NCBI GenBank assembly: GCA_016124635.1
Contig: WGNJ01000014.1
Span: 1-64,000, forward strand
Source: Alphaproteobacteria bacterium
GTDB taxonomy: Bacteria > Pseudomonadota > Alphaproteobacteria > Micropepsales > Micropepsaceae
Length of the DNA: 64,000 nt
Reading direction: 5' to 3'
Shown here piece by piece: positions 1 to 64,000 of this stretch. The first letter of the stretch is position 1; every line of letters begins with the position of its first letter. A program made the position numbers and the translations under genes. A model generated the notes under the pieces. The model was not told the DNA's origin and made no database searches. It saw only the letters and a program-made list of their open reading frames with translations.

Positions 1-98
1 GACAATGGAAGCTGACTGCGACCGCGCTGTACGGGTTGCATCCGCCGCGGGATACAGGCATTAAGACCGGCCCCGCGGCACCCCCGTGGGAGACGGAT

Positions 99-192
99 GG
101 AGCTGTGGCCGAGAGGCTGAAGGCGGCGGTTTGCTAAACCGTTATACGGTTGAAAAGCCGTATCGAGGGTTCGAATCCCTCCGGCTCCGCCA
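99..192 (+). tRNA. tRNA-Ser (anticodon GCU)
   Basis: This folds as a serine tRNA. The acceptor arm GGAGCTG pairs with CGGCTCC and is followed by discriminator G and an encoded CCA at 190-192. The anticodon loop TTGCTAA gives GCU, which reads AGC/AGU. A long variable arm (about 141-163, ATACGG with CCGTAT) marks a class II tRNA, and the T arm carries GGTTCGAATCC. No integrase or att duplication is seen next to it. Confidence 0.97.
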
Positions 193-496
193 GTCAAACG
201 CTACTTGAAAATTGGAAACGCATCTGTTGGCCCGCCCTCGCGGCCTCAATTCGCGCAGGCGATTGACGCGTGCGCGGAGACGGTTGCGTTCGGCGGCAGC
301 TTGATAAGGCATCAACGGAACACCCAAACGAGCAGGCCAGACGAACGCGTGAAGCACAAACAATACGGCTCAGAAAAATAGCGAGAGAGTCTTGCCCGCT
401 GGGGATGAGCAAGACTCTCTCGCTGCCCTTTGCCAAACCCTTGTCTGGGCGTTTCCTCATCCCTCTCGTTTTTGTTTGGCGCGGAGCAAACTCTGA
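193..496. other. Non-coding gap between tRNA-Ser and the SOD gene
   Basis: Apart from the SOD terminator at 373-424, I see no gene here. The short open frames reading through it, including one antisense to the tRNA, lack ribosome binding sites and recognisable sequence. Confidence 0.6.
373..424 (-). terminator. Intrinsic terminator of the SOD gene
   Basis: A perfect 16-bp inverted repeat (380-395 with 409-424) encloses a 13-nt loop. Read on the minus strand it is followed by ATTTTT (379-374). It lies 73 bp past the SOD stop codon, so it fits a rho-independent terminator for that gene. On the plus strand no T-run follows. Confidence 0.85.
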
Positions 497-1168
497 CTAT
501 TTTCCGGCGACCGCGGCTTCGGCCGGCGCATGCATCGGACCGACCGTGCGATCGATCATGCCGGACACCTTGGCCTTGACCAGATTCTCATTCGCGAATT
601 CCCAATTCAGCAGGGAATTGAGGAACCGATCCGCGTACTCGTCGCGCTTGGCGCCGTAGTCCGGGTAGTACGCGTGTTCCCACAGATCCATGCCGATGAT
701 CGGCTGCAAGCCCCGCAAGATTGGCGTATAGGCATCCTTGGTGGTGACGATCTTCAGTCGTCCGACGTCGTAGACCAACCATAGCCAGCCACCGCCGAAT
801 TGCGCGGCGGCAGCCTTCTTCCAGCGTGCTGCAAAGTTTTTGTAGTTTTTGAAATCCGAATTGATTTGAGCGCGCATCGCATCGATCGGCAGACCGCCGC
901 CGCCCGCTTTCATCGAGCGCCAATAGAATGCGTGGTTCCAAGATTCCGCTGCGCAGTTGAAGAGCTCGGAGCGTGCGCCGCGCGGTGCTGCGCGCCGCAG
1001 AATCTCGTCGAGCGTCGCATCCGCCAGCGGGCCGCTCGCAACAAGCTCGTTCAGTCGCGCGACGTAGCGGCAATGATGGTCGGTGAAGTGCCTTTCAACG
1101 GAAGCCGGCATCAAGACAGGTGCGAGCGCCGCGGCATTGTAAGGCAAAGTCGGCATGGAAATTGTCAT
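497..1168 (-). CDS. Superoxide dismutase, Fe/Mn family
   Basis: 223 aa, a usual length for the family. It dismutates superoxide. The metal ligands are readable as His27, His79 (WNHAFYW), Asp161 and His165 (MDLWEHAYY), and FGGGWLWLV matches the FGSGW core. At the Mn-type Gln position it has Ala146, as in iron enzymes. At the Fe-type Gln position (NAAQxWNH) it has Glu75 (CAAESWNH), which is unusual. The start has a strong GAGGAGGG ribosome site; no signal peptide is seen, so it should be cytoplasmic. It stands alone, divergent from the glucan operon. A 7-bp inverted repeat (1201-1207/1214-1220) lies in its leader. The metal cannot be assigned safely. Confidence 0.93.
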   Translation of the reverse strand: MTISMPTLPYNAAALAPVLMPASVERHFTDHHCRYVARLNELVASGPLADATLDEILRRAAPRGARSELFNCAAESWNHAFYWRSMKAGGGGLPIDAMRAQINSDFKNYKNFAARWKKAAAAQFGGGWLWLVYDVGRLKIVTTKDAYTPILRGLQPIIGMDLWEHAYYPDYGAKRDEYADRFLNSLLNWEFANENLVKAKVSGMIDRTVGPMHAPAEAAVAGK

Positions 1169-1818
1169 GGAATCCCTCCTCAGGATTGAATGAGCCCGGG
1201 ATCGGCCACACGGGGCCGATAAAAAGGTCGGGCGGGAAGTGCTTGAATGGTCGGTTCGGCTCGTGCCGAAAGAGGGTGCTAAGCAGCCCTAAGACCAATC
1301 TCCGCAAGCGGCGGAGCAGCAAAAAACCACATAAAAATAGCGGTTATCACGTTACGAAGGCAAGCCGAAATTCTTGCCATTTTGATGCAATGATCTTGAA
1401 AAAATTTCTTCTCGTTTGACGTCGCGCAAATTTTCTTTCGGACGAACTTCGAAAGTTAGTCCCCGTAGAAAAGTTGGTCCCGTAGAATTGCACGTTGTCG
1501 AAAACGGTGCGTGCTCACGAATTCAGCAGATAAGAGTCAACGAGTGACGTAGCTGGCTTTGCGACTCTCTACAAATTTCGAATATCGCCCTGAGTCCGAC
1601 AGCTGACGGCGGCGCCGTCGCTAACTACGGAACTTTTGCGTACATCGTCGGCACACGGATTAAACAACGCGCGTTTATTCCCGATTGCCAAGTCGTGCAC
1701 GTTGCATGCGCGATTGAAAGCGAGTGCGTGGGGTTGACCGTCGATCTCGCTCGTCTAGACTGACGGTCGTTGCAGGACGCAGGAACGTTTCCGCGAACTC
1801 GTAGCGTAAGGAGGCGTT
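1169..1818. other. Long intergenic region between SOD and glgE
   Basis: 650 bp without a convincing gene. It is locally AT-rich around 1320-1440 and contains a short imperfect direct repeat near 1455-1487 (GTTAGTCCCCGTAGAA / GTTGGTCCCGTAGAA). The SOD leader lies at the left and the glgE promoter candidate at the right. No GGAAC-N16/17-CGTT promoter for glgE was found. Confidence 0.55.
1734..1761 (+). promoter_or_regulatory. Possible sigma-70 promoter for the glucan/trehalose operon
   Basis: TTGACC (1734-1739), a 16-nt spacer and TAGACT (1756-1761) resemble housekeeping -35/-10 boxes. Initiation near 1768 would give a leader of about 50 nt before the glgE GTG. This is a motif match only. Confidence 0.4.
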
Positions 1819-3837
1819 GTGCAGAGCGAACGACAAATTCGCGTGCACCATCGTCATTGGAATCCGCTTAGCCGCGTGGTGATCGAGGACGTTCGTCCGC
1901 AGTTGGATGGCGGTCGCTACCCCATTAAGCGAATTGTCGGCGAGGTGCTCGAAGTCTGGGCCGATGTGTTTTGCGATGGACACGATGTCCTCGCAGCGGC
2001 CGTCAAATATCGCGAGTGCGATAAGGAGGATTGGCAGAGTGCGCCCATGCACTTTGTCGACAACGACCGCTGGTCGGGACAATTCGAGCTCAAACGGAAC
2101 TGCCGCTACGTCTACACCGTCGAGGCCTGGGTCGACGTGTTCGAGTCCTGGCGTCAAGACACGCGCAAGAAGTTCGACGCCGGCCAGAACGTCGAACTCG
2201 AGCTCATCGAAGGGGTAGATCACGTTCGCAAAGCTGCGGCCGGCAGCGTGGCCGAGAAAGGTGATGCCGCCGCGCTGAAGCGTCTCGCCTCCAAGCTTGA
2301 GCGCGAGGCCACCTACGACGAGCGCCGTCAGACCCTGTTCAGTGATGAGGTCGTGGCGCTCATGCAGCGTTGCGGCGAACGCGCCTACAAGACCGAATAT
2401 TTCCGCCAATTGGAGCTTGTCGTCGATCGCAAGGCGGCGGCATTTGCCGCTTGGTACGAGATGTTTCCGCGCTCGCAAGGGAAGGTGCCCGGCAAAGGGG
2501 CGACATTCCAGGATTGCATCGACCGGATCCCGGCGGTGCGTGAGCTCGGCTTCGACGTACTCTATTTCGTGCCCATTCATCCGATCGGCCGGGTCAACCG
2601 GAAGGGCGCAAACAACTCATTGACCGTAAAGCCCGACGATCCAGGTTGCCCCTACGCGATCGGCTCGACCGAAGGCGGCCACACCGCCGTCCATCCGGAG
2701 CTTGGGACGCTCGAAGACTTTCGCCGTCTCGTTTCGGTCGCCGAAGAGAACGGGATGGACGTCGCGCTCGACTTCGCCGTCCAATGCGCCCCCGACCATC
2801 CGTGGATCGCCGAGCACAAGGACTGGTTCAAATACCGTCCCGACGGCACGATCAAATACGCTGAGAACCCGCCGAAGAAATATCAGGATATCGTCAACGT
2901 CGATTTCTACGGTCGCGAACGCGAGGCGACGTGGATCGCTTTGAGGGACATCGTCCTCTTCTGGGTTCGAAACGGTGTGAAGATCTTTCGCGTCGACAAC
3001 CCGCACACGAAGCCGGTGCCGTTTTGGGAGTGGCTGATCAGGGAAGTGCAGTCGGCTCACCCTGAGACCATCTTCCTTTCCGAGGCCTTCACTCGGCCAA
3101 AAATGCTGAAGGTGCTGGCGAAAGCCGGCTTCAGCCAATCCTACAGCTACTTCACGTGGCGCAACTTCAAGCAGGAGATCATCGACTATCTGACCGAGCT
3201 GACGCGCGGCGAGTGCCGCGAATATCTGCGGCCGAATTTCTTTACGAACACACCGGATATCCTGCCGCCGATCTTGCAGCGGGGCGGCCGGCCCGCGTTT
3301 CAAATGCGCCTCGTTCTAGCCGCCACGCTGTCGAGCGTTTACGGCATCTATAACGGCTACGAGCTTTGCGAAAACACGGCGATCCCCGATACCGAGGAAT
3401 ACCTCGATTCCGAAAAGTATCAGTACAAGGTTTGGGATTGGGACCGTCCCGGCAACATCAAAGACTACGTGTCGGCGATCAACCGCGCGCGCCGCGAGAA
3501 CGCAGCGCTCCATGAATTCGCCAACCTCAGTTTCTATCCGTCGTCATCCGACTCGATTCTCTTCTACGGGAAGATGACGCAGGACCGCTCCAACATGATC
3601 TTCGTGGCGGTCAATCTGGATCCGTTCGAAGCGCACGAAGCGGAAATCGAGTTCCCGCTCAACGATATGCAAATCGGCGGCGACGACGCGTTCGAGGCCG
3701 AGGATCTGTTCGACGGTACGCGTCATCTGTGGCGCGGCGCGAAGCATCGCGTGCGCCTCGATCCGGCGACAAACCCCGCAACCATCCTTCGGGTTACGCC
3801 GTTTAGGCATGTCGACTATGCGTCGCCTTGTTTCTGA
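1819..3837 (+). CDS. glgE: Alpha-1,4-glucan:maltose-1-phosphate maltosyltransferase (GlgE)
   Basis: 672 aa, full length for GlgE. The enzyme extends linear alpha-1,4-glucan two glucoses at a time from maltose 1-phosphate. The N-terminal region carries the family signature VIEDVRPQLDGGRYPIKR and an all-beta domain, followed by a GH13_3 barrel. The expected catalytic residues are Asp393 (FRVDNPHTKP), Glu422 (FLSEAFTRP) and Asp480 (TNTPDILP). The start is GTG, with TAAGGAGG five bases upstream. It is the first gene of the operon; the next gene begins 8 bp after its stop and makes its substrate. It should be cytoplasmic. Confidence 0.95.
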   Translation: MQSERQIRVHHRHWNPLSRVVIEDVRPQLDGGRYPIKRIVGEVLEVWADVFCDGHDVLAAAVKYRECDKEDWQSAPMHFVDNDRWSGQFELKRNCRYVYTVEAWVDVFESWRQDTRKKFDAGQNVELELIEGVDHVRKAAAGSVAEKGDAAALKRLASKLEREATYDERRQTLFSDEVVALMQRCGERAYKTEYFRQLELVVDRKAAAFAAWYEMFPRSQGKVPGKGATFQDCIDRIPAVRELGFDVLYFVPIHPIGRVNRKGANNSLTVKPDDPGCPYAIGSTEGGHTAVHPELGTLEDFRRLVSVAEENGMDVALDFAVQCAPDHPWIAEHKDWFKYRPDGTIKYAENPPKKYQDIVNVDFYGREREATWIALRDIVLFWVRNGVKIFRVDNPHTKPVPFWEWLIREVQSAHPETIFLSEAFTRPKMLKVLAKAGFSQSYSYFTWRNFKQEIIDYLTELTRGECREYLRPNFFTNTPDILPPILQRGGRPAFQMRLVLAATLSSVYGIYNGYELCENTAIPDTEEYLDSEKYQYKVWDWDRPGNIKDYVSAINRARRENAALHEFANLSFYPSSSDSILFYGKMTQDRSNMIFVAVNLDPFEAHEAEIEFPLNDMQIGGDDAFEAEDLFDGTRHLWRGAKHRVRLDPATNPATILRVTPFRHVDYASPCF

Positions 3838-3845
3838 GAGGTTGA

Positions 3846-6800
3846 ATGAAGCCGGCCGAGCCACGTTGGTACAAAGATGCCGTCGTCTACGAAGCGCATG
3901 TCAAAGCGTTCTTCGACTCGGACGGCGACGGCGTCGGTGATTTTGCGGGACTCACGCAGAAGCTCGACTATCTGCAGGATCTTGGCGTCACGGCGCTTTG
4001 GTTGCTGCCGTTCTATCCGTCGCCGCTCCGCGACGATGGCTACGACATAGCCGACTACCGCGAGATTCACCCGTCCTACGGGAGCATGCGCGACTTCAAG
4101 CACTTCACGCGACAAGCGCATGATCGAAACATCAAGGTGATAACCGAGCTGGTTATCAACCACACGTCGGATCAGCACCCGTGGTTTCAGCGCGCGCGTC
4201 AGGCGCCCTCGGGCTCCGCGTATCGCGATTGGTACGTCTGGAGCGACAACGACACGCGCTTCAACGGCACGCGGATCATCTTCACCGACACCGAGACCTC
4301 GAATTGGGCCTGGGACCCGGTCGCCAAGGCCTATTACTGGCACCGCTTCTTTTCGCATCAACCCGATCTGAATTTCGACAACCCGCAAGTCGTCAAGGCC
4401 GTGATCAATACGATGCGGTACTGGTTCGACATGGGGGTCGACGGGATGCGCTTGGACGCCATCCCTTATCTCTGCGAGCGCGAAGGCACGTCGAATGAGA
4501 ATCTCGGCGCGACGCATGCGGTGATCAAGCGCCTGCGCGCGGCATTGGATGCCGAGTATCCCGATCGCATGTTCCTAGCCGAGGCCAATCAATGGCCCGA
4601 AGACGTGCAGCAGTATTTCGGTGAGGGTGACGAGTGCCATATGGCCTATCACTTTCCGCTGATGCCGCGCATGTACATGGCGATCGCGCAGGAGGATCGC
4701 CATCCGATCACCGACATCATGAGACAGACGCCCGAGATACCGGACTCGTGCCAATGGGCGATCTTCCTTCGCAATCATGACGAGTTGACGCTCGAGATGG
4801 TGACGGACTCGGAGCGCGACTATCTGTGGCACACCTACGCCTCAGACCGCCGCGCCCGCATCAATCTCGGCATCCGCCGCCGGCTCGCGCCGTTGCTCGA
4901 GAACGATCGGCGCAAGATCGAATTGATGAAGAGCCTGCTCCTGTCGATGCCCGGAACGCCGTTCCTCTACTACGGCGACGAAATCGGCATGGGCGACAAC
5001 ATCTTTCTTGGCGATCGCAACGGCGTCCGCACGCCGATGCAGTGGACGCCCGACCGCAACGGAGGATTTTCGCGCGCCGATCCGGCGAGCCTCTATTTGC
5101 CGCCGCTGATGGACCCGATCTACGGCTATCAATCGGTGAACGTCGAAGCGCAGTCCCGCAATCCGCACTCGCTGCTGAACTGGACCAAGCGCATGATTGC
5201 CATCCGTCAGGCGCGCCATGTGTTCGGACGCGGGACGCTGACGTTTCTCTATCCATCTAATCGCAGCATCCTCGCCTATCTGCGCATCTTGGACGACGAG
5301 GTGGTGCTCTGCGTCGCCAATCTCTCGCGTTCGGCCCAAGCATTTGAACTCGACTTGTCTGCGTACGCGGGCCGCGTGCCCATTGAGTTGATCGGGCGCA
5401 GCTCATTTCCGCTGGTTGGGTCGGACCCTTACCGATTGACCTTGCAAGGCCATGCCTTCCTCTGGTTCCAGCTTGCAAATCCGTCGGACCTGCGCGCCGC
5501 ACCCGCCGCCGCGGCCGAACGGCTGCCGGAATTTGTCACGCTGGTGTTGAGCGAGGGCTGGGCAACGCTTTCCAGCGGCCGAACGAAGACAATATTCGAA
5601 GATGAGGTTCTTCGGGCTTATCTGCCGCTACGGCGCTGGTACGCCGCCAAGGATACGAAACTGGTCTCCGCATCCGTCGCGGCCTCGTGTCATCTCAAAG
5701 GGCCTGGCGACGGTTGGCTGCTGACGATCCTGGAAACGAAATTCGCAGACGATCGGCCTGCGCAACGCTATCTGATGCCGTTGATGGCCGATTGGCGCGA
5801 AGTACACACGCTTCCGGCAACGACGCAGGCCCTGACCCTAGCAAGGCTACGAAAGGGCCCGCGCGAGGGAACACTCTACGACGCCGCCGCCGACGATGCC
5901 TTCGCGCTGGCGATCGTGGACGCCGTCAAGCAAAACATCCAACACACCGCATCAAGTGGAAACGTAAAGTTCGCGTCGACGCATGCGTTCGCCGAACACG
6001 AAGTGCCCGAACAACTCGTGGTGAGACAGCTTGGTGTCGAGCAGAGCAATACCTCGGTGCTGATTGAGGACTATCTGGTTCTCAAACTCTATCGGCGCTT
6101 GACGCCTGGCGTGCATCCCGAGCTCGAGATGGGCCGTTTCCTCACCGACACCGCGAACTTCAGAAACGTGCCGCCGCTCTTGGGATCGATTGAGTTCGAA
6201 GAGCAGAACGGCGAGCGGACGGCGCTCGGTTGTCTCCATGGCTTCGTGCGCAACCAAGGGGACGGCTGGTCGTACACCCGGACATATCTGTCGCGGTTCT
6301 TGGATGAGTGCGTCGTACTGCCTGCCGAAGAACTGGCCGCGCGGAAGGACGACCACGACCTCTATGTCGGTCAACTGCATACGCTCGGCGTGCGCACTGC
6401 CGAGTTGCATCACGCCCTCTGCTCGCCCACCACCGATCAGGCGTTCCGGACCGAACGCTTCACGAATAGCGATCTTCAATCCTACCTGCGCGCGGTGCGC
6501 GAGGGCGCGACGTCGGCGCTCAAGGCGTTGAGCGAACGTATCAAGTCGCTACCGGAGGACATTCAGCAATCGGCGCGAATCCTGCTCGACAACAAACGGC
6601 AAGCGATGAGCGCGATCGGCATGGGTCTGCCCTCGTCGTTGGAGACGATGAAATCGCGCTATCACGGCGACTACCACTTGGGTCAAGTCGTGATCATGCA
6701 GAACGACTTCTTCATCCTCGACTTTGAAGGTGAGCCGACCCGGAGCCTGGAGGAAAGGCGCCGCAAACATACGCCGCTCAAGGACGTCGCCGGGCTCTTG

Positions 6801-7109
6801 CGCTCGCTCGATTATGCCGCCTGGGCGGCGCTCGACAGGATTTCCGAGAGCCATCCGGACCGTCGCGAGTTGTTGACGCCGCACGTCATTTCCTGGCGCG
6901 ATTTGAGCCGTGACGCGTTTTTGCGCGCCTATCAGGACTCCATTTCCGGCTGCGCAACCTATCCGGCCGACGTCAAAGCGGCCGAGGCGTTGTTGAATTT
7001 GGCGACGCTGGAAAAGCTCTTCTACGAGATCAAATACGAACTAGCGAACCGGCCGGCTTGGCTGGGCATTCCAATCGCCGGTGCGATCACGGCGCTGGGA
7101 CTCAAATGA
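3846..7109 (+). CDS. treS: Trehalose synthase (TreS) fused to maltokinase (Pep2/Mak)
   Basis: 1087 aa in two enzymes. Residues 1 to about 560 are a GH13_16 trehalose synthase that interconverts trehalose and maltose, with likely nucleophile Asp204 (GMRLDA), acid/base Glu246 (LAEANQWP) and Asp312 (RNHDEL). Residues from about 570 to the end are a maltokinase that makes maltose 1-phosphate with ATP, with the phosphotransferase motifs YHGDYHLGQ (Asp942) and LDFEGEP (Asp959). Such fusions are known in bacteria with the GlgE pathway. The product feeds GlgE upstream in the same operon. The fusion would couple the unfavourable trehalose-maltose equilibrium to ATP use. Confidence 0.95.
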   Translation: MKPAEPRWYKDAVVYEAHVKAFFDSDGDGVGDFAGLTQKLDYLQDLGVTALWLLPFYPSPLRDDGYDIADYREIHPSYGSMRDFKHFTRQAHDRNIKVITELVINHTSDQHPWFQRARQAPSGSAYRDWYVWSDNDTRFNGTRIIFTDTETSNWAWDPVAKAYYWHRFFSHQPDLNFDNPQVVKAVINTMRYWFDMGVDGMRLDAIPYLCEREGTSNENLGATHAVIKRLRAALDAEYPDRMFLAEANQWPEDVQQYFGEGDECHMAYHFPLMPRMYMAIAQEDRHPITDIMRQTPEIPDSCQWAIFLRNHDELTLEMVTDSERDYLWHTYASDRRARINLGIRRRLAPLLENDRRKIELMKSLLLSMPGTPFLYYGDEIGMGDNIFLGDRNGVRTPMQWTPDRNGGFSRADPASLYLPPLMDPIYGYQSVNVEAQSRNPHSLLNWTKRMIAIRQARHVFGRGTLTFLYPSNRSILAYLRILDDEVVLCVANLSRSAQAFELDLSAYAGRVPIELIGRSSFPLVGSDPYRLTLQGHAFLWFQLANPSDLRAAPAAAAERLPEFVTLVLSEGWATLSSGRTKTIFEDEVLRAYLPLRRWYAAKDTKLVSASVAASCHLKGPGDGWLLTILETKFADDRPAQRYLMPLMADWREVHTLPATTQALTLARLRKGPREGTLYDAAADDAFALAIVDAVKQNIQHTASSGNVKFASTHAFAEHEVPEQLVVRQLGVEQSNTSVLIEDYLVLKLYRRLTPGVHPELEMGRFLTDTANFRNVPPLLGSIEFEEQNGERTALGCLHGFVRNQGDGWSYTRTYLSRFLDECVVLPAEELAARKDDHDLYVGQLHTLGVRTAELHHALCSPTTDQAFRTERFTNSDLQSYLRAVREGATSALKALSERIKSLPEDIQQSARILLDNKRQAMSAIGMGLPSSLETMKSRYHGDYHLGQVVIMQNDFFILDFEGEPTRSLEERRRKHTPLKDVAGLLRSLDYAAWAALDRISESHPDRRELLTPHVISWRDLSRDAFLRAYQDSISGCATYPADVKAAEALLNLATLEKLFYEIKYELANRPAWLGIPIAGAITALGLK

Positions 7110-7124
7110 TGCGATGGAGCTGCG

Positions 7125-9335
7125 ATGAGTTCGTGGACAGACACCGGTGAATTGGACGAAGCACGGGCGATCGCGCACGGCAATCACCACGATGCGTTCG
7201 GCTTCCTAGGGCTGCATCAGAAAGACAGCGTCTTCACGGTGCGCGCGTTCATGCCGGGCGCAAAGGAGGCGCGCGTCGTCGACGCGAAGAACGGGCGGAC
7301 CCTCTTCACCCTAACCCCGATGAACGACGACGGCGTGTTTGCCGGCTCAATAAAAGGGCGGAAGAATCCTTTTGCCTATCGGCTTCTCGTCGTGGACGGG
7401 CAGGGGCGCGAGGAGCAGATCGAGGATCCGTATCGCTTTCCACCGTGGCTTGGCGACATCGATGTGCACCTTCTTGCTGAGGGCAACCATTTCAAATCGT
7501 ACGAGAAGCTCGGCGCGCATCCCGCCAAAATGGACGGCGTCGAAGGTGTTGCTTTCGCGGTATGGGCGCCGAATGCGCGCTGCGTAAACGTGGTCGGCGA
7601 ATTCAATCAGTGGAACGATCGCCGTCATCCGATGCGCCTGCGGCACGGCTGCGGTGTGTGGGAGATCTTTATCCCCGGCGCAAAGGTCGGCCAGCGGTAC
7701 AAATTCGCGATTAGAGACGCTGCCGGCAACCTACTGCCGCTCAAGGCAGATCCCTACGCGACCGCGACCGAGGTTCCGCCACAGACCGCCTCGGTCGTGA
7801 GCGATCAGCCGGCGCACCGGTGGACCGACGACGAATGGATGGCCAAGCGTGCGTCGCGCGATCCGAGGGCAGGCCCCATGTCGATCTATGAGGTGCACCT
7901 CGGCTCATGGCGCCGTTCTGCCGGCGACAACGCGGTCCGTCCGAGCTATCGCGAACTGGCTGAACAACTCGTGCCCTACGTGGCCGACATGGGTTTCACG
8001 CACGTCGAATTCCTGCCGGTGAGCGAGCATCCGTTCGAGGGATCTTGGGGCTATCAGCCGTCGGCCATGTTCGCACCGACGAGCCGGTTCGGTTCGCCCG
8101 ACGACTTCCGTGCCTTGGTGGATGCCTTCCACCGTGCCGGGATCGGCGTGATACTTGATTGGGTACCCGGACACTTTCCGAAGGACGCCCACCTTCTTGG
8201 CCGTTTCGACGGCACCGGCCTTTACGAGCACGAGGATCCGCGCCGGGGCGAGCACAAACAGTGGGGTACATTCATTTACAACTACAGCAGAAGCGAGGTC
8301 GCAAACTTTCTGATCTCGAACGCCCTGTTCTGGCTGCGAGAGTTTCACATCGATGGGCTACGCGTCGATGCCGTCGCTTCGATGCTCTACCTCGACTACG
8401 ATCGTGCTGCCGGAGAGTGGATTCCGAACGCGCAAGGCGGCAACCAGAATTTGGAAGCCGTCGAGTTCTTGAAGCGGCTGAACACGATCGTCTATCGCGA
8501 AGTACCGGGCATCATCACCATCGCCGAAGAATCAACGGCGTGGCCGATGGTTTCGCGTCCGGTCGATCAGGGCGGCCTTGGCTTCGGCTTCAAGTGGAAC
8601 ATGGGTTGGATGCACGACACATTGGAATACATGTCGCACGATCCGATTCACCGGCGCTTTCATCACAACGAGCTGACGTTCGGCTTGGTCTACGCTTTCA
8701 GCGAAAATTTCGTCCTTCCGCTGTCTCACGATGAAGTCGTCTATGGGAAACATTCGCTCCTGGGCCGTATGCCGGGGGATCGTTGGCAAAAATTTGCCAA
8801 TCTGCGCGCCTACTACGGCTTCATGTTCACGCACCCGGGCAAGAAACTGCTCTTCATGGGGGGCGAGTTCGCTCAGGAGCACGAGTGGAATCACGACGCC
8901 GCACTCGATTGGCAGTCGCTAGGGGACGAGCTGCACCAAGGAGTTCAGCGCCTCGTCCGCGACCTCAACCGCATCCATCGTGAACTGCCTGCGGTGCACG
9001 AACTCGATTGCGAGAGCGGCGGCTTCGAGTGGATCGACGGCAACGACGGCGACCGGAGCATCCTGGCATATTTGCGCCGCGGCAAGAACGCCCGGGATGT
9101 CGTCGTCACGGTCGTCAACTTCACGCCGGTGGTTCGCGAAGGTTATCTGCTCGGCGTTCCAGAGCCCGGCATCTATCGGGAGATCCTGAACTCGGACGCC
9201 GCATGTTACGGCGGAAGCAACGTCGGCAACGATGGCGCGGTAACGGCGAAGCCAGCGCCAAGTCACGGCAGGGCGCATTCGTTGGAAATTCGATTGCCAC
9301 CACTGGCGAGCGTCGTCTTCGCACTGCAGAGTTGA
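7125..9335 (+). CDS. glgB: 1,4-alpha-glucan branching enzyme
   Basis: 736 aa, the length of bacterial GlgB with an N-terminal extension. It cuts alpha-1,4 chains and rejoins them as alpha-1,6 branches. The order is a CBM48-like beta domain pair (YDLKWLP-type region replaced by [20 protein letters not shown] at about 145-165), a GH13_9 barrel and a C-terminal beta domain. The nucleophile is Asp415 ([12 protein letters not shown]) and the acid/base Glu468 ([10 protein letters not shown]); [10 protein letters not shown] is the third conserved block. It follows the TreS fusion by 15 bp and would branch the chains made by GlgE. Confidence 0.96.
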
Positions 9336-9338
9336 CGG

Positions 9339-11465
9339 ATGGCGGCAAAAGACTTGCGGGTCGAACCCGGAAGCGCGCATCCGCTTGGGGCGACCTGGGA
9401 CGGCAAGGGAACGAATTTTGCCTTGTTTTCCGCCCATGCGGAAAAGGTCGAGCTCTGCCTTTTTGATCGCAGCGGCAAGCGGGAAGTGGCGCGAATTGCT
9501 CTTCCCGAGTTCACCGATCAGATCTGGCACGGCTACTTGGCCGATGTGCGCCCCGGTTCAATCTACGGCTACAGAGTCTATGGGCCCTATCAGCCCGAAG
9601 CCGGGCACCGCTTCAATCATAATAAGCTTCTGCTCGATCCATATGCGCGGGCGATCCAAGGGCAACTGCTTTGGAGCGACGTGCATTTTGGCTATCGGGT
9701 CGGCGCCAAGCGTGAAGACTTGTCGTTCGACCGGCGCGACAACGCGCGGGGGATGTTGAAGGCCGTCGTGACCGACACCGCCTATGTTTGGGGTGACGAG
9801 CGCTCGCCTCGCACCGCCTGGAATCAGACCGTGGTCTGCGAGATGCATGTGCGCGGTTACACGATGAGGCATCCGGACGTGCACCAACCGATACGGGGCA
9901 CGTTCGCCGGCTTGAGCAGCACGAGTGTGATCCGGCATCTCAAGGATCTGGGCGTGACCGCGATTGAGTTACTCCCCATTCACGCCGCGATCGACGATCG
10001 CCATGTCGTTCAGCGTGGATTGCGAAATTATTGGGGCTACAACACCATCGGATTTTTCGCGCCGGATCCGCTGTTCCTGGCGAGCGGTCATGTCGCTGAG
10101 TTCAAGACGCTCGTTCAGCGCATGCATGACAACGGGATCGAGGTCATACTCGACGTCGTTTACAATCACACCGCCGAGGGCAATCGCCTTGGACCGACGC
10201 TCAGCTTCCGCGGCATCGACAACAAATCATACTATTGGCTCGTTCCAGGAAACGAACGCTACTACGAGAACTTCACCGGTTGCGGCAATTCGCTGAACGT
10301 CCACCATCCGCGTGTTCTGCAGATGGTCATGGACTCGCTCCGCTATTGGGCGACCGAGATGCATGTCGACGGATTTCGCTTCGACCTCGCGACAACGCTT
10401 GCGCGCGGGCCGAACGGCTTTGAGGGCGACGCGCCGTTCTTCGCCGCAATCGCGCAGGATCCGGCCCTCGCTCGGACCAAGCTAATTGCCGAGCCATGGG
10501 ACGTCGGTCTGGGCGGATACCGCCTAGGCGGCTTTCCGCCTGGCTGGGCCGAATGGAACGACAAATACCGCGATACCGTTCGCCGATTCTGGAAGGGTGA
10601 GGGCGGATTGATCGGCGACCTGGCGACGCGGCTTTGCGCCTCGCGTGACGCTTTCGATCACCAAGGCCGCCGGCCCTGGGCAAGTGTCAACTTTGTGACG
10701 GCGCACGATGGCTTCACGCTGCGCGATCTCGTCAGCTACGGGCGCAAACACAACGAGGCGAACGGCGAGGACAATCGAGACGGCGCCGACGAGAACCATA
10801 GTTGGAATTGCGGCACCGAGGGACCGACGACGAACAGAGCGATCGGCGAATTGCGCGCACGGCAGATGCGCAATTTGTTGGCGACGCTTTTGTTGTCGCA
10901 AGGGACGCCGATGCTCTTGGGCGGTGACGAGCTTGGCCATACGCAAGAGGGCAACAACAACGCCTATTGCCAGGACAACGAGAAGTCGTGGCTGAAGTGG
11001 AACGTGCCGTCGAGCCAGAACCTGACTCCATTCATCAAGGCGCTAATCTCGCTGCGAAAGCGAAGCGCCGGTCTGCAACGTCAAAAGTTTCTGGTTGGGG
11101 CGCAATTGCCGGGCGGCTGGAAGGACATCACTTGGCTGGCGCCGGAGGGGCGCGAGAAAACCCCCGACGATTGGAACTTTCCCGAAGCGAGATGCCTTTC
11201 TTTCATCTTGGCCGATCACGACGGATCGCCCGAGAGCGAAGGAGCGGGCGAACCGCTGCTGATCATCTTGAATGCTCATGTGGAGCCCGTGCGTTATCTG
11301 CTTCCCAGCCTCAATGGCGTCGTCCATTGGGATCACGTCGTCGACACGACGCTGCCGAGCGGATTGCGCAGTCAGACACGCTTTGCCGTCGGACATCACA
11401 TGGATATTGCACCGCGGTCGGTCTTCGTCTTCGTCGGCTGCGCGGCAAAGGCGACGGCCGCATGA
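9339..11465 (+). CDS. glgX: Glycogen debranching enzyme (GlgX, GH13_11)
   Basis: 708 aa. It hydrolyses alpha-1,6 branches of limit dextrins and releases linear malto-oligosaccharides. Seen: an N-terminal CBM48-like domain (LGATWDGKGTNFALFS), GVTAIELLPIHA, nucleophile Asp349 (GFRFDLATTL), acid/base Glu385 (LIAEPWDVG) and the family block GWAEWNDKYRDTVRRFW. It starts 3 bp after glgB and its stop overlaps the treZ start (ATGA). Its linear products are substrates for MalQ and TreY downstream. Confidence 0.95.
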   Translation: MAAKDLRVEPGSAHPLGATWDGKGTNFALFSAHAEKVELCLFDRSGKREVARIALPEFTDQIWHGYLADVRPGSIYGYRVYGPYQPEAGHRFNHNKLLLDPYARAIQGQLLWSDVHFGYRVGAKREDLSFDRRDNARGMLKAVVTDTAYVWGDERSPRTAWNQTVVCEMHVRGYTMRHPDVHQPIRGTFAGLSSTSVIRHLKDLGVTAIELLPIHAAIDDRHVVQRGLRNYWGYNTIGFFAPDPLFLASGHVAEFKTLVQRMHDNGIEVILDVVYNHTAEGNRLGPTLSFRGIDNKSYYWLVPGNERYYENFTGCGNSLNVHHPRVLQMVMDSLRYWATEMHVDGFRFDLATTLARGPNGFEGDAPFFAAIAQDPALARTKLIAEPWDVGLGGYRLGGFPPGWAEWNDKYRDTVRRFWKGEGGLIGDLATRLCASRDAFDHQGRRPWASVNFVTAHDGFTLRDLVSYGRKHNEANGEDNRDGADENHSWNCGTEGPTTNRAIGELRARQMRNLLATLLLSQGTPMLLGGDELGHTQEGNNNAYCQDNEKSWLKWNVPSSQNLTPFIKALISLRKRSAGLQRQKFLVGAQLPGGWKDITWLAPEGREKTPDDWNFPEARCLSFILADHDGSPESEGAGEPLLIILNAHVEPVRYLLPSLNGVVHWDHVVDTTLPSGLRSQTRFAVGHHMDIAPRSVFVFVGCAAKATAA

Positions 11466-13294
11466 AGCGCGCTCATGATATGCCGTTCGGCGCCGCCGTC
11501 CTTCCCGGGAAGGGAGCGAGATTCCGGCTTTGGGCGCCAGCGTTGTCGCAAGTGGGTTTGATCTTACGCAGCGATGAGAATGTCGCCGAGATCGAAGTGG
11601 CGATGGAAAAGCTTCCCGACGGTTGGTTCGAGACGGTCGCCGAAAACGCGAAGGCTGGCACGCGCTACGGATTTTCGGTCGGCAAGGGCTTGATCGTGCC
11701 CGATCCGGCGTCGCGTTTTCAGCCGGACGGCGTTCACGCGCTAAGTGAAATCATCGACGGCGAGGCTTTCGAGTGGTTGGACGAGAATTGGAAGGGGCGT
11801 CCGTGGGAAGATACCGTCATCTACGAGCTGCATGTCGGCACATTTTCGCCGGAGGGAACCTATGCTGCAGCGGAAAGGCGTCTCGACTATCTTGCCCAGC
11901 TCGGAATCACCGCAATCGAATTGATGCCGCTTTCGACGGCGCCCGGCGAACGCAACTGGGGTTATGACGGCGTCTATCCGTTCGCGCCGACCGGCAACTA
12001 CGGCACGCCCGACGAACTGAAGCGATTCATTCAGTCGGCCCACGCGCGTGGGATGATGGTCTTCTTGGACGTCGTGTACAATCACTTCGGGCCGGAGGGA
12101 AATTATCTGCACAAGACGGCGCCGCAGTTCTTCACCGACCGCTATCACACGCCGTGGGGTGCGGCGATCGACTTTGACGGCGAGGCAAGCCGCACCGTTC
12201 GCGATTTCTTCGTACACAATGCGCTCTTTTGGCTCGAAGAGTTCAACATCGACGGCCTGCGGTTCGACGCGGTGCACGCCATCTTTGACGGCAGCAAACC
12301 TCATATCTTGACGGAAATCGCCGACAGCGTGAGACGTGCAACGCCCGTCGGTCGACACTTTCACCTCGTCTTGGAAAACGACAAGAACGAGGCTCGGTAC
12401 CTGAATAGAGAGAAAGACGGTCACCCTGCGGCGTACGTGGCGCAGTGGAACGACGACATCCATCATGTGCTTCACGTGATCGCGACGGGCGAGACATCGG
12501 GCTATTATCAACACTACGCCGATGACCCCATTTCCGGCCTCGGGCGCGCGCTAACGGAGGGCTTCGTTTTTCAAGGCGAGCCTCTTGGCGACGGGAAATC
12601 GCGAGGCGAGGCGAGCAAGCACCTTCCGCCTTCGGCATTTGTCTCCTTTCTGCAGAACCATGATCAGATAGGAAACCGTGCGCTCGGCGAGCGGATTACG
12701 ACATTGGCGCCACCTGAAGCTCTTCGCGCCATAACGGCCGTTCTGCTGCTTTCACCGTCGCCGCCAATGTTGTTCATGGGTGAAGAATGGGGCAGCACAA
12801 CGCCATTCTTGTTCTTCTGTGACTTCAGCCCTGAACTGGCAGCGGCGGTGCGTGACGGCCGTCGCCGCGAATTCGCACACTTTCCTGCCTTCCAGGATGA
12901 GGCAGCACAAGCACGCATTCCGGACCCCTCTGACCCTGAGACGTTTGAGCGATCGAAGCTCAATTGGGAAAGTGCGACACACGACGAACATCGAGCCTGG
13001 CTCGAGTTGCATACGTACCTGCTAGCGCTACGCCGGTCGCACATCGCACCGCATTTGACGAAGAGCCCGCCGCCGGCATCGCAGTACGCGCGTGGGCCGG
13101 AAGGCCGTCTCGACGTTGCATGGACCTTTGGCGACGGTTCCCGATTGTCGTTGCGGGCGAACCTATGCGCCCAATCCGTTGTCGTTTCCGATGATCTGGA
13201 TCGCACCGCCGAGGCCATCTACAGCACGCACGAATCCATTGCCGCCGGTTCTTTGCCGCCGTGGTACGTAGCGTTTCAGCTTACGACAGGCTGA
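11462..13294 (+). CDS. treZ: Malto-oligosyltrehalose trehalohydrolase (TreZ)
   Basis: 610 aa. It releases free trehalose from maltooligosyl trehalose made by TreY. It has an N-terminal beta domain (GARFRLWAPALSQVGL), a GH13_10 barrel with Asp269 (GLRFDAVHAI) and Glu305 (LVLENDKNEA), and QNHDQIGNRALGER typical of TreZ. The frame is open further upstream inside glgX, but the ATG overlapping the glgX stop gives the normal TreZ N-terminus. The TreY partner follows 2 bp later as part of a fusion. Confidence 0.94.
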   Translation: MKRAHDMPFGAAVLPGKGARFRLWAPALSQVGLILRSDENVAEIEVAMEKLPDGWFETVAENAKAGTRYGFSVGKGLIVPDPASRFQPDGVHALSEIIDGEAFEWLDENWKGRPWEDTVIYELHVGTFSPEGTYAAAERRLDYLAQLGITAIELMPLSTAPGERNWGYDGVYPFAPTGNYGTPDELKRFIQSAHARGMMVFLDVVYNHFGPEGNYLHKTAPQFFTDRYHTPWGAAIDFDGEASRTVRDFFVHNALFWLEEFNIDGLRFDAVHAIFDGSKPHILTEIADSVRRATPVGRHFHLVLENDKNEARYLNREKDGHPAAYVAQWNDDIHHVLHVIATGETSGYYQHYADDPISGLGRALTEGFVFQGEPLGDGKSRGEASKHLPPSAFVSFLQNHDQIGNRALGERITTLAPPEALRAITAVLLLSPSPPMLFMGEEWGSTTPFLFFCDFSPELAAAVRDGRRREFAHFPAFQDEAAQARIPDPSDPETFERSKLNWESATHDEHRAWLELHTYLLALRRSHIAPHLTKSPPPASQYARGPEGRLDVAWTFGDGSRLSLRANLCAQSVVVSDDLDRTAEAIYSTHESIAAGSLPPWYVAFQLTTG

Positions 13295-13296
13295 AG

Positions 13297-16200
13297 ATGC
13301 ATCCAGAAGCCTCATTCGACGAGCGCTGCCGCCGTTTCGGGATCGAACGGCACTATCGAGATTTTGCCGGCCAGACCCGTGAGTCGCCTCGCGAAACCGT
13401 AGAGGCTCTGCTCGCGACCTGCGAGGCGGCCGAGCGATCTGCCACAGGGGCCAGGATCGCGCCGCCCGTCATCGTAATCCACGAAGGAGACGAAGCGGCG
13501 CACGTCGCGCTTTTTGGCGACACCACGTCGGCGAAGTGGTTGCTGCAAGAGGAAGGCGGAAGAGAACGCAGCGGTCGGGTAGAGGGATCAAACCGCCTGG
13601 CGCTGCCCGGCGACTTGCCGACCGGTTATCACGATCTGCGGATCGAAGCCGGCGGAGATGCGCGCGTCACGCGATTGATCGTGACGCCGCGCCGTTGCTT
13701 CATGCCGCCGGCGCTCGAGAGCGGGCCAGGCGAGTGGGGATTTGCAATCCAGCTTTATGCGCTCAGGTCGCCGCGCAACTGGGGCATCGGCGATCTAACC
13801 GATCTGGCTGATTTCATGAGACGCGCAGGTGCGGAAGGAGCGGCGCTCGTCGGCATCAATCCGCTTCACGCGCTGTTCGACGACGAGCCAAGCCGCGCCA
13901 GCCCGTACTCGCCAAGCAGTAGGCGATTTTTCAACGCGCTCTATCTGGATGTTGAAGCGATCGATGAGTTCGCGATCTGTGATGCGGCGCGCCAGCTTGT
14001 TTCGTCCACTGGATTCCAAGATCGCTTGCGACATCAACGTGCGGCCACGCTGGTCGACTACACCGGCGTCGCACGTTGCAAGCATCAGGTGCTGGAGCTG
14101 CTCTATGCTTGTTTTCGAGAGCAGGTGTTGTCGCAAGGAGGCGTGCGCGCGCAGGCGTTTCGCGCATTCCAGCGGACTGGCGGCAAGCAGCTTCGCCAAT
14201 TCGCCACCTTTCAGGCGTTGCGGGCCCATCTCGCGGGCTCGGATGCGCGGCGGCGGTACTGGCGGTTTTGGCCGCGGGAATATCAGGACCCGGAAAGCGC
14301 GGCTGTTGCCGATTTCACGGCAAAGCACCCTGAGCGCATCGAGTATTACGGGTATCTGCAGTGGCAAATCGATTTGCAGCTAGATCGGTGCCGAGAAGCG
14401 GCGCGTTCGTCGGGCATGCCGGTCGGGCTCTATTGCGACCTCGCGGTGGGTATCGACTTCGGCGGTGCCGAGGGTTGGGCTGAGCAGGGTGTCTTTGCCG
14501 AGGAGTGGAGCGCCGGCGCTCCACCGGATTCGATGGCGCCGAGCGGCCAAGAGTGGGGCTTGGCGCCGATGAACCCGGTCGCGTTGCGCGCGACCGCCTA
14601 CGACGCGTTCATAACGACGTTGCGCGCGAACATGCGCCATGCGGGCGCTATTCGCATCGATCATATCCTGGGCTTGTGGCGCCTGTTTTGGGTGCGCCAT
14701 GGCGCCGGTCCCGCCGCTGGCGTTTACGTTCGCTATCCGTTTGACGATCTGGCTGGAATCATCGCGCTGGAGAGCCAGCGCAACAAATGCCTGGTTATCG
14801 GCGAAGATCTCGGCCTCATTCCGGATGGTCTTCACGCCAAGATGGACGAGCTGGGGATCCTCAGTTACCGGCTCTTGTATTTTGAAAGAGAGGGCGACGG
14901 CCGTTTTCGCGGCGTTGAATCCTATCCGCGCAATGCCCTCGTCGCTGTCGGAACGCACGATCTCGTTCCACTAGCCGGCTACTGGAACGGCACAGATATC
15001 GCGATACGCAGCAATCTAGGGCTTTATCCCGACGCCGAGCGCGCCAAGAACGACCGACGCGCCCGAGAGACCGATCGACGCCAAATGGCGGCGGCCTTGG
15101 GCGTGGATCGGGCGCAAGTCTCGGATACCTCAATTGCGCAACTTAGCGAGGCCGCCTATCGCTTCCTCGGGCGCACCCAATCGCGGATTGTGGTCGTGCA
15201 ATTGGAGGATGCGCTCGGCATCCGTGAGCCTCCCAACGTACCCGGAACGGACAGGGAGTATCCGAATTGGCGGCGCAGACTGCCGCTCGATATGTCGGGC
15301 CTCTTTCGCCATGCGGGCTTTTGCCGGCTCCTCAAAGTGCTGAATGAACAGCGACCACCGCTTGTCGGCGGTGCCGCTCCCGCGTCGTCGACGGCTCCCG
15401 TACGAGCCGGTGCGGCGGATCTGGACGTCCCGACCGCAACCTACCGGCTTCAATTCGGTCCGCATTTCGGGTTCGACGCGGCGACGGAGATCGTGCCCTA
15501 TCTGGCGCGTCTCGGCGTCAGCCACGTTTATGCGTCGCCGATCTTCAAAGCGCGACCGGGTAGCACGCACGGCTACGACATCACTGACCACAACGCGCTC
15601 AATCCTGAAATCGGGACGAACGAAGCGTTCGAACGGTTCTCGGACACACTGCGTGCGCACGGCATGGGACTAATTCTCGACTTCGTGCCGAACCACATGG
15701 GCATCGGCAAGGCCGACAATCTCTGGTGGCTCGACGTATTGGAGTGGGGACAAAACTCTCAATACGCGGATTTCTTCGACATCGACTGGATGCCGCGCCG
15801 GGAACAGCTGTGGGGCAAGATCCTCCTTCCCCTTCTTGGCGATCATTACGGCGTCGTGCTCGAGGCCGGCGAACTGCAGCTCAAGTTCGACGATACGAGC
15901 GGGACGTTCAGCGTTTGGTATCACGAGCATCGTCTCCCGATACGGCCGCGGCACTATGCGATCATCCTGCGCCGCCGCTTGAGCGCGCCGGACGAAGCGG
16001 AAAATCTTGCGGACGACGTCAGGGAAAATCTCCAACGCTTGGCCGGAGAGTTCGATCGCCTGCGGCGGCCAGCCCGCCGCCGGCGCGATGCCGTGCACGA
16101 GCGTGCGGAGGCATTGAAGGTCGAGCTTGCCGCCCTTGCGCGAGGTAATCCCGCGGTCGCGCGGTTCCTCGACACGGCCGCGTCGTCCTTCAATGGTATT

Positions 16201-18282
16201 CCCGGTCGCCCGCGTTCCTTCCGCCAGCTGCATTCCCTGCTCGAGCGGCAGGTGTACCGGTTGGCGTTTTGGCGCGTCGCCGCGGATGAGATCAATTATC
16301 GGCGCTTCTTCAACATCAACGAATTGGCGGCGATTCGTATTGAACAGCCTGCGCTGTTCGAAATCGCCCATCGCCTGGTTGCGCGATTGATCGCCGATGA
16401 TCGGATTCAAGGTCTACGGATCGATCACATCGATGGATTGTATGACCCGGCAGCTTATTGCCGGCGTCTGCGCGCGCTCGCCGCGGACAATCGTGCGCGC
16501 GACACGGAGGCTCCATTCTACGTCGTCGTCGAGAAGATCTTGGCACTGCATGAATCGCTGCGCGGCGACTGGGAAGTCGCGGGCACGACGGGCTACGAAT
16601 TCACGAATCTGGTGAACGGGCTCTTCATTAATGCCGAAGCGGAACAACCGTTGAAGACGACCTATTCCGACTTCTCCGGCGAGACGGCTGTGTTTGACGA
16701 CGTGCTCGCCAAGGCGAAGCAATATGTGATCGAACATTTGCTGGCAGGCGAGGTCAATGGTCTGTCGTCGGAACTCGATCGCATTTCGGAGCGTCACTGG
16801 TCGACCCGCGACTATACGGACGAACGTTTGCACGCCGCGCTGCGCGACACGGCGGTACAGTTCCCGGTCTACCGCACCTATGTCACGGAGGCCGGCGCCG
16901 CGGCTGAGGACTTGCGCGACATCGATTGGGCAACGAGCCGCGCCCGCCGTTGGTGGCCGGGCTCCGATCCGGAAATCTTCGATTTCGTGCGAGCGGCGCT
17001 GACGACGGATCTAGCGAAGCCGCGTTCACCCTACCGCCGCGCGGAGGTCGTGCGCTTCGCAATGCGCTTCCAGCAGCGGACCGGGCCAATCACCGCCAAA
17101 GCGCTCGAGGACACCGCCTTCTACCGCTACCATACGCTGCTGTCGTTGAACGAAGTGGGTGGCGATCCGCGCCAGTTCGCGACCACGCCTGCTGCTTTCC
17201 ATCACGCCAATCGCCAACGCGCGAGGCTGTGGCCGCACAGCATGCTGACGACCGCAACGCACGACACGAAGCGCGGCGAAGACGCGCGCGCGCGGATTGA
17301 CGCATTGTCGGAAGTACCGCAGGAGTGGGGCGAGCGTGTCAGACGATGGAGCACGTTCAATCGCTCCTTTCGGCGCGACGTGGAGGACGAGCAAACTCCA
17401 TCGGCGAACGACGAGTACATGTTCTATCAGACGCTGTTCGGTGCGTGGCCGACCGCGTTCGAGACCGCGCCGTCAACCTCCTCAGCGGAGCTCACTGATC
17501 TCATCGGGCGACTGCAGGCGTTCGTCGTAAAGGCCGCCCGCGAGGCAAAAGTCCACACGAGCTGGGATCGTCCGAACGAGAACTATGAAGGCGGATTTTG
17601 CTCGTTCGTCGAGCGCGTGCTCGACGTCAGCCGGCCCAACCCCTTCTTGAGCGACTTTTCCGACTTCCATGCGGAACTTGCGCCGGCCGCGATGCTGAGC
17701 AGCCTGTCGCAGCTTGCATTGAAGCTCACCTGTCCCGGTGTGCCCGATCTCTATCAGGGCTGCGAGGGTTGGGATTTCAGCTTGGTCGACCCGGACAATC
17801 GCAGGCCAGTCGACTTCGTGGAGCGTGCCGAAAGGCTTGCAGAAACGGAACGAGTGTCCGATCCGCGCGCGACAGCCGAGATGTTGAAGAATTGGCGCGA
17901 CGGCCGGATCAAGCAAATTATGACCGCCCGGTTGCTCGCGCTACGGCGGCGCCTCCCGATGGTGTTTCGCGGCGGCGACTACGAACGATTGGACTGCGAG
18001 GGCCCGGCCGCGGAGCACGTCGTTGCGTATCAACGTTTCGACGAAGCGCACAAGGTTGTCATTGTCGCCGGCAGGTTGTTCGTCGGTCTCGATCGGCTAA
18101 AGAAGTCGAATTCCAAGGCCTGGAAGGAAACACGAGTAGCGCTGCCCGTGAGCAGTACCGGCGCGTGGCGCAATTTGTTCGACGACGCGAGGACCCTGGG
18201 AACAGCGGAATCGAACGAGAGCGTAAGTCTTGCGAACTTGCTCGGAGATCTTCCTTTCGCCGTCTGGGTCGAAGCGAATTGA
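13297..18282 (+). CDS. Bifunctional 4-alpha-glucanotransferase / malto-oligosyltrehalose synthase (MalQ-TreY fusion)
   Basis: 1661 aa. Residues 1 to about 685 are a MalQ (GH77) amylomaltase that reshuffles maltooligosaccharides, with likely nucleophile Asp455 (IRIDHILGLWRLFWV), VIGEDLG and VGTHDLVPLAGYW. Residues from about 712 are TreY (GH13_26), which turns the reducing-end linkage to alpha-1,1; motifs are ATYRLQF, LDFVPNHMG, Asp1043 (LRIDHIDGLYDP), Glu1079 (VVVEKIL) and ATHDTKRGED. An Ala/Pro-rich linker of about 25 residues joins them. An in-frame GTG at 13261 lies inside treZ and is less likely than this ATG. Last gene of the operon; converges with a kinase gene. Confidence 0.93.
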   Translation: MHPEASFDERCRRFGIERHYRDFAGQTRESPRETVEALLATCEAAERSATGARIAPPVIVIHEGDEAAHVALFGDTTSAKWLLQEEGGRERSGRVEGSNRLALPGDLPTGYHDLRIEAGGDARVTRLIVTPRRCFMPPALESGPGEWGFAIQLYALRSPRNWGIGDLTDLADFMRRAGAEGAALVGINPLHALFDDEPSRASPYSPSSRRFFNALYLDVEAIDEFAICDAARQLVSSTGFQDRLRHQRAATLVDYTGVARCKHQVLELLYACFREQVLSQGGVRAQAFRAFQRTGGKQLRQFATFQALRAHLAGSDARRRYWRFWPREYQDPESAAVADFTAKHPERIEYYGYLQWQIDLQLDRCREAARSSGMPVGLYCDLAVGIDFGGAEGWAEQGVFAEEWSAGAPPDSMAPSGQEWGLAPMNPVALRATAYDAFITTLRANMRHAGAIRIDHILGLWRLFWVRHGAGPAAGVYVRYPFDDLAGIIALESQRNKCLVIGEDLGLIPDGLHAKMDELGILSYRLLYFEREGDGRFRGVESYPRNALVAVGTHDLVPLAGYWNGTDIAIRSNLGLYPDAERAKNDRRARETDRRQMAAALGVDRAQVSDTSIAQLSEAAYRFLGRTQSRIVVVQLEDALGIREPPNVPGTDREYPNWRRRLPLDMSGLFRHAGFCRLLKVLNEQRPPLVGGAAPASSTAPVRAGAADLDVPTATYRLQFGPHFGFDAATEIVPYLARLGVSHVYASPIFKARPGSTHGYDITDHNALNPEIGTNEAFERFSDTLRAHGMGLILDFVPNHMGIGKADNLWWLDVLEWGQNSQYADFFDIDWMPRREQLWGKILLPLLGDHYGVVLEAGELQLKFDDTSGTFSVWYHEHRLPIRPRHYAIILRRRLSAPDEAENLADDVRENLQRLAGEFDRLRRPARRRRDAVHERAEALKVELAALARGNPAVARFLDTAASSFNGIPGRPRSFRQLHSLLERQVYRLAFWRVAADEINYRRFFNINELAAIRIEQPALFEIAHRLVARLIADDRIQGLRIDHIDGLYDPAAYCRRLRALAADNRARDTEAPFYVVVEKILALHESLRGDWEVAGTTGYEFTNLVNGLFINAEAEQPLKTTYSDFSGETAVFDDVLAKAKQYVIEHLLAGEVNGLSSELDRISERHWSTRDYTDERLHAALRDTAVQFPVYRTYVTEAGAAAEDLRDIDWATSRARRWWPGSDPEIFDFVRAALTTDLAKPRSPYRRAEVVRFAMRFQQRTGPITAKALEDTAFYRYHTLLSLNEVGGDPRQFATTPAAFHHANRQRARLWPHSMLTTATHDTKRGEDARARIDALSEVPQEWGERVRRWSTFNRSFRRDVEDEQTPSANDEYMFYQTLFGAWPTAFETAPSTSSAELTDLIGRLQAFVVKAAREAKVHTSWDRPNENYEGGFCSFVERVLDVSRPNPFLSDFSDFHAELAPAAMLSSLSQLALKLTCPGVPDLYQGCEGWDFSLVDPDNRRPVDFVERAERLAETERVSDPRATAEMLKNWRDGRIKQIMTARLLALRRRLPMVFRGGDYERLDCEGPAAEHVVAYQRFDEAHKVVIVAGRLFVGLDRLKKSNSKAWKETRVALPVSSTGAWRNLFDDARTLGTAESNESVSLANLLGDLPFAVWVEAN

Positions 18283-18299
18283 GCGGATCTACGGATTGC

Positions 18300-19664
18300 C
18301 TACGCGGCGGCGGCAGTCGTCCGGCGGATCAAACGCTCGGCCGGAAATTCCACCCAGATCTTCGATCCTCTGCCGGGATTGCTCTGGATGTGCAGGTTCC
18401 CCTGATGCGCTTCCGCGAGCGCCTTGACGATCGGTAAGCCGAGACCGGTGCCGTAGCCCGCGACCGTGAAGGCGTCGCCGCCTTGCGTAAAGGGCTCGAT
18501 CGCTCGTTGCTGCATCTCCGGGGTCATGCCGCGACCGGTGTCCTTGACTCCAAGCAAAGTGCGCCCGTCCTCATTCACGTCGCAGAACAGGACGACGATC
18601 GAGCCGGCGTCCGAAAACTTGACCGCGTTCGAAAGCAGATTGATCGAGATCTGCTTGACGGCCCGCTCGTCGGCCTTGATCACCGGTTTGAGCTTCAGAT
18701 CGGTCAAGATGTCGACGTGCGCGCGTTGCGCTTGAGTCTCGACGAAACGCAAAACGTCTTGCGCGATTTCGGAGAGGTGCACCGGCGCGAACTCGAACTC
18801 CCGCTTACCCGCTTCGATCTTCGAAAGATCTAGGAGATCGTTGATGAGCTGCAGCAAGTGCTGCCCGCTTGCGTGAACGTCTTCGATGTAGGACGCATAG
18901 ACCGCCGGCATGATGGGCCCGAAGGTCCGTTGCCGCATCAAATCCGTGTATCCGATGATGGCGTTGAGCGGCGTCCGCAGCTCATGACTCATGGAGGCCA
19001 GGAAGTCGTTCTTGGCCCGGTTGGCCTGTGTGAGCGCCGCGGCCATGGCTTCGTTCTCGAATCTGAGGCGCAGAGCCAGATCGTACTTGCGGCTGACATT
19101 CAATCCGTAATTCGCCAGGACGACGATAAAGGCGGGAAAGGCGACCATGAAGACATGGCTCAGCGTGCCGCCGAAGTGAAGAAAGGCGCTCCACTGCAAG
19201 AACGTCAAAGTGCCTGTGGCGACAATGAGCGCCGGGCGCCATGTCACCAAGGAAGAGAAATAGGAAACGATGATGGCAAGTGTGATGGTGTTCAGGATGG
19301 CCTGATTGACGGCGTTGCCGTCCTGCCAGAACACCCAAACGGCGCTGCCCCAGATGGCGCCATGAAATCCCCAAAGAATGCAAAGTGCGATCGAGGCGTG
19401 GCGCGGCGATGCGTTTGGGTTTCTTGTGAACCACTTGAACGTGAGCGATCCGCCGACCGCCCAGGCCGCCGCGGCAGCGAGCCAACACGCACCGACGACG
19501 GGCGACGCGTTTCCGACTGCGGGCCATGGCCCCGACATGATGACAGCGAGCGCGAGCGCGAACGGAAAGCCGTCGACATACTGGATCCAGTTGCCGAAGG
19601 CCGCACGAATTTGCTCTCGCACGACAGGCGCAGACGAACTCGGTATTTGTGTTGTTGATGTCAT
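18300..19664 (-). CDS. Membrane sensor histidine kinase
   Basis: 454 aa. The N-terminal half (about 25-205) has roughly six hydrophobic segments and no obvious periplasmic domain. A HisKA domain follows with the phosphoacceptor in FLASMSHELRTPLNAIIGYTDLM, then an HATPase_c domain with NLLSNAVKFSD, GVKDTGRGMTPE and GTGLGLPIVKAL. This layout resembles PleC/DivJ-type and other alphaproteobacterial kinases. A TTG 30 bp upstream is in frame, but the ATG is preferred. No response regulator lies adjacent, so it is an orphan. It converges on the malQ-treY gene with 17 bp between stops. Signal unknown. Confidence 0.9.
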   Translation of the reverse strand: MTSTTQIPSSSAPVVREQIRAAFGNWIQYVDGFPFALALAVIMSGPWPAVGNASPVVGACWLAAAAAWAVGGSLTFKWFTRNPNASPRHASIALCILWGFHGAIWGSAVWVFWQDGNAVNQAILNTITLAIIVSYFSSLVTWRPALIVATGTLTFLQWSAFLHFGGTLSHVFMVAFPAFIVVLANYGLNVSRKYDLALRLRFENEAMAAALTQANRAKNDFLASMSHELRTPLNAIIGYTDLMRQRTFGPIMPAVYASYIEDVHASGQHLLQLINDLLDLSKIEAGKREFEFAPVHLSEIAQDVLRFVETQAQRAHVDILTDLKLKPVIKADERAVKQISINLLSNAVKFSDAGSIVVLFCDVNEDGRTLLGVKDTGRGMTPEMQQRAIEPFTQGGDAFTVAGYGTGLGLPIVKALAEAHQGNLHIQSNPGRGSKIWVEFPAERLIRRTTAAAA

Positions 19665-19916
19665 CCGCGTGCACGCATTCCCGGCCGTACGCAATGGTAG
19701 GCGGAGACGGTGAGAAAACGGTTATCCGGCGGTAACGCCGCGGCCTTAACGAACTGCTAACTTGAAAGCCGGCGCCAGGGAACAAGCGCCCGTTAGGCGG
19801 TGAATTTCCTGCGACAACGCCGCCGTCGACCGAAACAGGGGCTGCACGTTAGGTCTTGTGCGGCCGACGCAGGTCGATCGTCGGCGGACGGTTCTTCAAG
19901 GCGGCGACGCGATAAG

Positions 19917-20258
19917 ATGTTTCAGAGGTTGAGCAAGACGATACGACGGCTCCGCCGCGCAAATCCTTTGCTCACCCTTTTGATCGTGCACGCCGCGATC
20001 GGTTTTGTATTGTCGGCGGCCTTCGTCGCCACAATCGTCGTCCTCGACACCGGCCGCCTTGCTCACCTATTCGCCACGAACCTCGGTTGGCCCTTTGCGC
20101 TGGTTCTCTGGTTTTTCATCGGTCTCACATTTGCGAGCGTGTTGATGGGCTCGGCGATTATGAGCCTGAACGGCGACGACCGCACGCGCGGACGTCGGTC
20201 GTTGAGGCGCCCAAGTGCCGGAGAAATGATCGAGAGCCGCGTAACGGTGCGGAAATGA
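19917..20258 (+). CDS. Small two-helix inner-membrane protein, function unknown
   Basis: 113 aa. It has an Arg/Lys-rich start (MFQRLSKTIRRLRRAN), one hydrophobic helix at about 17-42 and a second at about 55-80, ending in a basic tail, so both ends are probably cytoplasmic. I do not recognise a family with certainty. The ATG was chosen because the upstream extension to 19800 is low-complexity basic sequence without a ribosome site. It is divergent from the kinase gene. Confidence 0.6.
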   Translation: MFQRLSKTIRRLRRANPLLTLLIVHAAIGFVLSAAFVATIVVLDTGRLAHLFATNLGWPFALVLWFFIGLTFASVLMGSAIMSLNGDDRTRGRRSLRRPSAGEMIESRVTVRK

Positions 20259-20338
20259 TTCCGCTTCGCCGCATCGAGCCACTGTCGGTTGCTCGAATAT
20301 CGTGATTGGATGTCGCCCCGGACAATAAAGGGCGGCGC

Positions 20339-21178
20339 ATGGCTCAGACGAACGAAATTCGCGAAGAAACGATTCAATCACCCGGCGCCACGATCTATGT
20401 GCGTTCGGCGCGTCCGTCTGCAAAGCCGCGCGCCGTTGTCGTGATCAACCACGGATTCAATTCACACAGCGGACAATATCTTTGGGTCATCAACCAGTTC
20501 GTTGGCCGGGGCTTTGCGGTCTACGCTCACGACATGCGCGGTCGAGGGAAGTCGAGCGGCCCCCGCTTCTACGTCGACAGCGTCGACGAATACGCGCAAG
20601 ACCTTGCAGCGACCGTCAAGCTCGCCAAATCGCGCGAGCCTGGCTTGCCCGTCTTTCTCTTAGGGCATAGCGCCGGCGGCGTGGCATCCTGCATCTACTG
20701 CTTGGGAAGCCAATCGGAACTTGCAGGGTTCATCTGCGAAGATTTCGCCTTCATGGTTCCGGCACCGGACTTTGCTTTGACCGTGATCAAGTGGCTGAGC
20801 GCAATTGCGCCGCGCCTTCCCATATTGAAGCTGAAGAACGAGGACTTCACTCGCGATCCCGAGGCCGTGCGCGCATTGAACAACGATCCCTTGATCGCCA
20901 ACGAAACGCAGCCGGCAAAGACCGTCGCCGCACTCGCGCGCGCCGCCGACCGCTTGAAGAAGGAGTTCCCGCGTATCACGCTGCCGCTCCTGATCCTGCA
21001 TGGCACAGGCGACAAGGCGACCTTGGTCAAGGGGAGCCAGCTGTTCTTGGCCGAGGCCGGCTCCAAAGATAAGACGCTGAAACTCTACGAGGGCCACTAC
21101 CACGACCTGCTCAACGACATCGGCAAGGAAGCCGTCTTCGCCGACATCGCGGCGTGGATTGAAAAGCGCTTAGGGTAG
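20339..21178 (+). CDS. Alpha/beta hydrolase, monoacylglycerol lipase-like
   Basis: 279 aa. The fold signature is VVINHGFNSHSGQY (oxyanion region), DMRGRGKSSG and the nucleophile elbow GHSAGG; LHGTGDKATLVKGS near residue 225 supplies the likely Asp, and EGHYHDLLND the His. This pattern matches lysophospholipase/monoacylglycerol lipases (serine aminopeptidase S33 fold). No signal peptide is seen. The ATG at 20339 is used; a TTG at 20306 would add 11 residues. The exact ester substrate cannot be read from sequence. A DUF1614-type gene begins 12 bp downstream. Confidence 0.9.
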   Translation: MAQTNEIREETIQSPGATIYVRSARPSAKPRAVVVINHGFNSHSGQYLWVINQFVGRGFAVYAHDMRGRGKSSGPRFYVDSVDEYAQDLAATVKLAKSREPGLPVFLLGHSAGGVASCIYCLGSQSELAGFICEDFAFMVPAPDFALTVIKWLSAIAPRLPILKLKNEDFTRDPEAVRALNNDPLIANETQPAKTVAALARAADRLKKEFPRITLPLLILHGTGDKATLVKGSQLFLAEAGSKDKTLKLYEGHYHDLLNDIGKEAVFADIAAWIEKRLG

Positions 21179-21190
21179 AGGAGGGGAGCG

Positions 21191-21868
21191 ATGCGACAGC
21201 TCACGCCGATTGGAATACTGCTCTCACTCGTGCTGCTGATCCTATTTCCTCTGATTTTTGGCCAGCTAATGGTCGCCGCTCTGACGAAGCTGCATTTGAC
21301 GCAAGGGACCGCGATCTACCTAGTCTTCGCGATCATCTTTGGCGGGCTCGTCAACATTCCGGTAAAGCGGATCGTGCGCAACGATGTCATGCCCAGCAAT
21401 CCGCTCGCCGTGTACGGCATGTCGGGCGCCGTACCTCAGCTGACGCGCACGCGGCGCGAGACGATCATAGCGGTCAATCTCGGGGGCTGCATCATCCCGA
21501 CCGCGCTCGCGCTCTATGAACTGAGCCACCTGCTGGTGATCGGCGCCCCCGTTCTCTCTGCTCTTGGTATTGTTTGCGCTGTCAACACGCTCGCTTGCTA
21601 CGCTGTAGCCCAGCCGGTGCAGGGGATCGGCATTGTCATGCCCGGATTTGTCTCGCCTCTCACAGCTGCGTTGCTTGCGATGCTGCTGGCGCCGACCGAG
21701 GCGCCGGCCGTGGCGTTCATTGCCGGCGTGGTCGGACCGCTCGTCGGCGCCGACCTCTTTCACCTCAAGGACATCACCAAGAATGCCGTCGGCGTGGCGA
21801 GTATCGGTGGCGCCGGTACGTTCGATGGTATCGTCCTCTCCGGCATCGTCGCCGCGTATCTCGCTTGA
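21191..21868 (+). CDS. DUF1614-type integral membrane protein
   Basis: 225 aa, mostly hydrophobic, with about six to seven membrane segments. GGLVNIPVKRI near residue 50 and the C-terminal GPLVGADLFHLKDI...VASIGGAGTFDGIVLSGIVAAYLA resemble DUF1614 proteins, whose function is not established. It has a GAGGAGGGG ribosome site. It lies in a line of same-strand genes with the lipase-like gene before and the dipeptidase after, spaced 12 and 31 bp, so co-transcription is plausible. Confidence 0.8.
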   Translation: MRQLTPIGILLSLVLLILFPLIFGQLMVAALTKLHLTQGTAIYLVFAIIFGGLVNIPVKRIVRNDVMPSNPLAVYGMSGAVPQLTRTRRETIIAVNLGGCIIPTALALYELSHLLVIGAPVLSALGIVCAVNTLACYAVAQPVQGIGIVMPGFVSPLTAALLAMLLAPTEAPAVAFIAGVVGPLVGADLFHLKDITKNAVGVASIGGAGTFDGIVLSGIVAAYLA

Positions 21869-21899
21869 GACCGTTCGCAGCGAGAGGAGCACACGCGCC

Positions 21900-22688
21900 T
21901 TGAGTAGATCGACGCCGTTTGCCGGTCTCGCGAAATACCGGGCGAAGCCGATTCCGGATCAACGCGCGATGCTGGTGAAGGTGAGAGGATACCGACGACA
22001 CAAGCTCGACCTTGGCGACGTACGGTCCAACGAACCTCTTCTTGATGCGACCGAGCACGGCCTCGCCGGTGTCAATTTCTATGCGTCCGCGCGCAATCCA
22101 CCGTACTACGCGTCGGTGCCGGGTTCGGTCTCTCGAATTCTACTACGTCAAGGCGTCGTCGAGCGGCTCCGGAAAGTCAACCGGCGCCTCAACCCCAGCG
22201 GCGTGGAGCTGTACATCTTTGACGGCTGGCGACCGCGCGCCGTGCAGAAATATTTTCACGACAAATGGATGCCGCGTCAGTTGTTGAAGCGCAATCCGAA
22301 GCTCTCAGCCGATGCCGCGCGTCGGGAGACGGAGCGCTATTGGGCCGCGCCGACGACCGATCCCAGATCGCCCGCACCTCACGCGACCGGCGGGGCTGTC
22401 GACTTGACGCTGCGTTGGAAGGACAGCGGTGAGCATCTTTGGATGGGCTCGATCTTCGACGACGCGAGCGAAATCGCGCGCGCCGACCATTTCGAGCGCA
22501 CCGCGAGGGACAGCTTTGCCTTTTCACATGAAGAAGCGCGGGCCAATCGTCGATTATTGCATTGGCTGATGGTGGGCGAGGGCTTCGCCGCCAATCCGGG
22601 CGAGTGGTGGCACTTCAGCTACGGCGAGTTGATGTGGGCCAAACTGACGGACGCGCCGCACGCTTTCTACGGTCTTGCCGAGCCTTGA
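21900..22688 (+). CDS. D-alanyl-D-alanine dipeptidase, VanX/DdpX-like (peptidase M15D)
   Basis: About 262 aa. It would hydrolyse D-Ala-D-Ala, either in peptidoglycan precursor turnover or for use as nutrient. Zinc-ligand motifs of M15D are present: PHATGGAVDLT (His, Asp) and GEWWHFSYGE (Glu, His); IFDGWRPRAVQKYF matches the DGYRP block. The frame is open far upstream, but that part is a shadow of the previous gene. I chose TTG at 21900 with GAGAGGAG 10 bp upstream; ATG at 21969 is the alternative and would clip the N-terminus by 23 residues. No vanHA-like genes are nearby, so a resistance role is not indicated. Confidence 0.87.
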   Translation: MSRSTPFAGLAKYRAKPIPDQRAMLVKVRGYRRHKLDLGDVRSNEPLLDATEHGLAGVNFYASARNPPYYASVPGSVSRILLRQGVVERLRKVNRRLNPSGVELYIFDGWRPRAVQKYFHDKWMPRQLLKRNPKLSADAARRETERYWAAPTTDPRSPAPHATGGAVDLTLRWKDSGEHLWMGSIFDDASEIARADHFERTARDSFAFSHEEARANRRLLHWLMVGEGFAANPGEWWHFSYGELMWAKLTDAPHAFYGLAEP

Positions 22689-22916
22689 ATGCAGCGCACG
22701 TGCGAACGGACGGAGTAGGCAGCTGAGCCGGCTCGGGCTGATTCCTAGCAACACCAGCTTGCCGCAACAACATGCACCAACACCCGGTCGTTATGGTTCA
22801 TTTCTGACGGATTTTGTGGGGATGCGCACAGCTCTCGGCCTCTATTTCGGCCCTTGTTGACTTGGCGGTCGCGGCGCTTCAATAGGAACCGAGATTTCAC
22901 TGGAGGGAACGCGCGT

Positions 22917-23177
22917 ATGGCCGGCCTGGAAAGCGACGTCATCGAGATTATCGCCAAGCAGGTCAATCGTGACCCGGCGACGGTAAAGCGCGACGATCGC
23001 CTGGCCGATCTCGATATTCAGTCGCTCGACGTCGCCGAGATTATTTTCGCGATCGAGGAAAAGTTCGACATCGAAGTCCCCTACAATGCCAATGACACGA
23101 GCGCGGCCGGCATTAATTTCGATACGGTCGGCGACGTTGCTGACGGCATAGCCAAGTTGGTGGCGAAAAAGAAATAG
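22917..23177 (+). CDS. Acyl carrier protein
   Basis: 86 aa, acidic, all-helical ACP sequence. The phosphopantetheine site is Ser36 in DIQSLDVAE; the usual Asp before Ser is Gln here. EIIFAIEEKFDIEVP is the typical helix II/III region. The ATG follows TGGAGGGA; the frame is open upstream only by chance. A ketosynthase starts 2 bp after the stop, so this is probably a dedicated carrier for a special acyl chain and not the housekeeping AcpP, which usually has DSLD. Confidence 0.92.
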   Translation: MAGLESDVIEIIAKQVNRDPATVKRDDRLADLDIQSLDVAEIIFAIEEKFDIEVPYNANDTSAAGINFDTVGDVADGIAKLVAKKK

Positions 23178-23179
23178 AG

Positions 23180-24388
23180 ATGAACAGAGTCGTCATCACG
23201 GGGCTCGGCGTCGTGACGCCGTTGGGCAACAGCGCCTCGGAACTCTCGGCGGCGCTTAAGGCGGGCCGTTCTGCCATTGGTCCGGTCACGCAGATTGCCA
23301 ACCCTGATCTCGGCCCCAAGGTCGGTGCCGAGGTCAGGGGATTCGACCCGCTCGCTCACTTTCCGGAAAACAAACTGTCGCTGCTCGATCGTAGTTCGCA
23401 GATGGCGTTGGTCGCGGCGCGCGACGCCGTGAAACAAAGCGGGCTCGACTTCAAGAGCAACGGTCTCGGCCTGCGTTCCGCTTGCATCATCGGCACGGGC
23501 GTCGGCGGCATGACGACGCTCGACGACAATTTTCAGAACCTCTACGGGAAGGGCGCGAGGCGGGTTCATCCATTCACCATCCCGAAGATGATGATCAATG
23601 CACCGGGCGCGCACATCACGATGGAGCATGGCATTCAAGGCCCGTCCTTCACGGTGGCGAGCGCCTGCGCATCGGCGAACCACGCGATGGGCGTCGCATT
23701 CCAAATGCTGCGCTCGGGTGCGATTCAAGCTGCGGTCACCGGCGGCGCCGAGTGTGTCTTCACCTACGGCACGCTCAAGGGTTGGGAGGCACTGCGCGTC
23801 ATGGCGCCCGACACGTGCCGCCCGTTCTCCAAGGATCGCCGCGGAATGGTGCTCGGCGAGGGCGCCGCGATGTTCGTGCTCGAGGAGCGCGGTGCCGCAC
23901 AAGCGCGGGGCGCGGAGATTTTGGGCGAGATCATCGGCTTCGGCATGTCGTCCGACGCGAGCGACATCGTTCTGCCGTCGGCCGAGGGAGCGGCCCGCGC
24001 GATCGCCAGCTGCCTTGAGGATGCGCGCATCCGGCCGGACGCCGTCCAATATGTGAATGCGCACGGGACTGGAACAGCGGCGAACGACAGCACTGAGACC
24101 AAGGCGCTGCATACCGTATTCGGCGAACACGCAAAGAAGCTGATGGTGTCGTCCACGAAGTCGATGCACGGCCATGCGCTCGGCGGCGCCGCTGCTATCG
24201 AACTTGCGGCGACCATTGCAGCGCTACGCGATGGCTTTGTTCCGCCAACGGCGAATTACAACGAGCCGGATCCGCAGTGCGATCTCGATTACGTGCCCAA
24301 CGAGGCGCGTGACGCAAAGGCCGAGGTGGCCATCTCGAATTCGTTTGCCTTCGGTGGGCACAACGCGGTGATCGCGGTTCGCCGCTGA
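23180..24388 (+). CDS. Beta-ketoacyl-ACP synthase, FabF/NodE type
   Basis: 402 aa, standard KAS II length. It performs decarboxylating condensation of an acyl chain with malonyl-ACP. The Cys-His-His triad is visible: ASACASANHA, VNAHGTGT and KSMHGHALGG; a C-terminal SNSFAFGGHN follows. The partner ACP gene ends 2 bp upstream. An ACP plus KAS pair without other fab genes recalls NodF-NodE or lipid-A chain pairs, but the product is unknown. It converges on the next gene with 1 bp between stops. Confidence 0.93.
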   Translation: MNRVVITGLGVVTPLGNSASELSAALKAGRSAIGPVTQIANPDLGPKVGAEVRGFDPLAHFPENKLSLLDRSSQMALVAARDAVKQSGLDFKSNGLGLRSACIIGTGVGGMTTLDDNFQNLYGKGARRVHPFTIPKMMINAPGAHITMEHGIQGPSFTVASACASANHAMGVAFQMLRSGAIQAAVTGGAECVFTYGTLKGWEALRVMAPDTCRPFSKDRRGMVLGEGAAMFVLEERGAAQARGAEILGEIIGFGMSSDASDIVLPSAEGAARAIASCLEDARIRPDAVQYVNAHGTGTAANDSTETKALHTVFGEHAKKLMVSSTKSMHGHALGGAAAIELAATIAALRDGFVPPTANYNEPDPQCDLDYVPNEARDAKAEVAISNSFAFGGHNAVIAVRR

Positions 24389-24389
24389 T

Positions 24390-25010
24390 CTACTCAGCCG
24401 CGCTCCGGTGCTCGATACCGCCGGAGTGTTTGACCGGCCAATCTTCGCCCGCGGCCACCCTTGCCGCCTCGAGCGTCTCACAACCATCCTGGCGCTCGAA
24501 ACGGCCGCAAAGCACGTTCCAATCGAGGAGCGCCTTGACTTCGCCCGCGGTGAGCGACGGCTGCCGTTGTAGCGCCTCGAAGATTTGCAAGAGTGCCGTG
24601 CGCATCACGGGCTGACTCAGCGTCTCTTCAGCGTCGGCCGCGTGCCAACGGATATTGAACGTCTCACCGGCCTCTACGTCGTCGTCCTCGATGTCGAAAT
24701 AGGGGAGCAGGCCCGCGCCGGCAAAGCGCGGCTGTGGTGAGCTCGCGCACAGAGCCTTCAGCGCGACGTCGCCCGCGACGTAGATCTTCAGATCCATCCA
24801 AAGATCAGTTGTCGCCGCCAAGTCTCCGGACTCGAGCCACCCGTCGACGACGGAGCGCGCGTAGTGCCGCAACAAGCTTGCATCCACGACGGAAGGCAGA
24901 CGGTCATAGCGCCAGGCCATGACGGTGTAGCCGGCGATGCGAGCCGCGCATTCCCGTGACATTTGACGCAACGGTGTGACGGACGCGAGGGAAAGGTGTT
25001 CTGCGTTCAC
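24390..25010 (-). CDS. Hypothetical protein, unrecognised
   Basis: 206 aa, soluble, acidic overall, with no signal peptide or membrane segment. I do not recognise a family. GTG start with AGGAG six bases upstream supports translation. The middle has an acidic run (FDIEDDDVEAGE) and there are several Trp residues (WRYDR, DLWMDLK, NIRWHAAD, LLDWNV). It converges on the ketosynthase gene and lies downstream of an intergenic region that carries a DnaA box. Confidence 0.65.
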   Translation of the reverse strand: MNAEHLSLASVTPLRQMSRECAARIAGYTVMAWRYDRLPSVVDASLLRHYARSVVDGWLESGDLAATTDLWMDLKIYVAGDVALKALCASSPQPRFAGAGLLPYFDIEDDDVEAGETFNIRWHAADAEETLSQPVMRTALLQIFEALQRQPSLTAGEVKALLDWNVLCGRFERQDGCETLEAARVAAGEDWPVKHSGGIEHRSAAE

Positions 25011-25145
25011 GATCGCTCCTATCGAGGCTCAACGAAACGCGAGGCGGTCACGCTACTCGTCCCGCTACCGATCGGGGACCACACCTCAATGGCGCTCATC
25101 GAACGATGAAAGGCAGCGGAACTCAAATCAAAATTGTGGAAGATT

Positions 25146-25154
25146 TTATCCACA
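25146..25154 (+). promoter_or_regulatory. DnaA box (TTATCCACA)
   Basis: Exact match to the strong DnaA-binding 9-mer, in the 239-bp gap between the hypothetical gene and the 2OG oxygenase. TGTGGA at 25135-25140 makes a short inverted repeat with its TCCACA. A single perfect box with no AT-rich unwinding region nearby does not make an origin. Confidence 0.55.
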
Positions 25155-25249
25155 GAGGGGTTAGTCACAGAAACCGTGACGTGTGCGGCCGTGCAACGCG
25201 ATTGTGGTGAATCTGACCCGGTACGCGTTTCGCCTTACCTGTCAGAGAC

Positions 25250-26251
25250 TTAATCCCGGCCGGGCAGCACGTCGCGCTTGAGGTCGGGAAAGACCCTGGC
25301 GATCTTGGCCATCAGGTAGTCGCCATACGTTCCCTCGAACGCATGAACGTTCGCCCGATCCCAACGCTCGCTGCTGTCATCGGCTGCCGACGCCGCACGC
25401 TGCGGTAGCGGCACGATGCGCGCGGAGAAATCCGGATCGAAGAACAGAGGAAAGGACAACCGCCCGTTGCCGCCGACGTTGCGCACGCGATGCGGCGTCG
25501 ACCGATAGAAGCCGCCCGTCAACCGATCGAGCATGTCGCCGATGTTGCAGACGAGCGTGCCTGGGATCGGAGGCGCGTCTATCCAACCCGACTTCGACTT
25601 CACTTGAAGCCCGCCGAGATTGTCCTGAGCCAACAATGTGAGCAGGCCATAGTCCGTGTGCTCGCCGACGCCCCATTCGTTGTTCTCGCGCACCTGTCCC
25701 GGATAGTGAAACACGCGAAAGAGTAGGGTGGGGTGGGACGTGTAATGTTTCGCAAAATAATCCGCCTCGAGATCGAGACTCTCGGCGATCCCTTCCATCA
25801 GCGCGTGTCCAGAGCGCGTCGCGGCCGACATGAATTCGAGCACGGCACCTCGTAGGTCGGGGACTTCCGCCGGAAACAGGTTTCCACCGTGAAGCGGTAA
25901 TCCCGCGCGAACACGCGCATCTTCGCTGCCCAGTTCTTCGCCGAAATAGATGCCTTCCTTGAGGTCGGGCTTGCCGGACGTGAGTTCGCCGCGCAGTGGA
26001 AAATATCCCCGCCAGGCGCTGCCGCCTTTGGCCATCGCAATCTTCATCTTTGTCGCTTCGGGCAACGCGAAGAAGCGGCGACTTGCGGCATAAAGGCGGT
26101 CGATCAATTCAGGCGCGATCGCATGGCCTTTCGCATAAAAGAAGCCCGTATCACGGCAGGCTGATCCGATTTGGTCGACGGCTTCTTTACGCCGAGCGTG
26201 CTTTCCGCCGGCAAAAAGAGAGCTGATATCGACAACGGGAAGGTTGCTCAT
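25250..26251 (-). CDS. 2-oxoglutarate/Fe(II)-dependent oxygenase, isopenicillin N synthase family
   Basis: 333 aa. N-terminal [12 protein letters not shown] is the DIOX_N signature; the iron triad is His and Asp in GEHTDYG and His in STPHRV, and [11 protein letters not shown] supplies the 2-oxoglutarate Arg-x-Ser. Members oxidise small molecules (flavonoid, penicillin or ethylene-forming types), so the substrate is open. The ATG at 26251 was chosen over a 32-residue extension with no homology. It lies 70 bp behind a small membrane protein gene on the same strand. Confidence 0.9.
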
Positions 26252-26321
26252 GAGCGCAAACCTAACCCGGCTTCGCGCACAGACGGAAGATGTCGCCCAA
26301 AATCGCTGGGAGGCAGCGGTC

Positions 26322-26504
26322 TTAGTGAATTCGTTTGCGCAACTCACCGACCAGCAGGGTCAAGGCCCCGCCGGCGAGCAAAATCAGGCCGGTTTGGATG
26401 GCCAGCGACAACGCTGGTACCGCGGGCATTCCAAGCATCATGGTCAGGAACACGATCGAAAGCACGACCGAACCGGTGAATCCCGAGTACGCCAGCCACA
26501 CCAT
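26322..26504 (-). CDS. Small two-helix membrane protein
   Basis: 60 aa: two hydrophobic helices (about 1-28 and 32-54) joined by a short turn with Pro, and a basic tail (ELRKRIH). A GGGGGT ribosome site precedes the ATG. I do not recognise the family. A near-match to the EcfG promoter lies just upstream on the same strand (26537-26561), so it may be a stress-induced membrane peptide. Confidence 0.6.
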
Positions 26505-26536
26505 TTCAGACCCCCACTGTTGGACGTCGAGTATGA

Positions 26537-26561
26537 AACGCTGTGGTTGCCGAAAGGTTCA
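26537..26561 (-). promoter_or_regulatory. Near-consensus EcfG-type promoter for the small membrane protein
   Basis: On the minus strand this reads TGAAC-N16-CGTT, one base away from GGAAC-N16-CGTT. The -10 lies about 33 bp before the ATG. Weaker than the four perfect sites nearby. Confidence 0.35.
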
Positions 26562-26753
26562 GCCCGCTTGTTCCGCATGCCGCTTGTGCTCGAAATCGAG
26601 CGTCATGCGGGCGAGCGCAAGTGACTGCAAAAATACACTGCGTCCCTTTCGCAAATTACGGCTAAGGTTTTGCTAATGAGCATCTGGCGATCGGCCTGGC
26701 GCCTGGCTTTTGCGTGCGCTGAATCGTACTCGCGGCAGAACGGAGTCGGCAAC

Positions 26754-28064
26754 ATGCGCCTCGTTCCATTCTTGGGTTTGCTCTTGTTCGTTGGTGCGGC
26801 GATCGCCGCTGACGACGTGCGCACCGGGAGCATGGCATTTGGAGACTGGCGTACTGACGCGCCGGGTGTACGTCGCCGTATCACCGTTCAGGACATGCCG
26901 CAGCCCGACGCAGACTACAGCGCGCACAACAGCGCCAACGTCGTGGCGCGACCGGCGGACGCAGCACCCAAGGTGCCACCCGGATTCAAGGTTGAGCTGT
27001 TCGCCGATGGTCTGCGGCGGCCGCGTACCATTCGGGTCGCGCCGAACGGTGACGTGTTTGTGGCGGAGAGCGGCGGCGGCCGCATCCTTGTCTTCAAGGG
27101 CGGCACGCGCGAGATGTCCGTCTTCGCGCAAGGTCTACAGCGGCCCTACGGCATTGCATTTTACCCGGCCGGCGCTGCCCCACGGTACGTCTATGTCGGT
27201 GAATCGAACCGCGTGGTGCGCTACCCGTACCAGTCGGGCGATCTGAAGGCGCGCGGTCCTTCTCAGCCGATTATCTCCGGCATCCCGCCAAGCGGTCACT
27301 GGACACGCGATGTCGTCGCGACAACCGACGGCCGCCTGTTCGTTGCCGTCGGCTCCAGCTCCAATTTCGCAGCCGGCATATCGGCGAACCCGCCGGAGGG
27401 GATTAGAGGGTATGAAGCCGCGCACGGCCTAGGGGCCGCGTGGGGCGACGAAGAGGATAGGGCGGTGGTCCGGGTCTTCGACGCGGAGGGCGAGCAGATC
27501 AAGAATTATGCGACGGGCCTGCGCAATTGCTCAGGCCTCGCGGTGCAGCCCGGGACGAACGACGTCTGGTGCGCCGTGAACGAGCGCGATCAGCTCGGCG
27601 ACAACGTGCCGACGGAATATGCAACGCATTTGAAACAAGGAGCATTCTACGGCTGGCCTTGGTACTACATCGGCGACCACGAAGAGCCGCGCTTGGCGGG
27701 CCGCCGTCCCGACCTGAGAGGGCACGTAACGCTTCCGGATGTTCTTCTCCAAGCGCACACAGCACCGCTCGGCATAACATTCTACGAGGGCAATCAGTAT
27801 CCATCCGAATATAGGGGCAGCCTCTTTGTCGCCATGCACGGCTCTTGGAACCGCACGCATCGCAGCGGCTACAAGGTCGTTCGGCTGCCGATGCAGAACG
27901 GGAAGCCGACCGGAATCCAGGAAGACTTCATGACCGGCTTTGTGCTCAACGACCGCGATGTTTGGGGACGGCCGGTCGGTGTCGGCGTCGCACGCGACGG
28001 GTCGCTGTTGGTCAGCGAAGACGGCAACGGAACGATCTGGCGCGTGGTCTGGAGCGGCCGCTAA
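26754..28064 (+). CDS. Secreted sorbosone dehydrogenase-like (PQQ-dependent sugar dehydrogenase fold)
   Basis: 436 aa. A clear signal peptide (MRLVPFLGLLLFVGAAIA) sends it to the periplasm. PPGFKVELFADGLRRPRTIRVAPNGDVFVAESGGGRI and repeated blade motifs (GLAVQPGTNDVWCAVNERD, LFVAMHGSWNRTHRSGYKV) fit six-bladed propeller GDH/L-sorbosone dehydrogenases that use PQQ. Cofactor and substrate are inferred from the family. No PQQ synthesis gene is in the window. A 14-bp inverted repeat follows the gene. Confidence 0.87.
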   Translation: MRLVPFLGLLLFVGAAIAADDVRTGSMAFGDWRTDAPGVRRRITVQDMPQPDADYSAHNSANVVARPADAAPKVPPGFKVELFADGLRRPRTIRVAPNGDVFVAESGGGRILVFKGGTREMSVFAQGLQRPYGIAFYPAGAAPRYVYVGESNRVVRYPYQSGDLKARGPSQPIISGIPPSGHWTRDVVATTDGRLFVAVGSSSNFAAGISANPPEGIRGYEAAHGLGAAWGDEEDRAVVRVFDAEGEQIKNYATGLRNCSGLAVQPGTNDVWCAVNERDQLGDNVPTEYATHLKQGAFYGWPWYYIGDHEEPRLAGRRPDLRGHVTLPDVLLQAHTAPLGITFYEGNQYPSEYRGSLFVAMHGSWNRTHRSGYKVVRLPMQNGKPTGIQEDFMTGFVLNDRDVWGRPVGVGVARDGSLLVSEDGNGTIWRVVWSGR

Positions 28065-28110
28065 CGAGTCGAGCGGAAACGTTGCGCCACCTTCTGCGTT
28101 TTGAAGGGCG

Positions 28111-28180
28111 GCGGGCTTTCAGTTTTCGAATCCGAGTTTGCGTCCCGAGTTCCCCCGACGGAGTCGAACTGAAAGCCCGC
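28111..28180. repeat. Perfect 14-bp inverted repeat with 42-nt loop
   Basis: GCGGGCTTTCAGTT at 28111-28124 is the exact reverse complement of 28167-28180. It lies 46 bp after the dehydrogenase stop with no T-run on either side. The loop can also form AGTTC/GAACT with an inner GAC/GTC stem, so two structures compete. Confidence 0.7.
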
Positions 28181-28309
28181 ACTTCGCCACCGCGTTTCGA
28201 GTCTGTCACGACCGGTCGGCCCAAACTCCCGCTCAAGCCTCAGATGTTCAAAGGCAAGACAAACGCGACGCGGACTGTTTGTCGCGTGTTCCCCAGCGGA
28301 GTGCAGGTA

Positions 28310-28334
28310 GGAACTGGCTCGCTCGTTTCGCGTT
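28310..28334 (+). promoter_or_regulatory. EcfG (general stress sigma) promoter
   Basis: GGAAC (28310-28314), 16-nt spacer, CGTT (28331-28334): exact consensus for alphaproteobacterial EcfG. It lies 70 bp before the PRC-barrel gene. Confidence 0.75.
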
Positions 28335-28404
28335 TTCCAACCACGCGCAAGGACCCCGGCATAATGCCGGCAGTGTCGAGGCGCGGGAGAGAGAAGGGAT
28401 TACA

Positions 28405-28866
28405 ATGACACCGAAACTGTTTTTGGTGCCCGCAATGGCCGCCGCGATGCTGATGTGTACGGCCTGCGACAAGCGGCCGGATCAAGCAGCACAGAACGAT
28501 GCGAACCCGATGAATTCATCGACGGAGATGGGTTCGTCTGCGCCGACGTCGGCAAAGTTCTCGGCTGATGACATGGCCAAAGGGCAGGTGGCGACGGATG
28601 TTGCCGATCCGCAGACGACGCTGGCGAGCGCCAGCGTTGAGAACCAGCAAGGCGAGTCGCTTGGACAGATCAAGTCCATCACGGTCGGCGGTGACGGCAA
28701 GGCGCAAGCCGTGAACATCGAAGTCGCGAGTGTGACCGGAATGGCGAACAAGACTGTCGCAGTCGACGCGTCGAAGTTCACCTATCTCCCGGATCAGAAC
28801 GTGTTGGTCGCATCGCTGGCGAAGTCGGACCTCGACAGCATGCCTGAGGCGCCCGTTCAGCAGTAG
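28405..28866 (+). CDS. Secreted PRC-barrel domain protein, probable lipoprotein
   Basis: 153 aa. The N-terminus is a signal peptide ending in MCTAC-D, a plausible but imperfect lipobox. After a low-complexity linker rich in Ala, Ser, Asn and Met, residues about 75-150 form a PRC-barrel (GESLGQIKSITVGGDGKAQAVNIEV...NKTVAVDASKF...DLDSMPE). Such proteins are common members of the alphaproteobacterial general stress regulon; their role is unclear. An EcfG promoter lies upstream and an intrinsic terminator at 28889-28915, so it is probably monocistronic. Confidence 0.82.
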   Translation: MTPKLFLVPAMAAAMLMCTACDKRPDQAAQNDANPMNSSTEMGSSAPTSAKFSADDMAKGQVATDVADPQTTLASASVENQQGESLGQIKSITVGGDGKAQAVNIEVASVTGMANKTVAVDASKFTYLPDQNVLVASLAKSDLDSMPEAPVQQ

Positions 28867-28888
28867 CGGCGTCCAGCCGATGCGAGTA

Positions 28889-28915
28889 GGCCGGCGCGAA
28901 AGTGCCGGCCTTTTT
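28889..28915 (+). terminator. Intrinsic terminator
   Basis: GGCCGGC (28889-28895), an 8-nt loop, GCCGGCC (28904-28910) and TTTTT (28911-28915), 22 bp after the PRC-barrel stop. The EcfG -35 of csbD starts two bases later. Confidence 0.9.
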
Positions 28916-28916
28916 C

Positions 28917-28941
28917 GGAACGTGTGACCCATCGCCGCGTT
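28917..28941 (+). promoter_or_regulatory. EcfG promoter of csbD
   Basis: GGAAC (28917-28921), 16-nt spacer, CGTT (28938-28941). Exact consensus, 55 bp before the csbD ATG and immediately after the previous terminator. Confidence 0.8.
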
Positions 28942-28996
28942 ACGTGCTCGCAGATGTCATCTGCACGGTCAACCAAGCAGATAATAGGAGCGACAA

Positions 28997-29197
28997 ATGA
29001 ACTGGGATCAGATCGCAGGCGACTGGAAGCAATTCGGCGGCAGGATCCGCGAGAAGTGGGGTAAGCTTACCGACGACGATTTCACGATGATCGGTGGTCG
29101 ACGCGACCAGCTTTTGGGCGCGATCCAGAAGCGCTATGGCGTTGCGCGCGAGGAAGCTGAAAAGCAGCTGAGCGAATTTGAGCACACGCTGCACTGA
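28997..29197 (+). CDS. CsbD-family stress protein
   Basis: 66 aa, small hydrophilic protein. MNWDQIAGDWKQFGGRIREKWGKLTDDDFTMIGGRRDQL matches CsbD-like proteins, which accumulate under general stress in many bacteria; the molecular role is not known. AGGAG lies six bases before the ATG. Its own EcfG promoter and the terminator in front make it a likely direct target of the EcfG encoded 2.6 kb downstream. Confidence 0.93.
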   Translation: MNWDQIAGDWKQFGGRIREKWGKLTDDDFTMIGGRRDQLLGAIQKRYGVAREEAEKQLSEFEHTLH

Positions 29198-29492
29198 CCT
29201 CAACGCGCGGCGCATCGGCCAAGCGTGCCGAGGCGCCGCATTCTTGTGGCAGCGCATCCAAACGTGCGACCGCGCCTTGCGCATAAGCGCAAGCCGTGCG
29301 GCGGGGAACCGAGGAGCCGACCGCTCTGGGAACGAATTGCCTGCTCCTCGAGTTAAACAACTGAAGCAGCGGCCGAGAGCACATTGAGTTGGTGCGGACC
29401 GCGGCCCCCGAGTGTCCGCGAGCGCACCGGCAGAGCACGCGCCGGCGCGGCGAGGATCGGTCTCTCTCTTGCCGTCCGGCCGTGCGGCTGCT

Positions 29493-31247
29493 TCAAGCGG
29501 CGGCGATGGCCGCCTCGCTTTGCGAATGATGCGGCGCAGAGGGATCCGGGAAGTCAAGCTCGACGATCGTGCCGCCGCCCTCGCGCAGCCGCGTCGTGAT
29601 GCGGCCGCCCACTTGCTGCGCGAAGGCCCGCATAAGTCTGGAGCCTGTGCTTGCATCGGCGCCATCAACGAGTTCGACACCGACGCCGGTATCGCACACG
29701 ATCAGCCGAAGGCGGCCGGGCTCGCCGGCTTCGAGCGCAAGCTCCAGTACGCGGGTTCGCGCCTTGGCGTTGAACGCATGTTTATACGCGTTGGTGAGCG
29801 CTTCGACCGCAAACAATGTGAGCGGTATCGCGAGATCGGCGCTTACAATGCGCGGTTGCGCAACATTGACCTTGATTTGGATTCCCCGCCGCTCGCCGCC
29901 AAAGCTTTGATGGAGCTGTTCGGTCAACTCGCCCCACAGCGCTCCCATGTCCACCCGGCCGGCGTTGTCCAGCTCGTATAGGATGCGGTGCACGAGCGCG
30001 AGCGCGTTGATACGTGTTCGCGTTTGATCCAAGGCTTCGCGCGACGCGGCGTCGCGAACCTTGCTGCTCTGCAAGCTGAGCAAGCTCATCACGATCTGCA
30101 AATTGTTTTTGACGCGGTGGTGGATTTCCTTGATCAGCGTCGTCTTCTGGCTCACAGCCTCGCGCAAGCTCGTATCGCGTTCTTGAATGGCTTGCGCCAT
30201 GTCGCCGAGCGTATCCCCAAGGTCGCGAAATTCGCGCGGCGCGTCTTTGAGCGCCGCTGGACGCACCGTGTAATGCCCGCGGCCATACGCAACCGCGACG
30301 CGTTGCAACAGCACGATCCACCGGACAACCAGGCGATCGGCCGCGTACCAAATCGCTGCGGACGCCAACGCGATCATGAGCACCGGCAGCAAGAGATCCG
30401 TGGCGACGTGAATGTAAGTCAGCGTGAACAGTTCGGACTGCGGCATTGCAAAGCCGACCCATGTGTCGCGGCGGATGAGCGGCGCCATGGCAAAGGACCA
30501 TGCTTCCTGGTTGGGACCGGTGCCTTCAAATAGTCCGTTGCGTCCGGCGCCGGCCTGAGCACCTTTGGCAAAGACCAGCTTGGCGACATCGGGGTCGCTT
30601 GCGGCGATCAGCCTTCCGGTGCGATCGAACAAGCCGACCACCGCACCATGTGGCAATCGCTTGTATCGCAGCAGCGCGTCGAGCCAATTGACATCGATCG
30701 CGATGTTTAGCGTTCCGTCGAACTCGTCGGTCTTCGTCGTGAGAGGAAGCACGCCGACCAATATTTTTCGCTTGGATGCCTGGCCGTAGATCGGTCCCGC
30801 GATCATGAATTGGCGGCGCGTCTTGACCTCGCTCCACCAGGGCTGACTTGCGACGTCGGAGTTGGTGCGGGGCAGTGCCGAGCAGATTGCCCGCCCCGCT
30901 GCGTTGACGCGCACGATGTTCGGGAAAAAGGCGAGCCCAGCGACCGCATTGGCGAGCGATCGGGTGCAGGTGGCGCCCCCGTCTCGCACGTCTTCTTGGT
31001 TGGCGAGCGCGCGCAAAATTTGCTCGCCGGAAGAAAAGATATTCTGCTCGTCGCTTGCGGCCACCAAAGCGCTTCGCGTCAACTGATCTTGCGCGTCGGC
31101 TTCGTCGAGGTTGAGTCGCTCAACCCCCTGCCACATGCTCAAAACTGCAACCGGGAGCAGCGCTATCGAGACGATGAGCCAGAAGCGAAGCCGCAAACTG
31201 TCGCTGATGCGGCTGAAGGTTGCCTCATCCGTCGCGCCGGTCGCCAT
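29493..31247 (-). CDS. General stress response sensor kinase (HisKA_2/HWE type)
   Basis: 584 aa. One membrane helix near the start, an extracytoplasmic sensor region (about 35-275, dCache-like), a second helix near 285-305, a HAMP-like segment, then HisKA_2 with EIHHRVKNNLQIVMSLLSLQ and an HATPase domain (FAVEALTNAYKHAF, CDTGVGVEL). Its place behind ecfG, overlapping its 3' end by 23 bp, suggests that it phosphorylates PhyR, like PhyK in other Alphaproteobacteria. The ATG at 31247 is preferred; the open frame starts 60 bp earlier inside ecfG. Confidence 0.9.
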   Translation of the reverse strand: MATGATDEATFSRISDSLRLRFWLIVSIALLPVAVLSMWQGVERLNLDEADAQDQLTRSALVAASDEQNIFSSGEQILRALANQEDVRDGGATCTRSLANAVAGLAFFPNIVRVNAAGRAICSALPRTNSDVASQPWWSEVKTRRQFMIAGPIYGQASKRKILVGVLPLTTKTDEFDGTLNIAIDVNWLDALLRYKRLPHGAVVGLFDRTGRLIAASDPDVAKLVFAKGAQAGAGRNGLFEGTGPNQEAWSFAMAPLIRRDTWVGFAMPQSELFTLTYIHVATDLLLPVLMIALASAAIWYAADRLVVRWIVLLQRVAVAYGRGHYTVRPAALKDAPREFRDLGDTLGDMAQAIQERDTSLREAVSQKTTLIKEIHHRVKNNLQIVMSLLSLQSSKVRDAASREALDQTRTRINALALVHRILYELDNAGRVDMGALWGELTEQLHQSFGGERRGIQIKVNVAQPRIVSADLAIPLTLFAVEALTNAYKHAFNAKARTRVLELALEAGEPGRLRLIVCDTGVGVELVDGADASTGSRLMRAFAQQVGGRITTRLREGGGTIVELDFPDPSAPHHSQSEAAIAAA

Positions 31248-31869
31248 GGTTAGGGTCTGCCGGGGCCAGCGTATCCAATTGCGCCAGGATGTCATTTGCG
31301 GCCTCACCCACCGACGGCCGCGCGCCCAACGGGTTGGCGCCGGTTCCGCTCAACGCACTTTCGAGCGTCCGCCGCGCCCGTGCAACGCGACTCTTGATCG
31401 TGCCCAGCGCACAGCCGCAGATCTTGGCCGCTTCTTCATACGCAAATCCGCCGGCGCCGACCAAAATCAGAGCCTCGCGCTGCTCGTTGGGCAGCAATTG
31501 CATTGCGCGAGAAACATCTGAAAGCGCCATGGAGGCGTGCTGCGACCCACCGGCCACGAGCGATTGCTCAGCCGTCGCGTCGTCCCAGGGCTTCTGCCGC
31601 CAGGCTCTGCGCTTTTCCGAGTAGAATTGGTTGCGCAAAATCATGAACAACCAAGCTTTGAGATTTGTGCCGGGTTCAAAGGTCGCCCGGCTTTGCCATG
31701 CCTTGGCAAGCGCCTCTTGGCAAAGATCGTCGGCTTGGTCTCGGTGGCCGCAGAGCGTGCGCGCGAACGCGCGCAGAAAGGGGATCAACTCGATCAGCCT
31801 CTCCTTAAAGTCCGCGCCGCCGGCGACTTGGGCGTCGAACACGCCCGTTTCAGTCATTCGCTGTCCCAT
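31225..31869 (-). CDS. ecfG: ECF sigma factor EcfG (general stress response)
   Basis: 214 aa. Region 2 (DQADDLCQEALAKAWQSRATFEPGTNLKAWLFMILRNQFYSEKRR) and region 4 (LLPNEQREALILVGAGGFAYEEAAKICGCALGTIKSRVARARRTL) are typical of EcfG. It directs transcription from GGAAC-N16/17-CGTT promoters, four of which lie within 4 kb. It starts 3 bp after nepR, whose product sequesters it. Alternative start: Met5 at 31857. Confidence 0.95.
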   Translation of the reverse strand: MGQRMTETGVFDAQVAGGADFKERLIELIPFLRAFARTLCGHRDQADDLCQEALAKAWQSRATFEPGTNLKAWLFMILRNQFYSEKRRAWRQKPWDDATAEQSLVAGGSQHASMALSDVSRAMQLLPNEQREALILVGAGGFAYEEAAKICGCALGTIKSRVARARRTLESALSGTGANPLGARPSVGEAANDILAQLDTLAPADPNHGDRRDG

Positions 31870-31872
31870 GCG

Positions 31873-32109
31873 CTAGCTTTTGCTTTCGCTGCGTTTGTCG
31901 ATTTGCTTCAGCAGATCCAGAAGCTCGTCGGGCACCGGCTCCTTGACGATATTGTCGTACCATCGGCGGAGTTCCTTGCCGATCAGGCGCTGCCTGGATT
32001 GAGCATCCGCAGCATCTTCCGGTTCAATTGAGCTATTGTCTTTCAAGACCGCCTTCTCCAGCTGAGTCCGAGAAGGGGGATTCTTAAGACCCGAGTCGTC
32101 GCGCCCCAT
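31873..32109 (-). CDS. nepR: Anti-sigma factor NepR
   Basis: 78 aa. The conserved C-terminal block is readable: IGKELRRWYDNIVKEPVPDELLDLLKQID. NepR binds EcfG until phosphorylated PhyR titrates it away. The N-terminal 35 residues are polar and probably disordered. First gene of the nepR-ecfG-kinase operon, with an EcfG promoter 111 bp upstream. Confidence 0.93.
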   Translation of the reverse strand: MGRDDSGLKNPPSRTQLEKAVLKDNSSIEPEDAADAQSRQRLIGKELRRWYDNIVKEPVPDELLDLLKQIDKRSESKS

Positions 32110-32219
32110 TTGCGAAATTTACCTTTTCCACATTGCAGCGTTATGTACGCTGTCCGTACTGTATCCATCTCCGCCATAGGTGCCTGTTACACCGCCACCG
32201 CTGGAAGTTGTGAGCCCTA

Positions 32220-32244
32220 AACGCGGGTGCGGCGAAAAAGTTCC
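32220..32244 (-). promoter_or_regulatory. EcfG promoter of nepR-ecfG
   Basis: Minus-strand GGAAC (32244-32240), 16-nt spacer, CGTT (32223-32220). It gives the operon positive autoregulation, with a leader of about 100 nt before nepR. Its -35 faces the phyR -35 across 9 bp. Confidence 0.78.
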
Positions 32245-32253
32245 TGCGGCTTG

Positions 32254-32279
32254 GGAACTTTGAGGTCCGCCAATCCGTT
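32254..32279 (+). promoter_or_regulatory. EcfG promoter of phyR
   Basis: GGAAC (32254-32258), 17-nt spacer, CGTT (32276-32279), 28 bp before the phyR ATG. Divergent from the nepR promoter. Confidence 0.78.
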
Positions 32280-32307
32280 AGGTGGCTACGTAGTTAAGGA
32301 GACCCTC

Positions 32308-33102
32308 ATGCCCTTGACGGCTTCGTTCGCACCTCATTTACCGTATTTGCGCCGCTACGCGCGCGCTTTGACCGGCTCTCAGCGGAGCGGCGACACCTAC
32401 GTCCGGGCCGCCCTCGAGGCGCTGGTCGCCGGCGAAAGAGAGCTGGCAACGGACACGACGCCCCGCGTTGCCCTCTATCATTTGTTTCACGTCATCTGGG
32501 CAAGCTCGACAAGCGATTCGTCTGATCCCGCCGTTATGTCGGCGGACGCGGCAACGCCCGATGGGCGGCTGCAATCTCTGATGCGCTCGAACCGCGAGGC
32601 TTTGCTTCTGACGGCGGTCGAGGGGTTCAGCCCCCGCGAGACCTCGCGCATCCTCGGCAAGAGTGAAGACGAGGTCGAGCGTGAGATTGTCGAAGCGCAG
32701 CAGGCGATCGACAGACAACTCGCATCGCGCGTATTGATCATCGAGGATGAGTCGATCATCGCGCTGGATCTTGAAAACCTGATGACGGAGTTGGGCCACG
32801 AGGTTGTCGGCATCGCCGCGACGCGCGATGAAGCAGTGAAGCAAGCGCGCCAGACAAAGCCGGGTTTGGTTCTTGCCGACATCAGGCTCGCCGACGGAAG
32901 TTCCGGCATCGATGCGGTGTCGGAGATTCTCGGGCAGTTCAATATTCCCGTGATCTTCATCACCGCGTACCCGGAGCGCTTGCTCACAGGTGAGCGGCCG
33001 GAGCCGACATATCTGATCACCAAGCCGTTCCTGTCGACCACGGTGAAGGCGACGGTAGGGCAGGCGCTGTTCTTCCATCCGATGAAACGCCGCGCCGCCT
33101 AA
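32308..33102 (+). CDS. phyR: Response regulator PhyR (sigma-like anti-anti-sigma factor)
   Basis: 264 aa. Residues 1 to about 135 are a sigma-like domain with regions resembling sigma 2 and 4 (LPYLRRYARALTGSQRSGDTYV; LLLTAVEGFSPRETSRILG). The C-terminal half is a receiver domain: VLIIEDESIIALDLE, phosphoacceptor in VLADIRL, ITAYP and ITKPF. On phosphorylation it binds NepR and frees EcfG. AAGGAG lies 6 bp before the ATG. Divergent from nepR, as in most Rhizobiales. Confidence 0.96.
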   Translation: MPLTASFAPHLPYLRRYARALTGSQRSGDTYVRAALEALVAGERELATDTTPRVALYHLFHVIWASSTSDSSDPAVMSADAATPDGRLQSLMRSNREALLLTAVEGFSPRETSRILGKSEDEVEREIVEAQQAIDRQLASRVLIIEDESIIALDLENLMTELGHEVVGIAATRDEAVKQARQTKPGLVLADIRLADGSSGIDAVSEILGQFNIPVIFITAYPERLLTGERPEPTYLITKPFLSTTVKATVGQALFFHPMKRRAA

Positions 33103-33133
33103 CAAGTCGACGCAACCGCGCGCGGCCTCACGC

Positions 33134-33787
33134 TTAGACAGGTACCGCTTCGAATTGGTCGGTGTCCGGGTTGAGCCGGACCAACGCCCCGTCGAAGATG
33201 GCGAAGTGCCAACCGTGGAGCGACAGCTTGCCGCCCTCCATCCGCTCGCGCACCCAGGGATAGGTCTGCAGGTTTTTGAGACTAAGTTTGACAACCGCAT
33301 ATTCGCTCGCACGCGCCACTTCGGCGGCGGTCATTCCCGAGCTCTCATCGGGCAATAGGTCGAGAGCCGGTGCTGCAATGTCGACCCATGGCTGCAGATA
33401 CTGAGTCTCTGGCAGGCCGCGGCCGTGGGAGACCAGCGCAGCGACGCCGCCACAGCGTCCGTGCCCCATGACGACTATGTGTTCGACCCGCAGAACTTTG
33501 ACAGCGAATTCTATGGCTGCGGCGAGCGAACGCGGCGCCGCATCGGGATCGTGCGGCGGCACAATGTTGGCGACGTTGCGTGCAATAAAGACTTCGCCGG
33601 GGCCTGTGTTGAGCACCGCCGTCGGCGATACGCGGCTGTCCGAGCAAGCGATGATCATCACCTTCGGGTGTTGGCCCTTCGTCAGCCGCTTGTAGAGATT
33701 CCGTTTCCAAAGGAATTTTGTCCGACGGAACTGGCGATAGCCCTGGACCAGCCGATCGACCGCTGAACGCCGGCGAAACGAGAACAC
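33134..33787 (-). CDS. Beta-class carbonic anhydrase
   Basis: About 217 aa. It interconverts CO2 and bicarbonate with a zinc bound by the Cys and Asp of CSDSRV and the His and Cys of HGRCGG. AVDRLVQGYRQFRR is the usual N-terminus. No ATG is in frame; I took GTG at 33787, while TTG at 33838 would add 17 residues. No signal peptide. It converges on phyR and follows the NDH-2 gene by 123 bp on the same strand. Confidence 0.9.
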   Translation of the reverse strand: MFSFRRRSAVDRLVQGYRQFRRTKFLWKRNLYKRLTKGQHPKVMIIACSDSRVSPTAVLNTGPGEVFIARNVANIVPPHDPDAAPRSLAAAIEFAVKVLRVEHIVVMGHGRCGGVAALVSHGRGLPETQYLQPWVDIAAPALDLLPDESSGMTAAEVARASEYAVVKLSLKNLQTYPWVRERMEGGKLSLHGWHFAIFDGALVRLNPDTDQFEAVPV

Positions 33788-33910
33788 CGATGAAATCCCC
33801 CAACCCGGGGCAACTATCGAAGCTGTCGCTTTGCACAATCAACGGATTTGAGGACACAAGCGCATCAGCGGAAGGCGAGTGTATCTGCGCCGCGACAGCC
33901 CGATTGCCGC

Positions 33911-35200
33911 CTATGACAGCGGCTCAGGAGATGCGCCGCGTTCGTCGTCGCGACCCGTGATCAACCGCGCGCCGCGCTGATACGTCAGGTAGGACCATGC
34001 CCAGCTCGCCGCGACCACGAAGCGGTTTCGAAAGCCGATCAAGAAATAGATGTGCGCCGCCGACCAGAGGATCCATCCGAGAAACCCTGAGAGCCTGATC
34101 CACCCGAAGTCTGCAACAGCATTGGTCCGGCCGATTGCCGCAAGGTTGCCGTAGTCACAGTAGACGAAAGGTCTTGGCGCCGGCTTCCCGGCAATCTTGG
34201 CCCGGATAACGCGTGCCACATACTTGCCCGCCTGCTTGGCAACGGGCGCAACGCCAGGCAGGACCTTGCCACGCGCGTCGGTGAGAGACGCCGCATCGCC
34301 GACAACGAAGATATTTGGCGAGCCGCTCAATGAAAAATCCGGTTTGACTGGAATCCGTCCTGCGCGATCGGTCGCGACTTGGAGCCACTCGCCGACAGGA
34401 GATGAGCGCACGCCAGCCGCCCACATTGTCGTCTGCGCAGAGATGGTTTCGGCTTTGTCGCCGCTGCCGAGCACGACGCGATCGGCGGAAATATCCGTGA
34501 CCGGAACGCCGAGGCGCACTTCAACATGCATCGCCTCGAGCACGCGTTTTGCTTCCGCCGATAGCGAGGCCGGAAACGACGGCAGCAGGCGCGGGCCGGC
34601 TTCGACCAGGATGATGCGGGTAGATCCGGGCATGATCTTGCGGAAGTCGTCGCGGATCGACTTTCGTGCGAGTTCGGCGATCGCGCCGGCCATCTCGACG
34701 CCGGTAGGGCCGCCGCCGACGATCACGAAGGTGAGCAATTGGGCACGCTTCGACGGGTCGCTCTCGACTTCCGCGCGCTCGAACGCGAGTAGAATCTTGG
34801 CGCGCAACCGCGTTGCGTCGTCGACCGTTTTGATGCCCGGCGCGTCGCCCTCCCACTCATCGTGGCCGAAATAGCTATGCCGCGTCCCTGTCGCGAGAAT
34901 GAGATAATCGAACGGGATCGGCCGCCCGCTCTTGGTCCGAACTTCACGGACGTCGTTGTCGATGCCGACGACGTCGTCGAGTAGCACGTGCGTATTGCGT
35001 TGATACTTGACGATGCTACGGATCGGCTGTGCGATTTCCGCGGGCGAGAGGCTGGCTGTTGCGACCTGATAGAGCAACGGCTGAAAGAGGTGGTAGTTGT
35101 GCCGGTCGACGATTGTCACTTCGACCGGAGCGCGTTTGAGCGCTTGCGCGGCCGCGAGGCCGCCAAACCCCGCGCCGACAATGACGACGCGCGGGGTCAT
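33911..35200 (-). CDS. ndh: Type II NADH:quinone oxidoreductase
   Basis: 429 aa. Two Rossmann motifs, VIVGAGFGGLAAAQAL for FAD and FVIVGGGPTGVEMAGAI for NADH, and a C-terminal hydrophobic stretch (GWILWSAAHIYFLIGFRNR) for the membrane side. It passes electrons from NADH to quinone without pumping. The ATG at 35200 has AGGAT in front. It starts 13 bp after the citrate synthase stop on the same strand. Confidence 0.92.
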   Translation of the reverse strand: MTPRVVIVGAGFGGLAAAQALKRAPVEVTIVDRHNYHLFQPLLYQVATASLSPAEIAQPIRSIVKYQRNTHVLLDDVVGIDNDVREVRTKSGRPIPFDYLILATGTRHSYFGHDEWEGDAPGIKTVDDATRLRAKILLAFERAEVESDPSKRAQLLTFVIVGGGPTGVEMAGAIAELARKSIRDDFRKIMPGSTRIILVEAGPRLLPSFPASLSAEAKRVLEAMHVEVRLGVPVTDISADRVVLGSGDKAETISAQTTMWAAGVRSSPVGEWLQVATDRAGRIPVKPDFSLSGSPNIFVVGDAASLTDARGKVLPGVAPVAKQAGKYVARVIRAKIAGKPAPRPFVYCDYGNLAAIGRTNAVADFGWIRLSGFLGWILWSAAHIYFLIGFRNRFVVAASWAWSYLTYQRGARLITGRDDERGASPEPLS

Positions 35201-35213
35201 GACGATCCTTTCC

Positions 35214-36527
35214 TTAGCGCTTGTGCAGCGGGACGTAGTCGCGCTTGTCGGCGCCGACATAAAGCTGACGAGGCCGGCCGATCTTCTGGCTCGGGTCTTC
35301 GATCATCTCCGTCCACTGGGCGATCCAACCGACCGTCCGTGCGAGAGCGAACAGCGCGGTGAACATCGAGGTCGGGAACCCGAGCGCTTTCAGTGTGATC
35401 CCTGAGTAGAAGTCGATGTTTGGGTAGAGCTTCTTCTCGACGAAATAGTCGTCGTGGAGCGCGATCTTCTCCAGCTCGAGCGCGACCTTTAGGAGCGGAT
35501 CGTTATGAATCCCCAATTCATCCAGCACCTCATGGCAGGTCTGCTGCATCACCTTCGCGCGCGGGTCGTAGTTTTTGTAAACGCGATGGCCGAAGCCCAT
35601 GAGGCGGAAACCGGAGTTCTTGTCCTTGGCCATCTTCACGTATTCGGGGATGCGGTCGACCGTGCCGATTTCTTCCAGCATCTTCAGCGCCGCTTCGTTG
35701 GCACCGCCGTGCGCCGGTCCCCAGAGGCAGGCGATACCCGCCGCAATACAGGCGAACGGATTGGCGCCGGACGAGCCGGCGAGACGTACCGTCGACGTCG
35801 ATGCGTTCTGCTCGTGATCGGCGTGCAGGATGAAGATGCGGTCGACGGCCCTCGATAGCACGGAGCTCGGCTTGTACTCTTCCGCCGGCACGGCAAAGCA
35901 CATGCGCAGGAAGTTTTCCGAATAGCTGAGATCGTTGCGCGGGTAGATGAACGGTTGGCCGACCGAATATTTGTATGCCATCGCCGCGATCGTCGGCATC
36001 TTCGCGATCATGCGATGGCTCGCGATCATGCGTTGATGTGGATCGTTGATATCGGTGGAGTCGTGGTAGAAGGCCGACAGCGCGCCAGCGACCCCGCACA
36101 TGATCGCCATTGGATGCGCGTCGCGCCGGAAGCCCCGATAAAACTGGTTCAGCTGCTCATGCACCATCGTGTGGCGCGTGATCTGATAGCGAAACGTCTT
36201 CAGCTGCTCCGGTGTCGGCAGATCGCCGTGCAGCAGCACGTAGCAAACCTCGATGAAGTCGCTGTGCTCCGCGAGCTGTTCGATCGGGTAGCCGCGATAG
36301 AGCAGCACCCCCGCGTCGCCGTCGATATACGTGATCGCGCTCTCGCAACTCGCCGTCGAGGTGAAGCCCGGGTCATACGTGAAGACGCCGGACTCCCCGT
36401 AGAGCTTTCGAATGTCGATCACGTCGGGACCGACGGTCCCCTTCATCGCCGGCAGATCGATGCTGCGGTTGCCGTAGGTGAGGGTGGCGTTGCCGCCTGG
36501 TTTTGAAGCAAACGGAGGCATGGGCAT
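35214..36527 (-). CDS. gltA: Citrate synthase
   Basis: 437 aa, the length of hexameric type II citrate synthase. It condenses acetyl-CoA and oxaloacetate. Active-site blocks are [24 protein letters not shown] and [14 protein letters not shown]. The frame is open 258 bp further upstream without homology; I chose the first of two nearby ATGs (36527, with GGAG 7 bases before; the other is 36521). It follows gltX on the same strand after 133 bp. Confidence 0.97.
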
Positions 36528-36660
36528 GGGCGGGCTCCGATGTTGCGGCGCCGTCCTACCGGCAAGGACCGGCGTTGTGCGGCGCAATAGGACTCTCTGA
36601 AGTATATGCGCGGCCAGGTACCAAAAGCCACAGGGCGTGGCGGCTGGGGCACTGCGAGCC

Positions 36661-38052
36661 CTAGATCTGGTCCCCGATCCGAGCCAAGGATTCTGCGGGC
36701 CCCAGGACTGCGAGTACGTCAAAGATACCCGGGGAGGTACTGCGACCCGTGACAGCTGCGCGTAACGGTTGCGCGATTGCCCCAAGCTTCAATCCGTTTT
36801 GCTCTGCAAAACCACGCGCTGCAGCATCCAAGCTTTGGGCATCCCAGGAGGCACCGGAAAAAGCATCCTTCAATTGCCTCAAAATTGCGCGCGCCTCCGG
36901 CGTCAGCAGCTTCTTGGCCTTGTCATCGAGCTGGAGCGGGCGATGGGCCGTTAGGAAGTAGACGCCGTCAGCGAGCTCGACGAGCGTCTTCGCGCGCTCC
37001 TTAAGGCCGGGCATTGCCTGAACGAGCTTTGCTCGCACATCGACATCCACTTTGACGCCGCGCTGCTCGAGCAACGGCAGCAATGCGGACGTCAGCGATT
37101 CGTCGCTCGCCTCGCGCATGTAGTGACCGTTGAGATTGTCGAGCTTTTTGAAATCGACCCGCGACGGGCTGCGACCGATGCTCTCCAGGTTGAACCACTC
37201 GATCGCTTGGGAGGTCGAAATGATCTCGTCGTCGCCGTGGCTCCAACCGAGCCGCAGCAGGTAATTGCGCATCGCCTCCGGCAAATAGCCGAGGTTCTTG
37301 TATTCGTGGATGCCGAGCGCGCCGTGACGCTTGGAAAGCTTGGCGCCGTCCGCTCCGTGCAATAGGGGCAGATGGGCATAGACCGGAACTGACCAGCCCA
37401 TCGCTTCGATGATCTGCAGTTGCCGCGCCGCATTGGTCAAATGGTCGTCGCCACGCACGACGTGCGTGACGCCCATATCGTGATCGTCGACGACGACGGA
37501 GAGCATGTAGGTCGGCGTGCCGTCCGAGCGCAGCAAGATGAAATCGTCGAGTACGTCGTTCGAAAAGACGACGTCACCCTGAACTTTGTCGCGCACGATG
37601 GTCTCGCCGGACTGCGGCGCCTTGATCCGGATCACCGGCGGCACATTGGGTTTTGCGTCGGTAGCCGGTCGGTCGCGCCAACGCCCGTCATAGCGAATGG
37701 GCTTGCCGGCAGCCCGCTGCTGCTCGCGCATGTCTTCGAGCTCTTCCGGCGAGGCGTAGCAGAGATAGGCGTGCCCTTTCGCCAGCAATGCCTGCGCCAC
37801 TTCGGCATGGCGCGCCGCCCGCGCAAATTGGTAGACGATCTCGTCGTTCCAATCGAGACCGAGCCATTGCATTCCCTCGATGATCGCGTCGATCGCCTCC
37901 TTGGTCGACCGTTGCCGGTCGGTGTCCTCGATCCGCAACCGAAACGATCCGCCTTCATGCCGTGCGAGCAGCCAATTGAACAACGCCGTACGCGCGCCGC
38001 CGATGTGCAGAAATCCGGTCGGCGAAGGAGCAAAGCGGGTGACGATCGACAT
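36661..38052 (-). CDS. gltX: Glutamyl-tRNA synthetase
   Basis: 463 aa. A class I enzyme charging tRNA-Glu. The HIGH-type motif is [15 protein letters not shown], the KMSKS-type motif is AKLSKRHGA, and RLRIEDTDR is also present. The ATG at 38052 gives the normal [13 protein letters not shown] start; the longer open frame crosses the intergenic region. Divergent from comEC. Confidence 0.97.
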
Positions 38053-38120
38053 GAAAGAGACCGTGGTTTTGGGCTTTTCGAAGGGCCGTGGCCGAAGAAG
38101 CGCTGTCCTTACCACGCGTG

Positions 38121-38142
38121 GCCCGTTTGACAAACGACGGGC
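38121..38142. promoter_or_regulatory. Palindrome in the gltX/comEC divergent region
   Basis: CGTTTG-A-CAAACG at 38124-38136 is a perfect inverted repeat, flanked by GCCC and CGGGC arms. It includes a TTGACA hexamer (38127-38132); a second TTGACA lies at 38159-38164. No convincing -10 box follows either one. Could be an operator. Confidence 0.4.
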
Positions 38143-38210
38143 GCTGCGTGCCCTGCTTTTGACACCGTTGCACGAAACGATCGCGGCGTTCTTGGCGCGG
38201 GCGTCTCCTC

Positions 38211-40388
38211 TTGAGCGACACTTCGGGCATCGGTAGCAGGCCGCTTCGCTCAGCCACGGCGCGATGGCGCGGGCGTGCGATTGCGTATCTGACGAGTGCG
38301 CTACGCAACTCGCGGCGCGCAATCGACGAAGGTTGGCGGGAGGATTGGCCTCAGCGCTTCAACTGGCTGCCGGTTTTGATCGGCATTGGTATCGGCATTT
38401 ACTTCGCGCTACCTATCGAACCGCCGCCGTATTGGGCGCTCCTAGGTCTCCTTCCGCTGATCGGCTATCTGACGGCGCGGGCCATCGATGCGTCGCAGGT
38501 GGCGGTTATGACTTTGGCGTCGTTGGCTGCGGTGTCCCTGGGCTTCGCAACAGCCGTTATCAGAACGCAGTCGTTGTCCACGGTGATGCTCGGCGAAGAA
38601 ACCGGCGTCGTCGAGGTCTCGGGTCAAGTGACAAGAGCCGAGCCGGTCGGCAAGAACCGCACGCGAGCCGTTCTCGAAGACGTCGCGATCGACCCGGCGC
38701 CTGACGGCGCGCTTCCGTCACGTGTCCGCATTTCGCTCGCAAAGGCGCCGGACTGGCTGAGACCCGGCGAATGGATACGCGTGCGAGCAATCCTTCGTCC
38801 GCTGCCGCCGCCAGTTGCCCCTGGATCTTACGACTTCGCGCGCACCCTTTGGTTCGACGGCATCGGCGCCGTTGGTTTCTCGATGGGCACGGCGGAGCGC
38901 GAGCCAGCGCGTCAATCGGGCGGACTCGTTCGGCGATTCTCCACGTGGATGGCGGCCGTTCGCAAGGCGACCTCGGATCGCATTCGCGCGCAACTCGATG
39001 CGCGAGCGGGACCAATCGCGGCAGCGTTTCTGACGGGCGAGCGTGCGCTGATTTCCGACGACGACCGGCAAGCGATGCGCGACTCGAGCTTGGCCCACTT
39101 ACTCTCGATATCGGGACTCCATATGGCGCTGGCCGGCTTCGGCTTTCTCGCCGCACTGCGATTCATATTTGCGTTCGTTCCGGCGATCGCTCTCAACTAT
39201 CCGGTCAAGAAGTGGGCGGCTGTCGCGGCACTGTTCGCCTCGTTCGGCTACCTGTTGTTGAGCGGCGCCTCGATCCCGGCTCTAAGATCTTTCATCATGA
39301 TCGCCATCGCGTTCATTTCCATCATCGCCGATCGGCCGGCCGTCAGCATGCGCGTGGTCGCACTGTCGGCGCTCGCGATCCTGATCGTGATGCCGGAGTC
39401 GTGGATCGACCCGAGTTTCCAGATGTCGTTTGCCGCGGTCGTCGGTCTGGTGTCTGCGTTCGAGTGGTGGCAGCGACGCAAGAGTCCGGTCGTGGCAACG
39501 GGCGTCCTGTCACGTGGCATTCGTGTCCTCGGCGCGACAGCCGCGACGAGTCTTGTTGCCGGCCTCGCGACGACGCCGTTCGCCGCCTATCACTTCAATC
39601 GCTTCGCGAACTACGGCATTGCTGCCAATCTCTTGGCGATGCCGGTCGTGAGCTTTGTGATCATGCCGGCAGGCGTCGTCGCCCTTCTCGCGATGCCCTT
39701 CGGTCTGGATGGGCCGCCGCTTCAGGTGATGGGGTGGGGGATCAACGTCATGCTCGACGTTGCGCATTGGGTCGCCGGTTGGCCTGGAGCGAGTTGGAGT
39801 GTCGCCGCGATGCCCAGCCTCGCCCTCGTCCTGACGGTAGCGGGCGGACTCTGGATCGCGCTTTGGCAACAAGCTTGGCGGGCAGCAGGCATCGCGCTCG
39901 TCGTTGCCGGTTTTATCGCGAGCTTCTTCGGTGCGCGACCGGATCTCATCGTCGCCCGCGACGGCCGCAACTTCGCAGTGCGCGGTGGTGACGGTCGGCT
40001 CCATCTCCTGTCCGCGCGGCGAGGTGCCTTCGGCTCAGAGCAATGGTTGAAGCGCGACGCCGACCCGCGCGCGGTGAGGGACGCGAAAGGTGGTGATGAT
40101 GTCTTCGTCTGCGATGCGGCGCGGTGTACGGCGAACATCGACGGTCGCGACGATCGCAAGGTCCTCTACGCTCTGGCGCCGGCCGCGTTCGCAAACGGCT
40201 GCGAGGGCGTTGCAGTCGTCATTGACGAAACGGTGGAGGATCACAAGGCTTGCAGCACAGCGCGGCTGACGATCTCAACCGACTTGCTCGAACGGGAGGG
40301 TGCGGTAGCCGTGTCGTTCTCGGGGCAGAACCTCAGATGGACGTCCGTCGCGCGCGAACGCGGTTTCCGCCCGTGGGTCCCTCAGTAA
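38211..40388 (+). CDS. comEC: ComEC/Rec2-family DNA uptake channel protein
   Basis: 725 aa polytopic membrane protein. N-terminal helices and a DUF4131-like domain (about 90-230), then the competence domain with [18 protein letters not shown] and many helices to about 570. The C-terminal 150 residues are soluble and lack the HxHxDH metal site of a beta-lactamase domain. Only a TTG start is available in this frame. It would carry single-stranded DNA across the inner membrane, if functional. Its stop overlaps that of lexA by 7 bp on the opposite strand. Confidence 0.9.
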
Positions 40389-41104
40389 CGGCGGATCAAA
40401 CCGACGAGGCGGCCTTGCACCTTGACCCTGTCCGGTCCGAAAATCCGTGTCTCGTACTTCGGGTTCGCAGCCTCGAGCGCGACCTGGCTGCCGCGCTTGC
40501 GCAACCGCTTCAAAGTTGCCTCGTTGTTGTCGACGAGCGCGACGACGATGTCGCCGGATTGCGCGTCGTCGATGCGTTGAATGAGAACCGTGTCGCCGTC
40601 GAGGATGCCGGCGTCGATCATCGAGTCGCCCGTAACCTCCAGCGCATAGTGCTCGCCGGAGCCCAACATGAAGTCGGCGACCGGTAGGGCCTCCGTCTGA
40701 TTCTGCAGCGCTTCGATCGGCGTGCCCGCTGCGATCCGCCCCATCACCGGGACCTCGATCAAGCGCCGGGCCGAGGCGGCCGCGGGCCGCGCCTGCGGCA
40801 CCTTCAAGCCGCCATCGATGATGCCGAAGCCCGCCGGACGTTGTGCGGCGGCGGGCGTAACCGTGCGCGACCGCTTCGGCTGCGCCGAGTTCTCCGGCAG
40901 TTTCACCACCTCAAGGGCGCGCGCGCGGTGCTCCAGGCGTCGCAAGAAACCCCGTTCCTCCAGGGCCGTCACCAGGCGGTGGATTCCGGACTTCGACTTG
41001 AGATCCAGGGCCTCCTTCATCTCGTCGAAGGAGGGGGCGACCCCGGTCTCCCTCAGCCGCTCGTGGATGAACATCAGCAGTTCATACTGCTTGCGGGTCA
41101 GCAT
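40382..41104 (-). CDS. lexA: LexA repressor
   Basis: 240 aa. N-terminal winged helix ([17 protein letters not shown]...[10 protein letters not shown]...[18 protein letters not shown]) and a C-terminal S24 peptidase domain. Self-cleavage is expected at the Ala-Gly in [11 protein letters not shown], with Ser in [10 protein letters not shown] and Lys in EATLKRL. It represses SOS genes and is destroyed in the presence of RecA filaments. The ATG at 41104 was chosen over an upstream extension of 16 residues that would cross its promoter. Confidence 0.97.
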
Positions 41105-41161
41105 GGGGGGAGCCTCAATTTCTAGAACGAAGCCGAAAACAAAGCGAAACAAACAGGATAC

Positions 41162-41190
41162 GTTCTAGTATTGTTCGCAACTTTCGTCAA
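41162..41190 (-). promoter_or_regulatory. lexA promoter with SOS box
   Basis: GTTC-N7-GTTC (41162-41176) is the alphaproteobacterial LexA operator. On the minus strand it overlaps a promoter TTGACG (41190-41185), 17-nt spacer, TAGAAC (41167-41162), so LexA bound here would block its own transcription. Confidence 0.88.
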
Positions 41191-41214
41191 CCCCGCTGCC
41201 GCCTGCAGCGACCG

Positions 41215-42411
41215 TCAATCGAGCAACATCACGTTCACCGTGGCGCCTTGAGCACGGGCGGGGTCGCCGGGCGGGCGCACGATCAGGCAATTCGCGGCCG
41301 ACATCGTTCGCATCATGCTCGAATCCTGCACGGGAAAAGGCTCGACGTCGCCTTGGCCTTCGGGCGTCGAGCGGAACACGGCGCGCACATAGTCTTGCCG
41401 CTCGTCGTTCGCCGGCAGCGCCCGCGTGAGACGGGCCTGACGAGTCTCGTGCGCCGGACCGTCATAACCTTGCAGCGCATAGATCATCGGCTTGAGGAAG
41501 ATATGCGCGCACACCATTGCCGACACCGGATTTCCCGGCAATCCCAGAAAGGGCACGGATTTGTAGCGGCCGAAGATCAACGGCTTGCCGGGCCGCATCG
41601 CGATCTTCCAAAACGCGACGTCAAGATCGTCGGCGAGCGCCTTCTGGATGAGATCATGATCGCCGACCGAGGCGCCACCGAGCGTGACGAAGAGATTAGC
41701 GGTCTGCGCGGCCTCTGACTTGAAGCGAATGTCGGTGACTTCGTCGTGCGCGATTCCGAGATCGCGCACGGTGCCGCCCCACGCGATGACGTCGGCGCTC
41801 AATCCGGCGGCGCTGGAGCCTACGATTTGTCCGGGCCCCGGTATTGTTCCCGGCGGTACGAGTTCGTCGCCCGTGGCGAGGATCGCGACGCGCGGGCGCC
41901 GCCGCACGTCGAGGCGCGTGTGATTCATCGCCGCGGCCAGAGCGATGTCGCGTCCCGTCAATCGGTGTCCCGTGCGCAACAAAATGTCGCCTTCGCGGAA
42001 GTCGAGCCCGGCGCGTCGAATGTGTTTCCCGGCCGGCGCTTGGCCGTCGACCACCTCGACAGTCGTGCCGTCGCTTTTGGTGTTTTCCTGTATCACCACG
42101 GTATCGGCGCCGCGTGGAATCGGCGCGCCGGTGAAGATGCGGGCCGCTTCGCCGCTCCTCACCGAGCCGGCAAAAACTTGCCCTGCCGCAATCGAGCCAA
42201 CGATCTTCAATTTCGCCGGCAACTTCGCCACGTCGTTCGACCGCACGGCATAGCCGTCCATGGCCGAGACATCGAGCGGCGGCTGCGTGCGCTTCGCTTT
42301 GACGTTGCTCGCAAGAATGCAACCCAGCGCGCTCACCAACGGAATCTGCTCGCTTGCCAGCGGCTTCAGATTGGCGACGACCTTTTTTGAGGCTTCGGCA
42401 ACGGACAGCAT
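41215..42411 (-). CDS. moeA: Molybdopterin molybdenumtransferase MoeA
   Basis: 398 aa. It inserts molybdate into adenylated molybdopterin. Recognised by PPLDVSAMDGYAVR, FTGAPIPRGADTVVIQE, ATGDEL and the VSVGDHDLI-like stretch GGASVGDHDLIQKAL; GLPGNPVSAMV is the C-terminal family block. The ATG at 42411 starts 4 bp after the moaC stop; an ATG at 42447 inside moaC is less likely. Confidence 0.95.
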   Translation of the reverse strand: MLSVAEASKKVVANLKPLASEQIPLVSALGCILASNVKAKRTQPPLDVSAMDGYAVRSNDVAKLPAKLKIVGSIAAGQVFAGSVRSGEAARIFTGAPIPRGADTVVIQENTKSDGTTVEVVDGQAPAGKHIRRAGLDFREGDILLRTGHRLTGRDIALAAAMNHTRLDVRRRPRVAILATGDELVPPGTIPGPGQIVGSSAAGLSADVIAWGGTVRDLGIAHDEVTDIRFKSEAAQTANLFVTLGGASVGDHDLIQKALADDLDVAFWKIAMRPGKPLIFGRYKSVPFLGLPGNPVSAMVCAHIFLKPMIYALQGYDGPAHETRQARLTRALPANDERQDYVRAVFRSTPEGQGDVEPFPVQDSSMMRTMSAANCLIVRPPGDPARAQGATVNVMLLD

Positions 42412-42415
42412 GAGG

Positions 42416-43210
42416 TCACGCGCGATACATGTCTTCGACGGCGACATTTGCCGACGCCGCGAGCTTTTCTTCCTCTGCCTTCGTCAAGCTCGGCTTTCGC
42501 CCGTGCAGGAAACTGTAGATGACGGCAACGGGTAAACCTGCATCCTTGGCCCAGGCGTGCGCAGTCAAGCCGTGGGCAGTCATGAAGCGCCGGAACGCTT
42601 CGCGCCGCGCGGTATGATCCTTTGCGGCGAAGCGGGCGCCGCCGTCGATAGGGACTTCGCTCGGCTTGGCCTTGCGCGCGCTGACAGCCGTTGGTCGGCG
42701 CGCCGGCCGCGGCGGCGCTGAGGTCGTAGCAGGCGCCCGGTAGGTGCCGGATCGTCCGCCGTCTTTTGCGACCAGCCGAACGTCCGAGATCGTGATGCCG
42801 CGTTCGACCGCCTTGACCATGTCATAGATCGTCAGCGCCGCGACGCTTGCGGCCGTTAGGGCCTCCATCTCGACGCCGGTCACGCCGACGAGCTTGACCG
42901 TAGCGGTGATGTGCACGCCGGTCGTCTCGTCGTCATCGATCAACTCGCAGTCGACCGTGACGCTGCTGATATTGAGCGGATGACACAGCGGGATCAGGTC
43001 CGCTGTCTTCTTCGCCGCCATGATCCCCGCGATGCGCGCGGTAGCGAGCACATCGCCCTTGGCGACCTTATCTTCCGCGATCAACGCGAGCGTTTCGTGT
43101 GACATGCGCACGAAGGCTTCGGCGACGGCGGTTCGCTCCGTGGCGGCTTTACCGGACACGTCGACCATGTGCGCTTCGCCTTCGCTATCGACATGCGTGA
43201 GCTTGCTCAT
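42416..43210 (-). CDS. moaC: Cyclic pyranopterin monophosphate synthase MoaC with C-terminal HTH-like extension
   Basis: 264 aa, about 100 longer than usual MoaC. Residues 1 to about 157 are complete MoaC ([59 protein letters not shown]), which makes cyclic pyranopterin. A Pro/Ala/Arg-rich linker (about 158-195) follows, and residues 200-264 ([21 protein letters not shown], then [18 protein letters not shown]) resemble a lambda-repressor-like HTH. Its start overlaps the trpDC stop (ATGA). The role of the extension is unknown; DNA binding is inferred. Confidence 0.92.
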
Positions 43211-45021
43211 GCCGCACCCAACAATTCGCGCGTAGCCGATACCACGTCCGGCTTGCGCATCAAGCTTTCGCCGACCAAGAAGGAGTGCACCCCCGATTTT
43301 GCCAGGCGCTTGAGGTCCGCGTTGGAATTGATGCCGCTTTCCGCAACGACCAGGATGTTCTTCGGCACCAATGGAGCGAGCGCTTCGGTCACGGTCAGAG
43401 ACGTTTCGAAGGTTTTCAGATTGCGGTTGTTGATGCCGATCATGGCGGGTTGAAGGGCGAGGGCGCGCTCGAGTTCGGAGCGATCGTGCACCTCAACGAG
43501 CACGTCCATGCCCCATTTGTACGCTGTATCGGACAGCGCCTTGGCCTCGTCGTCGGTCACGGCTGCCATGATGATCAAGATGCAATCTGCCCCGAGCGCC
43601 CGCGCCTCGACCACCTGATACGGATCGAACATGAAGTCCTTGCGCAGCACCGGCAGCTTGGTTGCCACGCGCGCCTGCGTCAGGAATTCCTTTGCGCCCT
43701 GAAACGACGGTGCGTCGGTCAGGACTGAAAGACATGTCGCCCCGCCGGCTTCGTAGGATCGAGCGAGGGCAGGGGGATCGAAGTCGGAGCGGATCAATCC
43801 CTTCGACGGGCTCGCCTTCTTGATCTCGGCGATCAGCGCGTCGGATCCTCTTCCGATTGCCGCCCGCAAAGCGGCGGCGAAAGGGCGAACAGCGGGCGTG
43901 CGCTTCGCCATGGCTTCGACATCGTCCAGCGAAACATGCGCCTTCGCGTCGGCGATCTCACGCCGCTTGTATGTGGCGATGCGGCCGAGCACGCCTTGGT
44001 CCCGCGCATTCGACACGCTGACCAGCTTGGCCAGCACCGCCCGCGCCGCGCCGCTGTCGATTGCCGACGTTGCCATCTTCGCACCGTCCATAAGTGTGCC
44101 GGCCTTGCCGGCCACCAGAAGAGCTGCCGCCGCATTCAGCACGACGATGTCGCGATAGGCGCCAGCCTCACCCGCCAGAAGCCGTGTGATTGCTGCCGCG
44201 TTTTGTTCGACGTCGCCGCCTTGAATCGCGGCGAGCGCGTGCGTGCCGACACCCGCATCGGAGGGGCTCACCGTGAAGCTTCGGATTTGACCGTGATCGA
44301 GCTCGGCCACACGGCTCTTGCCTGTGACCGTGAGTTCGTCGAGCCCATCCTCACCGTGCACGACCCAGGCGCGCTCCGTGCCGAGCGCGTACAAAGTCTG
44401 CGCAATCGGCTCGAGCCACTTGTCGGAGAAAACGCCGACAACCTGTCGCTTCACCCGCGCCGGATTTGCAAGCGGCCCGAGCAAGTTGAAGATCGTCCGG
44501 AAGCCGAGTGCGCGGCGCACCGGCATCACGTGCTTTATCGCGCTGTGATGTGCTGGCGCGAACATAAAGCCGAGCCCGGCTTCAAGTATGCACCGCGTTA
44601 CATCTGCGGGCTCGATGTCGATATTGACGCCAAGAGCTGAAAGAACATCCGCCGAACCGCTCTGAGACGACTGCGCCCGGTTGCCGTGTTTTGCCACGCG
44701 TACACCGCACGCGGCAACCACGAGCGCGGCCGCCGTTGAAACGTTGAGCGTGCCGAGACCGTCGCCGCCGGTGCCGCAAGTGTCGATCGCATCCGGCGGG
44801 GCGTCCGTCGCAATGACCCGCGCGCGCATTGCTCGCGCTGCAGCCGTTATCTCCTCGACGGTCTCGCCGCGCATATGAAGCGCAGTGAGAAACGCCGCTA
44901 TCTGCGCCTCGCTGGCCTGACCGTCCATGATTGCGTCGAACGCGGCTGCCGCTTCGCTGGCGCTGAGCGCGCTACCTGCGGCAACCTTCGTGATGAGCAG
45001 CCTCAGCGTCTCGGCAATCAT
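43207..45021 (-). CDS. Fused anthranilate phosphoribosyltransferase / indole-3-glycerol phosphate synthase (TrpD-TrpC)
   Basis: 604 aa in one frame. Residues 1 to about 335 are TrpD ([55 protein letters not shown]). From about 337 a full TrpC follows ([60 protein letters not shown]). TrpD ends at LVSVSNA and TrpC continues without linker or Met. The two catalyse steps 2 and 4 of tryptophan synthesis; TrpF lies between them. Start overlaps the trpG stop (ATGA), and the stop overlaps moaC. Confidence 0.93.
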
Positions 45022-45593
45022 GCGGCGCGCGCTAGATCGAGAAAGTTTCGCAACAGGGCATGACCGTGCTCGGTCGCGATGCTTTCCGGGTGGAACTGGA
45101 CGCCATGCACCGGATGTTCGCGGTGTGCGAGCCCCATGATCACGCCGTCGTCCGCCTCTGCCGTGATCGTGAGCGTGTTCGGCAGGCTCGCGCGATCGAT
45201 CGTCAGCGAGTGATAGCGTGTGGCTTTGAAAGGGTCGGGCAAATCTTTGAATACACTCGCGCCGGAATGTCGAATTGTCGAAACCTTGCCGTGCATCGGA
45301 GCGGGCGCTCGTACGACCTTGCCGCCGTAGATTTGGCCGATGGTTTGATGGCCGAGGCAGACGCCCAGGATCGGCGTCGTTTCGCGCGCCCGCTCGACGA
45401 GCGAAAGGCAGATGCCGGCCTTGTCGGGATCGCAGGGACCAGGCGACAGCACGATGGCCTTGGGCTTCTTCGATAGCACCTCGTCGACGGTGAGCGCGTC
45501 GTTGCGATGGACCTCCACCGTCGCGCCGAGCTGGCCCAGATAGTGGTACAGGTTCCAGGTGAAGCTGTCGTAGTTGTCGATCAATACAATCAT
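45018..45593 (-). CDS. trpG: Anthranilate synthase glutamine amidotransferase subunit (TrpG/PabA)
   Basis: 191 aa, normal length. It supplies ammonia to Trp[21 protein letters not shown] is the usual start; the class I amidotransferase Cys is in GVCLGHQTI and the His/Glu in [13 protein letters not shown]. It may also serve PabB. The ATG at 45593 excludes an open extension of 19 residues. First gene of a tight run trpG-trpDC-moaC-moeA. Confidence 0.95.
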
Positions 45594-45761
45594 CGGAGTC
45601 GCTGCCGTTCGCGTCAGATTACGCGGCCTTTGCGCCGCGCGCGACTCCAACTTGTCCGGCCGGTCCGCCGCGCATGCACGCCGAATCCTGGCCTATGACC
45701 CAGTAACCTTATGGCGACGGATATTCAAAGGCGCGCCGGTGTGTATAGCGCCGCCCGCAGC

Positions 45762-46406
45762 CTACGACTCCGCTGACGTGACATACGCACGCGCAATTCC
45801 GGCGAATGCCTCGTCGACGAACGCGTCGACGATCTCGTCCGGCACGGTGTTGTCGCCATAGACGATTCGCTCGACCATGATGTTGATCGCCGGTGCCGCG
45901 CAAATACGCGCCGCAACCATTGGGTCCATACGCCGGAACTCGCCGCGATCCATCGCTGCGCCCAATAGCTTGGCCCATGCCCCAAGCTCACGTTCCCACA
46001 AGGCTTCGCGATACTTGGCGACGAGGAACGGCATGCGCCGTCCCTCTGAGATGAGAACGCGAACGAGGTCTGTGCGGCGCTGCTGACGAACGAAAACCCT
46101 GACCGCGCCTGGGATGACACGAAACAGATCCGCCATCGACCCCTGATAGTCGGCGATCTGCTGCGTTGCCACCGGATCGAACTCGTCCGTGACCGTATTG
46201 ATCACGGCTTCAAACAGATGCTGCTTGTTCTTATAGGCTTCATATACTGTCGGTTTCGACACGCCGACGGCCGCAGCGACGTCGTCCATTGACGTGCCTG
46301 CATATCCTTTTTCGACGAACAATTGCCAAGCGGCCTTGAGTACCTTGGCAGCGAACTCTGCCCGAGCCGGTGTCACGCCCTTCTTCTCGTCCATCACAAA
46401 CGCCAT
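45762..46406 (-). CDS. TetR/AcrR-family transcriptional regulator
   Basis: 214 aa. The N-terminal HTH reads AAWQLFVEKGYAGTSMDDVAAAVGVSKPTVYEAYKNKQHLFEAV; the rest is the variable ligand-binding helical domain with a TetR_C-like end. It is divergent from an aldehyde dehydrogenase gene with 174 bp between starts, so it probably represses that gene in response to an aldehyde or precursor. I found no convincing palindromic operator there. Confidence 0.93.
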   Translation of the reverse strand: MAFVMDEKKGVTPARAEFAAKVLKAAWQLFVEKGYAGTSMDDVAAAVGVSKPTVYEAYKNKQHLFEAVINTVTDEFDPVATQQIADYQGSMADLFRVIPGAVRVFVRQQRRTDLVRVLISEGRRMPFLVAKYREALWERELGAWAKLLGAAMDRGEFRRMDPMVAARICAAPAINIMVERIVYGDNTVPDEIVDAFVDEAFAGIARAYVTSAES

Positions 46407-46580
46407 GTCTCAAACCATAGGTAGTGGGAATCTCTCATGCACGCGCTAATGACAGAAAACGTACGCCGCGCACATCACAAATTTGGAGCGCGGATAAGAC
46501 CGATTTTCTATCTCCACGTCACTTGCTAATTTGTCAGATACACACCATCGAATTCCCGCAACTCCAAGGAGGTTATAAGA

Positions 46581-48011
46581 ATGTTGAAAAGGCTCCAATT
46601 TTACATCGACGGCAAATGGGTCGATCCCGCCACCCCAAAGACCCTCGAGGTCATCAACCCCGCCAATGAAGAAGCGATGGGCTTGATCAGTCTCGGCTCC
46701 AAGGCCGACGTTGACAAGGCCGTGGCGGCCGCTCGCCGCGCGTTCGACAGCTTTTCGCGCACGACCAAGGATGAACGCCTGGCGCTTCTGCAGCGTATAC
46801 TCGACGCATACCAAAAGCACTACGCGGAAATGGTTGAGGTGATCTCGCGCGAAATGGGCGCACCGCTCGGCCTTTCGAAGGCAGCGCAAGCCGCGACAGG
46901 CGTCGCGCACCTTATGCAAACAATGAAGGTGCTCAAGGAATTCGACTTTGAGAGCACGCGCGGGACCACGGCGATTGTGTACGAGCCGGTCGGTGTCTGC
47001 GGCATGATCACACCGTGGAATTGGCCGGTGAATCAGGTGATGTGCAAGGTTGCGCCCGCGCTCGCCGCCGGCTGCACGATGGTATTGAAGCCGAGTGAAC
47101 TCTCACCGTTCAGCGCAATGCTGATCGCTGACGTGATGCAAGAAGCGAACGTACCGGCAGGCGTGTTCAACCTCGTGAACGGCGACGGACCGACCGTCGG
47201 TCAGGCGATCGCCTCGCATCCGGGCGTCGACATGGTCAGCTTCACCGGATCGACTCGCGGCGGTATCGCCGTCGCCAAGACGGCCGCCGACACGGTCAAG
47301 CGCGTGACGCAAGAACTCGGGGGCAAGTCCGCCAACATCATTCTCGAAGATGCGGACCTTCAGAAAGCCGTCGCCGGCGGCGTACTGAACTGCTTCTCGA
47401 ACTCGGGCCAGTCGTGCAATGCACCGACGCGTATGTTCGTGCCGAGCTCGATGCAGGATCAGGCCATCGCCATCGCCAAGGCAACGGCCGAGAAGGTCAA
47501 AGTCGGCGACCCGTTTGCCGACGGCACGAACCTAGGGCCCGTCGTCAGCGAAGCGCAGTTCAACAAGATCCAGGGCCTCATCAAGAAGGGCATCGACGAA
47601 GGCGCCACGCTGGTCGCCGGAGGCTTGGGCCGTCCTGAAGGTCTCAACCGCGGTTACTACGTGCGGCCGACGGTGTTCGCCAACGTTCGCAACGACATGA
47701 CGATCGCGCGTGAGGAGATCTTCGGGCCGGTGCTGTCGATACTGCCCTACAAGAGCGAGGAAGAAGCGATCGCGATGGCGAATGACACCGTCTACGGTCT
47801 TTCCGGTTACGTACAATCCGGAAGCATCGATCATGCCCGCAAGGTCGCCTCGCGTCTGCGCACCGGCAACGTCCATCTGAACGGCGCCGGCCCTGATTTC
47901 GGTGCGCCGTTCGGCGGCTACAAGCAGTCGGGTACTGGCCGCGAATGGGGTGAGTTCGGCCTCCACGATTTCCTCGAGATCAAGGCCGTCCTCGGCTACC
48001 AGGCCGCTTGA
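46581..48011 (+). CDS. NAD(P)-dependent aldehyde dehydrogenase
   Basis: 476 aa. It oxidises an aldehyde to an acid. The catalytic Cys is in NSGQSCNAPTR and the general base Glu in TQELGGKSAN; PWNWPVNQVMCKVAPALAAG and FTGST form the cofactor site. The family is broad and the substrate is open. AAGGAGGT lies 9 bp before the ATG. It ends at a bidirectional terminator and faces trpE. Confidence 0.94.
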   Translation: MLKRLQFYIDGKWVDPATPKTLEVINPANEEAMGLISLGSKADVDKAVAAARRAFDSFSRTTKDERLALLQRILDAYQKHYAEMVEVISREMGAPLGLSKAAQAATGVAHLMQTMKVLKEFDFESTRGTTAIVYEPVGVCGMITPWNWPVNQVMCKVAPALAAGCTMVLKPSELSPFSAMLIADVMQEANVPAGVFNLVNGDGPTVGQAIASHPGVDMVSFTGSTRGGIAVAKTAADTVKRVTQELGGKSANIILEDADLQKAVAGGVLNCFSNSGQSCNAPTRMFVPSSMQDQAIAIAKATAEKVKVGDPFADGTNLGPVVSEAQFNKIQGLIKKGIDEGATLVAGGLGRPEGLNRGYYVRPTVFANVRNDMTIAREEIFGPVLSILPYKSEEEAIAMANDTVYGLSGYVQSGSIDHARKVASRLRTGNVHLNGAGPDFGAPFGGYKQSGTGREWGEFGLHDFLEIKAVLGYQAA

Positions 48012-48021
48012 CCTAAGCCAG

Positions 48022-48067
48022 CCAAACGGAATTCGACGGGCCCCATTTCGGGGCCCGTTTCGTTTGG
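48022..48067. terminator. Bidirectional terminator between aldehyde dehydrogenase and trpE
   Basis: ACGGGCCCC (48036-48044), a 5-nt loop and GGGGCCCGT (48050-48058) with outer arms CCAAACG (48022-48028) and CGTTTGG (48061-48067). It lies between convergent stops. Confidence 0.85.
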
Positions 48068-48070
48068 GCG

Positions 48071-49585
48071 TCAGCGGTTCGGCTTCGCGTTGACGAAGTT
48101 TTGCGCTTCTTCGGCGGCGCCAAAGAGCGCGGCTGATTTGTAAACCGTTTCCATGAACTCGGCTTCGGGATCGCTATCGGCGACAACGCCGCCGCCCGCC
48201 TGCACGTACATGACGCCGTCTTTGACGACCGCCGTTCGCAGCGCAATGCAGGTGTCCATTGAGCCGTTGCAGGAGAAATAGCCCACGCCGCCGCCGTAGA
48301 TGCCGCGCTTCTCTTTCTCGAGTTCGTCGATGATTTCGAGCGCGCGCACTTTCGGCGCGCCGCTTGTGGTGCCGTTCGGGAAGCCGGCGATCAAAGCGTC
48401 GAGCGCATCTTTGTCCCTGCGCAGCCGGCCTTGCACGTCGGAGACGATGTGTTGCACGTGACTGTATTTCTCGATCACGAACTGCTCGGTGACCTTCACC
48501 GAGCCGATCTCCGAGACGCGGCCGACGTCGTTGCGGCCGAGGTCGAGCAACATCAAATGCTCTGCGCGCTCCTTGGGGTCGGCGAGCAAGTGCTCGGCGA
48601 GGGCCTTGTCTTCGGCAGGTGTCTTGCCGCGCCGGATCGTGCCGGCGATAGGGCGGATCGTGACGACGTCATCGCGCACGCGCACGAGGATTTCGGGGCT
48701 CGAACCGACCACCGAGAAGCCGGGGAAATTCAGGAAGTAAAGATAAGGCGACGGATTGAGCCGCCTGAGCGCGCGATAGAGATGAAACGGCGGCAGCTTG
48801 AATGGGCGGCGGAAGCGCTGGCTCGGCACCACCTGAAAGATGTCGCCGGCCATGATGTAGTCTTTCGCCCGCTTGACGATCTCATGGTACTCGGCGCGCG
48901 TGGTATTCGATTGCGGCTCGCCCAATGGCGGCAGATCCGCGTTGTATGCGTCGTCCGGCAAGCGATTGCGCGCGAAGTCGACGGCAATCTCGGAGAGCCG
49001 CTCCTCGGCCTCATCGTAAGCGGCGCGTGCGCTGATACCCGCGCTCGGAAATACCGGCGTGGTGACGGTGACGTCCGCCTTGACCGCATCGAAGATCGCC
49101 ATGATCGTCGGGCGAACCAGGATCGCATCTGGAACGCCGAGCGGATCCGCCTTTTGCGCCGGTAGCCGCTCCATCAGGCGCACCATGTCGTGCCCGAGAT
49201 AGCCGAAGAGGCCCGATGCCATCGGTGGAAGCTCGGGCGGCAGCTCGATGCGGATACGGCTGAGGAGAGCCCGCAGCGAGGCAAGGGGAGGCGATGTCTC
49301 TGGCTTGAACGCATCGGGCCGCGCGACGGCGTTGTCGTTGAGCTCGGCCTGCGCCCCGCGGCAGCGCCAAACGACGTCCGGCTTCAAACCGATGATCGAA
49401 TAGCGCCCGCGCGTCTCACCACCTTGCACACTTTCGAGCAGGAACGCGTACGGATCGCTGAGCCCGAGCTTGAGCCAGGCGGAAACCGGCGTGTCCAGGT
49501 CGGCAACGAGCGCGCGTGCAACGATCTGAGGCTTGCCGGCGTCATAGGCCCTCGCGAAGTCCTCGAACGCCGGTTTGATGTCCAC
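48071..49585 (-). CDS. trpE: Anthranilate synthase component I
   Basis: 504 aa. It makes anthranilate from chorismate with TrpG. The chorismate-binding blocks are IFQVVPSQRFRRPF, PSPYLYFLNFPGFSVVGSSPEILVRV, PIAGTIRRGKTPAEDKALAEHLL, LMLLDLGRNDVGRVSEIGSVKV and FPNGTTSGAPKVRALEIID; a Trp-sensitive N-terminal domain precedes them. GTG start, 4 bp after ppiD. It is separated from trpG by the aldehyde dehydrogenase/TetR pair. Confidence 0.96.
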   Translation of the reverse strand: MDIKPAFEDFARAYDAGKPQIVARALVADLDTPVSAWLKLGLSDPYAFLLESVQGGETRGRYSIIGLKPDVVWRCRGAQAELNDNAVARPDAFKPETSPPLASLRALLSRIRIELPPELPPMASGLFGYLGHDMVRLMERLPAQKADPLGVPDAILVRPTIMAIFDAVKADVTVTTPVFPSAGISARAAYDEAEERLSEIAVDFARNRLPDDAYNADLPPLGEPQSNTTRAEYHEIVKRAKDYIMAGDIFQVVPSQRFRRPFKLPPFHLYRALRRLNPSPYLYFLNFPGFSVVGSSPEILVRVRDDVVTIRPIAGTIRRGKTPAEDKALAEHLLADPKERAEHLMLLDLGRNDVGRVSEIGSVKVTEQFVIEKYSHVQHIVSDVQGRLRRDKDALDALIAGFPNGTTSGAPKVRALEIIDELEKEKRGIYGGGVGYFSCNGSMDTCIALRTAVVKDGVMYVQAGGGVVADSDPEAEFMETVYKSAALFGAAEEAQNFVNAKPNR

Positions 49586-49589
49586 GATC

Positions 49590-51512
49590 CTATTCGCCCG
49601 CGTGCAAGCGGTTGAACTGCTGTTCGTCGACGCAGTTCTGCAGACTGCTGCCGAAGATGCGCTCCCAGATCGTCTTTCGATCGCACGTCTCCCGCCGCAA
49701 GGCGTCGGTAAATTGCGCGGCGATGTCGCCGAAGAAGGCTTGGTTCAGGATGTTGGCGTACATCGCGCTCTGCGGCGATCCCGCGGGATCCGCCTGCTGC
49801 TCGGTCGAGTCCACGCGCGCGACGACGATGCTCTTGCCGTCCGCCACCGGTCCAGAGAAGAAGCCGCCGATTTTGGTGTCGAACATCGTCTTCAGCGCTT
49901 CGTTGGAGAACACGGCGGTTTGCTGATAGCGCGCAAGCGGATCGCTCTTGAGCGGCGCGACGCCGAACGACGCGGCGAGCTGCGCCACGGATTGGCCTTC
50001 GTTGCCGCGCTTGACCATGCCGTCTGCGATCGCCTGCAGCTTCTTGCGCAATTCCTCCGCGCGCCACATGGCGAGCACATCGGTGCGCACCGTGTCGAAC
50101 GGCTTCTTCGCCGACGGTTTCACGTTGTCCACCCGATACTCGTAGTAGACGCCGTCGTCGTTCTCTTGCAGCCCCGAGCCGTCGCCCCCGGCGTCCGTTG
50201 CGAACACCCGAGAGAGAAAATCGCCGCCGAGCGGTAGATTCTCGACTGGCGCGCCGCTCTCGCCCTTGCCCGTCTGGTCGATGGCCGGAATCTTCGTGAG
50301 CTTGAGGTGGAGTTTGTTGGCCGCCTCTTCCATCGTCGCACCGCCGCCGCGCGCGTCGTCATAGTCGGTGGAGAGCTTGAAGACTTGATCTTTCGCGCGT
50401 TCCGTCGCGATGGCGTCGCGAAGTTCTTGGCGTGCCTGCTCGAGGGTCTTGAGGGTTCCGGGCGTCATCGAGGTCGCGCGGACGATGACCCAGCCGAACG
50501 TCCCTTTAAGCGCCGGACTGGCGGTGTTCAGCGGCAGCGTGAACGCCTCGGGCGGGACAGTCTTGTCTCCCTTGGACACCTCGCCGAGTTGTATGTCTTC
50601 CGGTTTGAACCCAGCCGCCTTCGCGACGTCTTCGAACGACTTCCCCGCGTCGAGCTGCGCCCGCGCCTCGCGCGCCTTCGCCTCGCTTGGAAAGCGGATC
50701 TGCTCGATCTTCCTCTTCTCGGGCGTCTCGTAACGGGCTTTGTTGCGATCGTAGAGTGCTTTGATGTCCTCGTCCGAGACATCGATCCCCGCCGCGACTT
50801 CCTTGGCGCTCGCCGTGACGACGGTCACGGCGCGATACTCCGGCGCCGTGAACTGATCAATATGCGCTTCGTAGTATTTCTTGAGGACGTCGTCGCTGGG
50901 ATCGGTGATCTGTCCGGCGCGGCTCGGGTCGACGAGCACGTATTCGGCCACCCGCCGCTCGAGGCGGTAGCGCTGCAGCGCCGCGACCATGTCCGGCGGC
51001 AGGCGAACTTCGGACAGCATCGTGCCGATCAGTTGCTGTTGAATCATCTGGCCTTCGATATCGGTCAGCAACCCGGCTTCGTTCGTCTCCGCGTTTTGCA
51101 GAATCTGGTTGAGCGCCTGCGGGTTGATGTTGCCGTTTGCGTCGGCGAGGCCTGGAACCTTGCGCAATTCGTCGACGGCTTGATTGCGCGTGACGGATAA
51201 CCCCAAGTCGCGCGCCTTTTGCTCAAGCGCGAGCCGGTTCACGATCTGATCGCGTGCCGCGGCGTCGAGATCGCGCCGCCGCCCTTCCTCCGCCGATATC
51301 TGCCGCCGTTCCTGTTGGCTTCGCTGCGCCAGGTAGCGATTGTATTGCCGCTGGAAGTCCTGCGTATAGACGCTTGCGTCGCCCACGCGAATGAGCGGCC
51401 GGACGCCCGCAAACGAGAACACGCTCGGAATACCCCAGAAGATAAAGCTGCCTGAGACGCCGAATAGAATGACTGCAAGCACCCATTTCGGGACTGTGCG
51501 AAACCAGTTCAT
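49590..51512 (-). CDS. ppiD: Periplasmic PpiD-like peptidyl-prolyl isomerase/chaperone
   Basis: 640 aa. One N-terminal membrane anchor (VLAVILFGVSGSFIFWGIPSVF), a SurA_N-like region with YTQDFQRQYNRYL and a central parvulin-like domain around 265-360 (EKRKIEQIRFPSEAKAREARAQL...FEDVAKAAG). It probably assists folding of exported proteins at the Sec exit. The parvulin part is weak, as in many PpiD. Upstream of trpE with 4 bp between, so they may be co-transcribed; divergent from tpiA. Confidence 0.9.
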   Translation of the reverse strand: MNWFRTVPKWVLAVILFGVSGSFIFWGIPSVFSFAGVRPLIRVGDASVYTQDFQRQYNRYLAQRSQQERRQISAEEGRRRDLDAAARDQIVNRLALEQKARDLGLSVTRNQAVDELRKVPGLADANGNINPQALNQILQNAETNEAGLLTDIEGQMIQQQLIGTMLSEVRLPPDMVAALQRYRLERRVAEYVLVDPSRAGQITDPSDDVLKKYYEAHIDQFTAPEYRAVTVVTASAKEVAAGIDVSDEDIKALYDRNKARYETPEKRKIEQIRFPSEAKAREARAQLDAGKSFEDVAKAAGFKPEDIQLGEVSKGDKTVPPEAFTLPLNTASPALKGTFGWVIVRATSMTPGTLKTLEQARQELRDAIATERAKDQVFKLSTDYDDARGGGATMEEAANKLHLKLTKIPAIDQTGKGESGAPVENLPLGGDFLSRVFATDAGGDGSGLQENDDGVYYEYRVDNVKPSAKKPFDTVRTDVLAMWRAEELRKKLQAIADGMVKRGNEGQSVAQLAASFGVAPLKSDPLARYQQTAVFSNEALKTMFDTKIGGFFSGPVADGKSIVVARVDSTEQQADPAGSPQSAMYANILNQAFFGDIAAQFTDALRRETCDRKTIWERIFGSSLQNCVDEQQFNRLHAGE

Positions 51513-51672
51513 GAATGCCTTTTGTTGCTGTTCTTTGATTGCGGCCTGAGCCGCAGCATACCGTGAAGGGCGCGGATATTAGGTGCGGGGTTTTGGCCCG
51601 GCAAGCTGCCGACAGACTTGGCAGACCTTGCGCCGTTCGCTAAGGCAAGCTCTGTCTTTTGATGACGATGCC

Positions 51673-52425
51673 ATGCCCCGCCAGTTGATTGCCGGAAATT
51701 GGAAGATGAACGGGCTTCTCGCTGCGCGAAGCGAGGTGGTCACGATTTTGCGGGCGATCGCCACCCGCAAACCCGGCGTCGACGTCGTCATTTGCCCGCC
51801 TGCGACATTGCTTCACACCCTGGGCCCTGCCGTGGCCAATACGCCGGTCAAACTGGGTGGTCAGACCTGCCACATTGCGCCGTCGGGCGCACACACCGGA
51901 GATATCAGCGCCGAGATGCTCAAGGACGCCGGCGCCTCTTTCGTCATTGTCGGTCATTCGGAGCGCAGGGCCGAGCACGCGGAGAGTGACGCTCTTGTTG
52001 CGGCGCAAACGGAAGCCACGTGGCGTGCGGGCCTCACCGCGATCATCTGCATCGGCGAAACCGGCAGCGAGCGTCAGCGCGGTGAGACCGAAGACGTGCT
52101 CGCATATCAGATCGACAATTCGATCCCAAAGGCGGCGCACCCTGACACGATGGTGGTTGCCTACGAACCGGTCTGGGCGATCGGCACGGGGCTTACGCCG
52201 TCTCCCGACGACATCGAGGGCGTTCACGGATTTATCCGCGCGAAGCTCGAGGCCCGAATGAAAAGCGCGGGACGTACGATTCGGATCCTTTACGGCGGCT
52301 CAGTGAAGGCGTCCAACGCTAAGCAAATCTTAAGGCTTAACGGCGTAGATGGCGTCCTCGTCGGTGGCGCCAGCCTGAAGGCGTCGGATTTCCTGCCGAT
52401 CATCGAGGCCGCTCCGGCGTTTTAA
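51673..52425 (+). CDS. tpiA: Triosephosphate isomerase
   Basis: 250 aa. Interconverts dihydroxyacetone phosphate and glyceraldehyde 3-phosphate. The start MPRQLIAGNWKMNG holds the catalytic Lys; His is in IVGHSERR, Glu in VAYEPVWAIGTG, and LYGGSVK binds phosphate. The ATG at 51673 was chosen; an open frame of 30 more residues upstream has no homology. Confidence 0.97.
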   Translation: MPRQLIAGNWKMNGLLAARSEVVTILRAIATRKPGVDVVICPPATLLHTLGPAVANTPVKLGGQTCHIAPSGAHTGDISAEMLKDAGASFVIVGHSERRAEHAESDALVAAQTEATWRAGLTAIICIGETGSERQRGETEDVLAYQIDNSIPKAAHPDTMVVAYEPVWAIGTGLTPSPDDIEGVHGFIRAKLEARMKSAGRTIRILYGGSVKASNAKQILRLNGVDGVLVGGASLKASDFLPIIEAAPAF

Positions 52426-52501
52426 GCAAGCCGCGAAAGTCTTAATCAACGATTTGTAGCCCACTATAGCTCCTCGCGAATTTTGAGGGGCAGGGTGCGC
52501 C

Positions 52502-53470
52502 ATGGCCGCAGTGGCCGCAATTCAGAGCGTGAATAAACCGCGCTATGACATTGCCGAAGTCGTTCTCTTCGATCCCGTTGCGCCCAACCGTTCTACGACG
52601 CGCACTGCGTTGAACATGATGGGCTTCAGGCAAATCTTCGCCACGTCCGACTATGGCGAGATGCTGGGCACGCTGCGCGGCAAGATCTTCGATCTCTTCA
52701 TCGCCGACATCACGCAAGACACGTCCAAGATTTGCGATCTCGTTGGGTCGATGCGCAGCGGGACCGCGGGCGGAAATCCCTTTGTCCATGTCGTACTGAT
52801 GGCGTGGAAGCTTGAGGATGACCTCGTCAAGCGAGCTCTCAATTGTGGCGCCGACGATCTCATCACGCGGCCATACTCCGTGGGCTTCCTGAGCGGGCGC
52901 ATGAAGAGCCTGACCGAAGCGCGCAAGAGCTTCGTTGTCACGAGCGACTACATTGGTCCCGACCGCCGCCGAGATCCGACCCGAGGCGTGAGCGCCATCC
53001 CGATGTTCGACGTTCCGAACACGTTGCGGATGAGGACCCGGCCCGACGCGCAACTCGTGCGAATCGAGGGCGAGATACCCAACGCCATTCGCGAGAGCCG
53101 AGCCAAGATCAACGCAGAGCGCGCGAGGCGCGACGTGTTCCATCTCTCGGTGATCGGCTATTTCGTGCAGGAGGCGCTGACCGCTACGCAGCCCCTCGAA
53201 CGCGATCTCGATCGTCTGGACGCCACCCTCAGCGATCTGACGCAACGGCTCGAATCTGGGTCAAACGAGACCGCAAAGCTCTGTGGTGAACTTGGCGAGG
53301 CGATCTCAGGGGCCAAGAGCGGCGAAAAAGTCGCAGATCACGTACGCAAGATTCAGGATCTGGCGGCGTCCCTTTATTTGGCCTTGAACCAAGGCAGGAC
53401 CGCAGCAGACCTCAAGGCCGAACTGGACAAGGTCGTGGCCCTGATCAAATCGCGAGGTCGCCGGGATTGA
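52502..53470 (+). CDS. Receiver-like domain protein with unrecognised C-terminal helical region
   Basis: 322 aa. Residues about 18-145 resemble a CheY-like receiver: VVLFDP with Asp24, FDLFIADI with Asp69 as possible phosphoacceptor, and DDLITRPYSVGFL. The second acidic residue near Asp24 is missing and the usual Lys before Pro is Arg, so phosphorylation is uncertain. The C-terminal half is helical and charged (about 195-322) with no DNA-binding or enzymatic motif. It sits between tpiA and secG, the usual position of a similar protein in relatives as far as I recall. Confidence 0.78.
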   Translation: MAAVAAIQSVNKPRYDIAEVVLFDPVAPNRSTTRTALNMMGFRQIFATSDYGEMLGTLRGKIFDLFIADITQDTSKICDLVGSMRSGTAGGNPFVHVVLMAWKLEDDLVKRALNCGADDLITRPYSVGFLSGRMKSLTEARKSFVVTSDYIGPDRRRDPTRGVSAIPMFDVPNTLRMRTRPDAQLVRIEGEIPNAIRESRAKINAERARRDVFHLSVIGYFVQEALTATQPLERDLDRLDATLSDLTQRLESGSNETAKLCGELGEAISGAKSGEKVADHVRKIQDLAASLYLALNQGRTAADLKAELDKVVALIKSRGRRD

Positions 53471-53583
53471 ACTGCGGCGCTTAGCGCCCAATTCTTGGGG
53501 TGGCGCCGGGCTTTTCCATCGGCTAAAAGCCGCGCTTCTCTGCTTCTTTGAGACCGCTTTCTTCGCGTCGCTGGACTCTGTTC

Positions 53584-54060
53584 ATGACCGCCATTCTCCT
53601 CGCCGTCCAATTTATCGTGACGATCGCCATGGTCGGCACCATCTTGCTGCAACGCTCTGAGGGCGGTGCGCTCGGTTTGGGCGGCGGAGGCGGTGTCTCC
53701 GGCCTGATGTCCGGACGCGGCGCTGCCAACGCGCTATCGCGCACGACAGTCATTCTCGCCGCCATCTTCATTGCGACCTCGCTTGCACTCGCCATGATCG
53801 CGAAGGCAAACAGTCGTGGCGGTTCGATCACGCTGCCGGCCACGAGCCAACCGGCGGCACCCGCCACCCCCGGGCAAACCCCGGCCCCCACGGGTCCAGC
53901 GGCGCCGACGCCATCAGGATCGGCCCCGACGGGGTCGGCTCCCGCGACCACCGCGCCTGCGGTCCCGGCTGTTCCCGTACCATCGACGCCGACACCAGCG
54001 CCCGTCACACCAACACCGGGTTCGACAGCGCCTGCGGCACCTTCCGGCGGCGGCCACTAG
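53584..54060 (+). CDS. secG: Protein translocase subunit SecG
   Basis: 158 aa. Two membrane helices (about 2-22 and 52-75) with the conserved GTILLQRSEGGALGLGGGGGVSG loop between them and an Ala/Pro/Thr-rich cytoplasmic or periplasmic tail of about 75 residues, common in Alphaproteobacteria. It assists SecYEG. The ATG at 53584 was chosen. An acetyltransferase gene starts 5 bp after its stop. Confidence 0.95.
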   Translation: MTAILLAVQFIVTIAMVGTILLQRSEGGALGLGGGGGVSGLMSGRGAANALSRTTVILAAIFIATSLALAMIAKANSRGGSITLPATSQPAAPATPGQTPAPTGPAAPTPSGSAPTGSAPATTAPAVPAVPVPSTPTPAPVTPTPGSTAPAAPSGGGH

Positions 54061-54065
54061 CATCG

Positions 54066-54527
54066 ATGGACGAGCTTAGCGTTCGCGCCCTTGAACCGCG
54101 CGATCGCGACGCTTGGATCGCCATGCGGCAGGCGCTCTGGCCCGACGCCGAGGCCTCCGAACTCACTGCAGACGCGCGCCGCTACTTCGAGGACCCGCGC
54201 TTTCGAGTCTTTCTTGAGCGCGTGCTTGTCGCCCAACAGAGCGGCGAGATCGTGGGCATGATCGAACTATCGCTGCGCTCGGTCGCCGACGGCTGCACCT
54301 CAAGTCCGGTGCCTTACATCGAGGGCTGGTTCGTCGCCGAGCATGCGCGCCGCAAGGGCATCGGCCGCGCGCTCGTTCAGGCCGCCGAAGAGTGGGCACG
54401 TGTGCAAGGCGCGACGGAGATTGCCTCCGACATCGACATCGAGAATCGTGTCAGTGAAGACGCCCACAAGAAGCTCGGCTTCGAGGAAGTCGACCGCACG
54501 GTTTCGTTCCGCAAGTCGTTGGCCTAG
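54066..54527 (+). CDS. GNAT acetyltransferase similar to aminoglycoside 6'-N-acetyltransferases
   Basis: 153 aa. The pattern MRQALWPD, GMIELSLR...GCTSSPVPYIEGWFVAEHARRKGIGRALVQAAEEWARVQG, then ASDIDIENRVSEDAHKKLGFEEVDRTVSFRKSL follows the layout of AAC(6')-I enzymes, including the SSPV block and the FRK end. The acetyl-CoA pyrophosphate loop is RRKGIGRA. Substrate is not proven. Only 5 bp after secG, upstream of pyrG; base use does not stand out. Confidence 0.85.
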   Translation: MDELSVRALEPRDRDAWIAMRQALWPDAEASELTADARRYFEDPRFRVFLERVLVAQQSGEIVGMIELSLRSVADGCTSSPVPYIEGWFVAEHARRKGIGRALVQAAEEWARVQGATEIASDIDIENRVSEDAHKKLGFEEVDRTVSFRKSLA

Positions 54528-54543
54528 CCGCACGTTTTCGTAA

Positions 54544-56277
<1,734 letters not shown>

Positions 56278-56321
56278 CTGGCAGGTGGCTGGTGGCCCAG
56301 GCCGGTCCGCGCTCTCGCCGG

Positions 56322-57254
56322 CTATTTCTTCAGGCTCGCCTTCACCCAGCTATAGAAGTCCAGCTTCTTGCCGTCGGCCTTGAACACCGCCGCTTTCCAA
56401 TTGCGGTCTTTGTTCGGCTCGTTGCCGTAATACTGCTCCTCGGAGTAGTCCGGAATCTCGCGGTTGGTCGCGAGCACGAAGTGGCCGTTGATCAGCGAAC
56501 CGTCGGGCGCCGTCTGATAGTCGACGAGCTTGATCGGCCGGAAGTTGCGAAAGCCCGATCCGAACTTCGGATCGTCGCGCAGGAACTGCGAGCCGAAGGT
56601 GCCACGCGTCACTTGGCGGTCGGGGTTCGAGTCGACGTAATGGATCGTGCCGTCGTCGTCGACCTTCGAGACGTAGACGACGTGACCCCACGGATCGTAG
56701 ATGATGGATCCGGGCTTGATCGAACCGCGCGCGATCTTCGGCGAATAGAAATCGCTCGCTTGGTATCCGGTGTCGAACGTGTCTTCGATCCGGAACATCG
56801 CCGTCGATACGATACCACGCAGATCGCGCAGGAGACGCACGGGATCGGCGTCCGCCTGCCATTCGACCTGCAGGCGCGCCATCACCATGTTGCCGGCGTC
56901 CGAAAAGCGATCGTCGTCCGACTTCTTCCAGGTCCGCGGGATCGTGTAGAGCTCATATGAGAACGGCAGGCCGTTCTTCCACGCGTAATACGCGCGCATC
57001 TGATAAACGAAGTCGGCGCAATCACCGTCCATCTTCAAGTCAGGCGGATCGGTATCCCGGTACGGGTTGGCCGCGCTTTTCCAGCACGCCTCCGGCGTCT
57101 TGCAATCGCTCGCCGCGAAGCTGGCGACGAATTTGCCGAATCCTTCCTCGTCCGAGGCGTCCCAGTGATCTTTGGTGATCTTCCAAGTGCCGGATGCGTG
57201 AGCCGATCCAGCGGCCACGGCAAAACCCACCAACACAGCAAAGACAATGCGCAT
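56322..57254 (-). CDS. Secreted protein with possible Cys-His-Asp hydrolase triad
   Basis: 310 aa. Signal peptide MRIVFAVLVGFAVAAGSAHA, cut before SGTW. MDGDCADFVYQMRAYYAWKNGLPF and GSIIYDPWGHVVYVSKVDDDGTIHYVDSNPDR give a Cys...His...Asp order like NlpC/P60 or amidase-type cysteine peptidases. No family is certain. The start at 57254 excludes 74 open residues without homology. It lies 154 bp behind the pilin-like genes on the same strand. Confidence 0.72.
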   Translation of the reverse strand: MRIVFAVLVGFAVAAGSAHASGTWKITKDHWDASDEEGFGKFVASFAASDCKTPEACWKSAANPYRDTDPPDLKMDGDCADFVYQMRAYYAWKNGLPFSYELYTIPRTWKKSDDDRFSDAGNMVMARLQVEWQADADPVRLLRDLRGIVSTAMFRIEDTFDTGYQASDFYSPKIARGSIKPGSIIYDPWGHVVYVSKVDDDGTIHYVDSNPDRQVTRGTFGSQFLRDDPKFGSGFRNFRPIKLVDYQTAPDGSLINGHFVLATNREIPDYSEEQYYGNEPNKDRNWKAAVFKADGKKLDFYSWVKASLKK

Positions 57255-57408
57255 AACAAAGCCCCCAAGGCGATGGAATGAAATCACCCGCGGTTGCGAC
57301 AATGCAAGACGGAAATGCCCTGAATTCCAACCTGCCGCGTTGGCGAGGGCGAGGGGGCGCGAGAAATTGCCGACAAATGCGCTTGCACCCGTTCGCAAGC
57401 GCCCCGCG

Positions 57409-57807
57409 TCAGGGCTGCGGCACGCTGGTGTCGGCGGTGAACGTGAGCGTGAATTCCGGCACGAGCGGAATGACAACCTTGTGGTTGTACGTCGCCTGCA
57501 GCCGCGCGATCGGAATTGGTCCCGACGAGTCGACCGTGTAAGTCAAGGTCGCTTTCGGGCCGCCCAAGGCTTTGAGTTCGTCGTCGAACTGCGACTGCGC
57601 GGTGGACTGGGTGATCGTGCTGTCGACCATGACGTTGCGTGCCACGTGCTCGAGCGCGTACTGGACGCTCGAGCCGGAGAAGAACGCAAAACCGAGCTGG
57701 ATGGTGCCGAAGATCAGCATCACGAACGCCGGCAGCGTCATTGCGAACTCCAGAGCGGACGCGCCGCTCTGATCTCGCCAGAAGGAAGCGTGGCGGATCT
57801 TCGTCAT
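57409..57807 (-). CDS. TadE-like pilus protein
   Basis: 132 aa. QSGASALEFAMTLPAFVMLIFGTIQLGFAFF is the TadE hallmark: basic N-terminus, Glu at +5 of the hydrophobic helix. A short C-terminal domain follows. Likely minor pseudopilin of a Tad pilus. 1 bp after the next TadE gene. Confidence 0.88.
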   Translation of the reverse strand: MTKIRHASFWRDQSGASALEFAMTLPAFVMLIFGTIQLGFAFFSGSSVQYALEHVARNVMVDSTITQSTAQSQFDDELKALGGPKATLTYTVDSSGPIPIARLQATYNHKVVIPLVPEFTLTFTADTSVPQP

Positions 57808-57808
57808 G

Positions 57809-58237
57809 TCACCGCACTCGCACCGTCTGGTCGGCGTTGTTGGTCATGTCGATGAGGAGATTGTCGTACTGCGCGACAGCGCGGATGCGGCTGTAGCTCA
57901 ACGGATACGTGCCGTCATCGCAAGTCGCGTTGCAGGCGTGCTCGATGTTCGCGCACATGCAGAAACGTTCGACGACGACAGTCGCGTTCTCGGGCTTCGA
58001 CGTCCATGACGCGAGGACGACTTCCTTCGCCTTGTCGAGATCCGAGCCGCCATTCATGAAGTACTGAACGCCGGACCGCAGCGCGGACTCCATGTCCGTG
58101 CGCTGAATCGCGTAGTTCGACAGGTCGACGAGAAAGACGAGGCTCATCGCCAAGATCGGCGCGACGAGCGCGAACTCGACTGCGGCGACGCCGCTTTCGT
58201 CGTTGCGAATGCGAAGAAGATTGAGCCGTTTCCACAT
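57809..58237 (-). CDS. TadE-like pilus protein
   Basis: 142 aa. DESGVAAVEFALVAPILAMSLVFLVDLSNYAI is the TadE helix. A Cys-rich patch (CMCANIEHACNATC) may form disulfides outside. ATG at 58237; TTG at 58255 overlaps the tadG-like stop and is less likely. Confidence 0.87.
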   Translation of the reverse strand: MWKRLNLLRIRNDESGVAAVEFALVAPILAMSLVFLVDLSNYAIQRTDMESALRSGVQYFMNGGSDLDKAKEVVLASWTSKPENATVVVERFCMCANIEHACNATCDDGTYPLSYSRIRAVAQYDNLLIDMTNNADQTVRVR

Positions 58238-58244
58238 GTTGCAC

Positions 58245-59489
58245 CTATTCGACAAGAGTGACTTTGCCAGGCAGCGGCATGTTGTTGATGCCGTAGGCGG
58301 TACAGTCCGAATTCAAGGTCGAGGAGCCGGTGAAATCGATTGCACGCGCGACGATGCGCATGCAGCCGTTGGAACCGGAGAAATTTCCGAGGAACTCCAC
58401 TGTCTGACTCGGAAAATAAATCGAACCGGTCATCTTGGATGACGCGTTGCCATTGAACTTATGATCGACGTCGGGCGAATTGCGGTCCCCATAGAACAGA
58501 ACGCCTTCATAGGTGCCGCTTGTTGGCGCCGAAAAATCGATGTCCGCCGTGCCGTTGAACTTCACGGTCGCTGAGTTGGTCATGTAGAACGTGACGCCGG
58601 CGCCGGCGACGTTGGCCGTAGCATTGATCGAGAAGTCGCCGCCGTCGATCACATAGGTGCCGGGCGCAAAAGTCTTGTCGCCCTTGAGGCTCAGCCCTCC
58701 GCAGTAGCGGCCGGGCGTAAGAGTAGCCGCGCCATTTCCTGAGGGGGCTGTCAGGCAAGGTCCGTTGAGCAAGCTGGTCGGCGGAGCTGGCAGATTCTTG
58801 AACGGATCGTTCGCCGGTGGGACGTTGCTCTGCGCTTCCGAGCATTGCGTCAGCTTCAAGCCATTGTCCGCCGCGATGCCTCCCGCCGCCAGTGCGCACG
58901 GAACCGTCACGTCCGCCGATCCGTTCACGATCAGCGAACTGTCGGACAACGAGTTCGACATCACGTTGCAGCCGTTCATCAGCATGAGCGCGTTGCCCGT
59001 GAACGTTACGGCGCCGCTTGCGTTCGGATCCAGTGCGAGCAGACATGCTTGCCCGCCGTCCTCATAGGTCGCGACGCCGCGCGCATTAATCGGCACCGGT
59101 TTAGAGTCGTAGATCGCCGAGAACAGTCGCGGCGTGTCCTGAGTCAAAAGGACTTCGACGGATTTGTTCGTCTGGTGTGTGCCGCTGGTCGGCGGCGTAT
59201 TGACCACAATCGAGCCGCTTCCCGGCGCAAAACCCTGCGTCGTCGCCTCACTGAGCGAGGCCGAATAGACTTCCGACGAAGAAGAGCCGCCGCGTAATTC
59301 GATCGCACCGGCGTAGGCCGCGACGTCGGCAGCCGTCTGCAATTCGCGTTGCTTATAGTACCAGTATCCGACTTCGACGCCGAGGCCGGTGAAGCCCACG
59401 AGCGCCGGCAGAGAGAGCGCGTACAACACGACCGTCGCACCGCGGCGGTCGGCAAAAAATCGCTGCAGAAATGCGCAACGCCTGGACAT
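58245..59489 (-). CDS. TadG-like Flp pilus assembly protein
   Basis: 414 aa. DRRGATVVLYALSLPALVGFTGLGVEVGYWYYKQRELQTAADVAAYAG is the Tad-type N-terminal helix. Residues from about 150 are rich in Gly, Asn, Ser, Thr and form a repetitive beta-rich region (LTPGRYCGGLSLKGDKTFAPGTYVIDGG). Membrane anchored with external domain. First of three consecutive genes; no tadA, tadB, tadC, cpaB or rcpA is in the window. GTG at 59492 would add one residue. Confidence 0.88.
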   Translation of the reverse strand: MSRRCAFLQRFFADRRGATVVLYALSLPALVGFTGLGVEVGYWYYKQRELQTAADVAAYAGAIELRGGSSSSEVYSASLSEATTQGFAPGSGSIVVNTPPTSGTHQTNKSVEVLLTQDTPRLFSAIYDSKPVPINARGVATYEDGGQACLLALDPNASGAVTFTGNALMLMNGCNVMSNSLSDSSLIVNGSADVTVPCALAAGGIAADNGLKLTQCSEAQSNVPPANDPFKNLPAPPTSLLNGPCLTAPSGNGAATLTPGRYCGGLSLKGDKTFAPGTYVIDGGDFSINATANVAGAGVTFYMTNSATVKFNGTADIDFSAPTSGTYEGVLFYGDRNSPDVDHKFNGNASSKMTGSIYFPSQTVEFLGNFSGSNGCMRIVARAIDFTGSSTLNSDCTAYGINNMPLPGKVTLVE

Positions 59490-59737
59490 CACACGCGCCC
59501 TTTACTGAGGAGAACGTGCGACCGGTATACAGGCGCAAAATAAACACTCCTTAAGACGGAGCGCCCGCAATTAGTTACAATTTTATTGCTACTGAGCGGA
59601 AGTACGTCACAAACGGACCGAAGATTGGCTGATTACTGCAAGGCGCGGTCACCGGCGCGCGAATGGTGCGTCAAAAACCTGTCGGACGGCGGGCGAAAAA
59701 AGGAAGCGGATCGCGATCACGGCCGGCACATCTCGCG

Positions 59738-60589
59738 TCAGCGGCGCACTGCCTCGTGCAATGCCTTCAGCGTCGACAGCAAACCGCGCGCGCTGTCGAG
59801 CGGCAGACAACTTGGCCCGTCGCACAGCGCTCTGTCCGGCTCCGGATGGAATTCGAGAAACACACCGTCGGCGCCCGCCGCGACTGCAGCTTTCGCGATG
59901 ATCGGCACGCCGTCGCGTCGCCCGCCGGTCGAGGCGCCGCTTGTTCGCGGATCCGCGCCGGGGAGCTGCACGGCGTGCGTCGCGTCGATCGTGACGGGCA
60001 CGCCGAGCTTTTGCATCTCACCGATCGCCAGCATGTCGACGACGAGATTGTTGTAGCCGAAAGACGATCCGCGCTCGCAAAGGACGATGTTGAGATCTGG
60101 TGCTGCCTCGCGCGCCTTCGAGACGATGTTCTTGCAATCCCATGGCGCCAGAAATTGCGCCTTCTTCACGTGCAGCCAACCGCCGGCCGCAGCCGTCGCG
60201 CGCGCCGCCGCAACGATCAGATCCGTCTGCCGGCAGAGGAACGCCGGAATCTGTACGACGTCGGCGACAGCGGCGACGGGCTCGGCCTGATCGACTTCGT
60301 GAATGTCGGTCGCGATGGGCACGTTCAACTGCTTCTTGATTTCCGCAAGCTCCGCCAATCCTTTCTTCAAGCCCGGCCCGCGATAGCTCTTGATCGACGA
60401 GCGATTGGCTTTGTCAAAGCTTGCTTTGAAGATGTAGGGCAGATCGAGTTCGCGCGCGACACCTTGCAGGTGGCGTCCGACCGCGAGCCCAAGCTCAAGG
60501 CTCTCGAGCACATTCATGCCTGCGATCACGGTCAAGGGGTGACCCTTGCCGATCGAAACGTTCCAACGCTTGAGAGTGATCGTTGTCAT
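59738..60589 (-). CDS. kdsA: 2-dehydro-3-deoxyphosphooctonate aldolase (KDO-8-P synthase)
   Basis: 283 aa. Makes KDO 8-phosphate for LPS. The GMNVLES motif has Asn where metal-dependent enzymes have Cys, so this is the metal-independent class. KASFDKANRSS, TDIHEVDQ, and ATHAVQLPG are standard. The ATG at 60589 was taken over TTG at 60601. Confidence 0.97.
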   Translation of the reverse strand: MTTITLKRWNVSIGKGHPLTVIAGMNVLESLELGLAVGRHLQGVARELDLPYIFKASFDKANRSSIKSYRGPGLKKGLAELAEIKKQLNVPIATDIHEVDQAEPVAAVADVVQIPAFLCRQTDLIVAAARATAAAGGWLHVKKAQFLAPWDCKNIVSKAREAAPDLNIVLCERGSSFGYNNLVVDMLAIGEMQKLGVPVTIDATHAVQLPGADPRTSGASTGGRRDGVPIIAKAAVAAGADGVFLEFHPEPDRALCDGPSCLPLDSARGLLSTLKALHEAVRR

Positions 60590-60698
60590 CACAGATTCCA
60601 AAATATTGGCCGGCAGCCGACATCCGTATCACTGCGCGCGGATTGGACGCCAGCATCGTGTAATTGTGCCGGCAACGAATGCGTAGAAGGCAGGTGGG

Positions 60699-61103
60699 CT
60701 AGCCGCCCAACCCGGCGTCGACCAACGACATCACCGCCCCAATCAACGCGCCGATGAAAAGGACGGCGACTGCGATCGACTGGACGAGGAAGCCCATGCT
60801 GCGCTTCTCCGCGGCCTCGATGTAGCCCTGCATGTACATGAAGCGGCCGACGATCCACACAACGCCGATGGCCGCGGCCAGCCATCCGGGCCAATACATG
60901 GCGAAGAGCCACAACGAACCCAGAAACAACGGCAACCATTCGAGCGTATTGGCTTGAACGCGCACGGTGCGCTCGAAATCGGGATTGCCCGTGATCGCCG
61001 GCGCCTTGACGCCGTATTTGGCGCGCGCCCGCGCAACCGCGATTCCGGTCCAGAAGTAGAAGAGAAGCGCGAGTAAGGTGACGAGAACGAGCCAAGCGGT
61101 CAT
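60699..61103 (-). CDS. MAPEG-family membrane protein
   Basis: 134 aa, four hydrophobic segments. FERTVRVQANTLEWLPLFLGSLWLFA is the MAPEG signature of eicosanoid/glutathione-related proteins. The bacterial role is uncertain. ATG at 61103 with GGGAGGGACC before it; the open frame is 74 residues longer upstream. Confidence 0.9.
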   Translation of the reverse strand: MTAWLVLVTLLALLFYFWTGIAVARARAKYGVKAPAITGNPDFERTVRVQANTLEWLPLFLGSLWLFAMYWPGWLAAAIGVVWIVGRFMYMQGYIEAAEKRSMGFLVQSIAVAVLFIGALIGAVMSLVDAGLGG

Positions 61104-61164
61104 GAGGTCCCTCCCTGAGGTCGGGATGTCCGCGACGCAATCGCCAACCCGACTCGACGCCTGA

Positions 61165-62583
<1,419 letters not shown>

Positions 62584-62584
62584 G

Positions 62585-63871
62585 ATGAGCGGGCCGCGCG
62601 ATCTCGCCGAACTTGAGGCGCGCGCAAAGGCCGGCGACGCGCAGGCGCAGTATGTTCTCTCCGCGGTCTTAGGCCGACAAGGCCGCAAGGTGGATTCGCG
62701 CGAGTGGTTGAGGCGCGCCGTCGCTGCCGGTCATCCCGACGCGCTCTTCACCCAAGCGACGAACATTCTCAGCGGCATCGACGGGCCGCGCGACGTGAAG
62801 CGTGCCGAGCAGATCCTACGCGATGCTGTGGCGAAAGGCAGCCAAGCGGCGCGGCGTCCTCTCGCGGTGATGTATGCGCTCGGAGTCACCGGACGGGTGG
62901 ATTGGCTCAAAGCGATCGAGCTGATCGTCGACGCCGCGCTCGCGAGCCACGCGCCGGCGCAGCGCGAACTTGGTCTGCTGATCGAAATGGCGGCGCCGAA
63001 CGATCCGCGCGCGGCGTTCGCTCTGCTCCAAGCGGCGCGCGGCGGCGACGGTCTTGCGGCATTCGCCGTCATACGGCGCAGCGCGAGAATCGCGACGGGC
63101 GCAAGTCACGACGAACTGATGCAATGGTCGGAGGGTTTGCGCGCCGGCAACCATCCTTTGGCGCACTATTTGACGAGTAATGTCACGACGTCGGCATCGC
63201 CCCGGGCCGCATCGCTCGATCGCTCCGAGCTGCTCGCGCTGCTGCGCGAGCCTCCGGGTCTGCGCATACCGATACGCAACGAGGTCTCGGATGGCCCGCG
63301 CGTGTTGCGGATCGAAAAGCTGATGACGGCCGAGGAGTGCGAGTATGTTGTCGGCGCCGCGCTGCCGCAGCTCAATCCGTCGATGGTCACAAATCCGATG
63401 ACGGGGCAGGCGGTGCGCATTCCCGATCGCTCGTCGAGTACGGCATCTCTGGCGCCGCTCTACCAAGACCTGGTGATTCACTGCATCAATCTGCGTCTCG
63501 CCGCGGCCGCGAAGCTGCCTTACGAGAACGGGGAGATGCTGTCGATCCTGCGCTATGACATCGGCCAGGAATACACACCGCACTTCGATTTCTTGGGCTC
63601 GAAGAACGATCCCGCCGCTCAGTACGAAACCGCCGGCCAGCGTGTCCGCACGCTTCTGGTGTACCTCAACGCCGACTACGAAGGCGGTGAGACAGAATTC
63701 CTCTCAAACCGGTTGAAGGTGAAGGGCAACGTCGGCGACGCCGTACTCTTCTACAACGTCGACGCAGCCGGCAATCCGGACCTGAGTTCGCGTCATGCGG
63801 GTCTGCCGGTGCGGAGCGGAACCAAATGGCTCGCCTCGAAGTGGTTCCGCGAACGGCCGTACAAACTCTGA
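62585..63871 (+). CDS. Sel1-like repeat protein with prolyl 4-hydroxylase-type 2OG-Fe(II) oxygenase domain
   Basis: 428 aa. Residues 1 to about 190 are helical, with repeats like EARAKAGDAQAQYVLSAVL and RAVAAGHPDALFTQA typical of Sel1/TPR-like. Residues about 240-428 form a P4H domain with His/Asp in YTPHFDF, distal His in SSRHAGLPV and Lys in SGTKWLASKWFR. Hydroxylation substrate unknown. It starts 1 bp after eno. Confidence 0.88.
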   Translation: MSGPRDLAELEARAKAGDAQAQYVLSAVLGRQGRKVDSREWLRRAVAAGHPDALFTQATNILSGIDGPRDVKRAEQILRDAVAKGSQAARRPLAVMYALGVTGRVDWLKAIELIVDAALASHAPAQRELGLLIEMAAPNDPRAAFALLQAARGGDGLAAFAVIRRSARIATGASHDELMQWSEGLRAGNHPLAHYLTSNVTTSASPRAASLDRSELLALLREPPGLRIPIRNEVSDGPRVLRIEKLMTAEECEYVVGAALPQLNPSMVTNPMTGQAVRIPDRSSSTASLAPLYQDLVIHCINLRLAAAAKLPYENGEMLSILRYDIGQEYTPHFDFLGSKNDPAAQYETAGQRVRTLLVYLNADYEGGETEFLSNRLKVKGNVGDAVLFYNVDAAGNPDLSSRHAGLPVRSGTKWLASKWFRERPYKL

Positions 63872-63973
63872 CGTTAAGTGATTCTTCATTTTGTCGAGGC
63901 AAATGTTTTTCGTCCGTCAAGTCTGGTGCTTATGACGGAAATCTGACTCAACTTCAGCGATTCGGAGGGACGG

Positions 63974-64000
63974 ATGGCAAGGCAACCGTTTCCACGTCGC
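63974..64000 (+). CDS. Start of a gene cut by the window edge
   Basis: ATG with GGAGGGA 4 bp upstream, followed by nine codons (MARQPFPRR) to the end of the window. Too short to identify. Confidence 0.5.

Follow-up and report, generated by a model that had tools for sequence, protein, structure and literature searches.

Two EcfG-type promoters lie back to back between the divergent units nepR-ecfG and phyR in an alphaproteobacterial genome of the Micropepsaceae, and the question raised by this locus is whether the short distance between them is simply inherited or is part of the way in which the stress switch works. The window, meaning here the whole 64,000-nucleotide stretch analysed (contig WGNJ01000014.1, positions 1 to 64,000), contains a PhyR with both sigma-like and receiver domains and, divergent from phyR, a nepR gene beside an EcfG-type ECF sigma gene with sigma regions 2 and 4 (Table 1). 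It shares gene content, order, divergence and the GGAAC-N16/17-CGTT consensus with the alphaproteobacterial GSR core locus as described in the accessible parts of PMC4814048, PMC8103513 and PMC7083833. The locus is of a known kind, with promoters of this consensus ahead of both units.

Table 1. Features of the nepR-ecfG/phyR locus, in coordinates of the window
Feature	Position	Strand	Basis
PhyK-like HisKA_2 sensor kinase ORF, overlaps the ecfG end, start not settled	29493..31307	-	PF02743, PF07568; NF051872 358 bits, below cut-off of 750
ecfG, ECF sigma factor, 214 aa, 3 bp after nepR	31225..31869	-	PF04542, PF08281; best NCBIfam match PRK12547 190.7 bits, cut-off 219
nepR, anti-sigma factor, 78 aa	31873..32109	-	PF18557 45.4 bits against cut-off of 25.7; NF051865 (NCBIfam equivalog) below cut-off
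EcfG-type promoter of nepR-ecfG	32220..32244	-	Motif search of window, GGAACTTTTTCGCCGCACCCGCGTT; -35 GGAAC 32244-32240, N16, -10 CGTT 32223-32220; kept in own-family loci
9-bp spacer TGCGGCTTG between the two -35 elements	32245..32253		Read from sequence
EcfG-type promoter of phyR	32254..32279	+	Motif search of window, GGAACTTTGAGGTCCGCCAATCCGTT; -35 GGAAC 32254-32258, N17, -10 CGTT 32276-32279
AAGGAG, Shine-Dalgarno-like, ahead of phyR start 32308	32296..32301	+	Read from sequence
phyR, response regulator anti-anti-sigma factor, 264 aa	32308..33102	+	PF22029, PF22233, PF00072; NF006623 357 bits against cut-off of 240

The initial annotation had placed GGAAC-N16-CGTT on the minus strand and GGAAC-N17-CGTT on the plus strand between the two units, with -35 boxes 9 bp apart, and both sites were confirmed, at 32244-32220 and 32254-32279 respectively. 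It had described the pair as face to face; the -35 boxes are the inner elements and both transcripts head away from the centre, so the promoters are divergent and stand back to back. The spacing from GTTCC to GGAAC is exactly 9 bp in the window sequence, the -35 boxes forming an inverted repeat, and the -10 elements are 52 bp apart, one at each end of the dyad. The phyR ATG is 28 bp past its -10 and the nepR start is 110 bp past the opposite -10; the predicted nepR leader (32110-32219), ∼100 nt in length, is much longer than that of phyR. Both units are probably under EcfG control, as had also been proposed, since both promoters are conserved and such control is established in studied relatives (PMC4814048, PMC8103513 and PMC3616915, accessible parts). 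In the species studied, both units are EcfG-dependent and autoregulated (same sources and PMC7083833, accessible parts), and in S. meliloti rsiA1 and rsiB1 are both rpoE2-dependent, with mapped starts (PMC3616915, accessible part).

The genome encodes at least three further EcfG-like sigma factors, with identities of 68%, 55% and 46%, and a lone ecfG mutant is therefore not a clean test of EcfG dependence. Two of these paralogues are located at C25:268143-268700 (L366, 68%) and C13:76433-76981 (L367, 55%), and no exact EcfG-type promoter was seen by eye directly upstream of L366. A strict EcfG-type site at C7:11880-11904 lies ∼135 bp ahead of the paralogue at C7:12039-12509 (L368, 46% identity), an arrangement that resembles sigma cascades such as SigT to SigU. 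Within the window, another strict site (28917-28941, plus strand) precedes by ∼55 bp a short ORF (28997-29197) named CsbD-like by eye; csbD is among the EcfG targets listed for S. granuli in the accessible part of PMC7083833.

The strict motif was found six times in the window, against 2.9 expected, and 9 of 100 shuffles reached six. This enrichment was not significant; genome-wide, 96 sites were found against 145 for a reversed control motif. A divergent pair with a gap of 0-60 bp did not occur in 300 dinucleotide shuffles, and the analytic expectation is 0.0004 per window. Among the 96 genomic sites, in a list read by eye, the window pair is the sole non-overlapping divergent pair within 60 bp, the three other divergent pairs being self-overlaps of the form GGAACG...CGTTCC. 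A single motif is weak evidence; the pair is strong evidence and not a product of chance.

The promoter distance was compared across phyR loci of the class. A PhyR search (E <= 1e-40) gave a match in 68 of 96 genomes of the window's own family, and PhyR was found in 63 of 385 genomes of a class sample; all strong PhyR loci of both were fetched. In the window's own genus (g1) PhyR was missing at E <= 1e-40 in 7 of 11 genomes, including genomes 100%, 98% and 92% complete, a patchy loss of the stress switch. A Rhizobiales-like order (PhyR in 149/249 genomes) contributed 30 loci and 60 more picked for genus spread, a Rhodobacterales-like order (101/148 genomes) 30 loci and 20 chosen ones, and two further orders (3/36 and 32/118 genomes) 30 loci from the 32 genomes with PhyR in the latter; nine named loci were used of 33 plasmid records, and the order names are inferred from the named plasmid loci. 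Five distant receiver-domain matches outside Alphaproteobacteria, from a PhyR search of genome contigs, were set aside as relatives, and weak receiver-domain matches (L030-L035), own-genome pattern loci (L036-L065), L329 and L331-L335 were excluded from the counts. After six duplicates were dropped, the set comprised 311 loci, of which 248 had nepR detected within 800 bp; clustering at 85% PhyR identity left 185 representatives, that is, non-redundant phyR loci with divergent nepR. The best plus and the best minus site were picked independently at each locus with a promoter matrix trained on strict sites of the same loci, which is circular for the motif and not for the gap, and the threshold was set at 95% of mononucleotide shuffles. 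Distances to phyR and nepR use alignment-based starts, and the tree was built with FastTree from PhyR alone.

In the window's own family, 65 loci with divergent nepR were examined and both promoters were above threshold in 60, 55 of which had a -35/-35 gap of 5-10 bp (5 bp in 3 loci, 6 bp in 5, 7 bp in 8, 8 bp in 7, 9 bp in 13 and 10 bp in 19). The standard deviation in these 55 loci was 1.6 for the gap, 7.7 for the stretch between the plus -35 and the phyR start and 27 for that between the minus -35 and nepR. The five exceptions had gaps of -200, 14, 29, 61 and 62. Four own-family phyR loci in which nepR was not detected (L126, L128, L131 and L133) carried the phyR-side promoter and had no partner at 5-10 bp.

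Class-wide, both promoters were detected in 144 of the 185 representatives, the minus site alone in 28, the plus site alone in 7 and neither in 6. Two tight layouts were prominent: 64 of the 144 loci had a gap of 5-10 bp, a class found in 24 family codes, and 44 had a gap of -32/-33, in which the promoters are interleaved; a further 12 had gaps of 27-41 bp and 24 had others. Shuffled regions (3700) yielded no pair at 5-10 bp and one at -32/-33. Among the 63 loci without detected nepR, three showed either layout (one at 5-10, two at -32), and one of the three, L025, looks like a missed nepR. Two named loci belong to the 5-10 bp class: the -35 boxes are 5 bp apart on S. meliloti pSymB (strain Ak57) and 9 bp apart in Methylobacterium bullatum. 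The Sphingomonas parapaucimobilis locus had the nepR-side site only, and an acceptable promoter pair was not found at the Shinella and Roseobacter litoralis loci. Pairs with a gap of -27 (5/144) arise from GGAACG...CGTTCC, which needs just three extra bases, and were treated as chance. Gaps of 29-41 bp were observed at L084, L085, L212, L260, L262, L269, L278 and L305, and most loci with gaps of 29-32 bp have an A or T run in mid-gap, possibly a shared UP-type element. At L015 and L019 a second strict EcfG-type site directed towards nepR was observed 39 and 38 bp nearer that gene than the first, giving tandem promoters.

The interleaved layout was present in 37 of 46 representatives of family code f22 (Rhodobacterales-like), in 3/4 of f42 and in 1/1 of f149. 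It takes the form of a palindrome of the type GGAACCAAACGC-N8-GCGTTTGGTTCC in Gemmobacter fulvus, Pseudorhodobacter turbinis and Dinoroseobacter shibae, and the same with one mismatch in Ketogulonicigenium vulgare. Each -35 sits just past the -10 of the opposite promoter, so that one polymerase must cover both. On the PhyR tree the layout switched at least three times, and the gap altered its length no fewer than 31 times inside the 5-10 bp class and no fewer than 11 times inside the interleaved one. Drift of the gap is frequent yet bounded, which argues for selection on the distance.

A search independent of PhyR, for the pattern AACG-N16/17-GTTCC-N0-30-GGAAC-N16-CGTT, gave matches in 90 of 397 Rhizobiales-like genomes, against two matches in the control columns. 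Of 70 pattern places extracted, 24 adjoin a phyR from the Rhizobiales-like PhyR search above (21 at a gap of 5-10 bp and 3 at 29-30), and the remaining 46 are a mixture that includes phyR loci of genomes outside that search and is spread over gaps of 0-30 bp. Other divergent EcfG-type pairs were dropped as proof, being mixed with chance matches in coding DNA.

These data lead us to a proposal to which we give about even chances: the dyad in the window would be a compact divergent promoter unit for one sigma factor, with its two initiations coupled, probably by interference between holoenzymes, and would thereby set the ratio of PhyR to NepR-EcfG. EcfG-RNA polymerase would start either nepR-ecfG, and possibly the kinase gene, leftward or phyR rightward, and a holoenzyme on one promoter would hinder binding or opening at its neighbour. 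During self-amplification of EcfG, each initiation would then yield either the sigma factor with its inhibitor or the antagonist of that inhibitor, and the PhyR : NepR-EcfG ratio would be set by relative promoter strength and not by the level of EcfG. Coupled initiation in two directions would be the reason why the spacing is kept, and other lineages may reach the same end with one palindrome of 32-33 bp that holds a single polymerase.

The reading that survives best beside this one, though we consider it rather unlikely, is that two ordinary EcfG promoters act independently and that their proximity, a legacy of descent, serves no regulatory purpose. The gene arrangement is general in the class (PMC4814048 and PMC8103513, accessible parts), and in 36 of the 144 loci with two detected promoters the gap belongs to neither tight layout, at some of them exceeding 50 bp. 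The switch can therefore live without tight packing, which is not obligatory, and these loci also speak against coupling as a rule. However, the 31 or more gap changes in the narrow class stayed within 5-10 bp while the flanking distances drift widely, and a second tight layout exists. Gaps of 11-27 bp, moreover, occur in only 4 of the 144 loci, yet are present at other divergent EcfG-type pairs, which are in part chance matches in coding DNA.

That the coupling is cooperative, two holoenzymes occupying the dyad together or the firing of one helping the other through DNA bending, shared alpha-CTD contacts or negative supercoiling, appears distinctly unlikely. The lower limit of 5 bp would leave space for two sigma-4 domains. 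In the 5-10 bp class a T tract (at least four T of five) follows GGAAC in 43/64 plus sites on the phyR side and 25/64 minus sites on the nepR side, and it is absent from the interleaved class (0/44 on each side); the tracts could reflect a need for bent DNA or, alternatively, an extended -35. The larger gaps also hint at helical phasing, with Rayleigh p values (24 loci / 19 stronger ones) of 0.011/0.012 at 10.0 bp, 0.058/0.045 at 10.5 bp and 0.084/0.043 at 11.0 bp, although the test is weak, its results are borderline, and neither the relatedness of the loci nor the trial of three periods was corrected for. Against cooperation, the six gap values of the narrow class span ∼170 degrees of the helix, which fits no fixed protein-protein contact, and two polymerases cannot fit the interleaved layout.

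It is very improbable that the nepR-ecfG promoter alone is active and that transcription of phyR starts at some other promoter; the minus site shows the greater regularity, as the 28 minus-only and 7 plus-only loci indicate, but both window sites are perfect and the phyR orthologues of S. granuli and S. meliloti are EcfG-dependent (PMC7083833 and PMC3616915, accessible parts). The inverted repeat formed by the -35 boxes would suit an operator for a dimeric transcription factor, a reading that is scarcely credible and was rejected because the spacing varies from 5 to 10 bp, beyond the tolerance of a rigid dimer, and each half continues to a correctly spaced -10 element (CGTT in 40/64 plus and 49/64 minus sites of the 5-10 bp class).

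How far interference between holoenzymes would go is a separate matter. Geometry compels interference only in the interleaved class; for the class of the window it is inferred. Phage lambda PR and PRM are back-to-back promoters with a short stretch between their -35 elements, and they are co-occupied by two polymerases with interference at opening; they differ from the present pair in depending on the housekeeping sigma factor and repressor control, and do not belong to an autoregulatory sigma circuit. As their spacing is similar, strict exclusion at the window dyad may be wrong. The suggestion in the initial annotation that two holoenzymes may exclude each other is thus favoured by the narrow limits of the layout and by the lineages in which exclusion would be unavoidable, but in the window it may have to be softened to partial interference with co-occupancy.

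Warman et al. (PMC12825309) describe bidirectional promoters in E. coli and other prokaryotes, which are comparable in that one short segment supports divergent transcription with steric competition between polymerases. In E. coli they show no competition at basal activity, competition on activation and lower noise. They differ in sharing a -10, with sigma-70 starts most often 18 bp apart, whereas two complete sigma-EcfG promoters are present here; the window pair, with its distant -10 elements, falls outside the definition used there, in which starts lie beside or within one shared -10. Separate divergent promoters are outside the scope of that work; it does not term them bidirectional and reports that direct clashes leave them unaffected (PMC12825309). 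For an EcfG dyad, almost no firing would be expected in unstressed cells and strong firing under stress, and it is under stress that competition should count. For the GSR core locus, co-regulation has been proposed to keep the stoichiometry of the three proteins (PMC4814048, accessible discussion). The kind of locus, the textbook arrangement of nepR-ecfG divergent from phyR and control of both units by EcfG are known (PMC4814048 and PMC8103513, accessible parts). The promoter spacing and its conservation are, by contrast, not described for this locus in the literature searched, in accessible text; no paper on the spacing or on the interleaved form was found there, most subscription papers being outside reach, and the conserved two-layout geometry is undescribed as far as searched.

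For Alphaproteobacteria as a whole, it is our tentative suggestion, somewhat less probable than that for the window, that the stoichiometry of the partner switch is hard-wired by two EcfG promoters placed in one polymerase-sized target, in either of two layouts, each initiation selecting either sigma factor and inhibitor or the antagonist, giving a ratio independent of the strength of the positive feedback and lower noise. A partner switch that amplifies itself has to keep its components in balance as it does so. Should that balance come from competition at a single DNA target, promoter spacing alone would encode a mechanism of ratio control that can be recognised in the genomes of many Alphaproteobacteria, and work on promoter interference would move beyond sigma-70 to take in a stress sigma factor under autoregulation. 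The conserved geometry with its two layouts makes the competition hypothesis directly testable.
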